From Candidatus Nomurabacteria bacterium (GTDB lineage Bacteria > Patescibacteriota > Minisyncoccia > Phycocordibacterales > UBA9973): a stretch of DNA of 48,391 nt. Of this stretch, positions 1 through 48,391 are shown in pieces (the first letter of the stretch is position 1; every line of letters starts with the position of its first letter). Location: contig CALQYS010000001.1 of assembly GCA_943348755.1 (NCBI GenBank), positions 133,963 through 182,353 on the forward strand, given 5' to 3'. The notes beneath the pieces were generated by a model, which worked only from the letters and a program-made list of their open reading frames with translations, was not told where the DNA came from and made no database searches. A program made the position numbers and the translations under genes.

Positions 1-494
1 TGGGGCTCAGGTATAAGATCCTAAAAAGATACTATTCATATAATGGCAGGACCAAATTAGCTGATATAGAGATTTTCCCGAGTAAATTAAAAGCATTACA
101 TGATAAAATACATGCAAACATATACCCAGGAATAAATATAGATAATCTTCCCTTCTTTGTACCCATTGCTATTCGTGCCAAAGGTCAGACGATGATTCAT
201 GACTGGTATTATGAAAATCGGGCTATATACTTAACAGAATTAAATCGTCTAGGAGCTGATATAACTCTTGCCGATCCACACCGACTATATATCCAAGGCG
301 GAACAGTTCTAAAACCAGCCCAAGTGGTCTGCCCTCCGGCACTTCGTCCATCTATGGTCATCCTGATTTCCATGCTTGGTGCAAACGGGACTTCCATCCT
401 ACGAAACGTCTACATGATTAATCGTGGTTACGAAGAAATAGCGCAAAGACTCAATTCTATCGGTGCGGATATAAAAATAATTAAGGGAAACTAA
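1..494 (+). CDS. murA: UDP-N-acetylglucosamine 1-carboxyvinyltransferase, C-terminal part
   Basis: This is the 3' end of a gene cut by the window edge; the frame is open from base 3 and ends in TAA at 492-494. MurA transfers enolpyruvate from PEP to UDP-GlcNAc, the first committed step of peptidoglycan synthesis, in the cytoplasm. About 163 residues are visible. They follow the MurA C-terminal pattern: PGINIDNLPFF, then a block corresponding to E. coli ENRFMHVPELSRMGA (here ENRAIYLTELNRLGA), an LRPSM segment and the final RGYEEI...L..IGADI block. The catalytic Cys region would lie upstream, outside the window, so activity cannot be judged. miaA begins 2 nt after the stop, so the two are probably co-transcribed. 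The first ATG in this frame (192) is internal and should not be taken as the start. Confidence 0.93.
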   Translation, partial: GLRYKILKRYYSYNGRTKLADIEIFPSKLKALHDKIHANIYPGINIDNLPFFVPIAIRAKGQTMIHDWYYENRAIYLTELNRLGADITLADPHRLYIQGGTVLKPAQVVCPPALRPSMVILISMLGANGTSILRNVYMINRGYEEIAQRLNSIGADIKIIKGN

Positions 495-496
495 GT

Positions 497-1354
497 ATGC
501 AGAAACCAAAAGTTATTGTCGTTCTCGGTCAAACAGCCACGGGTAAAAGTGCGCTGGCTGTTAAGATTGCCAAAAAAATAAATGGAGAGATAGTTTCTGC
601 TGATTCTAGGCAAATCTACAAGGGGCTCAATATTGGCACAGGCAAGATTAACAAAAAAGAAATGCGCGGAATTCCGCACCACTTGCTCGATGTGGCAACA
701 CCTGAGAAATATTTTACTGCGGCGCAATACAAGGAATTAGCGGAAAAGAAAATAGAGGAAGTACTTGCTCGCGGCCGGACTCCTATCATCTGCGGGGGCA
801 CAGGTTTCTACATCGATGCCGTTACAAAAGGCGTTGTTTTCCCTGATGTCCCGCCCAATTTTAAATTAAGAAAGACTCTATCCAAGAAATCTGAATTAGA
901 GCTCTTTAGTATGCTAAAGAAATTAGACAAAAGACGAGCGCAGAATATAGACGCTAAAAATAAAATCAGGCTCATTAGAGCTATAGAGATAGTCAAGGCA
1001 CTTGGTAGGGTTCCAGAAATAAAAGAAAAAGCCCCTGTATATAGATTTATAAAAATAGGATTGTACTTGCCGCCTGATAAATTGAAAACAAAAATAGAGA
1101 AAAGGGTAAAGAAAATGTTTAAAGATGGTTTGTTAAATGAAATCAAGAAATTAAAAAAAGCTGGGGTTTCAAACAAAAGGCTAGCCGAGTTTGGCTTTGA
1201 ATATAGAGATCCAACTTATGAAAGAGTGGTCTCCGAGACCCTAAAATACGCCAAGCGGCAGATGCTTTGGTTTAGGCGTGATAAGCAGATAAGGTGGCTA
1301 GATGCCTCAAAAAAGCTTGAATTAGCAAGGCTATTTAAGGGTTTGACATTATAA
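497..1354 (+). CDS. miaA: tRNA dimethylallyltransferase
   Basis: MiaA adds a dimethylallyl group from DMAPP to N6 of A37 in tRNAs that read codons beginning with U. The 285-residue product has the P-loop GQTATGKS (residues 11-18), the DSRQIYKGLNIGTGK block that binds substrate (about 36-50), PHHLLD, and GGTGFYIDA. The C-terminal half is Lys-rich, as usual for the tRNA-binding part. The length is slightly below the usual 300-315. The ATG lies 2 nt after the murA stop, which supports both this start and co-transcription. A strong promoter for the next gene overlaps the last codons. Confidence 0.95.
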   Translation: MQKPKVIVVLGQTATGKSALAVKIAKKINGEIVSADSRQIYKGLNIGTGKINKKEMRGIPHHLLDVATPEKYFTAAQYKELAEKKIEEVLARGRTPIICGGTGFYIDAVTKGVVFPDVPPNFKLRKTLSKKSELELFSMLKKLDKRRAQNIDAKNKIRLIRAIEIVKALGRVPEIKEKAPVYRFIKIGLYLPPDKLKTKIEKRVKKMFKDGLLNEIKKLKKAGVSNKRLAEFGFEYRDPTYERVVSETLKYAKRQMLWFRRDKQIRWLDASKKLELARLFKGLTL

Positions 1355-1371
1355 CCAAAAGGTGCTATACT
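1343..1371 (+). promoter_or_regulatory. Sigma70-type promoter with extended -10
   Basis: TTGACA at 1343-1348 is a perfect -35. It is followed by a 17-nt spacer and TATACT at 1366-1371, with TG at 1363-1364 giving an extended -10. This is the best consensus promoter in the window. It overlaps the end of miaA, and transcription would begin near 1378, giving a leader of about 110 nt before the ATG at 1489. Confidence 0.85.
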
Positions 1372-1400
1372 ACCCAGAGTAATGTTCTTTCCGTTTTTGG

Positions 1401-1467
1401 TAGGTTTTCTTGCGAGACAACAGTTCGAAAAGCTGTTTTTTTAATTGTCTTCTCGTCGGTAAACCTG
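1401..1467 (+). other. Structured 5' leader with terminator-like inner hairpin
   Basis: Three nested stems can be drawn by eye. The outer one pairs AGGTTT (1402-1407) with AAACCT (1461-1466). The middle one pairs CGAG (1413-1416) with CTCG (1452-1455), or in an alternative register GACAA (1416-1420) with TTGTC (1445-1449). The inner one pairs AACAG (1419-1423) with CTGTT (1433-1437) and runs into seven T residues (1436-1442). The inner hairpin plus T-run looks like an intrinsic terminator placed inside a larger fold, the layout of an attenuator or riboswitch. No known riboswitch class is recognised. It lies between a strong promoter and a 70-residue ORF. Confidence 0.45.
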
Positions 1468-1488
1468 AATCAAAACATTAAAAACACC

Positions 1489-1701
1489 ATGTCAGCAACT
1501 AGTAGTCCGAATTGTCTCGGATGTCAGAAAGAACTGAAGGCAATTTTCCCATACGGGGTTTTGCTTCATGCTCCGTTTCATCCGGCACTTGATGAATCTT
1601 CCGGCTTTCCAGTCGGAGAAAACGGAAAACAGCACGCATGCTTCCCATGCGCGCGACAATTCTTGGAGAGGGTCATATTACAACCCGTCCAAATGGGGTG
1701 A
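1489..1701 (+). CDS. Small CxxC/CxxC protein, function unknown
   Basis: The 70-residue ORF has two CxxC pairs (C-LG-C near residues 10-13 and C-FP-C near 52-55), the spacing of a small zinc ribbon. The rest has no recognisable family signature and no membrane segment. It ends in TGA. Its own strong promoter (1343-1371), structured leader and terminator (1720-1758) mark a self-contained transcription unit. The region looks richer in G+C than the flanking genes, which hints at separate ancestry. No Shine-Dalgarno sequence is evident. The unit could also be a structured RNA in which the ORF is incidental. Confidence 0.5.
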   Translation: MSATSSPNCLGCQKELKAIFPYGVLLHAPFHPALDESSGFPVGENGKQHACFPCARQFLERVILQPVQMG

Positions 1702-1719
1702 CTATCTTCGCCCTAAATC

Positions 1720-1758
1720 AACCACTCAACGATGAGGAATCATCTGCGGGTGGTTTTT
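1720..1758 (+). terminator. Two-tier intrinsic terminator
   Basis: AACCAC (1720-1725) pairs with GTGGTT (1750-1755). Inside it GATGA (1731-1735) pairs with TCATC (1740-1744) across a GGAA loop. A T-run follows the outer stem. It closes the 1489-1701 unit and faces the aldehyde dehydrogenase gene, which converges from the other strand. Confidence 0.7.
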
Positions 1759-1777
1759 CATTTTCGTTCAGACTTTT

Positions 1778-3145
1778 TTATCCAAACCAGACATTTTTTA
1801 TATTTACAAATTCTTTTATACCGTAGGTGCCTAGTTCCCTGCCATAACCGGACTTTTTGATTCCGCCAAACGGTGCCCTGGGGTCAGACTTGACCATGTC
1901 ATTGACACATACATTTCCCGCTTCTATTTGCGGGATAATACGTTTTGCTTTTTCTATATTAGAAGTAAAAATAGACGCCCCAAGGCCATAGCGAGTATCG
2001 TTTGCTATTTCGATGGCTTCAGCCTCAGTCTTAAAAGAAACAATCGGCATAACTGGTCCAAAAACTTCTTCATCATAGACCGGCATGCCCTTCTTCACAT
2101 CTGTCATAACCATGGGTAGGTAAAAATATCCCTTGCCTTCTTTTCTTTTACCCCCATATACAACTTTCGCCCCGAGAGAAACTGACTCTTTTACTTGTCT
2201 TTCTACTTCGAGTAATATTTGCTCCGTCGCCAAGGGCCCGATGTCTGTATTTTTATCACTCGGGTCCCCTACAGACAATTTAGAAAATTCTTCAACTACT
2301 TTTTTAATAAATTCATCTTTAATGCTTTCTTCCACGATAAAGCGTTTGGCGGAGATACAGCTTTGTCCAGTATTTGCCTGCAAACGAGCATGTACTGACG
2401 TCTTGGCCGCTTTATCTACGTCCGCATCAGCAAATACGACAAAAGGGTCGCTACCTCCAAGCTCTAGCACCACTTTTTTTATTTCCTCTCCTGCCACTTT
2501 TGCTACTTCGCCCCCCGCCTTTTCACTACCAGTCAAAGTCACTGCCGCCACTCGGGTATCTCTAATTAAATTTTCCACCCTAGACGCAGGGAGTAGTAAA
2601 TTTTGGAACACACCTTCCGGGAAGCCAACTGCCCTGAATGATTCTTCTATCGCTTCAGCACATTGCGGTACATTTGATGCATGCTTGAGTAGGCCGACGT
2701 TTCCAGCCATAATGGCCGGTACAGCAAAACGATAAACTTGCCAAAACGGAAAGTTCCAGGGCATGATAGCGAGCACGATACCGAGCGGATCAAACTGTAC
2801 GTATTGTTCCTTTTTATCTGTTTTTAACGGTTCTGGTTTTAAGATATTTTCTGCATTGTCTGCATAATAATCACACAGGCTTCCACATTTCTCTATGCCT
2901 ATTGGTCCAGACTTCATCGTTTTACCCATTTCAAGCATTTGTAACTTTGAAAACTCTTGCGTATGATTTTTTAAATATTCTCCGAGTTTCTTCATTAAGA
3001 CAGCGCGTTCTTTAAAAGTAGTTTTTTTCCAAGACTTAAAAGCATTTTCTGCTAACGCTAACTTTTTCTCAAGCTCCTGGTCTGAGATTTCTTTAAATGT
3101 CTTTAAGACCTCTCCTGTGGCTGGATTTTTAGATTGAATGGGCAT
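1778..3145 (-). CDS. NAD(P)-dependent aldehyde dehydrogenase, succinate-semialdehyde type
   Basis: The 455-residue product oxidises an aldehyde to its acid with NAD(P). Recognisable motifs are IMPWNFPFWQ (about 127-136, catalytic Asn131), LLKHASNVP (replacing the usual KPA motif), VVLELGGSDP with the general-base Glu228, and NTGQSCISAKR with the nucleophile Cys263. The KHAxNV and ELGGSDPF blocks match the E. coli Sad/YneI branch of succinate-semialdehyde dehydrogenases, but the true substrate cannot be read from sequence. The gene follows the acetolactate synthase-like gene by 7 nt. A perfect extended -10 (TGATATAAT) sits 6 nt before the ATG, so it probably also has its own leaderless transcript. 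Confidence 0.9.
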   Translation of the reverse strand: MPIQSKNPATGEVLKTFKEISDQELEKKLALAENAFKSWKKTTFKERAVLMKKLGEYLKNHTQEFSKLQMLEMGKTMKSGPIGIEKCGSLCDYYADNAENILKPEPLKTDKKEQYVQFDPLGIVLAIMPWNFPFWQVYRFAVPAIMAGNVGLLKHASNVPQCAEAIEESFRAVGFPEGVFQNLLLPASRVENLIRDTRVAAVTLTGSEKAGGEVAKVAGEEIKKVVLELGGSDPFVVFADADVDKAAKTSVHARLQANTGQSCISAKRFIVEESIKDEFIKKVVEEFSKLSVGDPSDKNTDIGPLATEQILLEVERQVKESVSLGAKVVYGGKRKEGKGYFYLPMVMTDVKKGMPVYDEEVFGPVMPIVSFKTEAEAIEIANDTRYGLGASIFTSNIEKAKRIIPQIEAGNVCVNDMVKSDPRAPFGGIKKSGYGRELGTYGIKEFVNIKNVWFG

Positions 3146-3151
3146 ATTTTT

Positions 3152-3160
3152 ATTATATCA
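3152..3160 (-). promoter_or_regulatory. Extended -10 promoter inside the end of the upstream ORF
   Basis: On the minus strand TGATATAAT occupies 3160-3152, with the hexamer TATAAT at 3157-3152. Exactly 6 nt separate it from the ATG at 3145. The box is made from the last codons of the upstream gene (ATG ATA TAA). Transcription would start at or next to the A of the ATG. Confidence 0.7.
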
Positions 3161-4814
3161 TTTTTATTTTTCCCAAAACTTCGTTTGATTTTTCATAACT
3201 TATCGGGCAAGCGATGATATGTACACCCTTAGAATTTAAAGCTTGTTTTAATATTTCCCCTAAATCTTCTGCTTTAGAAATTTTGTATCCCTTAGCACCA
3301 AAACTTTCCGCTAATTCCACAAAGTTGGGATTATTAAAAGAAAGTCCAAAATCAGGTAATTTCATCTTTTTTTGTTTCCAACTGATCATTCCATAGCCCG
3401 AATCATCTAAAATGAGCACCACAAGGTCTAATTTTAATCTTACAGCCGTCTCCAAGTCCCCCATACTCATCATAATGCCACCATCTCCCGCTACGACTAA
3501 AACTTTTTTACTCGGGTAGAGCATTTTCAGAGCCATACTAGAAGGCAAACCGGCGCCCATAGTAGCGAGTGCGTTATCAAGCAGCATGCCGTTTGGGTTT
3601 TGTATAGACAGATTACGGCAAAAATAAATCTTGTACATTCCATTATCGAGTGCTAGTTTATCATCTTTGTCTAAAACTTTACTGATATCTCCAATTACTC
3701 TTTCCGGTCGAAGGGGGAAATCTGTCGCTCGTGAAGATTCTGTAATATCTTTTTTCAAAGCATCCTGTATTTTATAAAAATAACTGAAATCCCATTTTGA
3801 ATTAATTTTGATTTCATTTGTAAGCACTGAAATTGTGTGTGAAATATCTCCGATGACTTCATGGGTTGGCTCGTATACATCTTTCGCCACAGAAGAAAAG
3901 TAGTTTATATGTATAACTTTGCATTTTTTTGTAATTTCTTTGTCTAGAATAATCGGTGGAGTGTTTATGACGTCATGACCGATCAAAACTACCACATCAG
4001 CATGCTTGAGGGCTAGGTGTACAAAGTCTCCTTGTTGTATACCCGTCGTGCCGATATAAAGCGGAGAATTTTCATCCATCGCTCCCTTACCCATCTGAGT
4101 CGAGATAAAAGGTATGCTAGTTTTTCTAAAAAACGCCTCGAGCTCTTTACGTATTGGGTGTCTGTTAGCCCCACCACCTAAAACGACTAATGGATGCTTC
4201 GCTTTCTTAATTACAGTAAGTGCTTTTTTGATTTCTAAATCTTTGGCGATAGGATTTACTACTTTTGATGAAGCAAGAGGAACAGCGCCACAATTTTCTT
4301 CCGCTACATCTTCTGGTAATTCTAAATGCACCGATCCAGGACGTTCTGTTTCAGCTAAACTGACAGCTTCAGCAAACATAGTCGTTATTTGCTCACCGTC
4401 TGTTACAGTCGCAGAATATTTGGTGACTGGCTTCATCATCGCCACCATGTCGACAATTTGAAATTTCCCTTGCTTGCTCCTCTTTATTGGTTTTTGTCCG
4501 GTAATGACCAATAATGGAAAACCCCCAAGTTGTGCATAAGCTACACCCGTCATCAAATTAGTGGCTCCGGGACCCAAAGTAGAAAGCGCTACGCCCATTT
4601 TACCCGTCATCCTACCCATCGTTGCTGCCATTAAAGCTGCCGCTTGTTCATGACGAGTTGTGATGAAAGTAATTTTAGATTTCCGCTGTGATTTTCTTAT
4701 GGCCTCGAGTAGCGCTAAGGTTTCTTCCCCCGGCACGCCAAAAACATATTTGACTCCATGTTTCTCCAAACATTCAACCAACACCTCAGCTGTATTTTTC
4801 CGTCTCTTCCTCAT
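3153..4814 (-). CDS. Thiamine-pyrophosphate enzyme, acetolactate synthase large-subunit-like
   Basis: The 553-residue protein has the three-domain layout of TPP-dependent decarboxylases/synthases. VKYVFGVPGEETL opens the Pyr domain, TTRHEQAAALMA carries the catalytic Glu56, and GPGATNLMTGVAYAQ follows. A central domain is next, and the PP domain near residues 440-475 has AGDGG...DDSGYGMISWKQ, the TPP/Mg2+ motif. It most resembles catabolic acetolactate synthase (AlsS/IlvB), which condenses two pyruvates. No small regulatory subunit or other valine-pathway gene is nearby, so a fermentative role with the neighbouring aldehyde dehydrogenase is more likely. Pyruvate oxidase or another 2-oxoacid decarboxylase remains possible. 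The start lies 1 nt after the stop of the upstream small gene. Confidence 0.85.
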   Translation of the reverse strand: MRKRRKNTAEVLVECLEKHGVKYVFGVPGEETLALLEAIRKSQRKSKITFITTRHEQAAALMAATMGRMTGKMGVALSTLGPGATNLMTGVAYAQLGGFPLLVITGQKPIKRSKQGKFQIVDMVAMMKPVTKYSATVTDGEQITTMFAEAVSLAETERPGSVHLELPEDVAEENCGAVPLASSKVVNPIAKDLEIKKALTVIKKAKHPLVVLGGGANRHPIRKELEAFFRKTSIPFISTQMGKGAMDENSPLYIGTTGIQQGDFVHLALKHADVVVLIGHDVINTPPIILDKEITKKCKVIHINYFSSVAKDVYEPTHEVIGDISHTISVLTNEIKINSKWDFSYFYKIQDALKKDITESSRATDFPLRPERVIGDISKVLDKDDKLALDNGMYKIYFCRNLSIQNPNGMLLDNALATMGAGLPSSMALKMLYPSKKVLVVAGDGGIMMSMGDLETAVRLKLDLVVLILDDSGYGMISWKQKKMKLPDFGLSFNNPNFVELAESFGAKGYKISKAEDLGEILKQALNSKGVHIIACPISYEKSNEVLGKIKMI

Positions 4815-4815
4815 T

Positions 4816-5085
4816 TTATTTAAAATGATTTTTTATCCACCATTTTTTAATAAATGGCAAAGATTGCACAGATACAAAATATCCAATCGGTGGCACAAGA
4901 GCATTTAAAAAATAATTTGTAGAGCCTATGAAGTACATTACCTTGACTGCAATTACATAAATAATTGCGGAAATAAGCAAGACCCTAAAGTAGCTGGTCT
5001 CCCAAGCCTTATCTGCTTCCACTCTCAAATTCCTTTCTTTTATAAGTGCAACCTCTGTCTCTAATTTTTGAAATCTATTTTCCAT
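4816..5085 (-). CDS. Small membrane protein with N-terminal coiled coil, starting at the tRNA-Trp 3' end
   Basis: The 89-residue product has a charged helical N-terminus (ENRFQKLETEVALIKERN) and two hydrophobic segments near residues 34-54 and 57-75, followed by a Lys-rich tail. No family is recognised. The A of the ATG is the last base of the encoded CCA tail of tRNA-Trp (CC-ATG-G), so no leader or ribosome site exists outside the tRNA itself. No other Met occurs before the membrane segments. Its stop is 1 nt from the next ATG, which supports it being a real translated gene. The exact start is uncertain. Confidence 0.6.
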   Translation of the reverse strand: MENRFQKLETEVALIKERNLRVEADKAWETSYFRVLLISAIIYVIAVKVMYFIGSTNYFLNALVPPIGYFVSVQSLPFIKKWWIKNHFK

Positions 5086-5158
5086 GGCGGGCCCAGTAGG
5101 AATCGAACCTACGTCAATCGTTTTGGAGACGATTATTCTACCTCTGAACTATGGACCC
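5085..5158 (-). tRNA. trnW: tRNA-Trp (anticodon CCA)
   Basis: Read on the minus strand, the acceptor strands GGGTCCA and TGGGCCC pair over 7 bp with one G-U. The anticodon stem ATCGT/ACGAT encloses the loop CTCCAAA, giving anticodon CCA. The T arm contains GGTTCGATTCC. The discriminator G (5088) is followed by an encoded CCA (5087-5085), whose last A also begins the next ORF. Confidence 0.95.
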
Positions 5159-5167
5159 ATACAGAAC

Positions 5168-5190
5168 AAAACGACCATTTAGGCCGTCTT
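5168..5190 (-). terminator. Intrinsic terminator after rpmG
   Basis: On the minus strand ACGGCC (5187-5182) pairs with GGTCGT (5176-5171), including one G-U, across a TAAAT loop, and TTTTG follows. It lies between rpmG and tRNA-Trp. The tRNA leader would cross it unless transcription starts nearby. Confidence 0.5.
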
Positions 5191-5191
5191 T

Positions 5192-5200
5192 AGTCTAGCA
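5192..5200 (-). promoter_or_regulatory. Extended -10 promoter upstream of tRNA-Trp
   Basis: TGCTAGACT is read on the minus strand at 5200-5192, about 33 nt before the mature tRNA 5' end. It fits the TGnTAnnnT pattern seen elsewhere in this window. No clear -35 is visible. Confidence 0.4.
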
Positions 5201-5217
5201 GAAAAGGGGTCAGAAAT

Positions 5218-5376
5218 CTATTTCTTTGTTTCCTTGTGCTTGGTCTGTTTTCGGCACCAATTGCAATACTTTTTGAGCTCGATTTTTTTAGTTACGAGTT
5301 TCTTGTTTTTACTGGACCAGTAATTTATGCGTTTGCAGGTAGCGCAGGCAAGTTTTATAAGTCTATCTTGTGACAT
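5218..5376 (-). CDS. rpmG: 50S ribosomal protein L33
   Basis: The 52-residue product is a zinc-binding L33. CxxC at residues 11-14 (CATC) and CxxC at 38-41 (CNWC) are the metal ligands, and the YWSSKNKK and LKKYCNWCRK segments are family hallmarks. The C-terminus is strongly basic. The ORF runs from the ATG at 5376 to TAG at 5218-5220. TATAAT ends 8 nt before the ATG, so the mRNA leader is at most about 2 nt. Confidence 0.93.
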   Translation of the reverse strand: MSQDRLIKLACATCKRINYWSSKNKKLVTKKIELKKYCNWCRKQTKHKETKK

Positions 5377-5384
5377 GGCTACAT

Positions 5385-5390
5385 ATTATA
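5385..5390 (-). promoter_or_regulatory. -10 box of rpmG (near-leaderless)
   Basis: A perfect TATAAT on the minus strand (5390-5385) ends 8 nt before the rpmG ATG. There is no room for a ribosome-binding site on the transcript. Confidence 0.6.
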
Positions 5391-5414
5391 TTAAAAATCT
5401 AGATAAAGCAACCC

Positions 5415-6233
5415 TTATTTCAACTTTACCTTTTTAGCTCTAATTGGTGTTTTGAGTAGTAAAGTAGTAACTTTGGAAAATATCGTAGCATTTCCAGTGG
5501 TTAAATAAGTGGTTTTCCCGAGTTTGTTCTGGTTATTTTTAATAAAATTATTTTCCAACACTGATTTACTACGCCTGGCTATAGCTTTTCCTCCATCTAA
5601 AAGTTTTACATGTGAACCGACGATTTTTTGGATGGCTCCTCTCAAAAAAGGATAGTGAGTACAGCCCAAAACAAGATAATCTGTGTCTGAATTTATAACT
5701 TCCTTCAGGTATTTTTTAAGTAAGATACTTACTTGAGTGCCACTTAAATCTCCGGTTTCGACAGCATTTTCCAGATTTTTACAACCAATGTTCAAGACTC
5801 TTACGTCTTTACAGTGTTCATCGATGAGTTTATTTAAAACTATACTTTTAGAAGTTGAGGGAGTAGAAATGATCGCGACTGTCCCACTTTTTGTTTTCTT
5901 TGCTGCTAATTTTACGGCTGGTACAGTTCCCACAATTGGAAGAGAATATTTACTTCGAAGTGCTTCTATGGCGTTACAGGTGGCAGTGTTGCAAGCAACT
6001 ATTACCATCTTCACGTTATAACGTTTAATAAAGTAATCTGTAATATTAGAGACGAGTTGAATGAGTTCCTCTTTTGTTTTTTCGCCATAAGGCACATATT
6101 TTTGGTCAGCTAGGAAAATAAAATCTTCGTTTGGCAGTGTTTTTCGAAGTTCTTTCAAGATTGAAAGTCCACCCACACCCGAATCAAAGACCCCGATGGG
6201 TCTTTTTCTATGTTTGCTTTTAGTATCCACCAT
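5415..6233 (-). CDS. murI: Glutamate racemase
   Basis: MurI interconverts L- and D-glutamate for peptidoglycan. The 272-residue protein shows DSGVGG (17-22), PYGEKT (about 48-53), VACNTAT with catalytic Cys81, and LGCTHYP with catalytic Cys191, so both acid/base cysteines are present. The length is typical. The ATG (6233) lies 14 nt inside the 3' end of the upstream Ddl gene in another frame, so the two cell-wall genes are translationally linked. A few residues precede the core fold (from about PIGVFDSG), so a slightly later start cannot be excluded. Confidence 0.95.
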   Translation of the reverse strand: MVDTKSKHRKRPIGVFDSGVGGLSILKELRKTLPNEDFIFLADQKYVPYGEKTKEELIQLVSNITDYFIKRYNVKMVIVACNTATCNAIEALRSKYSLPIVGTVPAVKLAAKKTKSGTVAIISTPSTSKSIVLNKLIDEHCKDVRVLNIGCKNLENAVETGDLSGTQVSILLKKYLKEVINSDTDYLVLGCTHYPFLRGAIQKIVGSHVKLLDGGKAIARRSKSVLENNFIKNNQNKLGKTTYLTTGNATIFSKVTTLLLKTPIRAKKVKLK

Positions 6234-8616
6234 TTTTAATGATTTTCTCTAGTAATTCCTTTGGGTAAATTGGTGGGTTTTCAGCCAGTGCCTGATGGTA
6301 AAGTACAGTCGACGGAGTCAGTCCCGGAAGTGTATTTACTTCAATTACAATAATGTTACCGGTTTTAACATGCACAAATATATCGATACGAGCATAACCA
6401 CGAACACCCAGCCTTTCTGCAACTATCTCAATTAATCTCTTTACCTTATTTAGATTTTTATTTGAAATGATTTCTTTTGGCGGTGGAGTAATGTTCACTC
6501 CCGTGCCACCCTGGAATTTCTCTTCCACCGAAAGTATCGTCATCTCAGCGACTGTGATACTGGGTGAAAAAGACTTGATGTATCCTTTATCTTCCAAGAC
6601 ACCCACCGTCATCTCTACATATCCACTTTTGGGAATGTGAATTATTTTATCTCCGCGCATTTTTAATTTGTCTGCTTCGATGAATGATTCAAATACGATA
6701 TCTTGAATTTTACCTTCAGGCATATTTATATTATTTAACTGATTAGTAAAAGTATGCGGTTTTGCCACAGGGACTTTATTTTTAATCAGAGAAATATAGG
6801 TGGCTAAGTCCTTCTTATTGAAAATTCTTACTACGCCAGCAGAACAGCCATCACCCCTAGGCTTACTAATGACGGTCTTTGTACCAAATCTTTTTAAAAG
6901 CATATTCCAATGTGCTTCGATTAGACTGGTATCGACATTTTTTGGCAGATCATTTATCTCAAACAGAGCATGGGGGGCAATACTTACGTTTTTGATCTCT
7001 TCCTTTTCGATCTTTTCGTTTGTCGCCCATTTGTCCATACATAGCTTGGAGGTTTCACTCTTAGATCCATTAAATTTAATCTTTTTATTTTCCAAGATTT
7101 TTTGAATAGTACCATCTTCACCAAAACCTCCATGTAGAGCCAAAAAAACAAAGGGGTACATTTTCAATAGATCATCAAGATGAAGTTTTCTCGGGATAAA
7201 GAATTCCTCCGTAGTTTCATTTACCCCTAAAGCAAGTTTTAGTTTAACCTTTTCGACTAGGAAAGAAAGGCGCGATGCATCTTGTCGTCCATTCTTTGCG
7301 TTCTCAATAATTTCTTCGACTGTATGATTTAAGATATATGAATAAGGCAGCTCCCAAACTTCTTTGTTCTTACCGAGTAAATATGGATACGGCTTATATA
7401 TCCTAGATCCACGTAGCTTGAGCCAGACATTTGTGCCACTCATTAGCGAGACCTGTTTTTCGGCTGTCTCTCCTCCAAAGAGAATCGCTAGAGGCCTTCT
7501 TTTTTTTGAAATTAAGACATCTTCAATATGAGCGTCTATGCCACGGCGCATGAAGGCATTGTTCACAATATATCGAAAGAAATCTTGATGGGAAAAGCCT
7601 ATGCGAGAGGATTGTTGAAAAAGGAAACTATTTTGTTCCATTCCGGAAATCGGATTAAAATCAGAAAACCAAATATTCCCATTAGGCATTAAAAATCCGT
7701 CAAAACGCGCAAAGTCACTCATCCCAAAAATAGAAAAGAGCTGTTCAGCTTGTATCTGTATTTTCTCGATTATTTCATTGGTGAATCTAGGTGGACAATG
7801 ATACGTCACCTGCCGAGTCGGTAAATATTTTTTTCTAAAATCAAAAAATTGATTCTTGCCATACTCTACCTCTATCTCTGTAGGTATTATGGCGACAGGC
7901 TTATTGAATCTATTTTGTAGTATGATGACAGTAAACTCTTTACCCTGAGCAAAGCGTTCTATCACTACCCGAGTGTCCATCCTCTTGCTGAACAATCCTT
8001 GTACACTTCTTTTTGCATCTTCTTTATTTTCTACAGAAAACACACCAATACTGGATCCGCCACTAGCGGGCTTCACTATTGCTCTTGTTATCTTTTCATC
8101 TTCCCAAAACTTATTTATCTTTTCTTCAATTTCTTTCTTTGTGTCAGTGATTTTCAGAACGATCGAATTTGGAGCATGAAATCCGAGTTTTCGAATATAT
8201 TCATTGGCTTTGTGTTTATCGAAGGCCATTTTACACGATTTTGATCCCGAACTAATGAAAGGTATTTTATTTTTTTCAAGAAAAGTTTGTAATTCACCGT
8301 CCTCGCCAAATGTCCCATGAATGCATGGAAAAACAATGTCAACATTTTTTAATATTTTTATTAAATTAGCTTGTGTAAGCTCTTTGCCAGATGCTTTTAG
8401 TTTAAAATCAAAGTCACTGGGAGTATTAGAATAGAGCTGACCGGTGGATATGCGAAAAGGCTTTTTGTGCTCGTTGAAATATATAGGTACAATTTCTACT
8501 CCTAAGCTACCCAAATGATCCATCGCGCTTCGTGCTGAATTCAAAGAAATTCCTCTTTCTAGAGATGGCCCGCCACAGAGTATTGCTATGCTTATTTTTT
8601 GATTTTTGATAGACAT
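6220..8616 (-). CDS. Fused tandem D-alanine--D-alanine ligase
   Basis: The 798-residue protein contains two complete Ddl ATP-grasp units; a normal Ddl is 300-370 residues. Unit 1 (about 8-360) has CGGPSLERGIS (14-24), HGTFGEDGE (100-108), KPASGGSSIGV (182-192), FARFDGF (302-308) and the Mg2+ block DFNPISGM (319-326). Unit 2 (about 375-798) has FGGETAEKQVS (380-390), LHGGFGEDGT (494-503), KPRGDGCSAGV (585-595), GYARIDIF (740-747) and EVNTLPGLTPS (759-769). Unit 2 keeps the canonical EVN-LPG-TP metal and omega-loop residues. Unit 1 has diverged there (DFN-ISGMEQNS) and may have another acceptor or a regulatory role. The product, D-Ala-D-Ala or a depsipeptide, cannot be assigned. The gene is followed by murI. 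Confidence 0.9.
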   Translation of the reverse strand: MSIKNQKISIAILCGGPSLERGISLNSARSAMDHLGSLGVEIVPIYFNEHKKPFRISTGQLYSNTPSDFDFKLKASGKELTQANLIKILKNVDIVFPCIHGTFGEDGELQTFLEKNKIPFISSGSKSCKMAFDKHKANEYIRKLGFHAPNSIVLKITDTKKEIEEKINKFWEDEKITRAIVKPASGGSSIGVFSVENKEDAKRSVQGLFSKRMDTRVVIERFAQGKEFTVIILQNRFNKPVAIIPTEIEVEYGKNQFFDFRKKYLPTRQVTYHCPPRFTNEIIEKIQIQAEQLFSIFGMSDFARFDGFLMPNGNIWFSDFNPISGMEQNSFLFQQSSRIGFSHQDFFRYIVNNAFMRRGIDAHIEDVLISKKRRPLAILFGGETAEKQVSLMSGTNVWLKLRGSRIYKPYPYLLGKNKEVWELPYSYILNHTVEEIIENAKNGRQDASRLSFLVEKVKLKLALGVNETTEEFFIPRKLHLDDLLKMYPFVFLALHGGFGEDGTIQKILENKKIKFNGSKSETSKLCMDKWATNEKIEKEEIKNVSIAPHALFEINDLPKNVDTSLIEAHWNMLLKRFGTKTVISKPRGDGCSAGVVRIFNKKDLATYISLIKNKVPVAKPHTFTNQLNNINMPEGKIQDIVFESFIEADKLKMRGDKIIHIPKSGYVEMTVGVLEDKGYIKSFSPSITVAEMTILSVEEKFQGGTGVNITPPPKEIISNKNLNKVKRLIEIVAERLGVRGYARIDIFVHVKTGNIIVIEVNTLPGLTPSTVLYHQALAENPPIYPKELLEKIIKNGGY

Positions 8617-8647
8617 TTTTGCAAAAAAATGATTTCCTTATAACCTT

Positions 8648-8676
8648 ATATTATAAGATATAAATAAGAAAGTCAA
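8648..8676 (-). promoter_or_regulatory. Promoter of the Ddl-murI pair
   Basis: On the minus strand TTGACT (8676-8671) is followed after 17 nt by TAATAT (8653-8648), or after 15 nt by TATAAT (8655-8650). The ATG is about 32 nt further, so this transcript would have a real leader of about 25 nt. AAGGA occurs in it, but too far from the ATG to be a normal ribosome site. Confidence 0.5.
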
Positions 8677-8694
8677 TCAAATAAGTGGATATCT

Positions 8695-9435
8695 TTATTT
8701 TTTTGCAGATAAAATAGCCCCTTCTAGATCCTTTGGAACATTGGTTAAATTAACATATCCATCCTTAGTGACTAAAATCATGTCTTCGATACGGATTCCG
8801 CCCTTGTCTTTTAGGTATATCCCGGGCTCGATAGTCATCACGCATCCCACTGGAAGCATATCTTCACTCTTTGGTTTAAAATTCGGCCATTCGTGTATGA
8901 CTGTGCCGACGCCATGCCCCAAACCATGCAAAAAATTCTTTTTGCCATATTTTTTATTTAAAAATGACCGCGCAGATGCATCTATTACTTTTGCTCTCTT
9001 TTCTCCCTTTCCAATCTTTACGAGAGCAAGTTCCATCGCACGAAGGACATCAGCATATACTTGCTTTTGCTTTTTACTTAGCTCACCCCAGAAGTACGAT
9101 CGCGTCATATCCGAACAATAGTGGTTCACCGTGCATCCAAAATCAAACATGATGTTGTCCCCCAGTTTTAATTTAGATTTACCCGGTTCATGATGTATAT
9201 TTGCGGTGTTTTTACCAAAAGCAACTATTGGTGGAAAGGAAAGAACGGGCGCACCATACTTTACAAAAGATTTCTTAATAAAATTAGCCACTTTTATTTC
9301 AGTTACGCCCGTCTCAAGAATATTTAAAACATCCCAAAGCACCCTTTCGCTTATCCTTTGTGCTTTAACAATGTTCGCTAGTTCCTTTTTACTCTTTACC
9401 GCCCGAACTTCGTGGATTAATTTTATTTTTTGCAT
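8695..9435 (-). CDS. M24 family metallopeptidase (Xaa-Pro peptidase type)
   Basis: The 246-residue cytoplasmic peptidase is just a pita-bread catalytic domain without the N-terminal creatinase-like domain of PepP/PepQ. The dinuclear-metal ligands are all visible: Asp98 (MFDFGC), Asp109 (CSDMTRSYF), His174 (HGLGHGVG), Glu203 (TIEPGIY) and Glu217 (RIEDMI). IHHEPG and HEWPNF are typical of aminopeptidase P-like members, so proline-peptide turnover is more likely than methionine removal. The start overlaps the rseP stop by one base (TAATG), indicating coupling in the frr-rseP-M24 operon. Confidence 0.9.
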   Translation of the reverse strand: MQKIKLIHEVRAVKSKKELANIVKAQRISERVLWDVLNILETGVTEIKVANFIKKSFVKYGAPVLSFPPIVAFGKNTANIHHEPGKSKLKLGDNIMFDFGCTVNHYCSDMTRSYFWGELSKKQKQVYADVLRAMELALVKIGKGEKRAKVIDASARSFLNKKYGKKNFLHGLGHGVGTVIHEWPNFKPKSEDMLPVGCVMTIEPGIYLKDKGGIRIEDMILVTKDGYVNLTNVPKDLEGAILSAKK

Positions 9436-10535
9436 TATAAAAGTTTTACTACATCATGATAAGTAACTACCAACATAAGGATTATCAAGACGGCAAAGCC
9501 TATCATGTTTGCTTTATTAGCTATTTTGGGGTTGATACGTGAACCTTTTAATTTTTCGATTAATAAGAAGAAAAGTCTTCCGCCATCGAGTGCTGGGAAT
9601 GGAAGTAAGTTTATTACTGCAAGGTTTATAGAGATAAGCGCGGCAAAAGATAGTAGATACACAAATCCAAACTGATATGCATCACCCACGATGCCCACCA
9701 TGCCCACAGGACCAGTAATGGATGTAAAGCTACCTTTCCCATGAATACTATCTAAAATAAGCGTATAAAGCCCAAATATGGTGCCTTTAGTCACAAATAG
9801 GGTTAACACCATTCCCTCTTTTAGGGCCGAAAAGAGGGGTAATTTAGCAGTGCCTATCATATCCATCGATATACCTATTTTTGGTTCTCCTTCTCCTTTA
9901 TTTTTAGCCGGTATCATACTAGCTAAATTAATTTGTGTATTTTTACCGCGGGTATATCCAAGATCGACTTCTTTCGCCTCGTGGGATAATATGAAGGATT
10001 TCAGTGTATCTGGATTTATGTTTAGAATAGTGTCATTGCCACTTTTTACAGAAATGATCTTATCTCCAGATTTTAGGCCAGCCATTTCTGCGGGAGACTT
10101 TAAAGCGACGGAAACAACCACTAAGTTAACATCCGAAAGCCTGGAGCCAGCAGGTTCACTACCCACCGATGTAGGAAGTCCTGACATAAATCCAATAGAA
10201 AATAATACCCACGCCAGTATAAAATTCGCAAATACACCGGCAAATAAAACTATCGCTTGTTTCCACTTGGCTTTATTGACAAAGCTTCTCTCTCTATCTG
10301 GTCCACTAATGCTTTCTTCATCTGGATTCTCGCCAAAGATTTTTACAAATCCACCAATTGGTAATAAATTTAAGGTGTATTCTGTTTCCCCCTTTTTAAC
10401 CCCAAAAATTCTCGGCGGAAAACCGAATCCAAATTCATCCACTCTTATACCAAACTTTTTTGCGCTATAAAAATGCCCAAACTCATGGACAATAACTAAA
10501 AGTAAAAGAATTATTAAGAAAATAACTATATTCAT
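9435..10535 (-). CDS. rseP: RIP site-2 metalloprotease, RseP/RasP type
   Basis: This is an intramembrane zinc protease that cuts transmembrane segments of anti-sigma factors or signal-peptide remnants. The 366-residue product has HEFGH (17-21) in the first membrane helix, a central PDZ region (about 120-210, with AGLKSGDKI) and the second metal motif NLLPFPALDGGR near residue 320, followed by hydrophobic segments. Length and architecture are normal. It begins 6 nt after frr, the conserved frr-rseP neighbourhood of many bacteria. No sigma/anti-sigma pair is in the window, so its substrate is unknown. Confidence 0.93.
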   Translation of the reverse strand: MNIVIFLIILLLLVIVHEFGHFYSAKKFGIRVDEFGFGFPPRIFGVKKGETEYTLNLLPIGGFVKIFGENPDEESISGPDRERSFVNKAKWKQAIVLFAGVFANFILAWVLFSIGFMSGLPTSVGSEPAGSRLSDVNLVVVSVALKSPAEMAGLKSGDKIISVKSGNDTILNINPDTLKSFILSHEAKEVDLGYTRGKNTQINLASMIPAKNKGEGEPKIGISMDMIGTAKLPLFSALKEGMVLTLFVTKGTIFGLYTLILDSIHGKGSFTSITGPVGMVGIVGDAYQFGFVYLLSFAALISINLAVINLLPFPALDGGRLFFLLIEKLKGSRINPKIANKANMIGFAVLIILMLVVTYHDVVKLL

Positions 10536-10541
10536 GCTACT

Positions 10542-11093
10542 CTATCCCATTACCTCCTTCTGCTTTTTCTCAAAAGTCGCTTCCAAACTCCTATTTGCTT
10601 CGTCGACAATTTTCTGCAACTCATCTTTTGCTTTAAATCTTTCATCTTCAGTTAATTTACCTTCTTTTTCTTTTGATTGGACATCTTCCCAGACCCGCTC
10701 GCGCTCTCGACGTACGGATACTTTCTGCTCTTCTAGTTTTTCCTTTAAAACTTTCACAAGTGACTGCCTAGACTCTGTCGTTAATTGCGGGAAAATAACT
10801 CGAATACCTGCATCATCTGTTGCCACTGATAATCCTAAATTCGAAGCATTAATAGCTTTCTCGATATCTTTTATCTGACCCTTGTCCCAGGGCGCCACTC
10901 TCAGAGTCTTCGGATCCTCGATAGACACAGAAGCTATATTTTTAAGGGGCACACGGGAACCATATGATTCGACAGATACTCCATCTAAAACCATCGGCGA
11001 CGCTCGCCCTATGTTTAATTGACTATATTCCTTACCTAAGTAATCCCCCACCTTTTTTAATTCTGTTTTAAAATTCGTAAAGTTGTATTGCAT
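10542..11093 (-). CDS. frr: Ribosome recycling factor
   Basis: RRF splits post-termination ribosomes with EF-G. The 183-residue product has the usual two-domain sequence: the N-terminal helix, LNIGRASPMVLDGVSVESYG with the conserved GRASP-like segment, SVSIEDPKTLRVAPWDK, then the long helical C-terminal hairpin with RREREREVWE-like charged repeats. The length is typical. An extended -10 (TGATACAAT) ends exactly 6 nt before the ATG, so the mRNA should be leaderless. Confidence 0.96.
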   Translation of the reverse strand: MQYNFTNFKTELKKVGDYLGKEYSQLNIGRASPMVLDGVSVESYGSRVPLKNIASVSIEDPKTLRVAPWDKGQIKDIEKAINASNLGLSVATDDAGIRVIFPQLTTESRQSLVKVLKEKLEEQKVSVRRERERVWEDVQSKEKEGKLTEDERFKAKDELQKIVDEANRSLEATFEKKQKEVMG

Positions 11094-11099
11094 ATTTTT

Positions 11100-11108
11100 A
11101 TTGTATCA
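11100..11108 (-). promoter_or_regulatory. Extended -10 promoter of frr
   Basis: TGATACAAT on the minus strand (11108-11100) is followed by 6 nt (AAAAAT) and the frr ATG at 11093. It lies in the gap after the 177-residue orphan gene. Confidence 0.65.
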
Positions 11109-11131
11109 TAAATAAAAAATTAATATTTTAT

Positions 11132-11665
11132 TTATGTGAAAAGGTCAGCTAAATATTTTTGTCCAACAGGCAAAAATTTAAGAAAATTTTCCATATGTGA
11201 TCTATCGAATCTCACTTCACCCATAGATTCCGCATCCGCCATACCCTGAGCTGAACCCCCTATACGTTCTATTTCAGCCCCTATTATACTTTCCCATTTA
11301 TCTTCTTCCCATTGTTCCGTATGTTTAGAAACTTTACCAAATTCTCCTTTAAATACTCTTTTTTCATCCTCTGAGAAAATTTTCCATCCACCCGCCTCAT
11401 TAAGATTTCTAAGGACTGTTGAATAATCAAAGCCATTTTTTAATTTCAACCACCACATAAATATGATTTGCACTTCCGCTTTACCCCTAGATACTGCAAA
11501 ACAATAGATTAAAAAATTGATGAAATTATCCCTGTTAACCACATCGCCCGGATGATAAGGTTTTAATTCTTTCGGGGCCACTCTAAATTCCGCTACCGAA
11601 ATAGAATACAAGGATGGCTGATCTTCTTGGGTTTGAGGTGTAAAAGATTTAAATTCTGATGGCAT
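11132..11665 (-). CDS. Hypothetical protein, 177 residues
   Basis: No family is recognised. The product is soluble, without signal peptide or membrane span. It has an aromatic-rich central helix (residues about 48-75, FINFLIYCFAV...IIFMWWLKLK) and a charged, partly acidic C-terminal half (SEDEKRVFKGE, EQWEEDKWES). It lies 26 nt after the Cys-rich gene and upstream of frr. An extended -10 (TGGTATTAT) ends 7 nt before its ATG, so it probably has its own leaderless transcript. Codon use looks like that of its neighbours. Confidence 0.7.
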   Translation of the reverse strand: MPSEFKSFTPQTQEDQPSLYSISVAEFRVAPKELKPYHPGDVVNRDNFINFLIYCFAVSRGKAEVQIIFMWWLKLKNGFDYSTVLRNLNEAGGWKIFSEDEKRVFKGEFGKVSKHTEQWEEDKWESIIGAEIERIGGSAQGMADAESMGEVRFDRSHMENFLKFLPVGQKYLADLFT

Positions 11666-11672
11666 ACACTTA

Positions 11673-11681
11673 ATAATACCA
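11673..11681 (-). promoter_or_regulatory. Extended -10 promoter of the 177-residue orphan
   Basis: TGGTATTAT on the minus strand (11681-11673) is followed by 7 nt and the ATG at 11665. Confidence 0.6.
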
Positions 11682-11691
11682 CGGTTTTATA

Positions 11692-13368
11692 TTAATATAC
11701 CTCTTGGTTATAACACCTCTCGCAATAAATTATTTCCGGTCTGTCTGGAGCATATGACGTTTCAAATTCATTTTTGCATCCCTCTTTCATGCAACCTCGA
11801 TGGAAAAGTTTGTTTGGCCCCCTATTTCGCAGACGTTTAATATGTCTGCATTCTGGGCAATTGCGCGGTATTGGTATATTCATTCTTCGATAAAAACCAA
11901 GCTCGTCACCAATAATGCGGTAATTTTTATTGCATTCAATACAAACAAAAACTTCTTTACCAACATCAAAATCATCAGACAAATCTAAAATCGAATCTGG
12001 AAAAGTTTTCCAATCTATGGTTTCTTTACCATAAGTCCCTCTTGATACATCTTCCCATTTGAAACCTTGCGCCAGGGCTTCTTCTTTAGTAAGTGGGAAT
12101 TCATCCATGGCAGAAGTCTCATTATAACCAAAAGCAGACAACTCTTTTGAGAAAAAATTGCCATAAATCCCTTCTTCTTTCATTTTTTTAATAATTTCTA
12201 CACGCAATTTTTTGTATTCTTCTTTTGTGTACTCTTTATTTAAAATACAGTAAGAACCTTTTATTAGACTCACACAACCAAAACAATTATTTGAATTAGG
12301 GCAATTAGCGCAATATTCCATGAATTGCGAACCCCAACACATCGAGCCACATATTATGTTGGAAGTTTCTAGGCCAGAATTAAGGCTATTATAAATCAAT
12401 TCTGCCGTGCGCCCCACGGTGTTCGAATCCATGCAGTCTTTCGCTCCGCGCCAAGCATGAACACAATAGGAATTATCTTCCGCATCGTAAGAATGAAAAC
12501 AGTTATGGTTATTTTTTACATTTGTCATGTAATTACCGGTAGAGTTTACAGCATTAAATACCTCAGCAAATTTCCTCGGCTTGTCTTTTATAAAATTTTG
12601 AAATTCTTCTTTGAAAGCTTCAACTCCAGAATATGTGTCTAATCTAAAAGACTTTTTCTTCTTTTCATACTCTTCCTTCGTATAAGGTTTATTAAAGATA
12701 TTATATTTCTGCCCGCGTAAATTTATACAGCCGAGACAGTCTGTGCACCCACGACAATCCAATAAAAAAGCACTATTTAGGCAGTTGTAGCAACCCTTAG
12801 AAAAAAGCAGAGTGTTGGAATCATAACAATCATCAACTCCATATGAGAGTTCTACTTTGTTGGTGAACGAACAATCGACCAAGTCCTTGGAAAGTTGAAT
12901 CCAGTAGCAATTTGTACAGTTTTCATTATTGGAACTCTCCACAATCATGTAACAATTCTTATTATCAGCGGCAAAATTTAAATAGCTGGAGTTTGTACTG
13001 CGTGTATGAGAAAGTGCTGGCTTCGGGACCTTTTCCCAAAGCTCGCCCCATTGCTCAAGAAAAGGGCGATTCGGATCATAATCTTGAGCATATTTTTTAG
13101 CATCTAGATCATCGCTCCACCAGCAGTCAGAGCACCAACTTGGTAAATTTTTATTTGGACTGATTACTGAAATAATATCTTTCTTACAATTCCCGCATGT
13201 GTTTTTATAAAAAGATCTTTCATTTCTAAAAGAGAGTCTGAGCTGAGCCCTACATTCAAGACACATTTTAGGTGACAGAACTCCCATCTTTTCATAAAAT
13301 CCAAAATCGTTTTCACGTATCGTGAAATCTTTTTTACAATTCTGGCAATTTTTTATTTCATCTTTCAT
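11692..13368 (-). CDS. Cys-rich protein with paired zinc ribbons at both ends
   Basis: The 558-residue protein has 37 cysteines by hand count. Two zinc-ribbon pairs sit at the N-terminus (C8-C11/C36-C39 and C58-C61/C79-C82), and two similar pairs at the C-terminus (C476-C479/C504-C507 and C526-C531/C549-C552). The first ribbon of each pair shares the pattern CxxCxxxF/Y...GFY.RM(x)4P..C.EC, so one end is a copy of the other. The core (about 135-390) carries spaced Cys and Asn-Cys motifs in a staggered array, and two copies of NK.YTKEEY (226 and 377). The core suggests a metal-rich or beta-helical scaffold. No enzyme motif is seen. It follows the delta'-like gene by 4 nt. I know no function for it. 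Confidence 0.8.
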   Translation of the reverse strand: MKDEIKNCQNCKKDFTIRENDFGFYEKMGVLSPKMCLECRAQLRLSFRNERSFYKNTCGNCKKDIISVISPNKNLPSWCSDCWWSDDLDAKKYAQDYDPNRPFLEQWGELWEKVPKPALSHTRSTNSSYLNFAADNKNCYMIVESSNNENCTNCYWIQLSKDLVDCSFTNKVELSYGVDDCYDSNTLLFSKGCYNCLNSAFLLDCRGCTDCLGCINLRGQKYNIFNKPYTKEEYEKKKKSFRLDTYSGVEAFKEEFQNFIKDKPRKFAEVFNAVNSTGNYMTNVKNNHNCFHSYDAEDNSYCVHAWRGAKDCMDSNTVGRTAELIYNSLNSGLETSNIICGSMCWGSQFMEYCANCPNSNNCFGCVSLIKGSYCILNKEYTKEEYKKLRVEIIKKMKEEGIYGNFFSKELSAFGYNETSAMDEFPLTKEEALAQGFKWEDVSRGTYGKETIDWKTFPDSILDLSDDFDVGKEVFVCIECNKNYRIIGDELGFYRRMNIPIPRNCPECRHIKRLRNRGPNKLFHRGCMKEGCKNEFETSYAPDRPEIIYCERCYNQEVY

Positions 13369-13372
13369 AAAA

Positions 13373-14095
13373 CTATTTTTCTGGTATGACCAAAGCCACA
13401 GACTCCATCAAACTCTTTGTCGAACTTCCTGGCTGGCGGAGAAATTCACGAACTTTAAAAATATGCTCGAAAGTAGAAACGGAAGATTTTTTCAGTGGAT
13501 TTTTATGCAAAACAGATTCTAACCCATTTAGAAATTTCAAGGCCTTTGCGCGAGTAGAATCTAAAACCACGATTTCATTACCCCTCTCATCCTCTTCTTC
13601 TATTTCTACAAGAAGGTTTTTTAGATAATCAATCCTATCTCGTAAGGACATACTGATGAATTGCTCGGCTTCCTTTGTCTCCTCCATATGGCCAGCTTTA
13701 GCAGAGATGAAGTAAAATCTAGAGATGAGAGTACCCAAGAGCGAGTTAGCGTCTGGAACCACAAGGAAAAAGTGGGTATTGTCTATCGGCTCTTCAAACA
13801 TTTTAAGCAAACTGTGTTGGGCCTCCAAGAGAAAATTATTAGCAGAGATTATAAATATTTTCTTAGCATTATTCTCTTTAGAAAAACTCTTTTCGCTGGC
13901 AAAAGATCTTAAATTACGCGCGTCATCTATTTTAAAAGAATCTAGAGCTATCTGTGTAAAATCAGCACTAGCTTTTGTATCTATCCCTAGAGTCTTTAAA
14001 AATTTTAATATCTCAGGCAATATCTCCTCTCGCTTACCCTCTATGAGATATGCATGGTGTAAATTATTTTTATCTAAATGTTTTACGATATTCAT
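13373..14095 (-). CDS. holB: DNA polymerase III delta'-like clamp-loader subunit
   Basis: The 240-residue product has HHAYLIEG near the start, where active AAA+ loaders have HAYLF.GP..GKT, but no P-loop. It also has the sensor-like AQHSLLKMFEEP (about residues 93-104) and a downstream SRF (SRFYFIS). This set is characteristic of delta' (HolB), which lacks ATPase activity and holds the clamp-loader ring together. The protein is shorter than the usual 300-330, with a reduced C-terminal collar domain. It abuts mreB with no gap and precedes the Cys-rich gene by 4 nt. Confidence 0.75.
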   Translation of the reverse strand: MNIVKHLDKNNLHHAYLIEGKREEILPEILKFLKTLGIDTKASADFTQIALDSFKIDDARNLRSFASEKSFSKENNAKKIFIISANNFLLEAQHSLLKMFEEPIDNTHFFLVVPDANSLLGTLISRFYFISAKAGHMEETKEAEQFISMSLRDRIDYLKNLLVEIEEEDERGNEIVVLDSTRAKALKFLNGLESVLHKNPLKKSSVSTFEHIFKVREFLRQPGSSTKSLMESVALVIPEK

Positions 14096-15109
14096 TTACT
14101 TCTTACTTAAGACTGTCTTTTTATACACATCTAAATGCTCGAGTGCTATACCCGTGCCTTTTACTACGCAGAAAAGTGGATCTTCGGCTAGTGTAGCTTT
14201 CACACCGGTTTTACGGTAAACCAGGTCAGTAAAATTACGCAATTGAGATGAACCTCCAGTCATAATTATGCCCTGATCGATAATGTCAGATGCAAGCTCT
14301 GGCGGAGTTTCTTGCAAAACATCCTTGATGGCTTTTATTATTTGTTTTAATTCTTCATCGATCGCTTTCACTATTTCATTTGTTCCAACTCGCGCAGACC
14401 GAGGTAACCCTTGAATATAATCTCTACCTTTAATCGTGACAGAGAGCTCCTCCTCTAAAAGTACGGCCGCGCCAATTTTTATTTTCACTTCTTCTGCTGT
14501 TCTGTCACCTATTGCTAGATTGAAAGTCTTTTTTATGTAGTCCGCAATCGCTTGGTCTATTTTATTTCCCGCGCATTTGACGGATGTGGAAGAGACTATA
14601 CCTCCGAGCGAAATAACCGCGACGTCTGTGGTGCCCCCACCGATGTCTACCACCATGTGCCCTCGGGGTTCATAAATAGGGATACCAGCACCAATGGCCG
14701 CCAAGATGGGCTCTTTGACTACATATGCATTCTTAGCCCCCGCGCGAATGGCTGCTTCGATGACTGCACGCCTCTCGGTACTAGTGACACCTGCTGGCAC
14801 AGAAACCATCACATCCGGTTTAAAGAAATTAAATCTTCCCATCGCTTTATTTATAAAATAACGAAGCATCGCTTCTGTCACGCGGTAGTCCGCTATCACT
14901 CCGTCTTTCATTGGACAATAGGTAATGATAGATTCTGGTGTTTTACCGATCATATCTTTTGCCTCAAAACCTATAGCTAGAATTTTATTGTCTTGTTCAG
15001 AAACTGCCACCACTGAAGGCTCGTTTAAAATGATTCCCTTGCCCGGTAAAAAGACAAGAGTATTGGCCGTTCCTAGATCTATGCCTAACTTTTTTGTAAA
15101 AATGCCCAT
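14096..15109 (-). CDS. mreB: Rod shape-determining protein MreB
   Basis: This actin-like ATPase polymerises under the membrane and guides lateral wall synthesis. The 337-residue product has phosphate-1 LGIDLGTANTLVF (8-20), SVPAGVTSTERRAV, EPILAAIGAG, phosphate-2 VVDIGGGTTDVAVISLGG, and the adenosine block IIMTGGSSQLRN. The length is typical. mreC/mreD do not follow; a clamp-loader gene does. An extended -10 (TGATATATT) ends 7 nt before the ATG, back to back with the promoter of the divergent gene at 15147. Confidence 0.96.
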   Translation of the reverse strand: MGIFTKKLGIDLGTANTLVFLPGKGIILNEPSVVAVSEQDNKILAIGFEAKDMIGKTPESIITYCPMKDGVIADYRVTEAMLRYFINKAMGRFNFFKPDVMVSVPAGVTSTERRAVIEAAIRAGAKNAYVVKEPILAAIGAGIPIYEPRGHMVVDIGGGTTDVAVISLGGIVSSTSVKCAGNKIDQAIADYIKKTFNLAIGDRTAEEVKIKIGAAVLLEEELSVTIKGRDYIQGLPRSARVGTNEIVKAIDEELKQIIKAIKDVLQETPPELASDIIDQGIIMTGGSSQLRNFTDLVYRKTGVKATLAEDPLFCVVKGTGIALEHLDVYKKTVLSKK

Positions 15110-15116
15110 GGAGCTT

Positions 15117-15125
15117 AATATATCA
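15117..15125 (-). promoter_or_regulatory. Extended -10 promoter of mreB
   Basis: TGATATATT on the minus strand (15125-15117) is followed by 7 nt and the ATG at 15109. The mRNA would be leaderless or nearly so. Confidence 0.6.
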
Positions 15126-15131
15126 CATTCG

Positions 15132-15140
15132 TGCTAAAAT
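15132..15140 (+). promoter_or_regulatory. Extended -10 promoter of the 111-residue orphan
   Basis: TGCTAAAAT is followed by exactly 6 nt and the ATG at 15147. It is divergent from the mreB promoter; the two boxes are 6 nt apart in a 37-nt intergenic region. Confidence 0.65.
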
Positions 15141-15146
15141 AAAAGT

Positions 15147-15482
15147 ATGGATGATGCTAATGAAAATGAAGCAAAGGATGGACTAAAAAACCCATTTAAG
15201 GGGTATTTGGCGAACCTGCAAAAACATAAACAAGCCGTTAACCCAGTCCATGAAATTGTAAATTGCTATTACAAAATGAACGGCTGGGAAAAGATGCCGA
15301 AAACCTTCTATACAGGCCGATATGCATACAACAAGCTCGCAAAAGAGGCTAAAATGCTCTACATGGCATGCAACGAAGTCCTAGATGATGCTATTTGGGC
15401 ACTCGACAAGATGAAATATTTAGCAAACAAAGGAGGCTTTGATTGGTCTATCATTACTTGTTTGAAGCATAAGTTGAGTTGA
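15147..15482 (+). CDS. Hypothetical protein, 111 residues
   Basis: No family is recognised. The product is soluble and mostly helical. The N-terminal 12 residues are acidic (DDANENEAKD), followed by a basic, aromatic body (YKMNGWEKMPKTFYTGRYAYNKLAKEAK) that could bind nucleic acid, though no specific motif shows this. It ends in TGA. It is transcribed divergently from mreB with a 37-nt gap, and the -10 box 6 nt before the ATG supports the start. Confidence 0.65.
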   Translation: MDDANENEAKDGLKNPFKGYLANLQKHKQAVNPVHEIVNCYYKMNGWEKMPKTFYTGRYAYNKLAKEAKMLYMACNEVLDDAIWALDKMKYLANKGGFDWSIITCLKHKLS

Positions 15483-15533
15483 CACACTATTGATTCTAAG
15501 TTAGTCTTTAATTTGAAAGGAAACCTGTTCACC

Positions 15534-15743
15534 ATGATCAAATACATCTATCTGATAGCATGGAAATGCAAACCTGAAGAGGGTTTGATATTCCATTTCG
15601 AGGCCGAACCGAACCAAGTCTCAGCACGAAAAAAAGCCGAGAAAGACTATGGTCCCGGGGGAATCCTCTTTCGGGAGGTTGTGAAAACACCCGAACCGGG
15701 AAGCGTATTCCGCAAACATGAACCCGCCACAACGCACGCCTGA
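15534..15743 (+). CDS. Hypothetical protein, 69 residues
   Basis: The ATG at 15534 is preferred over a TTG at 15513 in the same frame; AAAGGAAA lies 13 nt upstream, at best a weak ribosome site. The product begins MIKYIYLIAWKC, then has a charged middle and a Gly/Pro-rich end (YGPGGILFREVVKTPEPGS). No family is recognised and there is no clear membrane span. It ends in TGA, followed by a strong hairpin. Like the ORF at 1489, it is a small isolated unit that looks more G+C-rich than its surroundings. It may share a transcript with the gene at 15147. Confidence 0.5.
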   Translation: MIKYIYLIAWKCKPEEGLIFHFEAEPNQVSARKKAEKDYGPGGILFREVVKTPEPGSVFRKHEPATTHA

Positions 15744-15755
15744 TCTGTATCCACC

Positions 15756-15799
15756 CGCCCCAGGCGAGGAAATCTCCTCTCACGGGGCGATTTCTTTTC
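15756..15799 (+). terminator. Two-tier intrinsic terminator
   Basis: CGCCCC (15756-15761) pairs with GGGGCG (15784-15789). Inside, GAGGA (15766-15770) pairs with TCCTC (15775-15779) across AATC. The T-rich tract TTTCTTTTCT follows and overlaps the end of the convergent rsmI. The two-tier layout resembles the terminator at 1720-1758. Confidence 0.75.
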
Positions 15800-16476
15800 T
15801 AGGAAATGATTACCGTAAACTCACCCTTTTGTTTTACTGGATTTTTAGTTAAATATTCTAAAACTTCAGCCGGCGAGCCAGTTTTAAATTCTTCGTAAAT
15901 CTTTGTGAGCTCCCTTGCGATACAAACTTTTTTCTCTGGACAAAATTTGATAAGCGATTCAAGTGTCTTTAAAATTCTATGTGGAGACTCGTAAAAAACA
16001 AAAGTCCTCTCCGCTGTCGCTATTTCTTTAAATAAAGTTTCTCTCCCCTTTTTGTGCGGCATAAAACCCAAAAAGGTGAATTCGTGCGTAGGTAATCCTG
16101 ACGCTGATAGCGCGGTAATTACAGCAGAAGGCCCAGGGATGGGTACTACCTGCACCTCTTCTGTTGTAAACTTTTCTTTTATTTTGGAAACAAGCATTGC
16201 CCCCGGATCTGATATTGTGGGTGTGCCAGCATCAGACACGAGCGCTAAATTTTTACCCCCAGATAGTAACTCAAAAATCTTGTCAGTCTTCGCAAGTTTA
16301 CTTTGAGCATGGTAACTCATCGTCTCTGTATTTATTCCATATTTATCCAAGATCTTCTTTGTTTCGCGCGTGTCTTCGCATAGTATCAAATCAACGCTTT
16401 TCAGCATCTCCAATGCTCGGAGTGTGATGTCTCCCATATTTCCTATCGGCGTAGCTACAACGTAAAATTTTGACAT
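15799..16476 (-). CDS. rsmI: 16S rRNA (cytidine-1402-2'-O)-methyltransferase
   Basis: RsmI methylates the ribose of C1402 in the decoding centre using SAM. The 225-residue protein starts MSKFYVVATPIGNMGDITLRAL. It contains CEDTRETKKIL, LVSDAGTPTISDPG and PIPGPSAVITALSASGLP, the tetrapyrrole-methylase fold signatures of the family. The C-terminal part is short compared with the usual 280 residues. The ATG at 16476 overlaps the atpC stop by one base (TAATG), which decides this start over an in-frame upstream one at 16503. It is the last gene of the ATP synthase transcript. Confidence 0.93.
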   Translation of the reverse strand: MSKFYVVATPIGNMGDITLRALEMLKSVDLILCEDTRETKKILDKYGINTETMSYHAQSKLAKTDKIFELLSGGKNLALVSDAGTPTISDPGAMLVSKIKEKFTTEEVQVVPIPGPSAVITALSASGLPTHEFTFLGFMPHKKGRETLFKEIATAERTFVFYESPHRILKTLESLIKFCPEKKVCIARELTKIYEEFKTGSPAEVLEYLTKNPVKQKGEFTVIIS

Positions 16477-16922
16477 TACTTTCTGTACTTCTTCGTCCTC
16501 CACTTATCTGCAATTTTGACACGAGTGAGTGAGCGTTCGAGTTCTGCTTCAAAATGTTCGAAGTCCACATGATCTTTATTTTCCATTTGCTTCTTGAGTT
16601 CCTCTGCACGAGCCTTTGCCTTTTCAATCGCAGCATCTGAAAGCTCAGAAACATGTTCAGCAAAGTCAGCCAGCACTGCCACTTCTGTAAGGCCATTTTC
16701 GCTTTTCTTGACCTCTACGAATCCTCCAACGACAGCCATAGGCACAGGCTCATTATTAGAAAAAGCCACTACATCACCTGAAGCTAGCCCCGCAATAAGG
16801 GGAATATGGTCAGGCAGCACAGTTATCTCGCCTTCTGTTGTTGGCAGAGTCACTTGACTCACCATTTCTTCTAAAACAAGACGTTCTGGGGTTACAATTT
16901 TAAGTTTTAATTGTTTTGACAT
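16476..16922 (-). CDS. atpC: F1 ATP synthase epsilon subunit
   Basis: Epsilon sits on the central stalk and couples and inhibits the F1 motor. From the ATG at 16922 the product has 148 residues. The beta-sandwich domain contains KIVTPERLVLEE, TLPTTEGEITVLPDHIPLIAGL and GGFVEV, followed by a helical C-terminal hairpin (AAIEKAKARAEELKK...). An in-frame start at 16958 would add 12 residues encoded inside the inverted-repeat element, which the family does not have, so 16922 is preferred. The gap to atpD is 128 nt, the largest in this operon, and is filled by that element. Confidence 0.94.
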   Translation of the reverse strand: MSKQLKLKIVTPERLVLEEMVSQVTLPTTEGEITVLPDHIPLIAGLASGDVVAFSNNEPVPMAVVGGFVEVKKSENGLTEVAVLADFAEHVSELSDAAIEKAKARAEELKKQMENKDHVDFEHFEAELERSLTRVKIADKWRTKKYRK

Positions 16923-16931
16923 AAATATTTC

Positions 16932-17035
16932 AATTAAATAGCTTCTCTCGAAAAGCAATCTATCTGGCGTTGCTACCCCAGCGAACTGCTCGGCGCGTCC
17001 GCCTGCGCAAGGCTTTTCTTAAGAACTATTTAATT
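16932..17035. repeat. Inverted-repeat element between atpD and atpC
   Basis: AT-rich arms at 16932-16956 and 17012-17035 pair imperfectly over about 20 of 25 positions. They enclose a 55-nt G+C-rich centre (16957-17011). Inside the centre CTGG/CCAG and GGCG/CGCC mini-stems can be drawn. The layout matches the other stop-to-start inverted repeats in this window, but the centre shares no clear sequence with them. It fills the gap between the beta and epsilon genes. Confidence 0.6.
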
Positions 17036-17050
17036 TTCAAAGATCTCGAA

Positions 17051-18424
<1,374 letters not shown>

Positions 18425-18436
18425 TTATTAATAATT

Positions 18437-19348
18437 TTAACTTACGCTCGCCATCCCCGCACTTATCTCTGATATTTCTCTAGTGATGTTTGCCTGTCTT
18501 GCTTTATTAAACATTAACGTCAGATCATCTATCATTTCCCCCGAAGCATCACTTGCATTTTTCATGGCTATCATCCGAGAGGATTGTTCGGAAGCATTTG
18601 ATTCGAGCAACATCTGGTATATCTGCATCCTGGTTAGTTTCTCGGCAAGGGCACTGACCAAATTCATCTTATCTCCTTCAAATAAATAATCCGCTTGGCT
18701 TCTTTGCGAAAGTCCGACTTCCGCGTCTTTGCGCTCTATTGATTCTATTAATTCTTTTAGATCAGTCCTATTTACTGGTAATATCTGCTTAATATTCGGT
18801 TTTTGTGTAAGAGCAGAAATAAAATCAGTATAAGCTACTAAAACCTTATCATAATTCCCAGCGCTAAATTCGTCTATCGAAATTTTAGAAATTGGTATTA
18901 TTTCAGATAAAGAAATATTGTTACTGAATTCAGTGAACGAAGCAAGTACATTCACACCAAGTCTATGCATTGCCACATCTCCTTTCTTGCCTACCGAAAC
19001 TACATCTACCCGGAGACCTTGCTTTTTGAAAAGTAAAATGGCCTTTTTTATAACTTGGGCATTATAGGCCCCACAAAGTCCTCGATTAGAAGTAATCAAT
19101 ACAAGTAAAATTTTATTTTTGATCTCCCTTGTTTTACGTTCATTAAAAAGTGGATGATTTAACTCTTCCACACTTTTTGCAATTGAAGTTAAAATTTCCC
19201 AAGAATATTTTGCGTAAAGACGCGAAGCTAGAGTGGAATTGACCGCCCGCTTCATCTTAGAAGCCGCCACTAGCTCCATCGCCTTAGTGATCTTTTTCGT
19301 GTTCTTCACGCTCTTTATTCTTCTTTTAATTTCTTTTGTGCCCGCCAT
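18437..19348 (-). CDS. atpG: F1 ATP synthase gamma subunit
   Basis: Gamma is the rotating central shaft. The 303-residue product begins with the conserved IKRRIKSVKNTKKITKAMELVAASKMKRA helix and contains LITSNRGLCGAYNAQVIK and the C-terminal helix MIAMKNASDASGEMIDDLTLMFNKARQANITREI...EISAG. Both family signatures are intact. It starts 6 nt after atpA. Confidence 0.97.
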   Translation of the reverse strand: MAGTKEIKRRIKSVKNTKKITKAMELVAASKMKRAVNSTLASRLYAKYSWEILTSIAKSVEELNHPLFNERKTREIKNKILLVLITSNRGLCGAYNAQVIKKAILLFKKQGLRVDVVSVGKKGDVAMHRLGVNVLASFTEFSNNISLSEIIPISKISIDEFSAGNYDKVLVAYTDFISALTQKPNIKQILPVNRTDLKELIESIERKDAEVGLSQRSQADYLFEGDKMNLVSALAEKLTRMQIYQMLLESNASEQSSRMIAMKNASDASGEMIDDLTLMFNKARQANITREISEISAGMASVS

Positions 19349-19354
19349 ATAATT

Positions 19355-20854
19355 TTATTTTTGGAAAGATGCTTTAAAGTCAACAATCGTCTTCTTTAAT
19401 TGTTCTTCGCCTTTTTCTGTCCACATTTTGGATTCCAAAACTTCTTTATAAAAAACTTTGGCATGTCGCTCGGTGTACTCTATGAGTCCTTGTTCAAATT
19501 CTTTAATTTTATTCACTGGTACATCATCCATAAAGCCTTTAGTAAGGGCATAGAAAGTCACCACTTGGTGCTCGGTCTTGACCGGAGCGTATTGGAGCTG
19601 TTTTAAGACTTCTACTGATCTTTTACCACGCTCGAGCTGCTTCTTGGTAGATTCATCAAGGTCAGAACCGAATTGTGCAAAAGCTTCGAGTTCGCGGTAT
19701 TGTGCGAGGTCGAGTTTCAAAGTACCGGCCACTTTTTTCATTGCTTTGATTTGCGCGGAAGAACCAACGCGAGAAACGGAAGATCCCACGTTTACCGCTG
19801 GACGGATACCTTTATAGAAAAGATCTGTTTCAAGGAAAATCTGTCCGTCAGTAATAGAGATGACGTTGGTTGGAATATACGCTGAAATGTCTCCCGCTTG
19901 AGTTTCAATGATTGGGAAAGCGGTGATTGACCCGCCACCATATTTTGTATTTCTTCGGCAAGCGCGTTCGAGCAAACGAGAGTGCAAGTAGAAGACGTCT
20001 CCCGGATATGCTTCACGGCCCGGAGGACGGCGAAGAAGCAAGGAAATTTCACGATATGCTACAGCATGCTTCGAAAGATCGTCATAAATAATAAGTACAT
20101 CCTTTCCCTGATCCATAAAATATTCGGCTACCGCAACGCCAGAGTATGGCGCAATATAAGACATGGCAGCTGCTTCGGATGCTCCAGCGGAAACTATCAC
20201 AGTGTAATCCATGGCTCCACCAGCTTCCAAACGTGCTCCTAATTTACGAAGTTTGGAATCTTTTTGACCGATAGAGACATAAACACAGATCATGTTTTGA
20301 CCTTTTTGATTTAAAATAGCATCGATGGCGAGAGCAGTTTTACCAGTCTGGCGATCACCGATGATGAGCTCACGCTGACCACGACCGACTGGAATAATCG
20401 CATCGATAGCCTTAATGCCTGTAGCGACGGGTTGATCAACACTAAGGCGGGTAACAACACCAGGAGCCACTTTTTCAATAGGATATGTTTTAGAAGCTTT
20501 AATCGTACCCTTGCCATCTACTGGCATGGCTATGGCATTTACTACTCGACCTAAAATATTATCTGACACTGGTATTTCAAGAATTTTCCCAGTTGCCTTA
20601 ACTTCATCACCTTCTTTAATTTTAGAAAAGTCACCAAGAATAATGACACCCACCGCGTCTTCTTCAAGGTTAAGTACAACTCCCGTTTCACCATTTGGAA
20701 AGGTCACCATTTCGGAAGATTTGATATCTGAGAGGCCAGAAACTTTTGCGATACCGTCAAAGACTTCCATCACAAGCCCCACTTTCTCCGTCTTCACATC
20801 CGCCTTAAAGGCTTCTATTTCTTTTCTTAAATTTTCTACTATATAATTTGACAT
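19355..20854 (-). CDS. atpA: F1 ATP synthase alpha subunit
   Basis: This is the non-catalytic nucleotide-binding subunit. The 499-residue product has the Walker A GDRQTGKT (166-173), [57 protein letters not shown], and the arginine-finger block [18 protein letters not shown]. The N-terminal part ([12 protein letters not shown]) binds delta. It starts 3 nt after atpH. Confidence 0.98.
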
Positions 20855-20857
20855 CTT

Positions 20858-21268
20858 TTATTTTCCCTGAATTAAAAATTGTTCTAACTGACGAAGCTTA
20901 TTTCTATATGTATTGTCCAAAACTTCATCCCCAACCTCGACCCGTACTCCACCCAACAACTCTGCTTTTTCAAAAAATTCACTTACTACTTTTTGCGCCT
21001 TATACTTTTGCTTAATTTCACCTTCTAACTTTTTTCTTTCTCCGATCGGCATGACTTTCGCTGTCGTGACTTTCATCCTCACTGTACCGGTGTTTTTATC
21101 AACAATGTCTTGAAGCGCACTGAGCACCTCTCTCGACTTTCCAAGCATCCTCTTATCCCGTAAAATTTGCGCTGAACGCTTGAGCGCCACCGAGAGATCA
21201 TTGCCGGACTTTCCTTCTGTCGCTCTGTATATAGCCTCTCCTATATTTTTTGGGGAAATTTTTGCCAT
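20858..21268 (-). CDS. atpH: F1 ATP synthase delta subunit
   Basis: Delta joins the peripheral stalk to the top of F1. From the ATG at 21268 the product has 136 residues (MAKISPKNIGEAIYRATEG...). This is short for the family (about 175), with a reduced N-terminal helical domain, while the C-terminal part is recognisable (GVRVEVGDEVLDNTYRNKLRQLEQFL). A longer in-frame start at 21367 would overlap atpF by 95 nt and add 33 unrelated residues, so it was rejected. The start is 4 nt after atpF. Confidence 0.88.
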   Translation of the reverse strand: MAKISPKNIGEAIYRATEGKSGNDLSVALKRSAQILRDKRMLGKSREVLSALQDIVDKNTGTVRMKVTTAKVMPIGERKKLEGEIKQKYKAQKVVSEFFEKAELLGGVRVEVGDEVLDNTYRNKLRQLEQFLIQGK

Positions 21269-21272
21269 AGTT

Positions 21273-21740
21273 TTATTTACCTTGTTTGGCTGGCTTGTTA
21301 TTGTCGGCCATGACTTTCTCTGCAGCCAATACTGCCAAAGATGCCATTTCCTTTCTTGCCTCTTCAACTATCTTCACCTTCTCAGCTTGGAGGGCTTTCT
21401 TATTATTTTCAGCCATATTTGCAAGCTCTACTTTCCCCTTTTCTATCATCTCAGACTTTTTCGCTTCTCCTTCTTTTTTACCTTCCTGAAAAATTTTGTT
21501 TGCCTCCAGACGAGCTTTCGAAAGCATGTCTTCATATTCTGCTTTGGTCGCTTTTAGCATCGCATCATTCTTTTTTGCATCATCTAGTCCTTTAGATATC
21601 TTATCTGAACGCTCAGCCATAAGCTTGTTCAGGGGTTTTAAAGCAAAGATGTACAAAACAACAAAGACAATGATGAAATTTATCGCTTGAGCGACGATGA
21701 TCTTCCAGTCTATGTGAAATGTGGAAATGATTGATTCCAT
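21273..21740 (-). CDS. atpF: Fo ATP synthase subunit b
   Basis: Subunit b forms the peripheral stalk. The 155-residue product has one N-terminal membrane helix (about 12-36, IIVAQAINFIIVFVVLYIFALKP split around residue 30), then a long highly charged helix rich in Ala, Lys and Glu typical of the dimeric stalk. It lies 90 nt after atpE, and that gap is almost wholly an inverted-repeat element (21748-21829). Confidence 0.95.
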   Translation of the reverse strand: MESIISTFHIDWKIIVAQAINFIIVFVVLYIFALKPLNKLMAERSDKISKGLDDAKKNDAMLKATKAEYEDMLSKARLEANKIFQEGKKEGEAKKSEMIEKGKVELANMAENNKKALQAEKVKIVEEARKEMASLAVLAAEKVMADNNKPAKQGK

Positions 21741-21747
21741 AACTTTT

Positions 21748-21829
21748 AGAAAGATTTTAAAAATGAAATTTTACTGCGTTAGGTCATTAAGGATAAGGCT
21801 CTTGTAAAATTTATTTTTAAAATCTTTCT
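21748..21829. repeat. Conserved-loop inverted-repeat element, copy A (atpE-atpF gap)
   Basis: The arms at 21748-21774 and 21804-21829 pair over 26 positions with a single unpaired base. The 29-nt loop (21775-21803) contains GTTAGGTC, TTAAGGATAAGG and GGCTCTT. Loops at 38970-38997 and, inverted, at 29285-29312 are nearly identical. The inner stem is AAATTTTAC/GTAAAATTT, where copy B has AAACCTTGC/GCAAGGTTT, so three base pairs have changed together. It starts 1 nt after the atpE stop and ends just before atpF. Confidence 0.85.
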
Positions 21830-21830
21830 T

Positions 21831-22055
<225 letters not shown>

Positions 22056-22089
22056 TTACTTAATAATTTTTCGACTACTTAATAATAAA

Positions 22090-22962
22090 TTAACTAACTG
22101 CGATGTGTTCTCTGTGGTGACTCCGCTCTTCCTCATGCTTTTCGTGCTCTTCGTGTGCATCATGATCTGTGGCTGAAATCGTAAAGTAAACCACCAGCAA
22201 CATTGAAAATATTAAGGCCTGAATCACCCCAACCAATATTTCCATAAATAGAAATGGTACTGGGAGAACGTAAGCGATAATGGCTGCCATGGATGCTAAA
22301 AGGACTTCTCCAGCAAAAACGTTCCCAAAAAGTCGAAACGATAGTGAAGCAACTTTTGCAAATTCGCCGATGAGCTCAAGCAATCCTACAAAGAACGTTA
22401 TGGGGGCTACGATAATCACTGTTTTATCCTGTCTAATCTTGGTAAATATCTGCCCCAGCGCTTTTAGATTAACATATTTATTAAAAAGTTTCCATATACC
22501 AATTGAAAAAATACCAAATAAGTTGGCACCCAGAACTGCCATCACTGCAAGCGCAATAGTCGTATTCACATCAGCCGTACCGCTGCGAAGAAACGGGATA
22601 AATGCCATGCCTTCCTTACCTCTTTCCAAAAGACCCAGACCCCCGATAGGTAAAAGCCCGAGCCAGTTGTTTATCAGCACAAAAAAGAATACAGAAATGG
22701 CAATAGGGAAAACTTTCATGGAAAGAGCCCGGCTATTTGTCACCTGATCACATAGATCAAGTGCACCTTCTAATATAATTTCAAAAATGTTTTGTAAAAT
22801 ATTTGGAACCTCGCGCAGCTTTTTCTTTAGCATTAAAGCCAGAACAATGATGACCAAAACAGCTAGCCAGCTGGAGAGTAAAGCATTGGTAACAGTAAAA
22901 TTCCCGTAATGGGAAACAGGTTCTGCGAATAAAGTTGTCTCGTGTGATATTTTTTCTTTCAT
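22090..22962 (-). CDS. atpB: Fo ATP synthase subunit a
   Basis: Subunit a forms the proton half-channels. The 290-residue product has several membrane helices and the essential Arg210 in VASLSFRLFGNVFAGE. The GLLPIGGLG segment and the final helices (EILVGVIQALIFSMLLVVYFT) are typical. The C-terminus has an unusual His/Glu-rich tail (about residues 268-288, DHDAHEEHEKHEEER then SHHREH). The start overlaps the stop of the upstream small gene by 4 nt (ATGA). Confidence 0.96.
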   Translation of the reverse strand: MKEKISHETTLFAEPVSHYGNFTVTNALLSSWLAVLVIIVLALMLKKKLREVPNILQNIFEIILEGALDLCDQVTNSRALSMKVFPIAISVFFFVLINNWLGLLPIGGLGLLERGKEGMAFIPFLRSGTADVNTTIALAVMAVLGANLFGIFSIGIWKLFNKYVNLKALGQIFTKIRQDKTVIIVAPITFFVGLLELIGEFAKVASLSFRLFGNVFAGEVLLASMAAIIAYVLPVPFLFMEILVGVIQALIFSMLLVVYFTISATDHDAHEEHEKHEEERSHHREHIAVS

Positions 22963-23222
22963 AAATCTTCTTTAGCTTTACGCGAAGAAAGGTCAATGTC
23001 TCTTATATATTTTCTGATAACTCTTACAATGCCGTATGATGAAAACAAAAATGCTATACCAGTGAACGAGAGGAATACCCAGGGCTCTGTGCCATAATTC
23101 TTATCCAGGGCTTTACCGATTATAAGCGCCAACACTATCGGCACTATAACCCAAGTCGAAACCCTGCCGAATATTTCGAGGGCTGGTTTCCAATCTATTT
23201 TTTTCTTATTTTCATTAACCAC
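22959..23222 (-). CDS. AtpZ/AtpI-like small membrane protein of the ATP synthase operon
   Basis: The 87-residue product has two membrane helices (about 22-40 and 47-67) and a charged tail (RVIRKYIRDIDLSSRKAKEDL). The position as first gene of the operon and the two-helix layout match the AtpZ/AtpI accessory family, proposed to help c-ring assembly or cation supply. The start is GTG (23222); no ATG is available upstream. It overlaps atpB by 4 nt. Confidence 0.8.
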   Translation of the reverse strand: MVNENKKKIDWKPALEIFGRVSTWVIVPIVLALIIGKALDKNYGTEPWVFLSFTGIAFLFSSYGIVRVIRKYIRDIDLSSRKAKEDL

Positions 23223-23245
23223 AAAAACAAAGCCTTTACGGCTTT
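23222..23245 (-). terminator. Hairpin with T-run before the ATP synthase operon
   Basis: On the minus strand AAAGCC (23245-23240) pairs with GGCTTT (23234-23229) across GTAAA, followed by GTTTTTGTG. It can terminate the asparaginase-like transcript. It ends right at the GTG start of the operon, so it could also act as an attenuator. A TATTAT box about 10 nt upstream of the hairpin is a weak candidate promoter. Confidence 0.6.
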
Positions 23246-23290
23246 AGTACATGATAATACAAAGGAAGTTTAGATGCAATGTTGAAAAAA

Positions 23291-24601
23291 TCAGATTAAC
23301 CCTCGAGATTTTGCATAATTATCAAAAAGTTTTTGAGTCTGATTTTGATCTAAATCTTCAAGTATTGCTCTTGTTAATAAGGCACGAGACATTGATTTAC
23401 TTAACTTATAAGCTGTAATGATTATTTTACCGGTGCCACCCAGTTCCTTAGGATTTGTATTAGCACCCAAAAGTGATGCCGAATAATCAAGAGTAGTAGC
23501 TCCAATTAGAGTCCTACTTGCGTCAACAACTAATTTTCCATCAATAGCGGCTTGTACTAAATCATATCGTGCCTCATTATCCACGTTTCCTAAACTATGA
23601 GCCCCCACTACCACTCCTTTTGTCCTGGAATCATAAAGATGACCCATTAGTTGCGGAATTGAGTTTTGATTTCCTAAATCATCTACATAAACCTGCTCAA
23701 ATGCTTCGTAAAGTTTCTCTGGAGTAATTCTGTGAACAATATGTTCAGCAGAAGGAGCCTTGCGTGCTTGCCAATTTGCTCTTAACTTACCAATACGGCT
23801 TACTAAGCCGCTTACAGTTTCATTTGTTCCATGCGCTGACCAAAAAGTAGATTGGCTTTCAATAATTCTTGATTCCAGGGGGTCAATTTTTATAAAATCA
23901 GAACCTTTATAAACTTTACCTTGAAATATCCAATAAGCACCTGGTTCTAAATCAATATGTGCCAATTTAGCCAGATCAATAAAATTTTGAGGTGCGTCTG
24001 AATTATCTTCACGATGAGAACGATTTGCGCCAGCCAGAACAAGTGGCGGAAGTTCTGTATCAAATGTTAAAACATCATAAGGTCCTAAAAGCGCTATATC
24101 TGCCGTGTCTGTTCCCTGACCTCCCAAAATTGGCTTATCTGGTTCTGCTATAGCTTTTTCAATAAGAGTAGCAATAATTGGAGCAGTAATAGGATTTCTT
24201 AAATGAGAACTATCACCACTAAACAAGGGCAAAAGTGGTCCTTCCACAAAGTCGTCTAATCTTTCATCCCTATCATTTTTTGCCCACTCGGATAAATGCT
24301 TTGCTGCATCTTTTTTTTCTCTATTTATTTCTTTGAATCTTGCATAAAGCTCTGTGACTAATTTTCTCTCAGCGGCAGTTCTTTCTTCTGGATTTCTAGT
24401 AAAAATTCCCGATAAAGTCTGCATTTCTAGTAATTTATCATCATCTAAACTTCCTGAACCAATCTTTTGTCCATCTCGGAATATCATATCCCAAGTACCC
24501 CCTAATTTAAAAAAGTTAACTGGTACTGGTTTACCCAATCCTTCTTTTCGTTCTCTTTGTATGGGACCCTTGGGACCCCCTATATTGCTTTCAGGTTTCA
24601 T
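23291..24601 (-). CDS. L-asparaginase family protein
   Basis: This is an amidohydrolase fold that deaminates Asn, Gln or an amide in another substrate. From the ATG at 24601 there are 436 residues. The signatures are recognisable: GGTWDM (first catalytic Thr), GGQGTDTADIA (second Thr-Asp pair), LPPLVLAGANRSHREDNSDAPQNF (corresponding to VVLTGAMRP..SDGP.N) and YKGSDFIKIDP (the Lys position). The usual proteins are about 330 residues. Here an extra helical insertion of about 80 residues (roughly 55-135) lies between the first and second motifs. A GTG at 24619 is an alternative start. TATAAT (24616-24611) ends 9 nt before the ATG. Confidence 0.82.
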   Translation of the reverse strand: MKPESNIGGPKGPIQRERKEGLGKPVPVNFFKLGGTWDMIFRDGQKIGSGSLDDDKLLEMQTLSGIFTRNPEERTAAERKLVTELYARFKEINREKKDAAKHLSEWAKNDRDERLDDFVEGPLLPLFSGDSSHLRNPITAPIIATLIEKAIAEPDKPILGGQGTDTADIALLGPYDVLTFDTELPPLVLAGANRSHREDNSDAPQNFIDLAKLAHIDLEPGAYWIFQGKVYKGSDFIKIDPLESRIIESQSTFWSAHGTNETVSGLVSRIGKLRANWQARKAPSAEHIVHRITPEKLYEAFEQVYVDDLGNQNSIPQLMGHLYDSRTKGVVVGAHSLGNVDNEARYDLVQAAIDGKLVVDASRTLIGATTLDYSASLLGANTNPKELGGTGKIIITAYKLSKSMSRALLTRAILEDLDQNQTQKLFDNYAKSRGLI

Positions 24602-24610
24602 ATAATTTAT

Positions 24611-24616
24611 ATTATA
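24611..24616 (-). promoter_or_regulatory. -10 box of the asparaginase-like gene
   Basis: TATAAT on the minus strand (24616-24611) is directly preceded by TG, and the ATG follows after 9 nt. The leader would be at most about 3 nt. If the GTG at 24619 were the start this box would lie inside the gene, which argues for the ATG. Confidence 0.5.
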
Positions 24617-24650
24617 CACTAAAAAAAATTAATGAAAGGTTGAGTATATG

Positions 24651-24935
24651 CTAATTAAACCCACACTCTCTTTGAATTTTCAAAGCCATTTCTTTAAGTT
24701 CATCTTTTTTCTCTGCCAATTTATTAGGTCTAGCCGTTTCCCAATCTAGACATTCTTTCACTTGGTTTTTTAAATCACCCAAACAAGCATCGTCACCCGC
24801 TTTTAATTTTCGATATGTATCCTCTAATGCCACCATAAGAGCTTGGCACCTTTCGTTTGCTTTAAGAATTCCTTCTTCTCTTTCCTTCCTTTTTCTTTCC
24901 TCTCTTTCCACAAACTTTCTAAAATTTAAATCCAA
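24651..24935 (-). CDS. Small charged coiled-coil protein directly after tRNA-Ile
   Basis: The frame is open from inside tRNA-Ile to the stop at 24651. Likely starts are TTG at 24935 (94 residues) or GTG at 24911 (86 residues, with AGAAAG just upstream); no ATG is available outside the tRNA. The product is highly charged and helical (EREERKRKEREEG...), with four Cys and a C-terminal coiled coil (KLAEKKDELKEMALKIQRECGFN). No family is recognised. The layout repeats that of the 89-residue gene after tRNA-Trp. Confidence 0.5.
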   Translation of the reverse strand: MDLNFRKFVEREERKRKEREEGILKANERCQALMVALEDTYRKLKAGDDACLGDLKNQVKECLDWETARPNKLAEKKDELKEMALKIQRECGFN

Positions 24936-24937
24936 AG

Positions 24938-25009
24938 TGAGTGTGGAAGGAATCGGACCTTCGACCTCTGTCTTATCAGGACAGCGTTCTACCACTGAAC
25001 TACACACTC
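24938..25009 (-). tRNA. trnI: tRNA-Ile (anticodon GAT)
   Basis: On the minus strand the acceptor strands GAGTGTG and CACACTC pair over 7 bp. The anticodon stem CTGTC/GACAG holds CTGATAA, giving anticodon GAT. The T arm is AAGG TCCGATT CCTT, and the discriminator is A (24938). CCA is not encoded. The D arm is GTTCAGTGGTAGAAC. Confidence 0.94.
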
Positions 25010-25015
25010 ATACTT

Positions 25016-25066
25016 ACAGCGTTCTACTTCACCCCGCCAAGGCGGGGCAAGCTGAACTACACACTC
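25016..25066 (-). pseudogene. Broken 5' half copy of tRNA-Ile with a palindromic insert
   Basis: On the minus strand the first 15 bases of tRNA-Ile (GAGTGTGTAGTTCAG) are repeated exactly. A 25-nt insert with CCCCGCC-TT-GGCGGGG then replaces the TGG of the D loop, TAGAACGCTGT follows, and the copy stops before the anticodon. The intact tRNA starts 7 nt later. This looks like a partial duplication hit by a small palindromic element. Confidence 0.8.
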
Positions 25067-25178
25067 AATAGGAAAAACTATAACAAAAATAACCTTTATA
25101 CGCAAACAAAAAACCGCCCAAGGCGGCTTTTTGTTAATTCTCTTATCTATAAGTAAACCCACGCCTTGGCGGGGTGAA
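25028..25178. repeat. Inverted pair of a G+C-rich palindromic unit
   Basis: A 17-nt unit at 25028-25044 (TTCACCCCGCCAAGGCG) recurs as its exact reverse complement at 25162-25178. The first copy is part of the palindrome CCCCGCC-AA-GGCGGGG (25032-25047) in the broken tRNA. The second abuts the stop codon of the RRM gene. The terminator between them uses the similar core CCGCCcAAGGCGG. Confidence 0.8.
25108..25134 (-). terminator. Intrinsic terminator after the RRM gene
   Basis: CCGCC (25114-25118) pairs with GGCGG (25122-25126) with a 3-nt loop. A- and T-runs lie on both sides, so it can work on both strands. On the minus strand it reads GCCGCC-TTG-GGCGG-TTTTTTG, downstream of the RRM gene. 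Confidence 0.75.
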
Positions 25179-25499
25179 TTAGTATTCTCGACGTCCTGCT
25201 CCTCCCCCATAACCTCCTCGGTCATTGCCTCCAGTTCGTGGTGGGCGAGCTTCCATAGGGCGAGCTTCGTTGACAGTGAGTTTGCGTCCCTCAAATTCCT
25301 GATCGTTGAACATAGAGATAGCTTTTGCAGCTTCCTCTTGTGTTGACATTTCAACGAATCCGAAACCCTTAGAACGACCAGACATTTTGTCCATGATAAT
25401 CACAGCGGATACTACAGATCCAGCTTGTGCGAAGAGCTCTTTAAGAGCAGCTTCTTGAGTGCTGTAAGGGAGTCCCCCTACATATAGCTTTGTAGCCAT
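25179..25499 (-). CDS. RNA-binding protein with one RRM domain
   Basis: The 106-residue product is one RNA recognition motif plus a short Gly/Arg-rich tail. RNP2 is LYVGGLPY (5-12) and RNP1 is KGFGFVEM (44-51), both with the aromatic residues that stack on RNA. The tail (RPPRTGGNDRGGYGGGAGRREY, in two parts) resembles that of cyanobacterial Rbp and eukaryotic glycine-rich proteins. It is probably an abundant RNA chaperone. The 5' region is unusually long for this window and contains a hairpin. A purine-rich AGGGAAG 10 nt before the ATG may be its ribosome site. Confidence 0.92.
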   Translation of the reverse strand: MATKLYVGGLPYSTQEAALKELFAQAGSVVSAVIIMDKMSGRSKGFGFVEMSTQEEAAKAISMFNDQEFEGRKLTVNEARPMEARPPRTGGNDRGGYGGGAGRREY

Positions 25500-25641
25500 A
25501 ATATAACTTCTTCCCTTTTTAATAAAAGAGACAAAAAACTACTTAATAAACGTAGAAACTCTTTTCGCTAAGTGAGAAACTACGATAAAGAGCATATCAT
25601 ACTAAAAATAAAAAGCAATTTTAACCCGAATTCTACAATCC
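25500..25641 (-). promoter_or_regulatory. Intergenic region and probable structured 5' UTR of the RRM gene
   Basis: This 142-nt gap contains no ORF of note. CGTAG (25551-25555) and CTACG (25580-25584) form the base of a hairpin with an inner CTC/GAG step, about 50 nt before the RRM start. A possible -10 (TATGAT on the minus strand near 25600) would make this hairpin part of the leader. A cold-shock-like leader is possible but not shown. Confidence 0.35.
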
Positions 25642-28266
25642 TCAAGGAATTTTAAAAGCACCCCCTTGATTAGCTTCTAGATAATATCCAGAGTATCTAT
25701 TATATTTACCTGTCTTTCCTAGATCGCTTTTGTGTGTAACTTGAGTCAAAGATCGTAGAGTTGAGTTCTCGATATCATTATTTGATATACCTAAATAGAC
25801 TTCTTTTAATCCTGCTTTTTCTACATATTCTTTCAGATACGAAATCATCTGAGAATAAAGTTGGTCAAAGTATCCGGAATAACTTGTGTCTGCCTCGATA
25901 TTATCTGCGACCAATACAGGCTCGCCAGCTTTATTTTTGGAAATATAACACCAAGCGACATAGACCGCTCGACCTTTATCGTCCACCACTTTGACCATAC
26001 TCATGGCTGGGTCAGTGAGATAGTCTGATATCGGGGATTCACCATCTTTGTGATAATCATTATCTATAGAGATACAACAGTTTGTATCATTACCCAAATA
26101 AAAATCATGACGAACGTTTCTCTTTGCTATATAAATAGATAAATGATCATTGTCATACCGACCCCTGTTTTTATTTAAGTCAGCCATCAGCTCTAAGTCT
26201 GACATAAGATGAGAAATTTCTTCACCTAGATCTTTATTTGTTTCACTAAAAATACTTTCATACAAAGATCCTTTGTCTTTGGTGCTTTCCAGTACTTCAT
26301 TTGATAAATCAAGTTTTAAATTCTCTCTAAACTTATCTAAAGTATTCTTAAATCTTAAAACATCTCTCTTTAGACTATCGGGTAATGTTTTAATAGCCAA
26401 GTAATCTTTTTTCTCAGCGTTACCTGCCCGCACTCTCTCAAGTGCTTCTTTTAGATTTTTATCATCTTTTTTGAAATTTTCAATATCAGCTTTTAATTTA
26501 GCTATTTCTGAAGTGTATTTTATATACAAATCTATAGTCTCATTTTTCTCTTTATAATTTTCAAGCTCTAAAATAGCTTTAAGAGTACCCTCAGCTTTCT
26601 TTGGTTTTTCAACTTTTAGTTTTTCATAAGCTTCTCTCATTTTTAGAATCTTCTCTTGTCTATCCTCAAAAGAATCTTCCTTTTTTACAATAACAATACT
26701 TCTTAAAACTTCTTTTTTAGAGCCAATAACTTTTGATAAATTATTTGTAAATTTAGTAAAGTAGTCTAGCGTTCGGTCTATCGGTGAAAGTAGGGCTTCA
26801 AAACTTTCTTTATCCCCCTCTCTATTGAGCAACAAGTCCTCTCTCTTTGAGTAGTTCAACCAAACCTCTTTATTTACTCCCGCTTCCTCCATAGACTTCA
26901 AAGTCTCAGCATTATTTTTATAACTTGCTAATTTCTCATTTACAAACTTTAAATATTCTGGACTTTCGTCATCCACGAAACCAGCTTTCCTCGCCTCTTT
27001 TTGTATAGCTATAAGAGTCTTAATATTCTCTTTTGATACTTCATCAAAACTAGGGAATTTATTCATCAATCTGTGTCCTTCAGCAGGGTTCAAAAGTAAA
27101 GCCTCAATAATTTCTGGGTTTTCTTTTATAGTTTTCTCTATGTCCTTCAGACTTACATTAGTAATCAAATTAATAAAAGATATTATTCCCGAAGTAGTCT
27201 CAAAAGACTTTACCACATCAGGATTTACAGCTCTAAAAGCATCCAGGTATAAATCAACAGATACCCCCGTCGACCTCAAATCATCCATAGTGATATCTTG
27301 AAAATTGAAAGTCGATAAAAAATATTGCACTTTATTATTTACTTTAATAGCTTCAAGTAGACCGGCCTTAGCATATTCAAGAACTTTTTTTTCCTCAAAA
27401 AAGCTTTTATCTAGATTGAAATATACTAAATGCTCCTCATTGAAAAACATACCTTTTCCAAACATCTTTAATGCAACCTCTCTGTCTAGCTTTTTTATAA
27501 ATAAATTTTCTAAAATAGCACCTATTGCATCCATATCGCCTTTCTCGATCATTTTTAATACTAAAGCTTTTTGGTCTACGCCTTCAAAATATTGCAAATA
27601 CTGCGCCACAAATTCGCCTCCTCCAGCTTCTATTATATTATCAGCGATCATTGGATGTAATTCTTTTTTAAAATTAATTACAAAATTTGCCACGAGAGCT
27701 GCATAACCTTCCTTTATTAGTCTTAAAACTAAATCTTTTTGATCTATATTTTTGAATTTTGTTAAGTAACTAAGAAGTGTGGAGATTTTTTCCTTCTCTA
27801 TCAACTTATTTACTAAATCATTATAATTTAAACCTTCAAAATTAAATTTATCAAGAAATTCAGCAAGTCTCTCATAATATTCATTGGCAAAAACTGCCTC
27901 ATATATTTTCTTATTAAATTCAAAGCCTGCAAACACTTCAGGGTGACAAAAAACTAAATAGGGGTCTTTACGATCATAGTCGTAATCGTTTCCTATAACC
28001 GCCCAAGCTACTTCTTTATCTAACCCTTTAAATTTAGTAGTATAATCTGCTAAGTGATTCAAACCTCCATCACGAGCTATTTTCAAAAATATTTCTTTAT
28101 GAGCAATGTCTTTGAATTTATCTAGATTGTCTAAGACCAAACTAATTTTACCTGTTTCCTTTAGTTCGTCGATCAAACGTGATCTACCTATACTATCAGA
28201 CTTTTCTATATTAGCTACAATAAATTCAACTTCACTATTGCCAATTTTGGGTGGATTGTCTCTCAT
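25642..28266 (-). CDS. Large helical-repeat protein with a distinct C-terminal domain
   Basis: The 874-residue product has no signal peptide. The first 350 residues contain repeats of about 35-50 residues resembling L.KF..ID.K.LVL.LI..G (for example near 130-170 and 220-260), suggesting an alpha-solenoid. A charged coiled region follows (about 440-660). The last 180 residues differ: GNDTNCCISIDND, then strands MVKVVDDKGRAVYVAWCYIS and PVLVADNIEAD, and a helix leading to VYLGIS. This alternation is reminiscent of an acetyltransferase-like fold, but I cannot assign it. A perfect TATAAT ends 6 nt before the ATG. It ends in TGA. Confidence 0.75.
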   Translation of the reverse strand: MRDNPPKIGNSEVEFIVANIEKSDSIGRSRLIDELKETGKISLVLDNLDKFKDIAHKEIFLKIARDGGLNHLADYTTKFKGLDKEVAWAVIGNDYDYDRKDPYLVFCHPEVFAGFEFNKKIYEAVFANEYYERLAEFLDKFNFEGLNYNDLVNKLIEKEKISTLLSYLTKFKNIDQKDLVLRLIKEGYAALVANFVINFKKELHPMIADNIIEAGGGEFVAQYLQYFEGVDQKALVLKMIEKGDMDAIGAILENLFIKKLDREVALKMFGKGMFFNEEHLVYFNLDKSFFEEKKVLEYAKAGLLEAIKVNNKVQYFLSTFNFQDITMDDLRSTGVSVDLYLDAFRAVNPDVVKSFETTSGIISFINLITNVSLKDIEKTIKENPEIIEALLLNPAEGHRLMNKFPSFDEVSKENIKTLIAIQKEARKAGFVDDESPEYLKFVNEKLASYKNNAETLKSMEEAGVNKEVWLNYSKREDLLLNREGDKESFEALLSPIDRTLDYFTKFTNNLSKVIGSKKEVLRSIVIVKKEDSFEDRQEKILKMREAYEKLKVEKPKKAEGTLKAILELENYKEKNETIDLYIKYTSEIAKLKADIENFKKDDKNLKEALERVRAGNAEKKDYLAIKTLPDSLKRDVLRFKNTLDKFRENLKLDLSNEVLESTKDKGSLYESIFSETNKDLGEEISHLMSDLELMADLNKNRGRYDNDHLSIYIAKRNVRHDFYLGNDTNCCISIDNDYHKDGESPISDYLTDPAMSMVKVVDDKGRAVYVAWCYISKNKAGEPVLVADNIEADTSYSGYFDQLYSQMISYLKEYVEKAGLKEVYLGISNNDIENSTLRSLTQVTHKSDLGKTGKYNRYSGYYLEANQGGAFKIP

Positions 28267-28272
28267 TTTTCA

Positions 28273-28278
28273 ATTATA
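28273..28278 (-). promoter_or_regulatory. -10 box of the 874-residue gene
   Basis: TATAAT on the minus strand (28278-28273) is followed by 6 nt (TGAAAA) and the ATG at 28266. It lies in the 18-nt gap after prfA. Confidence 0.65.
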
Positions 28279-28284
28279 TAGTAT

Positions 28285-29253
28285 TTATTCTTCACCTTCA
28301 TCTCCCACAGCGCCAGATTCAATATCGGAAATTATATCTCCGATATCCCCCTCCATGATTTTCGGCAAATTGTGCCAAGATTTTTTGATACGATGGTCAG
28401 TCACACGATCTTGCGGAAAATTGTAGGTACGAATCTTTTCAGATCTGTCGGCGGTACCTATTTGTTCCTTACGATCACCGGCATATTTTTTAGCCTCTTT
28501 TTCTTCTTCTAATTGCTGAAGTTTGGCAGTCAAAATAGCCATGGCTTTTTCCCTGTTCGCGAGTTGGCTGCGCTCATTGGTGGAACGCACATCGAGGCCA
28601 GTCGGCTTGTGGATGATACGCACTGCCGTTTCTACCTTGTTCACATTTTGTCCGCCCTTACCACCGGAGCGAGAATATTCCATTTCGAATTCTGATGGAT
28701 CTATTTTAATAGAAACTTTTTTACGAATCGGTAAAACTGCTACAGATGCAGTGGAAGTGTGTATTCTTCCATTTTTTTCTGTTGCTGGCATTCTCTGCAC
28801 TCGATGCACACCTGTCTCATATTTCATTTTGTCATACACGCCTTTACCTTTTACTTCGAAAGAGGCTTCCTTATAGCCATTCAAATCACTTTTTGATTCA
28901 TAATTTGTCTTCCATGACCAGCCCTGTGCTTCCGAATACTTTTCGTACATGTGCGCGAGTTCCCACGCAAAAAGAGAGGCTTCATCTCCGCCTGCTCCTG
29001 CGCGTACTTCGATCACGATTTCATTCGTAATCTCCGCTTCTACTTTTTCTTTATCTAAAATATCTTGCGCTTGTTTTTCTATTCTTTCTCTTTCCTCTTG
29101 GATAAATTTTAGTTCCTTTGCCGCCATTTCGTGCAAGCTTTCATCCCCTGCGAGCATTTCTCGCACTTCTGCCTCCTCGCGCACAAGCTTTAAGAGCATA
29201 TCTGCCAGATAGCTGGTGTTGTGATTTTTTTTAAGTTCTTCTGGGTCTAACAT
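28285..29253 (-). CDS. prfA: Peptide chain release factor 1
   Basis: RF1 reads UAA/UAG and triggers peptide release. From the ATG at 29253 there are 322 residues. The GGQ motif (SGGKGGQNVNK, Gly200-Gln202), the PAT stop-recognition tripeptide (RMPATE, 156-158) and GAGGDEASLFA (86-96) are present. The PAT form identifies RF1 rather than RF2. The N-terminal domain is shorter than usual (about 360 in total). An upstream TTG (29286) would extend the frame into the repeat element and was rejected. Confidence 0.95.
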   Translation of the reverse strand: MLDPEELKKNHNTSYLADMLLKLVREEAEVREMLAGDESLHEMAAKELKFIQEERERIEKQAQDILDKEKVEAEITNEIVIEVRAGAGGDEASLFAWELAHMYEKYSEAQGWSWKTNYESKSDLNGYKEASFEVKGKGVYDKMKYETGVHRVQRMPATEKNGRIHTSTASVAVLPIRKKVSIKIDPSEFEMEYSRSGGKGGQNVNKVETAVRIIHKPTGLDVRSTNERSQLANREKAMAILTAKLQQLEEEKEAKKYAGDRKEQIGTADRSEKIRTYNFPQDRVTDHRIKKSWHNLPKIMEGDIGDIISDIESGAVGDEGEE

Positions 29254-29260
29254 AATAGAA

Positions 29261-29336
29261 TAGAGTTTTGTAAATAAACCTTGCAAGAGCCTTATCCTTA
29301 CGACCTAACGTAGCAAGGTTTGATTTACAAAATTTA
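29261..29336. repeat. Conserved-loop inverted-repeat element, copy B (rpmE-prfA gap)
   Basis: The arms at 29261-29284 and 29313-29336 are complementary except for two mismatches and one extra base. The 28-nt loop (29285-29312) is the reverse complement of the loops at 21775-21803 and 38970-38997, with the blocks GTTAGGTC, GTAAGGATAAGG and GGCTCTT on the minus strand. The inner stem is AAACCTTGC/GCAAGGTTT. It fills the gap between the rpmE stop and the prfA start. Confidence 0.85.
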
Positions 29337-29337
29337 T

Positions 29338-29559
29338 TTACTTCTTAGCTTTTACAGAAGATGCTGCCTTGCGCTTGTTGAATCGGTCCACGCGTCCAGC
29401 CGTGTCCATGATCTTTTCATTACCAGTATAAAAGGGGTGACACTGGCTGCAAATTTCCATTGCTATTTCCGGCATAGTCGAACCAACTTCAAAAACTGCC
29501 CCGCATGCGCAGGTCGCTTTTGTTTTTATATTGTATTCTGGGTGTATATCTTTTTTCAT
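29338..29559 (-). CDS. rpmE: 50S ribosomal protein L31, zinc form
   Basis: The 73-residue product begins MKKDIHPEYN. It has the zinc ligands CAC (17-19) and CSQCHPFYTG (37-46), then GRVDRFNKR and a Lys-rich tail. It is a C+ type L31, which can store zinc. It is followed by the repeat element and prfA; the rpmE-prfA neighbourhood is common in bacteria. Confidence 0.97.
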   Translation of the reverse strand: MKKDIHPEYNIKTKATCACGAVFEVGSTMPEIAMEICSQCHPFYTGNEKIMDTAGRVDRFNKRKAASSVKAKK

Positions 29560-29588
29560 TACTAAAGCAGACTAACACAATTTCTCTT

Positions 29589-30932
29589 TTAGAGCAAATC
29601 TATGTTTGCTTGTATACTAGACTTTAACCTCATCACACTTCGGCCATAAGAACACGAAGAGCCACCAGAACCATAGTACTTGCAAGCAGCCCTTTTCTGA
29701 GAACTAGAGCTATTACCTGTCGCACCCAGATCAGACAAATACATGCCCGAAGCCATAAAAGCATCTTTTGGAGACCATGGATTGGCAATATAACCTAAAA
29801 GATTCTTTAACCGTTCAGAAAAAAGTTTCCAGGTCGAGGGGATGAATTGTGCGGGGCCCATTGCTCCACCATACCCCTTTACTCCAGCTATCGGGCAAGA
29901 AATGGCAGTTTGATAAGCGTTTAGTCCGAGCTCGACAGCCATATTTAAAAATACCGGTACATCGCGTGTGGGATTCATGACATTTGAAAATGGTACCATA
30001 GTGTTTTTCCCCACGCCCGCTCCAGTATCTGGATTTGTTAAATAACATTGCCCCACGTTGCCGCCCAGATTAGACTCTTGGGTTAAAATAGCAAGTAGAA
30101 AAGCTGGATCCACTCCTAATTTACTTTTTACTTCGTTTGCATATTGGAGAGCAGTCCCGAAATCAATCTTTTGCGATATACCGGCCAGACTAAATAATGC
30201 ACTTCGAATCTTATCAGCCTGGATTTTCTTTTGTGCGGCAAGTTTTTGGTATTCGGCTTCTTTGTTTTTTGAAATTGCTAAAAGTTGTTTTTTCTCAGCT
30301 TCGGATTTAGTCACCTGTCTTTGCGCACTTTCTAATTCGGCCTTGGCATCCGTTTCCGCATCTCGTTTTTTCTCCAAATCTGTCTTAACGGCTTCCGTTT
30401 GTACTTTTACTCCATTAATAATGTCAATGGAGGCTTTTACGGCCTGATTAATAGAGGTGTAAGATTCTAAATCACTATAAAAATTTGAGATGTGGTTATC
30501 AGAAAGAACTAGGTGCACTAAAGTTTCTTCATCAAATTCATTCGTATTTCGTAAAAGCTGTGCCAGAGACTCATGTTCACGACCTATTTTGTCAGAAAGT
30601 GACTGAATTGTACTAACCTTTTCTGCAATATTTACTTTTAATTGAGCAATAACTAAGCTTCTAGCTTTTATTTTGGCCTTTAGAGTATTGATCTGACTCG
30701 TTAGATATTCAACATCACCCTTTAATGTACCTGTCGTTTTTTGTTGTTCCTTTTGCTGGTTTAATAGATCAGTAAGCTGCGCTTCTATTTGACTCAACTC
30801 ATTCTGGCAATAATCTTTATCTGCTCGAGCCGAAGAGACGGTCAGAGTCAAGCAATCAAAAGCTAGCGACTTTTCCTGCCCAAAAACAAATAGAAAAATA
30901 ATTAAAATAAAAACTATGGATTTTTTACCCAT
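29589..30932 (-). CDS. Secreted coiled-coil lytic transglycosylase
   Basis: From the ATG at 30932 the product has 447 residues. Residues 1-24 (MGKKSIVFILIIFLFVFGQ, then EKSLA) are a signal peptide. Residues about 40-250 form a long coiled coil like that of PcsB/CwlO/EnvC-type hydrolases. Residues about 258-447 are an SLT-like domain with catalytic Glu286 in LTQESNLGG and GAMGPAQFIPSTW. It probably cleaves peptidoglycan glycan strands outside the membrane, with the coiled coil as a regulatory or FtsEX-type docking part. An in-frame ATG at 31151 lies within rplY and was rejected. Confidence 0.88.
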   Translation of the reverse strand: MGKKSIVFILIIFLFVFGQEKSLAFDCLTLTVSSARADKDYCQNELSQIEAQLTDLLNQQKEQQKTTGTLKGDVEYLTSQINTLKAKIKARSLVIAQLKVNIAEKVSTIQSLSDKIGREHESLAQLLRNTNEFDEETLVHLVLSDNHISNFYSDLESYTSINQAVKASIDIINGVKVQTEAVKTDLEKKRDAETDAKAELESAQRQVTKSEAEKKQLLAISKNKEAEYQKLAAQKKIQADKIRSALFSLAGISQKIDFGTALQYANEVKSKLGVDPAFLLAILTQESNLGGNVGQCYLTNPDTGAGVGKNTMVPFSNVMNPTRDVPVFLNMAVELGLNAYQTAISCPIAGVKGYGGAMGPAQFIPSTWKLFSERLKNLLGYIANPWSPKDAFMASGMYLSDLGATGNSSSSQKRAACKYYGSGGSSCSYGRSVMRLKSSIQANIDLL

Positions 30933-30939
30933 AGTTCTT

Positions 30940-30948
30940 ATTCTAACA
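30940..30948 (-). promoter_or_regulatory. Extended -10 promoter of the transglycosylase gene
   Basis: TGTTAGAAT on the minus strand (30948-30940) is followed by 7 nt (AAGAACT) and the ATG at 30932. It lies in the 31-nt gap after rplY. Confidence 0.65.
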
Positions 30949-30963
30949 TATTTCAATGAATAT

Positions 30964-31656
30964 TTATTTTTTCTCAGGCTTCTTTTCTGCTTTTTCCTCT
31001 TTAGCTGGTGCGGCAGCATCAGCGGCCGGAGCACCCTCCTCTTCTTTCTTGCCCTTCTTTTCAACTTCGATAGCAGATAGATCAATAGGTGCAGCCACTT
31101 CTTCTTTCTCTTCAACTTGAGCGACGATAGAGGCCACAACTTCAGTGCCATGGGTAATAGCTACCACACCAGAAGGTAACTTGATATCAGAAACAATTAT
31201 ATTGTTATCCAAGCCCTCTAGCTTTGAAATATCAACACTTAAATTGTGTGGTAAGTCAGCAGGCAAAGCCTCGATTTCGATTTCATGGAGCACTTTCACT
31301 AGATTTCCGATTCCACTTTTTACAGCATTTGATACTCCTTCAAATTCCAGAGGCACCTTGACCTTTATTTTCTTCTTCATGTCAATAGCTAGAAAATCAA
31401 CATGTATCGGCTCATCTGTGACTGGATCAACTTGCACTTCGTGAATAAGAGCATCGATATCTCCACCCTCCATCGTAACCTTTACTGCTGAAGATTCTCC
31501 GGCGTCCCTCCATACTTTTTTAAATTCAATATTTGGAATAGAAATAGAAGTCGTCGCCTTGCCCGCTCCGTAAAAAACGGCCGGTATTTCCCCGGATTTC
31601 CTTAAAACAGCTAATTTGGCGCCCGAATCTCTCTTTAAAGCTTTTATAGCAAACAT
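30964..31656 (-). CDS. rplY: 50S ribosomal protein L25, Ctc form
   Basis: L25 binds 5S rRNA. The 230-residue product has the N-terminal L25 domain (about 1-90, with IPAVFYGAG and VDPVTDEPIHVDFLAI) and the C-terminal beta domain of the Ctc/TL5 form (about 95-185). A low-complexity Lys/Glu/Ala tail (EEKAEKKPEKK) follows. TATACT ends 7 nt before the ATG, so it is probably transcribed without a leader. Confidence 0.95.
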   Translation of the reverse strand: MFAIKALKRDSGAKLAVLRKSGEIPAVFYGAGKATTSISIPNIEFKKVWRDAGESSAVKVTMEGGDIDALIHEVQVDPVTDEPIHVDFLAIDMKKKIKVKVPLEFEGVSNAVKSGIGNLVKVLHEIEIEALPADLPHNLSVDISKLEGLDNNIIVSDIKLPSGVVAITHGTEVVASIVAQVEEKEEVAAPIDLSAIEVEKKGKKEEEGAPAADAAAPAKEEKAEKKPEKK

Positions 31657-31663
31657 AAAAACA

Positions 31664-31669
31664 AGTATA
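31664..31669 (-). promoter_or_regulatory. -10 box of rplY
   Basis: TATACT on the minus strand (31669-31664), directly preceded by TG, is followed by 7 nt and the ATG at 31656. It lies in the 24-nt gap after the FAD oxidase gene. Confidence 0.6.
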
Positions 31670-31680
31670 CAGAAAAAAAT

Positions 31681-33402
31681 TTAAAAAGCAATATGTGTTT
31701 CTAAATATTCTTTTGTTCCTGCGCCACCCTCTATTCCTACTTTTTTCCCAGGGTTTAGGATGTTTTTCGAATCAAAAATTTCCTTTATTTCTTTAAAAAT
31801 TTCAATCATCTTTTGACTATACATGGCAGCTAAATAGGGGGTGCGAATTAATCCATCATTATGTTCAGCGGTTATTGAACCCCCCAGTTTGATAACTAGA
31901 TCGTAAACTTGATCAGAAACCTCCATGATCATTTCTTTTAGATTTGGATCTTTTGGATTCACCAAAGTGTATATATGCATATTGCCATCACCAGAATGTC
32001 CACCTACCGCAAAAGTCATTCTCTTTTTATATTTATTTAAAATTTTATATAAAGCTGGGAAAAATTCTGGTAATTTTTCTGGCTTCACGATCACATCATC
32101 AATAAAAGGCATAGACTTCACTTTTTTAAGATGGTAGCGAATCAAATTAAAAGCCTCATGGCGAATCGTCCAATACTTCTTCGCTTCAAATGCATTTTTG
32201 GTAAGGCGAATACCTACTTTTTTAATTTTTTTCAGATCTTTCAGGACTTTTTGCGCCTCTCCGTCAGCCTCCTTTTGTGATTCACCCGTGAATTCAATTA
32301 AAAGAACTAGCTTTGGAAAACCATTACGCAAAGTCATAAAAGCTTCTGGCCAGAAACTAAAAATCAGTTTGAAGAAATTCTTTAAGCCTAGGAGTTTGGC
32401 GAAGCCTCTTATATATTTGACTACCAACAAAAAGGTTTTATCGTCATACGACTCCAGAGATTGTGGATTATACTTCAAGATCTTATTTACTAAATTTGGT
32501 AGTAATTTTATATCTCTCAAGAAAACAACCAGTAGGCGGGTATGTTTCGGCTCAGGCACAAGCCTAAAAGTAATCTCTGTGGCTATGCCTAATGTTCCTT
32601 GAGAACCACACAAGAGTCTATTGAGATCAAAGAAACCAGAATCTAAAGAATTCTGAACGGCGTGGGTCCCACCCGGTACTCCGAGAAGGGTGAAGCCGGA
32701 AGAATTTTTTAGATTCTGGTTTCTTATTACATTCCAAATATAATATCCAGCTGAATTTTTGTGAACATCCGGCTTTGCTTGTTTTATTTCTGCTTCGTTA
32801 TTTTTTATTAAGTCGTAAACTTTTGTATAAACCTCTCCTTGTTTAGAAACCTCACTCAAAGGAATAGGTTTTACGACCTTTTCCACTCCATCAGCAAATA
32901 CTACTTTTGTTTCTAAAATATAATCTTCCGTTTTACCATATTTTAAAGTCCGCTCTCCTGCGGAATTATTGCCAAACATTCCACCCATTGCATTTATAGT
33001 CTTTGAAGCTGTAAAACAAGGCAAAATCAGCCCTTTTTCTAGAGTCAACTTTTCAAAGTCTCGATAAAACATCCCAGGTTGAACAGTAATTTTATTTCCT
33101 TCAAATTTTATTAGCTTATTCATATACCTCGTGAAATCCACAATAATGGATTCTCCGACGGCTCCGCCGGACATATCGGTTCCCGCACAACGAGCCGTGA
33201 TGGAAAGATTCGGATACTTTACCTTATTTTCGCTGTTTTCACTTGCCCACTTTACTAAATTTTGCACATCTAAAGAGTCTTTTGGGAAGACAACGACTTT
33301 CGGACGAATATTAAAAATACTCGCATCATGCGAATACTTGAGAAGTGTTTCCTCGCCATCTTCCACATCTCCTTTCAAAATTTTCTTTATTTCTTCTTTC
33401 AT
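31681..33402 (-). CDS. FAD-linked oxidase, D-lactate/glycolate dehydrogenase type
   Basis: The 573-residue flavoprotein belongs to the PCMH/VAO family. The FAD domain shows PKVVVFPKDSLDVQNLVKWA, SITARCAGTDMSGGAVGESI, QPGMFYRDFEKLTLEKGL and GGMFGNNSAGE. The C-terminal GlcD-like domain has GGHSGDGNMHIYTLVNP and GGSITAEHNDGLIRTPYL, whose His and Glu residues bind metal or substrate in D-2-hydroxyacid dehydrogenases. D-lactate is the most likely substrate, fitting a fermentative cell. No Fe-S subunit is fused or adjacent. The start overlaps the aldolase stop by one base (TAATG). Confidence 0.88.
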   Translation of the reverse strand: MKEEIKKILKGDVEDGEETLLKYSHDASIFNIRPKVVVFPKDSLDVQNLVKWASENSENKVKYPNLSITARCAGTDMSGGAVGESIIVDFTRYMNKLIKFEGNKITVQPGMFYRDFEKLTLEKGLILPCFTASKTINAMGGMFGNNSAGERTLKYGKTEDYILETKVVFADGVEKVVKPIPLSEVSKQGEVYTKVYDLIKNNEAEIKQAKPDVHKNSAGYYIWNVIRNQNLKNSSGFTLLGVPGGTHAVQNSLDSGFFDLNRLLCGSQGTLGIATEITFRLVPEPKHTRLLVVFLRDIKLLPNLVNKILKYNPQSLESYDDKTFLLVVKYIRGFAKLLGLKNFFKLIFSFWPEAFMTLRNGFPKLVLLIEFTGESQKEADGEAQKVLKDLKKIKKVGIRLTKNAFEAKKYWTIRHEAFNLIRYHLKKVKSMPFIDDVIVKPEKLPEFFPALYKILNKYKKRMTFAVGGHSGDGNMHIYTLVNPKDPNLKEMIMEVSDQVYDLVIKLGGSITAEHNDGLIRTPYLAAMYSQKMIEIFKEIKEIFDSKNILNPGKKVGIEGGAGTKEYLETHIAF

Positions 33403-34397
33403 TAATATTGCCCCACACTTGCAAGGCTGTTATCTTTCGCAGCTTTTAATAAAAGCTCTTGCGCACATGCCACATCACTCGAGTCTTTTGCCCAACTCTC
33501 TAAGGCCCCATTTTGAATAGCTCGACCATAAGAAAAAGTAAGAGGCCAAGGTAGAGAGTCCATTTGATGCATAGCATTTAGATTTTTTGTGGCTTCTTCG
33601 TCATCTTGACCGCCAGAAAGAAATACAATCCCGCCGATATCTTTCGGCACTTTTTCTTTCAAACATTTCACAGTATTCCGGGCTATTTCTATATTTGATG
33701 CTGAAACTTTGGCATCCTTGCCAGGTATTACCATGCTTGTTTTTAAAATTATTCCGGGAATAAAAACTCCAGCTTCTTTAAGTTCTGAAAAAACTATCTG
33801 TAAGTTATCTAACGTTACCTTATAACATTTTTCCATATCATGATCTCCGTCTATTAAAACCTCTGGCTCGACGATCGGGACGATGTCTAATCTTTGGCAC
33901 GCCAAGGCATATTGCGCAAAAAGAATTGCATTTTCTTTCATGCAATCATGGCTGGGGGTATTTTCTCCTACCGTATATATCGCACGCCATTTAGCAAAAG
34001 TCGCACCAAGTTTTTTATATTCTTTAAGTCTGTCTGCTAGTCCTTCGATACCTTTGGTTACTTTTTCACCCAAATGTAGCGGAAAGTCCGTAGTACCACC
34101 ATCTACTTTGATGCCGACTTCTATCCCTTTTGACTTTAAAATGGATATGAAGCTTCTGCCATCTAGGGCAGACTGCCGCATAGTCTCATCAAAAAGAATA
34201 TACCCAGAAATGTATTTTTCGATACCAGGTGTGGTAACTAGGAGTTCACGATATTCCCTCCTCTTTTCTTCTGTTGTCGGCACACCAAGTTTCTCAAAAC
34301 GCTTGTTGCAAGTAGACAAACTCTCGTCAATAGCGAGAATTCCTTTTGGTGGTGCCAAAAGACGAGAAACTGTTTTAATCAAAACTTCCTGATTCAT
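33402..34397 (-). CDS. Class I fructose-bisphosphate aldolase
   Basis: This enzyme splits fructose-1,6-bisphosphate through a Schiff base. The 331-residue product follows the animal/plant type I sequence: PKGILAIDESLSTCNKR, SGYILFDETMRQ, KVDGGTTDFP, ATFAKWRA, VPIVEPEVLIDGDHD, and IILKTSMV with the Schiff-base Lys, then FLSGGQDDEEAT. All key residues appear present. An extended -10 (TGTTAAAAT) formed by the last codons of gatB ends 6 nt before the ATG. It is coupled to the FAD oxidase gene downstream. Confidence 0.94.
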   Translation of the reverse strand: MNQEVLIKTVSRLLAPPKGILAIDESLSTCNKRFEKLGVPTTEEKRREYRELLVTTPGIEKYISGYILFDETMRQSALDGRSFISILKSKGIEVGIKVDGGTTDFPLHLGEKVTKGIEGLADRLKEYKKLGATFAKWRAIYTVGENTPSHDCMKENAILFAQYALACQRLDIVPIVEPEVLIDGDHDMEKCYKVTLDNLQIVFSELKEAGVFIPGIILKTSMVIPGKDAKVSASNIEIARNTVKCLKEKVPKDIGGIVFLSGGQDDEEATKNLNAMHQMDSLPWPLTFSYGRAIQNGALESWAKDSSDVACAQELLLKAAKDNSLASVGQY

Positions 34398-34401
34398 AAT
34401 T

Positions 34402-35832
34402 CTATTTTAACAAATCTATTAAAACTTGCTTCGTAAGCCCCGGGTTAGCAGAACCTTTGGTCTCTTTCATGATCTGACCAACGAGAGACATAAGCGCCTG
34501 TTCTTTACCCCCTTTATAGTCAGCCACCACTTTCGGATTGCTATCGATTATCTTCTCCGCAATTTTTTTAAGAGCCTCAGTGTCATTTTTTTGTAATAAA
34601 TCTTTTTCAATGGCTATTTTCATTGGCGATTCATCAACCGTCACGATCTTTAATAAAATGTCTTTTGCCGCACGTGAACTTATTAAAGATTCTGTAATCA
34701 TCGATGAAAGCTCGGCCATGTTTTTAGCACTTGGCATTTTTATACCTACATCATTCTTCTTTAGACCCAAAAAGTCTGAGATTATGTAATTAGAAGCAAT
34801 TTTTATCTTATCTTTATTATCTAAAATCCTTGCAATGTCTTCAAACCACGCGCCAAGGACCATATCATTTATAAATACTTCTATGTCTTCATCCTTTATT
34901 CCAAAATCTTTTTTATATCGCATACGCAACGCTACCGGTAATTCGGACAATTCTTTCTTCATTTGCTCTAAATTAAAAGCTTCATGAAGTTTCATTTTCG
35001 GCAGATCTGGCTCTGGGAAATATCTATAGTCCGCGCTGCCTTCTTTCTTTCTCTGGGAAAATGTTTTCTGTTTGCTTTCATCCCAGCCTCGCGTCTCCTG
35101 TACTATCTCTCCGCCCCCTCCAGCCTCTAACAGCTCTGTCATTCTATCAAGTTCGTACTTAATAGCTTTTTCCACGCTCTTAAAAGAATTTAAGTTTTTG
35201 ACTTCAACCTTTGTACCTAGAATTTTTTTATCTGTTGAAATAGAGATATTCGCTTCCACACGCATCTCCCCCTTTTCCATATTGGCTCCAGATACACCCA
35301 AATACCAAAGCATTAGTTGAAACTCTTTAGCAAACTTTGTGGCGCCTTTTGCAGCCCCATCTCCACTTTCAAAGGTAGTCGCTTCTGTCACCAACTCCAT
35401 AAGCGGCACTCCGGAGCGATTGAAGTCAATAAGTGAAAAGTCTCCGCGATCATGCTTGTTATTAGCAGTATCTTCTTCTAAGTGAATGCGAGTAATATCG
35501 AAATCAGCCAAGTGCCCGCCAGAAACTATTGGATATTTGTATTGTGAAATCTGATAACCCTTAGGAATATCAGGATAAAAATAATTTTTACGGTCAAATT
35601 CAGTAAAATCAGCGATACTGCCATCTACAGCGAGACCTACTTTTATCACGTTTTCTACGGCCTTTTTATTTATAACGGGCAGTGCTCCCGGATGCGCCAT
35701 GCAAACTGGACAAATGTTTACGTTGGGCAATACCTCATCTGGGTCATTCTTGCAGCCACAAAACATCTTGGTTTGTGTCTTTAGCTCGGCATGAATCTCT
35801 AGCCCAATTGTCGGGTAATATTTTACGGCCAT
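34402..35832 (-). CDS. gatB: Asp/Glu-tRNA amidotransferase subunit B
   Basis: GatB is the kinase/tRNA-binding part of GatCAB, which converts Glu-tRNA(Gln) to Gln-tRNA(Gln) and/or Asp-tRNA(Asn) to Asn-tRNA(Asn). The 476-residue product has IGLEIHAELKTQTKMFCGC (with the Zn ligand cysteines completed by NICPVCMAHPG), KNYFYPDIPKGYQISQY, RIHLEEDT, DFNRSGVPLMELVTE and the C-terminal YqeY-like domain (from about 330). gatA and gatC are not in the window. The start is supported by TATACT ending 6 nt before it. Confidence 0.97.
   Translation of the reverse strand: MAVKYYPTIGLEIHAELKTQTKMFCGCKNDPDEVLPNVNICPVCMAHPGALPVINKKAVENVIKVGLAVDGSIADFTEFDRKNYFYPDIPKGYQISQYKYPIVSGGHLADFDITRIHLEEDTANNKHDRGDFSLIDFNRSGVPLMELVTEATTFESGDGAAKGATKFAKEFQLMLWYLGVSGANMEKGEMRVEANISISTDKKILGTKVEVKNLNSFKSVEKAIKYELDRMTELLEAGGGGEIVQETRGWDESKQKTFSQRKKEGSADYRYFPEPDLPKMKLHEAFNLEQMKKELSELPVALRMRYKKDFGIKDEDIEVFINDMVLGAWFEDIARILDNKDKIKIASNYIISDFLGLKKNDVGIKMPSAKNMAELSSMITESLISSRAAKDILLKIVTVDESPMKIAIEKDLLQKNDTEALKKIAEKIIDSNPKVVADYKGGKEQALMSLVGQIMKETKGSANPGLTKQVLIDLLK
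34404..34412 (-). promoter_or_regulatory. Extended -10 promoter of the aldolase gene
   Basis: TGTTAAAAT on the minus strand (34412-34404) is made from the final gatB codons (TTG TTA AAA TAG). Six nt separate it from the ATG at 34397. Confidence 0.65.
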
Positions 35833-35838
35833 ATCCTA

Positions 35839-35844
35839 AGTATA
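35839..35844 (-). promoter_or_regulatory. -10 box of gatB
   Basis: TATACT on the minus strand (35844-35839) is followed by 6 nt (TAGGAT) and the ATG at 35832. It occupies much of the 14-nt gap after obg. Confidence 0.6.
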
Positions 35845-35846
35845 CT

Positions 35847-36854
35847 TTATTTTTTCTTCAAAATCTTCACCAGCGCGTCTTGAAACTTTTTGACCATTTT
35901 GTCGTCATATAAGGATAAAGTGAAAACCCCGCCTTTTCTGGCCGGGGCAAGCATTTTAAATTTTTCAATAGTTTTTTTAATAACTTTCGGATCTTCTACT
36001 ACATCCACCTTAGTTAAAATAATTATTTCTTTTTTGTCTGATAGCCCCTCCTCACCCAGGTCTAACTTTTTATCATATTTGGCAAGTTCCCTGCGGATCT
36101 CTTTGTAACTTTTCATCATGTTTTTATTTTCAAAAGAGACTAAATGTGCCAACATTTTTGTACGTTTAACATGACGCAGGAATTTAACTCCAAGACCTTT
36201 TCCTTCAGATGCGCCCTCTATCAGCCCGGGAATATCAGCAATAATATAGCCATAAAAGTCTCCCAAATTTGGATCGAGGGTCGTAAAAGGATAATCACCC
36301 ACTTTTGCCTCAGCATTTGTTAAAGCATTTAAAAGGGATGATTTACCAGCATTTGGAAGTCCTACGAAACCAATATCAGCAAAAAGTTCTAATTCTATTT
36401 TGAAGTTACCTTTTTCACCTTCTCCGCCAACATTAGCCTCTCGTGGGGTTGTATTAGTGGAACTTTTAAAATGTTCATTACCGAAACCTCCGAAACCACC
36501 CTTCAAAAGCAATACCTGTTCTCCTTCTTTGGTTAGTTGCCATTTTTCCCCAGTTTCCTCGCGGGTAATGATAGAGCCGACGGGTAATTCTAAAATAAAA
36601 TCTTCTCCATTTTTACCATGTAAACTCTGACTTCCCCCATCTTCTCCTCTGCCAGCAATAAAGCTTTTCTTTGCTTTGTATTTTAAAAGAATGTGCACAT
36701 CGCGGACAGCTTTTACATAAAAATTACCACCACGTCCAGCGTCTCCCCCTGAAGGCCCACCTTTTGGGATAAATTTCTCTTGCCTAAAACGCACGACACC
36801 GTTTCCTCCGCGTCCAGCTTCTGCGTATATTTTTATTTCATCAATGAATGCCAT
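35847..36854 (-). CDS. obg: Ribosome-associated GTPase Obg
   Basis: Obg/CgtA acts in large-subunit assembly and stress signalling. The 335-residue product has the Gly-rich Obg fold (1-158, AGRGGNGVVRFRQEKFIPKGGP split by loops), then the G domain: G1 GLPNAGKSS (about 165-173), G2 YPFTTLDPNLG, G3 DIPGLIEGA, G4 ILTKVDVVED and G5-like FTLSLYD. The OCT C-terminal domain is absent, as in short Obg forms. The upstream side is an inverted repeat whose arm reaches into the ATG. Confidence 0.96.
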   Translation of the reverse strand: MAFIDEIKIYAEAGRGGNGVVRFRQEKFIPKGGPSGGDAGRGGNFYVKAVRDVHILLKYKAKKSFIAGRGEDGGSQSLHGKNGEDFILELPVGSIITREETGEKWQLTKEGEQVLLLKGGFGGFGNEHFKSSTNTTPREANVGGEGEKGNFKIELELFADIGFVGLPNAGKSSLLNALTNAEAKVGDYPFTTLDPNLGDFYGYIIADIPGLIEGASEGKGLGVKFLRHVKRTKMLAHLVSFENKNMMKSYKEIRRELAKYDKKLDLGEEGLSDKKEIIILTKVDVVEDPKVIKKTIEKFKMLAPARKGGVFTLSLYDDKMVKKFQDALVKILKKK

Positions 36855-36957
36855 ATAGAAAATACAAAAACAAAAAATTAAGGAGCCGTGGGTCCCCTGT
36901 CCTTATGGACCTTGAGGGCGAAGGCGGGAGAATTTTTTGTTTTTGTATTTTCTATAT
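36853..36957. repeat. Perfect 27-bp inverted repeat spanning the MYG1-obg gap, copy D
   Basis: The arms at 36853-36879 and 36931-36957 are exact reverse complements. They run from the first base of the MYG1 stop codon region to inside the obg ATG. The 51-nt loop (36880-36930) is G+C-rich. On the minus strand it contains AGGTC, TAAGGACAGG and GGCTCCTT, the same order of blocks as in the loops of copies A-C, with an insertion between them. A GTCC-ATAA-GGAC mini-stem sits inside. Confidence 0.85.
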
Positions 36958-37874
36958 TAACCTATTAAGGCTAATTTCGCTAGCTTGATCGCCCCCTCTT
37001 TAGACTTTGCCACAGCCATATGAAGTCCACGATGGCAAAACACAGCATCGGATACACCGGTCGCTCTCTGTAGTTCTTCGTCTCGAAGGCCCGCCCAACT
37101 GTTTGGAAAATTTTTCCTATTTTTAAAAGTTTTGGGATCTTCTCGAACTGCTTTTACTCCCCAATAGTTATTAGTTCTTCTTGGATGAACTACAAAAATG
37201 GGTTCGGGATAATCATGCAGAGTGTTTTGGAAAGGATAGTTTTTATCAAAAACTAAAACCCTTTTGTCTTGTGTATTTTTATAAATAGAAATTAAAGATT
37301 CTTCTGCTAAGAGTGCATCTTGTGTCTGAATTATTATACGCGATAAAATATCTTTGGCCAAAGAAACACATTTTAAAAAGACTTGGTTGATATCTTTACC
37401 CTCCTCTCGCCAAGTGGGCTCCATCCCAAAAAAAACATTTTGTATCAAGTAAGGAGAAACTTGATATTTATTCTCGGCCAAATCAAAACCGTTATCGTGA
37501 GCATCTACTGGTGCAACCAACTTTTTATCTATGGAGTCCAAAGCTTTCTGCGATCCACAAATCTCTATACCGAATTTCTTCCAAACCAAACCAAAAGAGG
37601 CATATTCTATTTTGGGATCGTATTCGCGACGTCCAGCCCCGCCCGTCTGATGATGATCAAAACGGTTTTTGTCCGGATCATAGACACCCCCCACATCAAA
37701 AACATAATCCCCTTTATCTATTATCTTTTGGTCCCTAGTACGAATTATCTCAAATTTATGACCTTTATTCTCGAGGTAAATAGAAAGCGCGGCGGCGGAG
37801 AATATGTCATCCGCATGAAAAGACCCATCGTGTGTGATTAATTCCTTTTTCGATTTTTTAAAAATATTTATCAT
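36957..37874 (-). CDS. MYG1/UPF0160 family metal-dependent hydrolase
   Basis: The family is related to DHH phosphoesterases; eukaryotic MYG1 is a 3'-5' RNA exonuclease. The 305-residue product has the family motif THDGSFHADD (14-23), DVGGVYDPDKNRFDHHQ (about 60-76) and DAHDNG, which provide metal ligands. The C-terminal part has HPRRTNNYWGVKAVRED and FCHRGLHMAVAKSKEGA. The length is slightly below the usual 330-350. Its start overlaps the DedA gene stop by 4 nt. Confidence 0.9.
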   Translation of the reverse strand: MINIFKKSKKELITHDGSFHADDIFSAAALSIYLENKGHKFEIIRTRDQKIIDKGDYVFDVGGVYDPDKNRFDHHQTGGAGRREYDPKIEYASFGLVWKKFGIEICGSQKALDSIDKKLVAPVDAHDNGFDLAENKYQVSPYLIQNVFFGMEPTWREEGKDINQVFLKCVSLAKDILSRIIIQTQDALLAEESLISIYKNTQDKRVLVFDKNYPFQNTLHDYPEPIFVVHPRRTNNYWGVKAVREDPKTFKNRKNFPNSWAGLRDEELQRATGVSDAVFCHRGLHMAVAKSKEGAIKLAKLALIG

Positions 37875-38482
37875 GAATCTTGTACATTATCATAAAATTC
37901 TTCATAAATCTCATAAAACCAAGTTATCAACTTATCAATAAGAATAAATATTATAAACAAAACTAAGACCACCGCTAAGAACTTCCAGATGTCTTTACTT
38001 ACGTGAAGCGCGGTATAGCTGAAGAAATAACCCAAGGACAGCATGAGCGGAACCCAAATCACTGTAGCACTTATTTCCGCTTTCAGAAATTTTTTATAGT
38101 CTATTTTTTCATAACCAGAAAATATTATTACAAAGTGATTTGTCCCCATTATAAATTTAGAAATAAAAATAGACCAAAAAGGTCTTGTTTTAAACCTGGG
38201 CAGAACGTTGTAAACTCGCTTTTGCACAAATTTAAAAAATCTGTGATGGTTAAATTTCTTGCAAAGAAACTCACCCAAAGCATAACCAAAAAAAGTTTTA
38301 GATAATCCACCTAACAAAAGAAAAACAAGGGATGCCCAAAAATTAAAAGCTCCGAGGTGTGTCAAAATCCCAGTAGAAATCAAAAAAAGCTCTCCCTCAA
38401 AAATAAGCCCAATGTAAAGTATTAAATAAGCTAGGACCTGATGATGCTCGACTAAACGGACTAAAAAGTTGACTGTGTGCAT
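37871..38482 (-). CDS. DedA family membrane protein
   Basis: The 203-residue product has four to five membrane segments. The DedA/SNARE-associated pattern is visible: an early Glu-containing helix (GLIFEGELFLISTG), a Gly-rich GGLSKTFFGYALGEFL, and FISKFIMGTNHFVIIFSGYEKIDYKKFLKAEISATVIWV, which corresponds to the F.(R/K)F.PG.R...AG...M....F......G..IW motif with weak conservation. DedA proteins are proposed lipid (undecaprenyl-phosphate) flippases. It follows yqeY by 6 nt. Confidence 0.82.
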   Translation of the reverse strand: MHTVNFLVRLVEHHQVLAYLILYIGLIFEGELFLISTGILTHLGAFNFWASLVFLLLGGLSKTFFGYALGEFLCKKFNHHRFFKFVQKRVYNVLPRFKTRPFWSIFISKFIMGTNHFVIIFSGYEKIDYKKFLKAEISATVIWVPLMLSLGYFFSYTALHVSKDIWKFLAVVLVLFIIFILIDKLITWFYEIYEEFYDNVQDS

Positions 38483-38488
38483 AAATAA

Positions 38489-38938
38489 TTAAAATAGAGA
38501 ATCCACGGCTTCCTTGACCACGGCACCATCTGCCTTACCCTTTAGATCCTTCATGAGAGCAGACATTAGCATCCCCTTCTTGGTAGCGTCAGTAATGCCG
38601 AGCTCACTCTTTTTGGAACTAGCTATTTTGACCACTTCCGCCTTATCCATCAACTTTGGTAAGTAAGTTTCTAAAATAGAGAGTTCGGCTTCTTCGGCCT
38701 TTACCAAGTCTTCCCTACCACCTTTCTTAAACTGTTCAATCGAGTCCTTTCTCTGTTTAGCAAGTTTGGAAATCACAGCTATGGCTTCTTCGTCTTTCAG
38801 CATTTCTTGGGGCTTTCTGTTTTTAGCAACAAGCTCATTAGTAAAGGCCGCAGACATGGCCCGAAAAGCCTGTAAACGAAGAGCGTCTTTCGCCAGCATC
38901 GCTTCCTTAATATTATTTTTGATTTGCTCATGCAACAT
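38489..38938 (-). CDS. GatB/YqeY domain protein
   Basis: From the ATG at 38938 there are 149 residues starting MLHEQIKNNIKEAMLAKDALRL. This is the free-standing YqeY family: LRAFRAL-like LQAFRAMSAAF, DEEAIAVISKLAKQRKDSIEQFKKGGREDLVKAEEAEL and LPKLMDKAEV. The family resembles the C-terminal tRNA-binding domain of GatB; its role is unclear. A longer frame from 39001 would encode 21 residues from the repeat element and was rejected. Confidence 0.92.
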   Translation of the reverse strand: MLHEQIKNNIKEAMLAKDALRLQAFRAMSAAFTNELVAKNRKPQEMLKDEEAIAVISKLAKQRKDSIEQFKKGGREDLVKAEEAELSILETYLPKLMDKAEVVKIASSKKSELGITDATKKGMLMSALMKDLKGKADGAVVKEAVDSLF

Positions 38939-38940
38939 AT

Positions 38941-39025
38941 AGAAGGAAATTTTACAAATCAAACCTTGCTGCGTTAGGTCGTAAGGATAAGGCTCTTGCA
39001 AAGTTTATTTCTAAAATTTCCTTCT
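38941..39025. repeat. Conserved-loop inverted-repeat element, copy C (yqeY-exonuclease gap)
   Basis: The arms at 38941-38969 and 38998-39025 pair over 25 of about 28 positions. The 28-nt loop (38970-38997) carries GTTAGGTC, GTAAGGATAAGG and GGCTCTT and matches copy B at all but one base. This copy lies between divergent genes, 3 nt before yqeY. Confidence 0.85.
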
Positions 39026-39045
39026 CTAGTATACCAAAAATGTGT

Positions 39046-39051
39046 TAAAAT
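39046..39051 (+). promoter_or_regulatory. -10 box of the exonuclease gene
   Basis: TAAAAT in TGTGTTAAAAT, with an extended-type TG, ends 8 nt before the ATG at 39060. Confidence 0.55.
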
Positions 39052-39059
39052 AGCACCAT

Positions 39060-39776
39060 ATGTCTAAGCTTATATTTTTCGACACAGAAACCACCGGCAA
39101 CGAGCAAAAGGACTTTTTGTGCCAGATAGCCTATAAATCTGGTAATGAAACTTTTACCGGCCTCTACAAACCTCCGACTAAAATCCCACCTGAGGCTTCT
39201 GCTGTGCACCACATCACAAATAAAATGGTAGCCGACAAGCCAGCTTTTCAAAAAACTGAAGATGCAAAAAATATCAAGAAACTTTTTGAAGATGCCGAGG
39301 CTGTAGTCGTGGCGCACAATGCACCGTTTGACCTGATGATGATAGAAAAGGAAGGAATAAAGCCCAAAAAGTTCATCTGTACTCTCAGAGTCGCGAGGCA
39401 TTTAGACAAAGAAGGTAAAATAGATAGGTATAATCTGCAATACTTGCGTTATCTGCTCGAGATCGAAATCGACGCTACTGCGCATGATGCATTAGGAGAT
39501 GTTTTAGTGCTCGAAAAGCTTTTTGAAAGATTAAAAAATAAAATAATGGCAGAAGAAAAGCTAAGTGAAAAAGAAGCAATAGAAGAGATGATCGAGATTT
39601 CTTCGCACCCTTCCCTCATCAAAACACTTATTTTCGGTAAACATAAAGGCAAAAAGGTGGAAGAAGTGTTAAATATCGATCGCGGATGGCTGGAATGGCT
39701 TTTAGCTGAAAAAGAAAAAAGCGATGTCTTAGACGAAGACTGGATTTATACTTTGAAACATTATTTGGAGAAATAA
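39060..39776 (+). CDS. DnaQ-like 3'-5' exonuclease with ExoX-type C-terminus
   Basis: The 238-residue product has the DEDDh catalytic set: ExoI DTETTG (8-13), ExoII HNAPFD (86-91) and ExoIII HDALGD (142-147). The C-terminal segment FGKHKGKKVEEVL...GWLEWLLAEKE (about 192-220) matches the small domain found at the end of exodeoxyribonuclease X. It is therefore more likely a DNA repair or RNA-processing exonuclease than the polymerase III proofreading subunit. It is followed directly by rmuC. Confidence 0.9.
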   Translation: MSKLIFFDTETTGNEQKDFLCQIAYKSGNETFTGLYKPPTKIPPEASAVHHITNKMVADKPAFQKTEDAKNIKKLFEDAEAVVVAHNAPFDLMMIEKEGIKPKKFICTLRVARHLDKEGKIDRYNLQYLRYLLEIEIDATAHDALGDVLVLEKLFERLKNKIMAEEKLSEKEAIEEMIEISSHPSLIKTLIFGKHKGKKVEEVLNIDRGWLEWLLAEKEKSDVLDEDWIYTLKHYLEK

Positions 39777-39785
39777 TGCTAAAAT
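39777..39785 (+). promoter_or_regulatory. Extended -10 promoter of rmuC
   Basis: TGCTAAAAT begins right after the stop codon of the exonuclease gene. Exactly 6 nt separate it from the ATG at 39792. The mRNA should be leaderless. Confidence 0.7.
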
Positions 39786-39791
39786 AGAGAC

Positions 39792-40838
39792 ATGGAGAAT
39801 ATTTCTTGGGTTATATTGGGAGTAGCTGCTGGAGGCATAGTTGCTTACTTCCTTTTGAATAAGAAAAAAGAAGTTTCGAAAGACGATACTGGTTTAAACC
39901 TAATTCTCACCCAAATAAACGAACTATCTAGGACAGTAGATAGTAAGATTGGCGAATCACACAAACAAGTTAATGAAAGTTTGAAATTTCATTCTTCGGA
40001 ATCAAATAAAATAATCCGGGACGTTACAGAAAGGCTCACTCGCCTAGATGAGACGAACAAGCAAGTCATCTCTTTCGCTGACCAGCTGCAAAGCCTAGAA
40101 AATATATTAAAGAATCCAAAACAACGTGGAATACTCGGCGAATATTATCTGGAAACAGTCTTGAAAAACGTTTTACCTCCAGGAAGCTACCAGATGCAAT
40201 ATGAATTCCCAGACAAAACTATCGTGGATGCTGTCGTCTTTGTGAAAGATAAAATCATCCCGATCGACTCAAAATTCTCATTGGAAAATTACAACAAAAT
40301 GGTGGAAGAAAGAGACTCTACGGAAAAAAAGAAACTGGAAGTCGTATTTGTGAATGATCTAAAAAATAGAATCGTAGAAACTTCTAAATACATCCAGCCG
40401 ACTAAGGGCACGACTGATTTTGCCTTTATGTTCATCCCCCATGAAGCTATTTATTACGATTTACTCACAAACAAAGTCGGAGCCCTTGAAGAAAACGAAA
40501 ATTTGATACAGCGCGCTGCCGGAAAATACAAAGTCATCATCACCTCTCCCACTTCTTTCCTTGCATATTTGCAGACTGTTCTGCAGGGTCTAAAAGCACT
40601 GAAAATAGAAGAATCCGCCAAAGAAATAATAAAAAAAGTAGAGGACCTCGGCAAACACTTAAAGTCCTATGATGAATACCACAACAAACTCGGTAACGCC
40701 CTCGGTACCGTGGTGAACCATTACAATGCTTCAAATAAAGAACTCAAAAAGATAGATAAAGATGTACTTCGTATTGCTGGCTCTTCGCCAGAGTTATCTC
40801 TGCTTGAAGTAGAGAAACCAAAAGTTGAAGAAGAGTAA
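39792..40838 (+). CDS. rmuC: RmuC-family DNA recombination protein
   Basis: The 348-residue product has an N-terminal membrane helix (about 5-23), a coiled coil (about 35-110) and the RmuC nuclease-like domain: KNPKQRGILGEYYLETVLKNVLPPGSY, VDAVVFVKDKIIPIDSKFSLENY (with the PD-(D/E)xK-like D and DSK), FMFIPHEAIYYDLL, and TSPTSFLAYLQTVLQGLK. RmuC limits inversions at short inverted repeats in E. coli, which is of interest given the inverted repeats in this window. Confidence 0.93.
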   Translation: MENISWVILGVAAGGIVAYFLLNKKKEVSKDDTGLNLILTQINELSRTVDSKIGESHKQVNESLKFHSSESNKIIRDVTERLTRLDETNKQVISFADQLQSLENILKNPKQRGILGEYYLETVLKNVLPPGSYQMQYEFPDKTIVDAVVFVKDKIIPIDSKFSLENYNKMVEERDSTEKKKLEVVFVNDLKNRIVETSKYIQPTKGTTDFAFMFIPHEAIYYDLLTNKVGALEENENLIQRAAGKYKVIITSPTSFLAYLQTVLQGLKALKIEESAKEIIKKVEDLGKHLKSYDEYHNKLGNALGTVVNHYNASNKELKKIDKDVLRIAGSSPELSLLEVEKPKVEEE

Positions 40839-40864
40839 AGAAATTTTTGGATTTTCCTAAAAAA

Positions 40865-40873
40865 TGCTATATT
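40865..40873 (+). promoter_or_regulatory. Extended -10 promoter of tRNA-Glu
   Basis: TGCTATATT ends 9 nt before the tRNA 5' end (40883). Transcription would start about 3 nt upstream of the mature tRNA. TTGGAT at 40847 is a poor -35 with a 15-nt spacer. Confidence 0.6.
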
Positions 40874-40882
40874 CCACCTAAC

Positions 40883-40954
40883 GGCTCTATCGTCTAACGG
40901 TTAGGACGAATCCTTCTCAAGGATTAAATCGCGGTTCGATTCCGCGTAGAGTCA
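40883..40954 (+). tRNA. trnE: tRNA-Glu (anticodon CTC)
   Basis: The acceptor strands GGCTCTA and TAGAGTC pair over 7 bp with one G-U. The anticodon stem AATCC/GGATT encloses TTCTCAA, giving anticodon CTC. The T arm is CGCGG TTCGATT CCGCG. The discriminator is A and CCA is not encoded. Confidence 0.95.
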
Positions 40955-40972
40955 CACACTAATTTATTTCTT

Positions 40973-43900
40973 TTATGGTCCCGGCGTAGGAGTAGGAGCA
41001 TTAACATTGACTGTCCTAGTGACTTCTATGGCGTGGTTGCCAGCGGTATCGGTAGCATTGTAGTGAATTGTGTAAGTGCCGGCGGTAGATGTATCTACTG
41101 TGCCACTGATGATGACGGCGACAGAAGTGTCTACATCATCTGTGGCGGTGGCTCCTTGTTCATTGTAGGTGTCACCTACGTTTAGGGTTATTGTAGCTTC
41201 ACCTGTGAGGGTGATAACGGGTGGGGTCGTGTCTGCTCCCGGAGTTGTACCACCCCCTGTTCCTGGATCTGCTGGTGGAGTACCGCCAGCGCTACTTCCC
41301 CCTCCTCCAGAGCTACTTCCGCCGGTGTTGTTGACGACACCGCCAGCTTGAGCGATAAGAGAATCCAATTGAGCCTTAGTTAAACAAGTCTTTGCTCCGC
41401 TATCATCCGAGACACATAAATTCTTTGTATTCACTTCTCCTACAAATACCCTCTTTATCCCATTACCCACATCTCCCATCCAAGCTCCAACCTTCTCATA
41501 TACATTTTTAAAGAAGGCATTTACAAAAGATTCATTGGCAGAACCAGCGAGAGGAGTGATGGTGCCATTGATACCATCGAGGTTTAGATTAAGTTCTTTA
41601 ATCGCTTGAATAGACAACATCTGTAGACCGATACCGTAGTCGACAGTTTTGAAACCATGATCATCTATTCCCACAAGTTCTGGGAATAACTTTTCTACAT
41701 CTTGAGCAATTAATCCTTTGACTGGAGCAGTACCAAATTGTTTATCTGGAAATTCATCAGAGCGCCACTGGTATGTTACTGGTTGCAATTGTGAAAATAC
41801 ACCTAGGATATTTGTAATAGGTATAATATTTTTCTTTAAGTTAATATCAGAGGAACACGAACCAGCGAGAGCAGTTCCAGCAAAGTTCTTTATACAACCA
41901 TTAGTACCAGAAGTACCAACTCGGATGTCACCAATTACCACAAGCTTATCAGTGCTTGGACTCGTCGTACCTATACCAACGTTGCCGCTGGAACCTTGTA
42001 TCCTCATATACTCGTTCATGCTTCCCGCATTCTCTGTTGTAAAAGTTAAATCAGCAGTATTATTTGCTCCGGCAGTTGTAAGTATAGAACGAATTGCTGC
42101 TGAACTTTGTAAAACATGAGAAGTATTTTCCATCTGGAAATTGATACCTACACCGAGTCCTGCTGTGGGGGTAACATTACTATTTACGTGTCTTATAAGT
42201 TGAAGATAGTCATTATTTGAATTAATCTGTCCGTTATATCCCTCCAATATTAATACTTGGGGGTCATTTTGGCTTGCAGTAAAGTGTGCAGTTATTGTTC
42301 CTGTTCCCACACTTGATGGGTAAACATTGAGCAATGCATCAGTTGAACGATATATTGAATCAGTTGTTCCAAGTTGGACATTACCATTTCCAAAAACAGA
42401 AAATCTGGTACCGCCGACTAGGCTGTATGCTACTCCAGAATTAGCACCCGTAAAAGCTGTAGTGGTCATGGAAGTATCAGAAGCGATAGCAGAGATAGTT
42501 TTTGTTTCTCCGTTGATGGTGATCGTATCACCTATTTTGAAAGTATTAGTAAATTGAGTACCTACACCCGTAACAGTCGTCCCCCCAGCTCCATTAGAAA
42601 CAGTGCCAACACCTGTTGCGCCTTGAGTAACTTGAAGATTTGAGGTTGGAGTGGTTGTCCCAAGCCCTATATTCCCTCCACTATTTTTAATAAAGAATGG
42701 TGCACCAATATAAGCTTCAGAAGAATCAAAGGTTTCATAAAAAAGATCAGCAGTAGTTGAATTTGCTGTTTGTCCTGTTAGAAATCTTCCTCTCAACTTA
42801 CCATTCTGAAGAAAACGAAAATCACCACTATATCCAGTATTTGAGGAATCTGCATAAAAAGACAGACTACGAGTAATACCATTGACATCAAGGAGTTGGG
42901 TAGGTGACGTCGTACCGATACCAACTTTACCAGTATTATCTATTGCTAATCTCCACGCTGCATTATTATATAGACCTAGAGTAGTCGCACTTTGCTGACC
43001 AATAAACTGAGTCTGTCCAGAGTTAAGCCAAACTCCCCCATTGTTACCAGAATCCCCAGTTTGAATACGTCCATTTACAGCCAAATCTACAGTTTGGTTA
43101 CCACCCCCAGTAATTTGTAATTTATTTGCAGGAGAAGATGCACCAATACCCACGTTACCACTCGGTGTATTTAATACCGTATTCCCTCCTGCTGAACCTA
43201 TATTTGTTCCACCGGTGCTAGTATTTCCTAAATAAACAATACCAGTGGTTCCAGCGTTAACATTAAACTGAACTCCCGCAGCCACTTGTCTTATATCCTG
43301 ATATCCAATACCGACGCTTTGTGTAGAATTATTAGCCAGAAATCTTACTATATTTGTGCTTGCTGTGTTATCTGCGCTCAATACTGAAAACTTTTCTCCT
43401 GGTGCAGTCGTTCCTATACCCACATTGCCACCATTAAGAATAGTCAAGCGAGCAGCACCGCTACCGTAATTACCATTCCAAATAGTGAAATCTCTAGTAC
43501 CAACTCCAGCGGCCTCAGCTGTCAGATGCCAGTTATCAGCAGCTGTAGCAGAATTACCCAATTGGAAACTTGCAGTACCGGTGCCGGCGAGCTGAAGTTG
43601 GGCTATTGGCGCTGTCATTCCAATACCGACTTTACCCGAAGAATCAATCCTTAACCTTTCGGTATTGTTCGTAAACATGGTTATCGGTCCAGTGGTGGTG
43701 TTGTTGTATAACTCAAGCGCATTTCGTCGATTCGTTGTGGCAAAAGTACTTCCTAACATTTGTACAGCTCCTATCTCTGAACTATTATTCTTGAAAGCAA
43801 CACGCCCATATAGACTAGTATCTGACCAATCAAGAAAGACATCTGGTTGTATAGACCTTACAGTTAATGAAGTTCCCCCATTACTACTACTTGCCGGACT

Positions 43901-46900
43901 CGTAGTACCCACACCCACATTCCCCGTACTTCCCACTTGTAACCCAGTGTAAGCAATCTTGTAAGCTTGTGAAGACACTGTCTGAGAGGCAGAAACAGTA
44001 AGGTGAGTCGTGTCAGTAAAGGCAGTGATAGTACCTGCGTTTGTACCATCTGCAAATACAAACTGTGAACCAATCATGGCACTGGTGAATGTGGTACCTA
44101 CACCAGTAACAGTAGTGGTTGATTGTGAAGCTGTGCCTGTGGTGTATTGAGTTGGAGTGACAGAGAGTATGTTACTTGGTGTGATAGTGCCGATACCGAA
44201 GTTACCACCTGAAATATATGATGACCCATCAGACAAGAAGAGGTTCTTTGGAGCACCTGTGGCGTTAGTATACTGAGCAAAACCTGCACCGCTTCCCGCT
44301 GTATTATAAAGAACGTTTGTATATACCCCTCCTGTAATACTTGTAAAAATAGCATTAGCATTAGCTCCAACAGACACGTCTAGTTTTGCCCCAGGGGTTG
44401 TCGTTCCTATGCCAACTTTACCAGTACTATCTATTACCATTTTTGTACTGTTTCCATTTGTACGAAACTGAAGTCCGTTTGCAGTACCGCCCGAAACACT
44501 GTTGTAAACAATTCCTCCAGCAATATTACTTGAAACATTACCAAACAGAATTCCAGACTCACTCGCATCTGGTGTTAAAATATTCAAATATCCATGAGAA
44601 GAATTTTCTAATGTCGCTATAGCACCGCTATATGGTGATGCACCCGAAGATCCATTTGAGATATGGAGCTTGGACTGAGGACTCGCTGTGCCGATACCAA
44701 CGTTGCCACCGAGAAAAGCGGCAGCGTAGTTGTTCGTTGCACCAGTTTGTGTGTTTACAGTAAGACCATAAGAATTAGTCGCTGCCCCGACAGCTGCTGA
44801 TGCGATATTAAGAGCAGTGGTATTAGTAATGGACTCGTTGGTACTCTTTATTGGTGCACCACCTATGTAAAGGTTGTAAGCATTAGTAGTAGTAACCGAA
44901 ACATTGGTAGCCACTAAGGTTGGTGCAGCAATACTGTTAAAAGTGGCTCCTGTAGCTGTACCGCTTGCCGCAGTAGCATTATCAGTTAGGGTAGATGCAG
45001 AGATAGATAAATATTTACCTACTGTAGCTGAAGGAGTTGCACTAAGTGATTTAGACACATCGAGAAGACCAGCTGGAGTCGTGGTGCCGATACCAACGTT
45101 GCCATTATTTAATATCCTAGCTGCTTCTGTCGCACCGTTAGCACCAACTTGAAAGATGATATCAGAGCCCGTTGTAGATGAAGCATTAGAACTAGACTTG
45201 AGTGTAAGAGTTGAAGTTGTACCAGTGCCTCCGATTACTAATGGATCAGTGATGTTTGTAGTAAAGGTGGGAGTAGTATCAAATACCAATTTGCCTGTTC
45301 CTGTTGCTCCAGTTGAGGTTACTCCCTCAAGCGTAGTGTGGCCAATTACGGTAAGAGTGGAGTTAAAAGTCGCTGCACCAGCTTTACTGACTTGCCAAGT
45401 AGAACCTGTACCAAGTATATCTGCACCCGTACCCGAGTTAGCGATAGCTAAAACCGCACCCCCACCAGAAGCATAAGACTGAGTCAATAACAATACATTT
45501 GTGCTGTCAGCACAAGTACCGGCCGTTACCGTACAACTCGAAGAAATAGCAGCTACCGGATTAAAGATAGTTAATTGACCTCCTGTGGTAGTGGTAAAGT
45601 TTCTGGATAAATTTAAAATACTTCCGCTGATAGTGTAACTTCCATTAAAAGATGCGGTGTGGTTAGCGTTGATCATATTCGAAGAAGAACCTCCAGTACC
45701 ACCCGCAGTATCAGTAAGTGCTAGGATGCTTCCGCCAGAGATGGCGGTAGCTGTAATACTGTGGGCTGTCGTCGTCCCCGTATATGTCTGACTAAATTGT
45801 CCATTTCCAGAAGACATTGTTAAATTCTGTCCTCCCGCCACCGTCACATTTCCATTCGAAGTTAATCCAGAAGTTGCAGTAATTAATCCAGAGATAGTAG
45901 GAGTAGCTGTCCATGCAGTTCCGGTAACAGTTAGATTGCCACCTAATGTGGTTAAGTTACTTCCAGAAACTGTAAATGTGTTGTCCAGAGTTGTAGCTCC
46001 GTGTAAAGTCAAAGCTCCGGGAGTAGTAGTAGAACCAATTGTATTGACACTCAAAGCACCAGTGCCTAAAGTTGTCGAGCCCGAAGAAGCCAAAGTTCCA
46101 GTGACGTCCAGAGTTTTACTTGGACTTGAAGTCCCAATACCAACGTTACCTGCAGTATCAATAACAAATGGAGTTGAATCCGTATATGTGCCATCATCAT
46201 TCACTCTTAATACTAAGCTGGTAGAACCTGTCTGTGCTGAAGTAACATTTAGAGTGGTTCCACTGGCGGCATGAAGACCAGTATAGCCAATTTTCACCAG
46301 ACTACCAGTGTTTGTAGTCAAAGTCGTAGCTGAATTTTCTATTTTTAAAAGTTGGCCAGTAAAGGCTGTGGCGGAAGAAGCGATAGAAAGAGCGGTACCA
46401 CTTGTAATAGAATTTACAGAAATTGATTGAACTAGACCACTACTTAAGTTATTTGCAACCATATCGAGTAACCCTCCTGATGTTGTACTGGCAGGATTAC
46501 CAGTTATAGAAAGACTGAGCAATCCTCCCGTGGTAATAGACGGAGAGGAGCTTGTAATTTTTAAAGCATTACCAGAGGTAAGAGCATTGGCCACGATAGA
46601 CTCTCCAATTCCCGCTGTAAGTCCAGAGTAAGTTTGTAAGAACTGTGTACCATCTGTTGATGCAGTTGAAGAAAGATTGAGTAAAGACCCATTAGTAGAG
46701 GTATCAACTGAAGTGGAAGAAAGTTTTAAAAGTGAACCACTAGAAATCACCGAATTGGTGTGTGGGATAACAAATGCAGTACCAGTGGTTAAACTATTAG
46801 CGGTAATGTTGAGAGCACTTACTGTAGCAGAGGTACTAGTAATGTCCAGATTAGCAGCTGGAGCAGCGGTGCCGATACCAACATAACCGGACGTATTCAC

Positions 46901-48391
46901 AGTAACACGATCTACGGCCGCTATTCCGTCATATATTTTAAAAGATCCTTGCTCTCCAGACGCACCTGTTGTTTCATAAATTGTCCAATGTGATATATTT
47001 GCAGCGTTACGCCAATTTATTTGAGAAGTGCTTCCATTATTTGTTAAAAGGTTAAGGGAGGAATTGACGCCAGAGATACGAACACTGGTAGCTACGTGTA
47101 AGGGTTCTGCAGGTGTAGTGGTCCCAATCCCAACGTTACCACTAGGAAAGATAGCAGCGTAGTTGTTTGTACCACCTGATGCAGAAACGGAAAGTCCAAC
47201 ATTTGTACTTGATGTTCCACTATGAGCATTAGAAATCTGAGCGCCGTAAGTGATTTGATTATTATTAATACCTGAGAGGGCGATATTGAGTAAAGTCTGT
47301 GTATTAAATGCAGCCGCTGTACTGTTAGTAGAGAGCGTAAGCGCACTATTTGAAGAAAGGCTATTCCATGCCCATGTCTGAGGATTATCTACATTGTTTA
47401 TCGTGTTGATTGCTGTGGCTGCTGTGATTTGATCAAGCCTAGTACCAGCACCGGAAACTACTGTAGTCCAAGATGTACCACCTGAACCATCAGTGGTGAG
47501 AACCTGACCATTTGTACCTGCGCTACCTGGTAATGTAAGTGTCCAAGAACCCGCAGCTGCAGCAGGTTGCAACTGTACATATCCTGAAGTATTGCCTTCA
47601 AGACGAAGTGTTCCTAAAGTTGTACCGGCAAGACCAATATCAAGTTTAGCTCCAGGGTTAGTGTTACCAATACCCACATTACCTGTGTTATCAATCCTGA
47701 CTCTTTCCGTTAGTACAGAAGGTGTAGCGTCAGTGCCGGTCCAGAAAGACAAGAAGCCTGGAATTCTAGTGTCAGCGATGGTGCCAGAAGAGATAGCCTT
47801 GATGGCTGCACCGGTGATATAACCTGAGGCTCCACCGTAACCAGTGAAGTTGATTACTCCCAGTTCATCTGCGGTGGTAATGACAGTAGGTGAAGCAGCT
47901 GTACCTCTAGCTTTTCTGAAATTTACATCAAAACCATCAGCTGAACCATTTGCTTGGGTGAAGTAAGACTGCCCAAGAGCTGCTGTATCGGATGAGACAT
48001 GTAAAAGTCCTGCTGGTGCCGTCGTACCAATACCCACATTTCCAGCATTTACGATCAAGCCATAGTTTGCAGTAGTGCCCCCAAATGCATTTAGATAAAG
48101 GGCAATATTGGTTCCTGAAGTAGGATTAGTATGAATATTGGAAATTTGAGCTCCATAAGTTGTGACACCGTTGGTTGTGGTGGCCCCAGCAGTAAGAATA
48201 TTTAAGGCTGTCTGACTATTCGCTGGAGTGGTACCCGTTGCAGCAGTACCCGAAACTTGTAGGTCGAGAAGCTTCCCGCTAGTTAAGCTATTTGAGGAAA
48301 TAGTATCTGCTGCTGTCGTCGTCCCCGTATATGTCTGACTAAATTGTCCTGTACCAGAAGCCATCGTTAAGTTTTGATTCGCTCCAACTGT
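40973..48391 (-). CDS. Giant tail-fibre-like surface protein with S74 autoprotease and C-terminal Ig-like domain (5' end outside window)
   Basis: The frame is open to the window edge; the ATG at 48364 is internal, because the residues before it (ANQNLT) continue a repeat seen near 45830. About 2,472 residues are visible. The body carries 16 copies of a GNVGIGTT.P...L.V motif, as in phage tail fibres and other trimeric beta fibres, mixed with Ser/Thr/Gly-rich spacers. At about 41560-41860 is a peptidase S74 intramolecular chaperone: SDINLKKNI with the Ser-Lys pair five residues apart, PVTYQW, KGLIAQDVEKLFPELV and QAIKELN. A Gly/Ser/Pro linker follows, then one Ig-like domain of DUF5011 type (about 41000-41225) and PTPTPGP. 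It is probably an extracellular adhesin. Confidence 0.9.
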   Translation of the reverse strand, partial: TVGANQNLTMASGTGQFSQTYTGTTTAADTISSNSLTSGKLLDLQVSGTAATGTTPANSQTALNILTAGATTTNGVTTYGAQISNIHTNPTSGTNIALYLNAFGGTTANYGLIVNAGNVGIGTTAPAGLLHVSSDTAALGQSYFTQANGSADGFDVNFRKARGTAASPTVITTADELGVINFTGYGGASGYITGAAIKAISSGTIADTRIPGFLSFWTGTDATPSVLTERVRIDNTGNVGIGNTNPGAKLDIGLAGTTLGTLRLEGNTSGYVQLQPAAAAGSWTLTLPGSAGTNGQVLTTDGSGGTSWTTVVSGAGTRLDQITAATAINTINNVDNPQTWAWNSLSSNSALTLSTNSTAAAFNTQTLLNIALSGINNNQITYGAQISNAHSGTSSTNVGLSVSASGGTNNYAAIFPSGNVGIGTTTPAEPLHVATSVRISGVNSSLNLLTNNGSTSQINWRNAANISHWTIYETTGASGEQGSFKIYDGIAAVDRVTVNTSGYVGIGTAAPAANLDITSTSATVSALNITANSLTTGTAFVIPHTNSVISSGSLLKLSSTSVDTSTNGSLLNLSSTASTDGTQFLQTYSGLTAGIGESIVANALTSGNALKITSSSPSITTGGLLSLSITGNPASTTSGGLLDMVANNLSSGLVQSISVNSITSGTALSIASSATAFTGQLLKIENSATTLTTNTGSLVKIGYTGLHAASGTTLNVTSAQTGSTSLVLRVNDDGTYTDSTPFVIDTAGNVGIGTSSPSKTLDVTGTLASSGSTTLGTGALSVNTIGSTTTPGALTLHGATTLDNTFTVSGSNLTTLGGNLTVTGTAWTATPTISGLITATSGLTSNGNVTVAGGQNLTMSSGNGQFSQTYTGTTTAHSITATAISGGSILALTDTAGGTGGSSSNMINANHTASFNGSYTISGSILNLSRNFTTTTGGQLTIFNPVAAISSSCTVTAGTCADSTNVLLLTQSYASGGGAVLAIANSGTGADILGTGSTWQVSKAGAATFNSTLTVIGHTTLEGVTSTGATGTGKLVFDTTPTFTTNITDPLVIGGTGTTSTLTLKSSSNASSTTGSDIIFQVGANGATEAARILNNGNVGIGTTTPAGLLDVSKSLSATPSATVGKYLSISASTLTDNATAASGTATGATFNSIAAPTLVATNVSVTTTNAYNLYIGGAPIKSTNESITNTTALNIASAAVGAATNSYGLTVNTQTGATNNYAAAFLGGNVGIGTASPQSKLHISNGSSGASPYSGAIATLENSSHGYLNILTPDASESGILFGNVSSNIAGGIVYNSVSGGTANGLQFRTNGNSTKMVIDSTGKVGIGTTTPGAKLDVSVGANANAIFTSITGGVYTNVLYNTAGSGAGFAQYTNATGAPKNLFLSDGSSYISGGNFGIGTITPSNILSVTPTQYTTGTASQSTTTVTGVGTTFTSAMIGSQFVFADGTNAGTITAFTDTTHLTVSASQTVSSQAYKIAYTGLQVGSTGNVGVGTTSPASSSNGGTSLTVRSIQPDVFLDWSDTSLYGRVAFKNNSSEIGAVQMLGSTFATTNRRNALELYNNTTTGPITMFTNNTERLRIDSSGKVGIGMTAPIAQLQLAGTGTASFQLGNSATAADNWHLTAEAAGVGTRDFTIWNGNYGSGAARLTILNGGNVGIGTTAPGEKFSVLSADNTASTNIVRFLANNSTQSVGIGYQDIRQVAAGVQFNVNAGTTGIVYLGNTSTGGTNIGSAGGNTVLNTPSGNVGIGASSPANKLQITGGGNQTVDLAVNGRIQTGDSGNNGGVWLNSGQTQFIGQQSATTLGLYNNAAWRLAIDNTGKVGIGTTSPTQLLDVNGITRSLSFYADSSNTGYSGDFRFLQNGKLRGRFLTGQTANSTTADLFYETFDSSEAYIGAPFFIKNSGGNIGLGTTTPTSNLQVTQGATGVGTVSNGAGGTTVTGVGTQFTNTFKIGDTITINGETKTISAIASDTSMTTTAFTGANSGVAYSLVGGTRFSVFGNGNVQLGTTDSIYRSTDALLNVYPSSVGTGTITAHFTASQNDPQVLILEGYNGQINSNNDYLQLIRHVNSNVTPTAGLGVGINFQMENTSHVLQSSAAIRSILTTAGANNTADLTFTTENAGSMNEYMRIQGSSGNVGIGTTSPSTDKLVVIGDIRVGTSGTNGCIKNFAGTALAGSCSSDINLKKNIIPITNILGVFSQLQPVTYQWRSDEFPDKQFGTAPVKGLIAQDVEKLFPELVGIDDHGFKTVDYGIGLQMLSIQAIKELNLNLDGINGTITPLAGSANESFVNAFFKNVYEKVGAWMGDVGNGIKRVFVGEVNTKNLCVSDDSGAKTCLTKAQLDSLIAQAGGVVNNTGGSSSGGGGSSAGGTPPADPGTGGGTTPGADTTPPVITLTGEATITLNVGDTYNEQGATATDDVDTSVAVIISGTVDTSTAGTYTIHYNATDTAGNHAIEVTRTVNVNAPTPTPGP
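45765..48349 (-). repeat. Exact 38-nt direct repeat inside the giant gene
   Basis: The 38 bases at 45765-45802 recur exactly at 48312-48349 in the same orientation. They encode GQFSQTYTGTTTA, and similarity continues on both sides. It marks duplication of a protein module with a period of about 2.55 kb, or gene conversion between modules. Confidence 0.85.

Follow-up and report, generated by a model that had tools for sequence, protein, structure and literature searches.

For many Patescibacteria a life attached to, or touching, host cells is assumed. To our knowledge, how these bacteria fold and hold their giant surface proteins is poorly known. The locus described here raises a specific form of this question, namely what becomes of the C-terminal domains of a giant fibre when a self-cutting chaperone is placed in front of them rather than at the very end of the chain. 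The window, by which we mean the whole stretch of DNA that was analysed (48,391 nucleotides; G000:C1:133963-182353 of a 182353-base contig), contains such a protein at its contig-end side.

The open reading frame occupies positions 40973-48391 on the minus strand, with its stop end at 40973. Because the frame continues up to the edge of the contig, the protein has at least 2472 residues and is seen here without its N-terminus (Table 1). The original prediction had called it a giant adhesin; its size justifies the adjective, whereas the noun found no support. Two candidate N-terminal fragments lie at other contig ends (L367, which opens C6, and L368, which closes C5), and the genome holds two C-terminal fragments at contig edges, the window ORF and one in L036. 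No end overlap of 15-299 bases between N- and C-terminal fragments was found in the two joins tested, so neither candidate is assigned to the window ORF.

Table 1. Features of the giant reading frame, in window positions, with residues numbered from the contig end.
Feature	Position	Strand	Remarks
Giant secreted-fibre ORF (putative)	40973..48391	-	2472 aa within window; 5' end runs off contig C1
Shaft, 17 GNVGIG-type repeats (13 fit G-x-VGIG)	41984..48043	-	Residues 117-2136 and on
Cys pair C2166 and C2179	41855..41896	-	Just before scissile bond; possible disulfide staple of shaft end
Predicted scissile bond S2180-S2181	41849..41854	-	PF13884 position 1; model alignment to MyRF S587 and T5 S1264
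S2181, nucleophile of dyad	codon 41849-41851	-	PF13884 profile position 1
K2186, dyad partner at +5	codon 41834..41836	-	
Peptidase_S74 / intramolecular chaperone auto-processing (ICA) domain, residues 2181-2240	41672..41851	-	PF13884; fold match to MyRF ICA, GA-1, K1F and T5
Predicted alpha-helix, residues 2252-2266	41594..41638	-	Single-chain AlphaFold2 models; at the place of MyRF alpha4 / trimeric coiled coil
Post-chaperone module, residues 2264-2348	41348..41602	-	Amphipathic helix and Cys hairpin (C2326, C2336)
Gly/Ser/Pro-rich linker, residues 2349-2392	41216..41347	-	Sequence; low model confidence
Bact_surface_Ig-like domain, residues 2393-2463	41003..41215	-	PF16403
Short Pro-rich C-terminus NAPTPTPGP	40976..41002	-	Sequence

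The S74 domain scores 49.7 bits with PF13884, well over the cut-off of 22 (4.6e-13), and the match begins at profile position 1, the Ser itself. The Ser and Lys of SDINLK stand five residues apart, as had been read from the sequence, and the chain from S2181 to its end counts 292 residues, in line with the earlier estimate of about 290 and with the claim that the domain lies before, not at, the end. The Ig-like domain expected in this extension is a PF16403 match of 2.2e-20 (72.9 bits against a cut-off of 27). The Pro-rich end is present as the nonapeptide after the Ig domain, with a Gly/Ser/Pro linker before it, but it is short. Were the chain cut before this Ser, the Ig domain would, as was foreseen, go with the chaperone.

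Since the VIA rows of a first structural model covered the Ig part only, a second model was made for the S74 region (AlphaFold2, residues 2145-2290, 69-row alignment, single chain), which reached a pLDDT of 83.6. In a Foldseek search with this model the first eleven PDB rows were all intramolecular chaperones, including MyRF (7dc3), GA-1 (3gud) and K1F (3gw6), and nothing but such chaperones appeared at E<0.1, with MyRF at 5.4e-06. VIA-align superposed the model on MyRF chain 7dc3_B with Z 9.4 (3.0 A over 116 residues), on 3gw6_C with Z 7.2, on 3gud_B with Z 5.7 and on T5 4uw8_A with Z 5.5, and the best chain other than these chaperones reached Z 3.8. A profile search of the PDB gave MyRF (1e-04) as well as two tail fibres, one of them from phage S16. 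The domain is thus predicted to adopt the ICA fold. A catalytic pair out of alignment in a model, which would have refuted the original prediction, was not seen: provided that no gap falls within the first ten aligned residues, the aligned ranges of the monomer model set S2181 against MyRF 587 and T5 1264.

Passages of a study of MyRF (PMC8326128) give the Ser-Lys pairs as S587/K592 in MyRF and S911/K916 in endoNF, and state that S587A and K592A abolish the cut while no upstream Arg is needed. In T5, by contrast, excerpts of PMC4690869 give a part in the cut to an Arg at -14. An upstream Arg is involved in K1F too, and the window protein has no Arg at the T5 position. Such an Arg holds a fixed position in none of the three sets compared (viral, genome and phylum), so this residue is uninformative and was rejected as a test of activity.

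The placement of the domain had been regarded as an anomaly against the phage type, and the phage half of that comparison holds. Among usable relatives on viral contigs the distance from Ser to stop has a median of 100 residues (87-198), and only 3/79 reach 160 or more. In the sampled Patescibacteria, however, S74 followed by a long tail is the rule. PF13884 was found in 92/379 sampled genomes at 122 places, all of which were inspected; 11 were excluded because the end lay outside the fetched stretch or the domain start was missing, and in the 111 usable proteins the median distance is 310 residues (95-743), with at least 160 in 95. Loci titled Patescibacteria have a median of 245 (10/13 with at least 160) and those titled only 'bacterium' one of 286 (7/9), other named phyla have a median of 120 with 1/57 reaching 160, and the genus has the long extension in 20 of its 27 complete S74 proteins. 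The phylum sample was picked by profile and the viral and other-phylum loci by peptide patterns (GFIAQEV and others), and all group counts of length, dyad and Cys pair ignore kinship, so that Fisher values computed from them serve as a rough guide. The genus also has short S74 proteins that lie in clusters and whose tails, at about 100 residues, are phage-like (G015:C4; G040:C3 and C80).

Nor is the arrangement new in kind, because an S74 domain with further domains behind it has already been published for human MYRF, as the consulted portion of PMC3742443 describes. MYRF and MrfA share with the window protein an S74 domain inside the chain, domains on both sides and the same dyad, and 7dc3 is the closest solved fold. 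They differ in what follows: in MYRF, which acts in the nucleus, S74 is followed by a membrane segment, whereas the window protein has an Ig cap and no stretch resembling a membrane segment. A membrane anchor after S74 was considered and rejected, since no 19-residue stretch with a mean hydropathy of at least 1.6 occurs in the window protein or in 95 phylum tails.

The extension is made of separable parts. The helix-hairpin module, whose invariant residues are L, W, N, C and C (alignment A1), occurs at 33 places in 22/60 congeneric genomes but is narrow beyond them (9/379 phylum genomes at E 1e-4); the tails of other lineages carry different domains. S74 precedes the module at 19 places (recognised by Pfam at 16 of these and by inspection at 3), a different domain does so at 5 and neither at 3, with 6 indeterminate; its occurrence behind a different domain or none indicates that it works when attached. 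A third fibre of this genome, at the C6 end (L036:11494-14007), also carries the module and a tail rich in Pro, but its S74 is replaced by a 'GRIPVKISEENG..GD..PGYAMK' domain that is weakly Peptidase_G2-like (18.0 bits against a cut-off of 25). By eye, this domain also precedes the module in L049, L058, L071 and L072; the S74-replacing domain of L033, L049, L058 and L071 matches Peptidase_G2 weakly, at best with those 18.0 bits. A weak Peptidase_G2 match was seen as well in the tail after S74 of L314.

The Ig domain is predicted to fold like BT2262, Big_3 (2kpn) and InlK, with Z 9.8 to 5fq8_G. When the window protein is compared with its C6 paralogue, conservation is highest in this domain. 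The two are 20-25 % identical in the shaft end and S74 core (25 % in the core) and 88 % in the Ig domain and short end. Nei-Gojobori counts on these two sequences gave a dN/dS of 0.15 for the Ig domain and end (dS 0.47), 0.25 for the module (dS 1.58) and 1.12 for 40 codons of the linker (dS 0.13), so that the Ig domain and the module are under purifying selection. From these sequences, the sharing of linker and Ig domain between the paralogues seems to be of later date than that of the module. Viral contigs have Ig homologues at 8 loci, none of which shows a GFIAQE-like S74 motif in frame with the Ig homologue.

The opposite end of the fibre can be read in relatives. A hydrophobic N-terminal stretch is present by eye in all seven complete relatives that were read (five by script); it is followed by a short collagen-like stretch in four of them (the C6 paralogue, G012, G022 and G042), and both orphan N-termini of the window's own genome (L367, L368) combine a signal-like start with a collagen-like stretch. 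An N-terminus in or near the membrane would put the cap at the far end of the fibre, which is the topology we infer for the window copy. In two relatives, L038 (G022) and L041 (G042), a weak HTH_17 match below its cut-off precedes the hydrophobic stretch; the order HTH_17-like start, hydrophobic stretch, collagen-like stretch, shaft and S74 is remotely reminiscent of MYRF, except that the membrane segment lies on the opposite side.

At the shaft end, two of the six Cys in the 2472 residues lie 15 and 2 residues before S2181, and two more are in the module's hairpin. The combination of one Cys at -1 to -4 and one at -9 to -28 of the Ser occurs in 35/114 phylum cases, against 0/77 viral relatives and 4/58 other-phylum loci; it is found in 5/12 loci titled Patescibacteria, 6/9 titled 'bacterium' and 10/25 genus loci, the regular expression used having L010, L011 and L023 shifted one residue out of register. 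Judged from sequence, the pair may staple the shaft end by a disulfide, which fits a secreted fibre locked at the end where the chaperone leaves.

Taken together, we favour the following mechanism and consider it probable, though well short of certain. The fibre would be exported by Sec and stand at the cell surface, probably as a trimer, its repeat shaft folded by the C-proximal S74 chaperone. Once the correct trimer has formed, S74 would cut itself off before S2181 by means of the S2181-K2186 dyad. The C-terminal piece would carry the conserved cap, consisting of the helix and Cys-hairpin module, the linker and the Ig domain, so that the fibre ends as two pieces, a shaft and a capped S74 trimer that holds the cap non-covalently. 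The cap would be a working module whose action most likely takes place at the fibre's far tip, either ahead of the cut or for some time following it.

Whether the cut is made at all is the first point at which this mechanism could fail. The S74 fold might serve as a trimeric connector, its dyad being a relic or structural, and proteins that lack the Ser or Lys do persist. In the phylum these are L305, where Phe replaces the Ser, L338 and L345, the latter the second domain of a tandem; in the genus they are L019 and L026 (second tandem domain). We nevertheless regard a connector without cleavage as improbable, because the Ser and the Lys at +5 are intact in 116 of the 119 readable phylum cases (a set that includes rows inspected by eye; L307, L360 and L361 are unreadable for the dyad, and L357 retains SIRDTK) while neighbouring motif positions drift, profile position 2 being D in 61/88 and position 5 being L in 50/88 long-tailed rows. 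In the genus, scored by eye and leaving out L027 as spurious, the dyad is intact in 27/29, and the only invariant columns in 14 diverse sequences chosen for alignment A2 are the Ser, the Lys and the Gly of GFIAQE. With such conservation, autocleavage is probably still under selection. One frame of 7454 aa (L043, G027) carries S74 in tandem, the first copy with a dyad (SSAKYK) and the second without the Ser, and then an Ig domain. If the cut is made, it could also release a C-terminal effector in the manner of polymorphic toxins, whose C-terminal toxins are often preceded by autoproteases according to parts of PMC3482391. This idea was rejected and has hardly any likelihood left, as the piece freed would be an Ig domain and a short Pro-rich end, with no toxin family in the tail, and the commonest Pfam names in 90 phylum tails (set A4, the 95 long tails less four with masked bases and L345) include K1-lyase_C (11), Bact_surface_Ig (7), Bactofilin (4) and H_lectin (3). 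Among the same tails there is an Intein_splicing match in 3/90 and a Hint match in one.

After the cut, the chaperone may simply leave with the cap, as in ordinary shedding, and the cap would then serve only export, folding or trimer registration, or be a soluble product. We think this a quite conceivable outcome, albeit not the expected one. The T5 chaperone of pb1 must leave, its removal unmasking a receptor site (from the available text of PMC4690869), K1F behaves as T5, and the pieces of MYRF separate as well (PMC3742443, in the portion cited above); that the pieces part in all three speaks against retention of the cap, and the flexible linker is unconstrained. On the other hand, the module sits on proteins without a recognisable autoprotease at 3 of its 33 places, S74 proteins without a dyad also bear long tails, which must remain attached, and conservation between the paralogues is highest in the Ig domain rather than in the S74 core. 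T5 and K1F share with the window protein the dyad five residues apart, the ICA fold and a domain placed after a shaft, which in the window protein is probably trimeric as well. They have about 100 residues after the Ser, shed as the chaperone alone, whereas the window protein has 292 with a conserved Ig cap; and they fold in the host cytoplasm, whereas the window protein is likely exported by Sec and has the Cys pair at its shaft end.

A bolder extension of the two-piece mechanism, which we offer as speculation and hold to be rather unlikely, is that Patescibacteria have made of the phage S74 chaperone a permanent self-cut joint between a disulfide-stapled shaft trimer and an exchangeable cap trimer held by contact alone. 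The cap would then be a cassette, replaceable over evolutionary time and detachable under load, making a host contact that can be broken. If the capped two-piece fibre is real, it would provide a folding mechanism for giant Patescibacteria surface proteins, predict an exact cut site for proteomics, and add a use of S74 on the bacterial cell surface to those in phages and MYRF. We found no description of a phylum-wide capped S74 fibre, an exchangeable cap or a Cys staple in the open-access PMC literature.

Bacterial S74 proteins with S74 near the end, as in the window protein, are also represented by the tail-fibre-domain proteins of Bacteroidota, which probably have GNVGIG-type shafts. The difference again lies after the domain, as 56 of the 57 S74 loci from other phyla are without the extension. 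The exception, L186 (Chitinophagales), has after S74 what by eye resembles a type IX sorting domain, and cleavage there would split the sorting signal from the protein.
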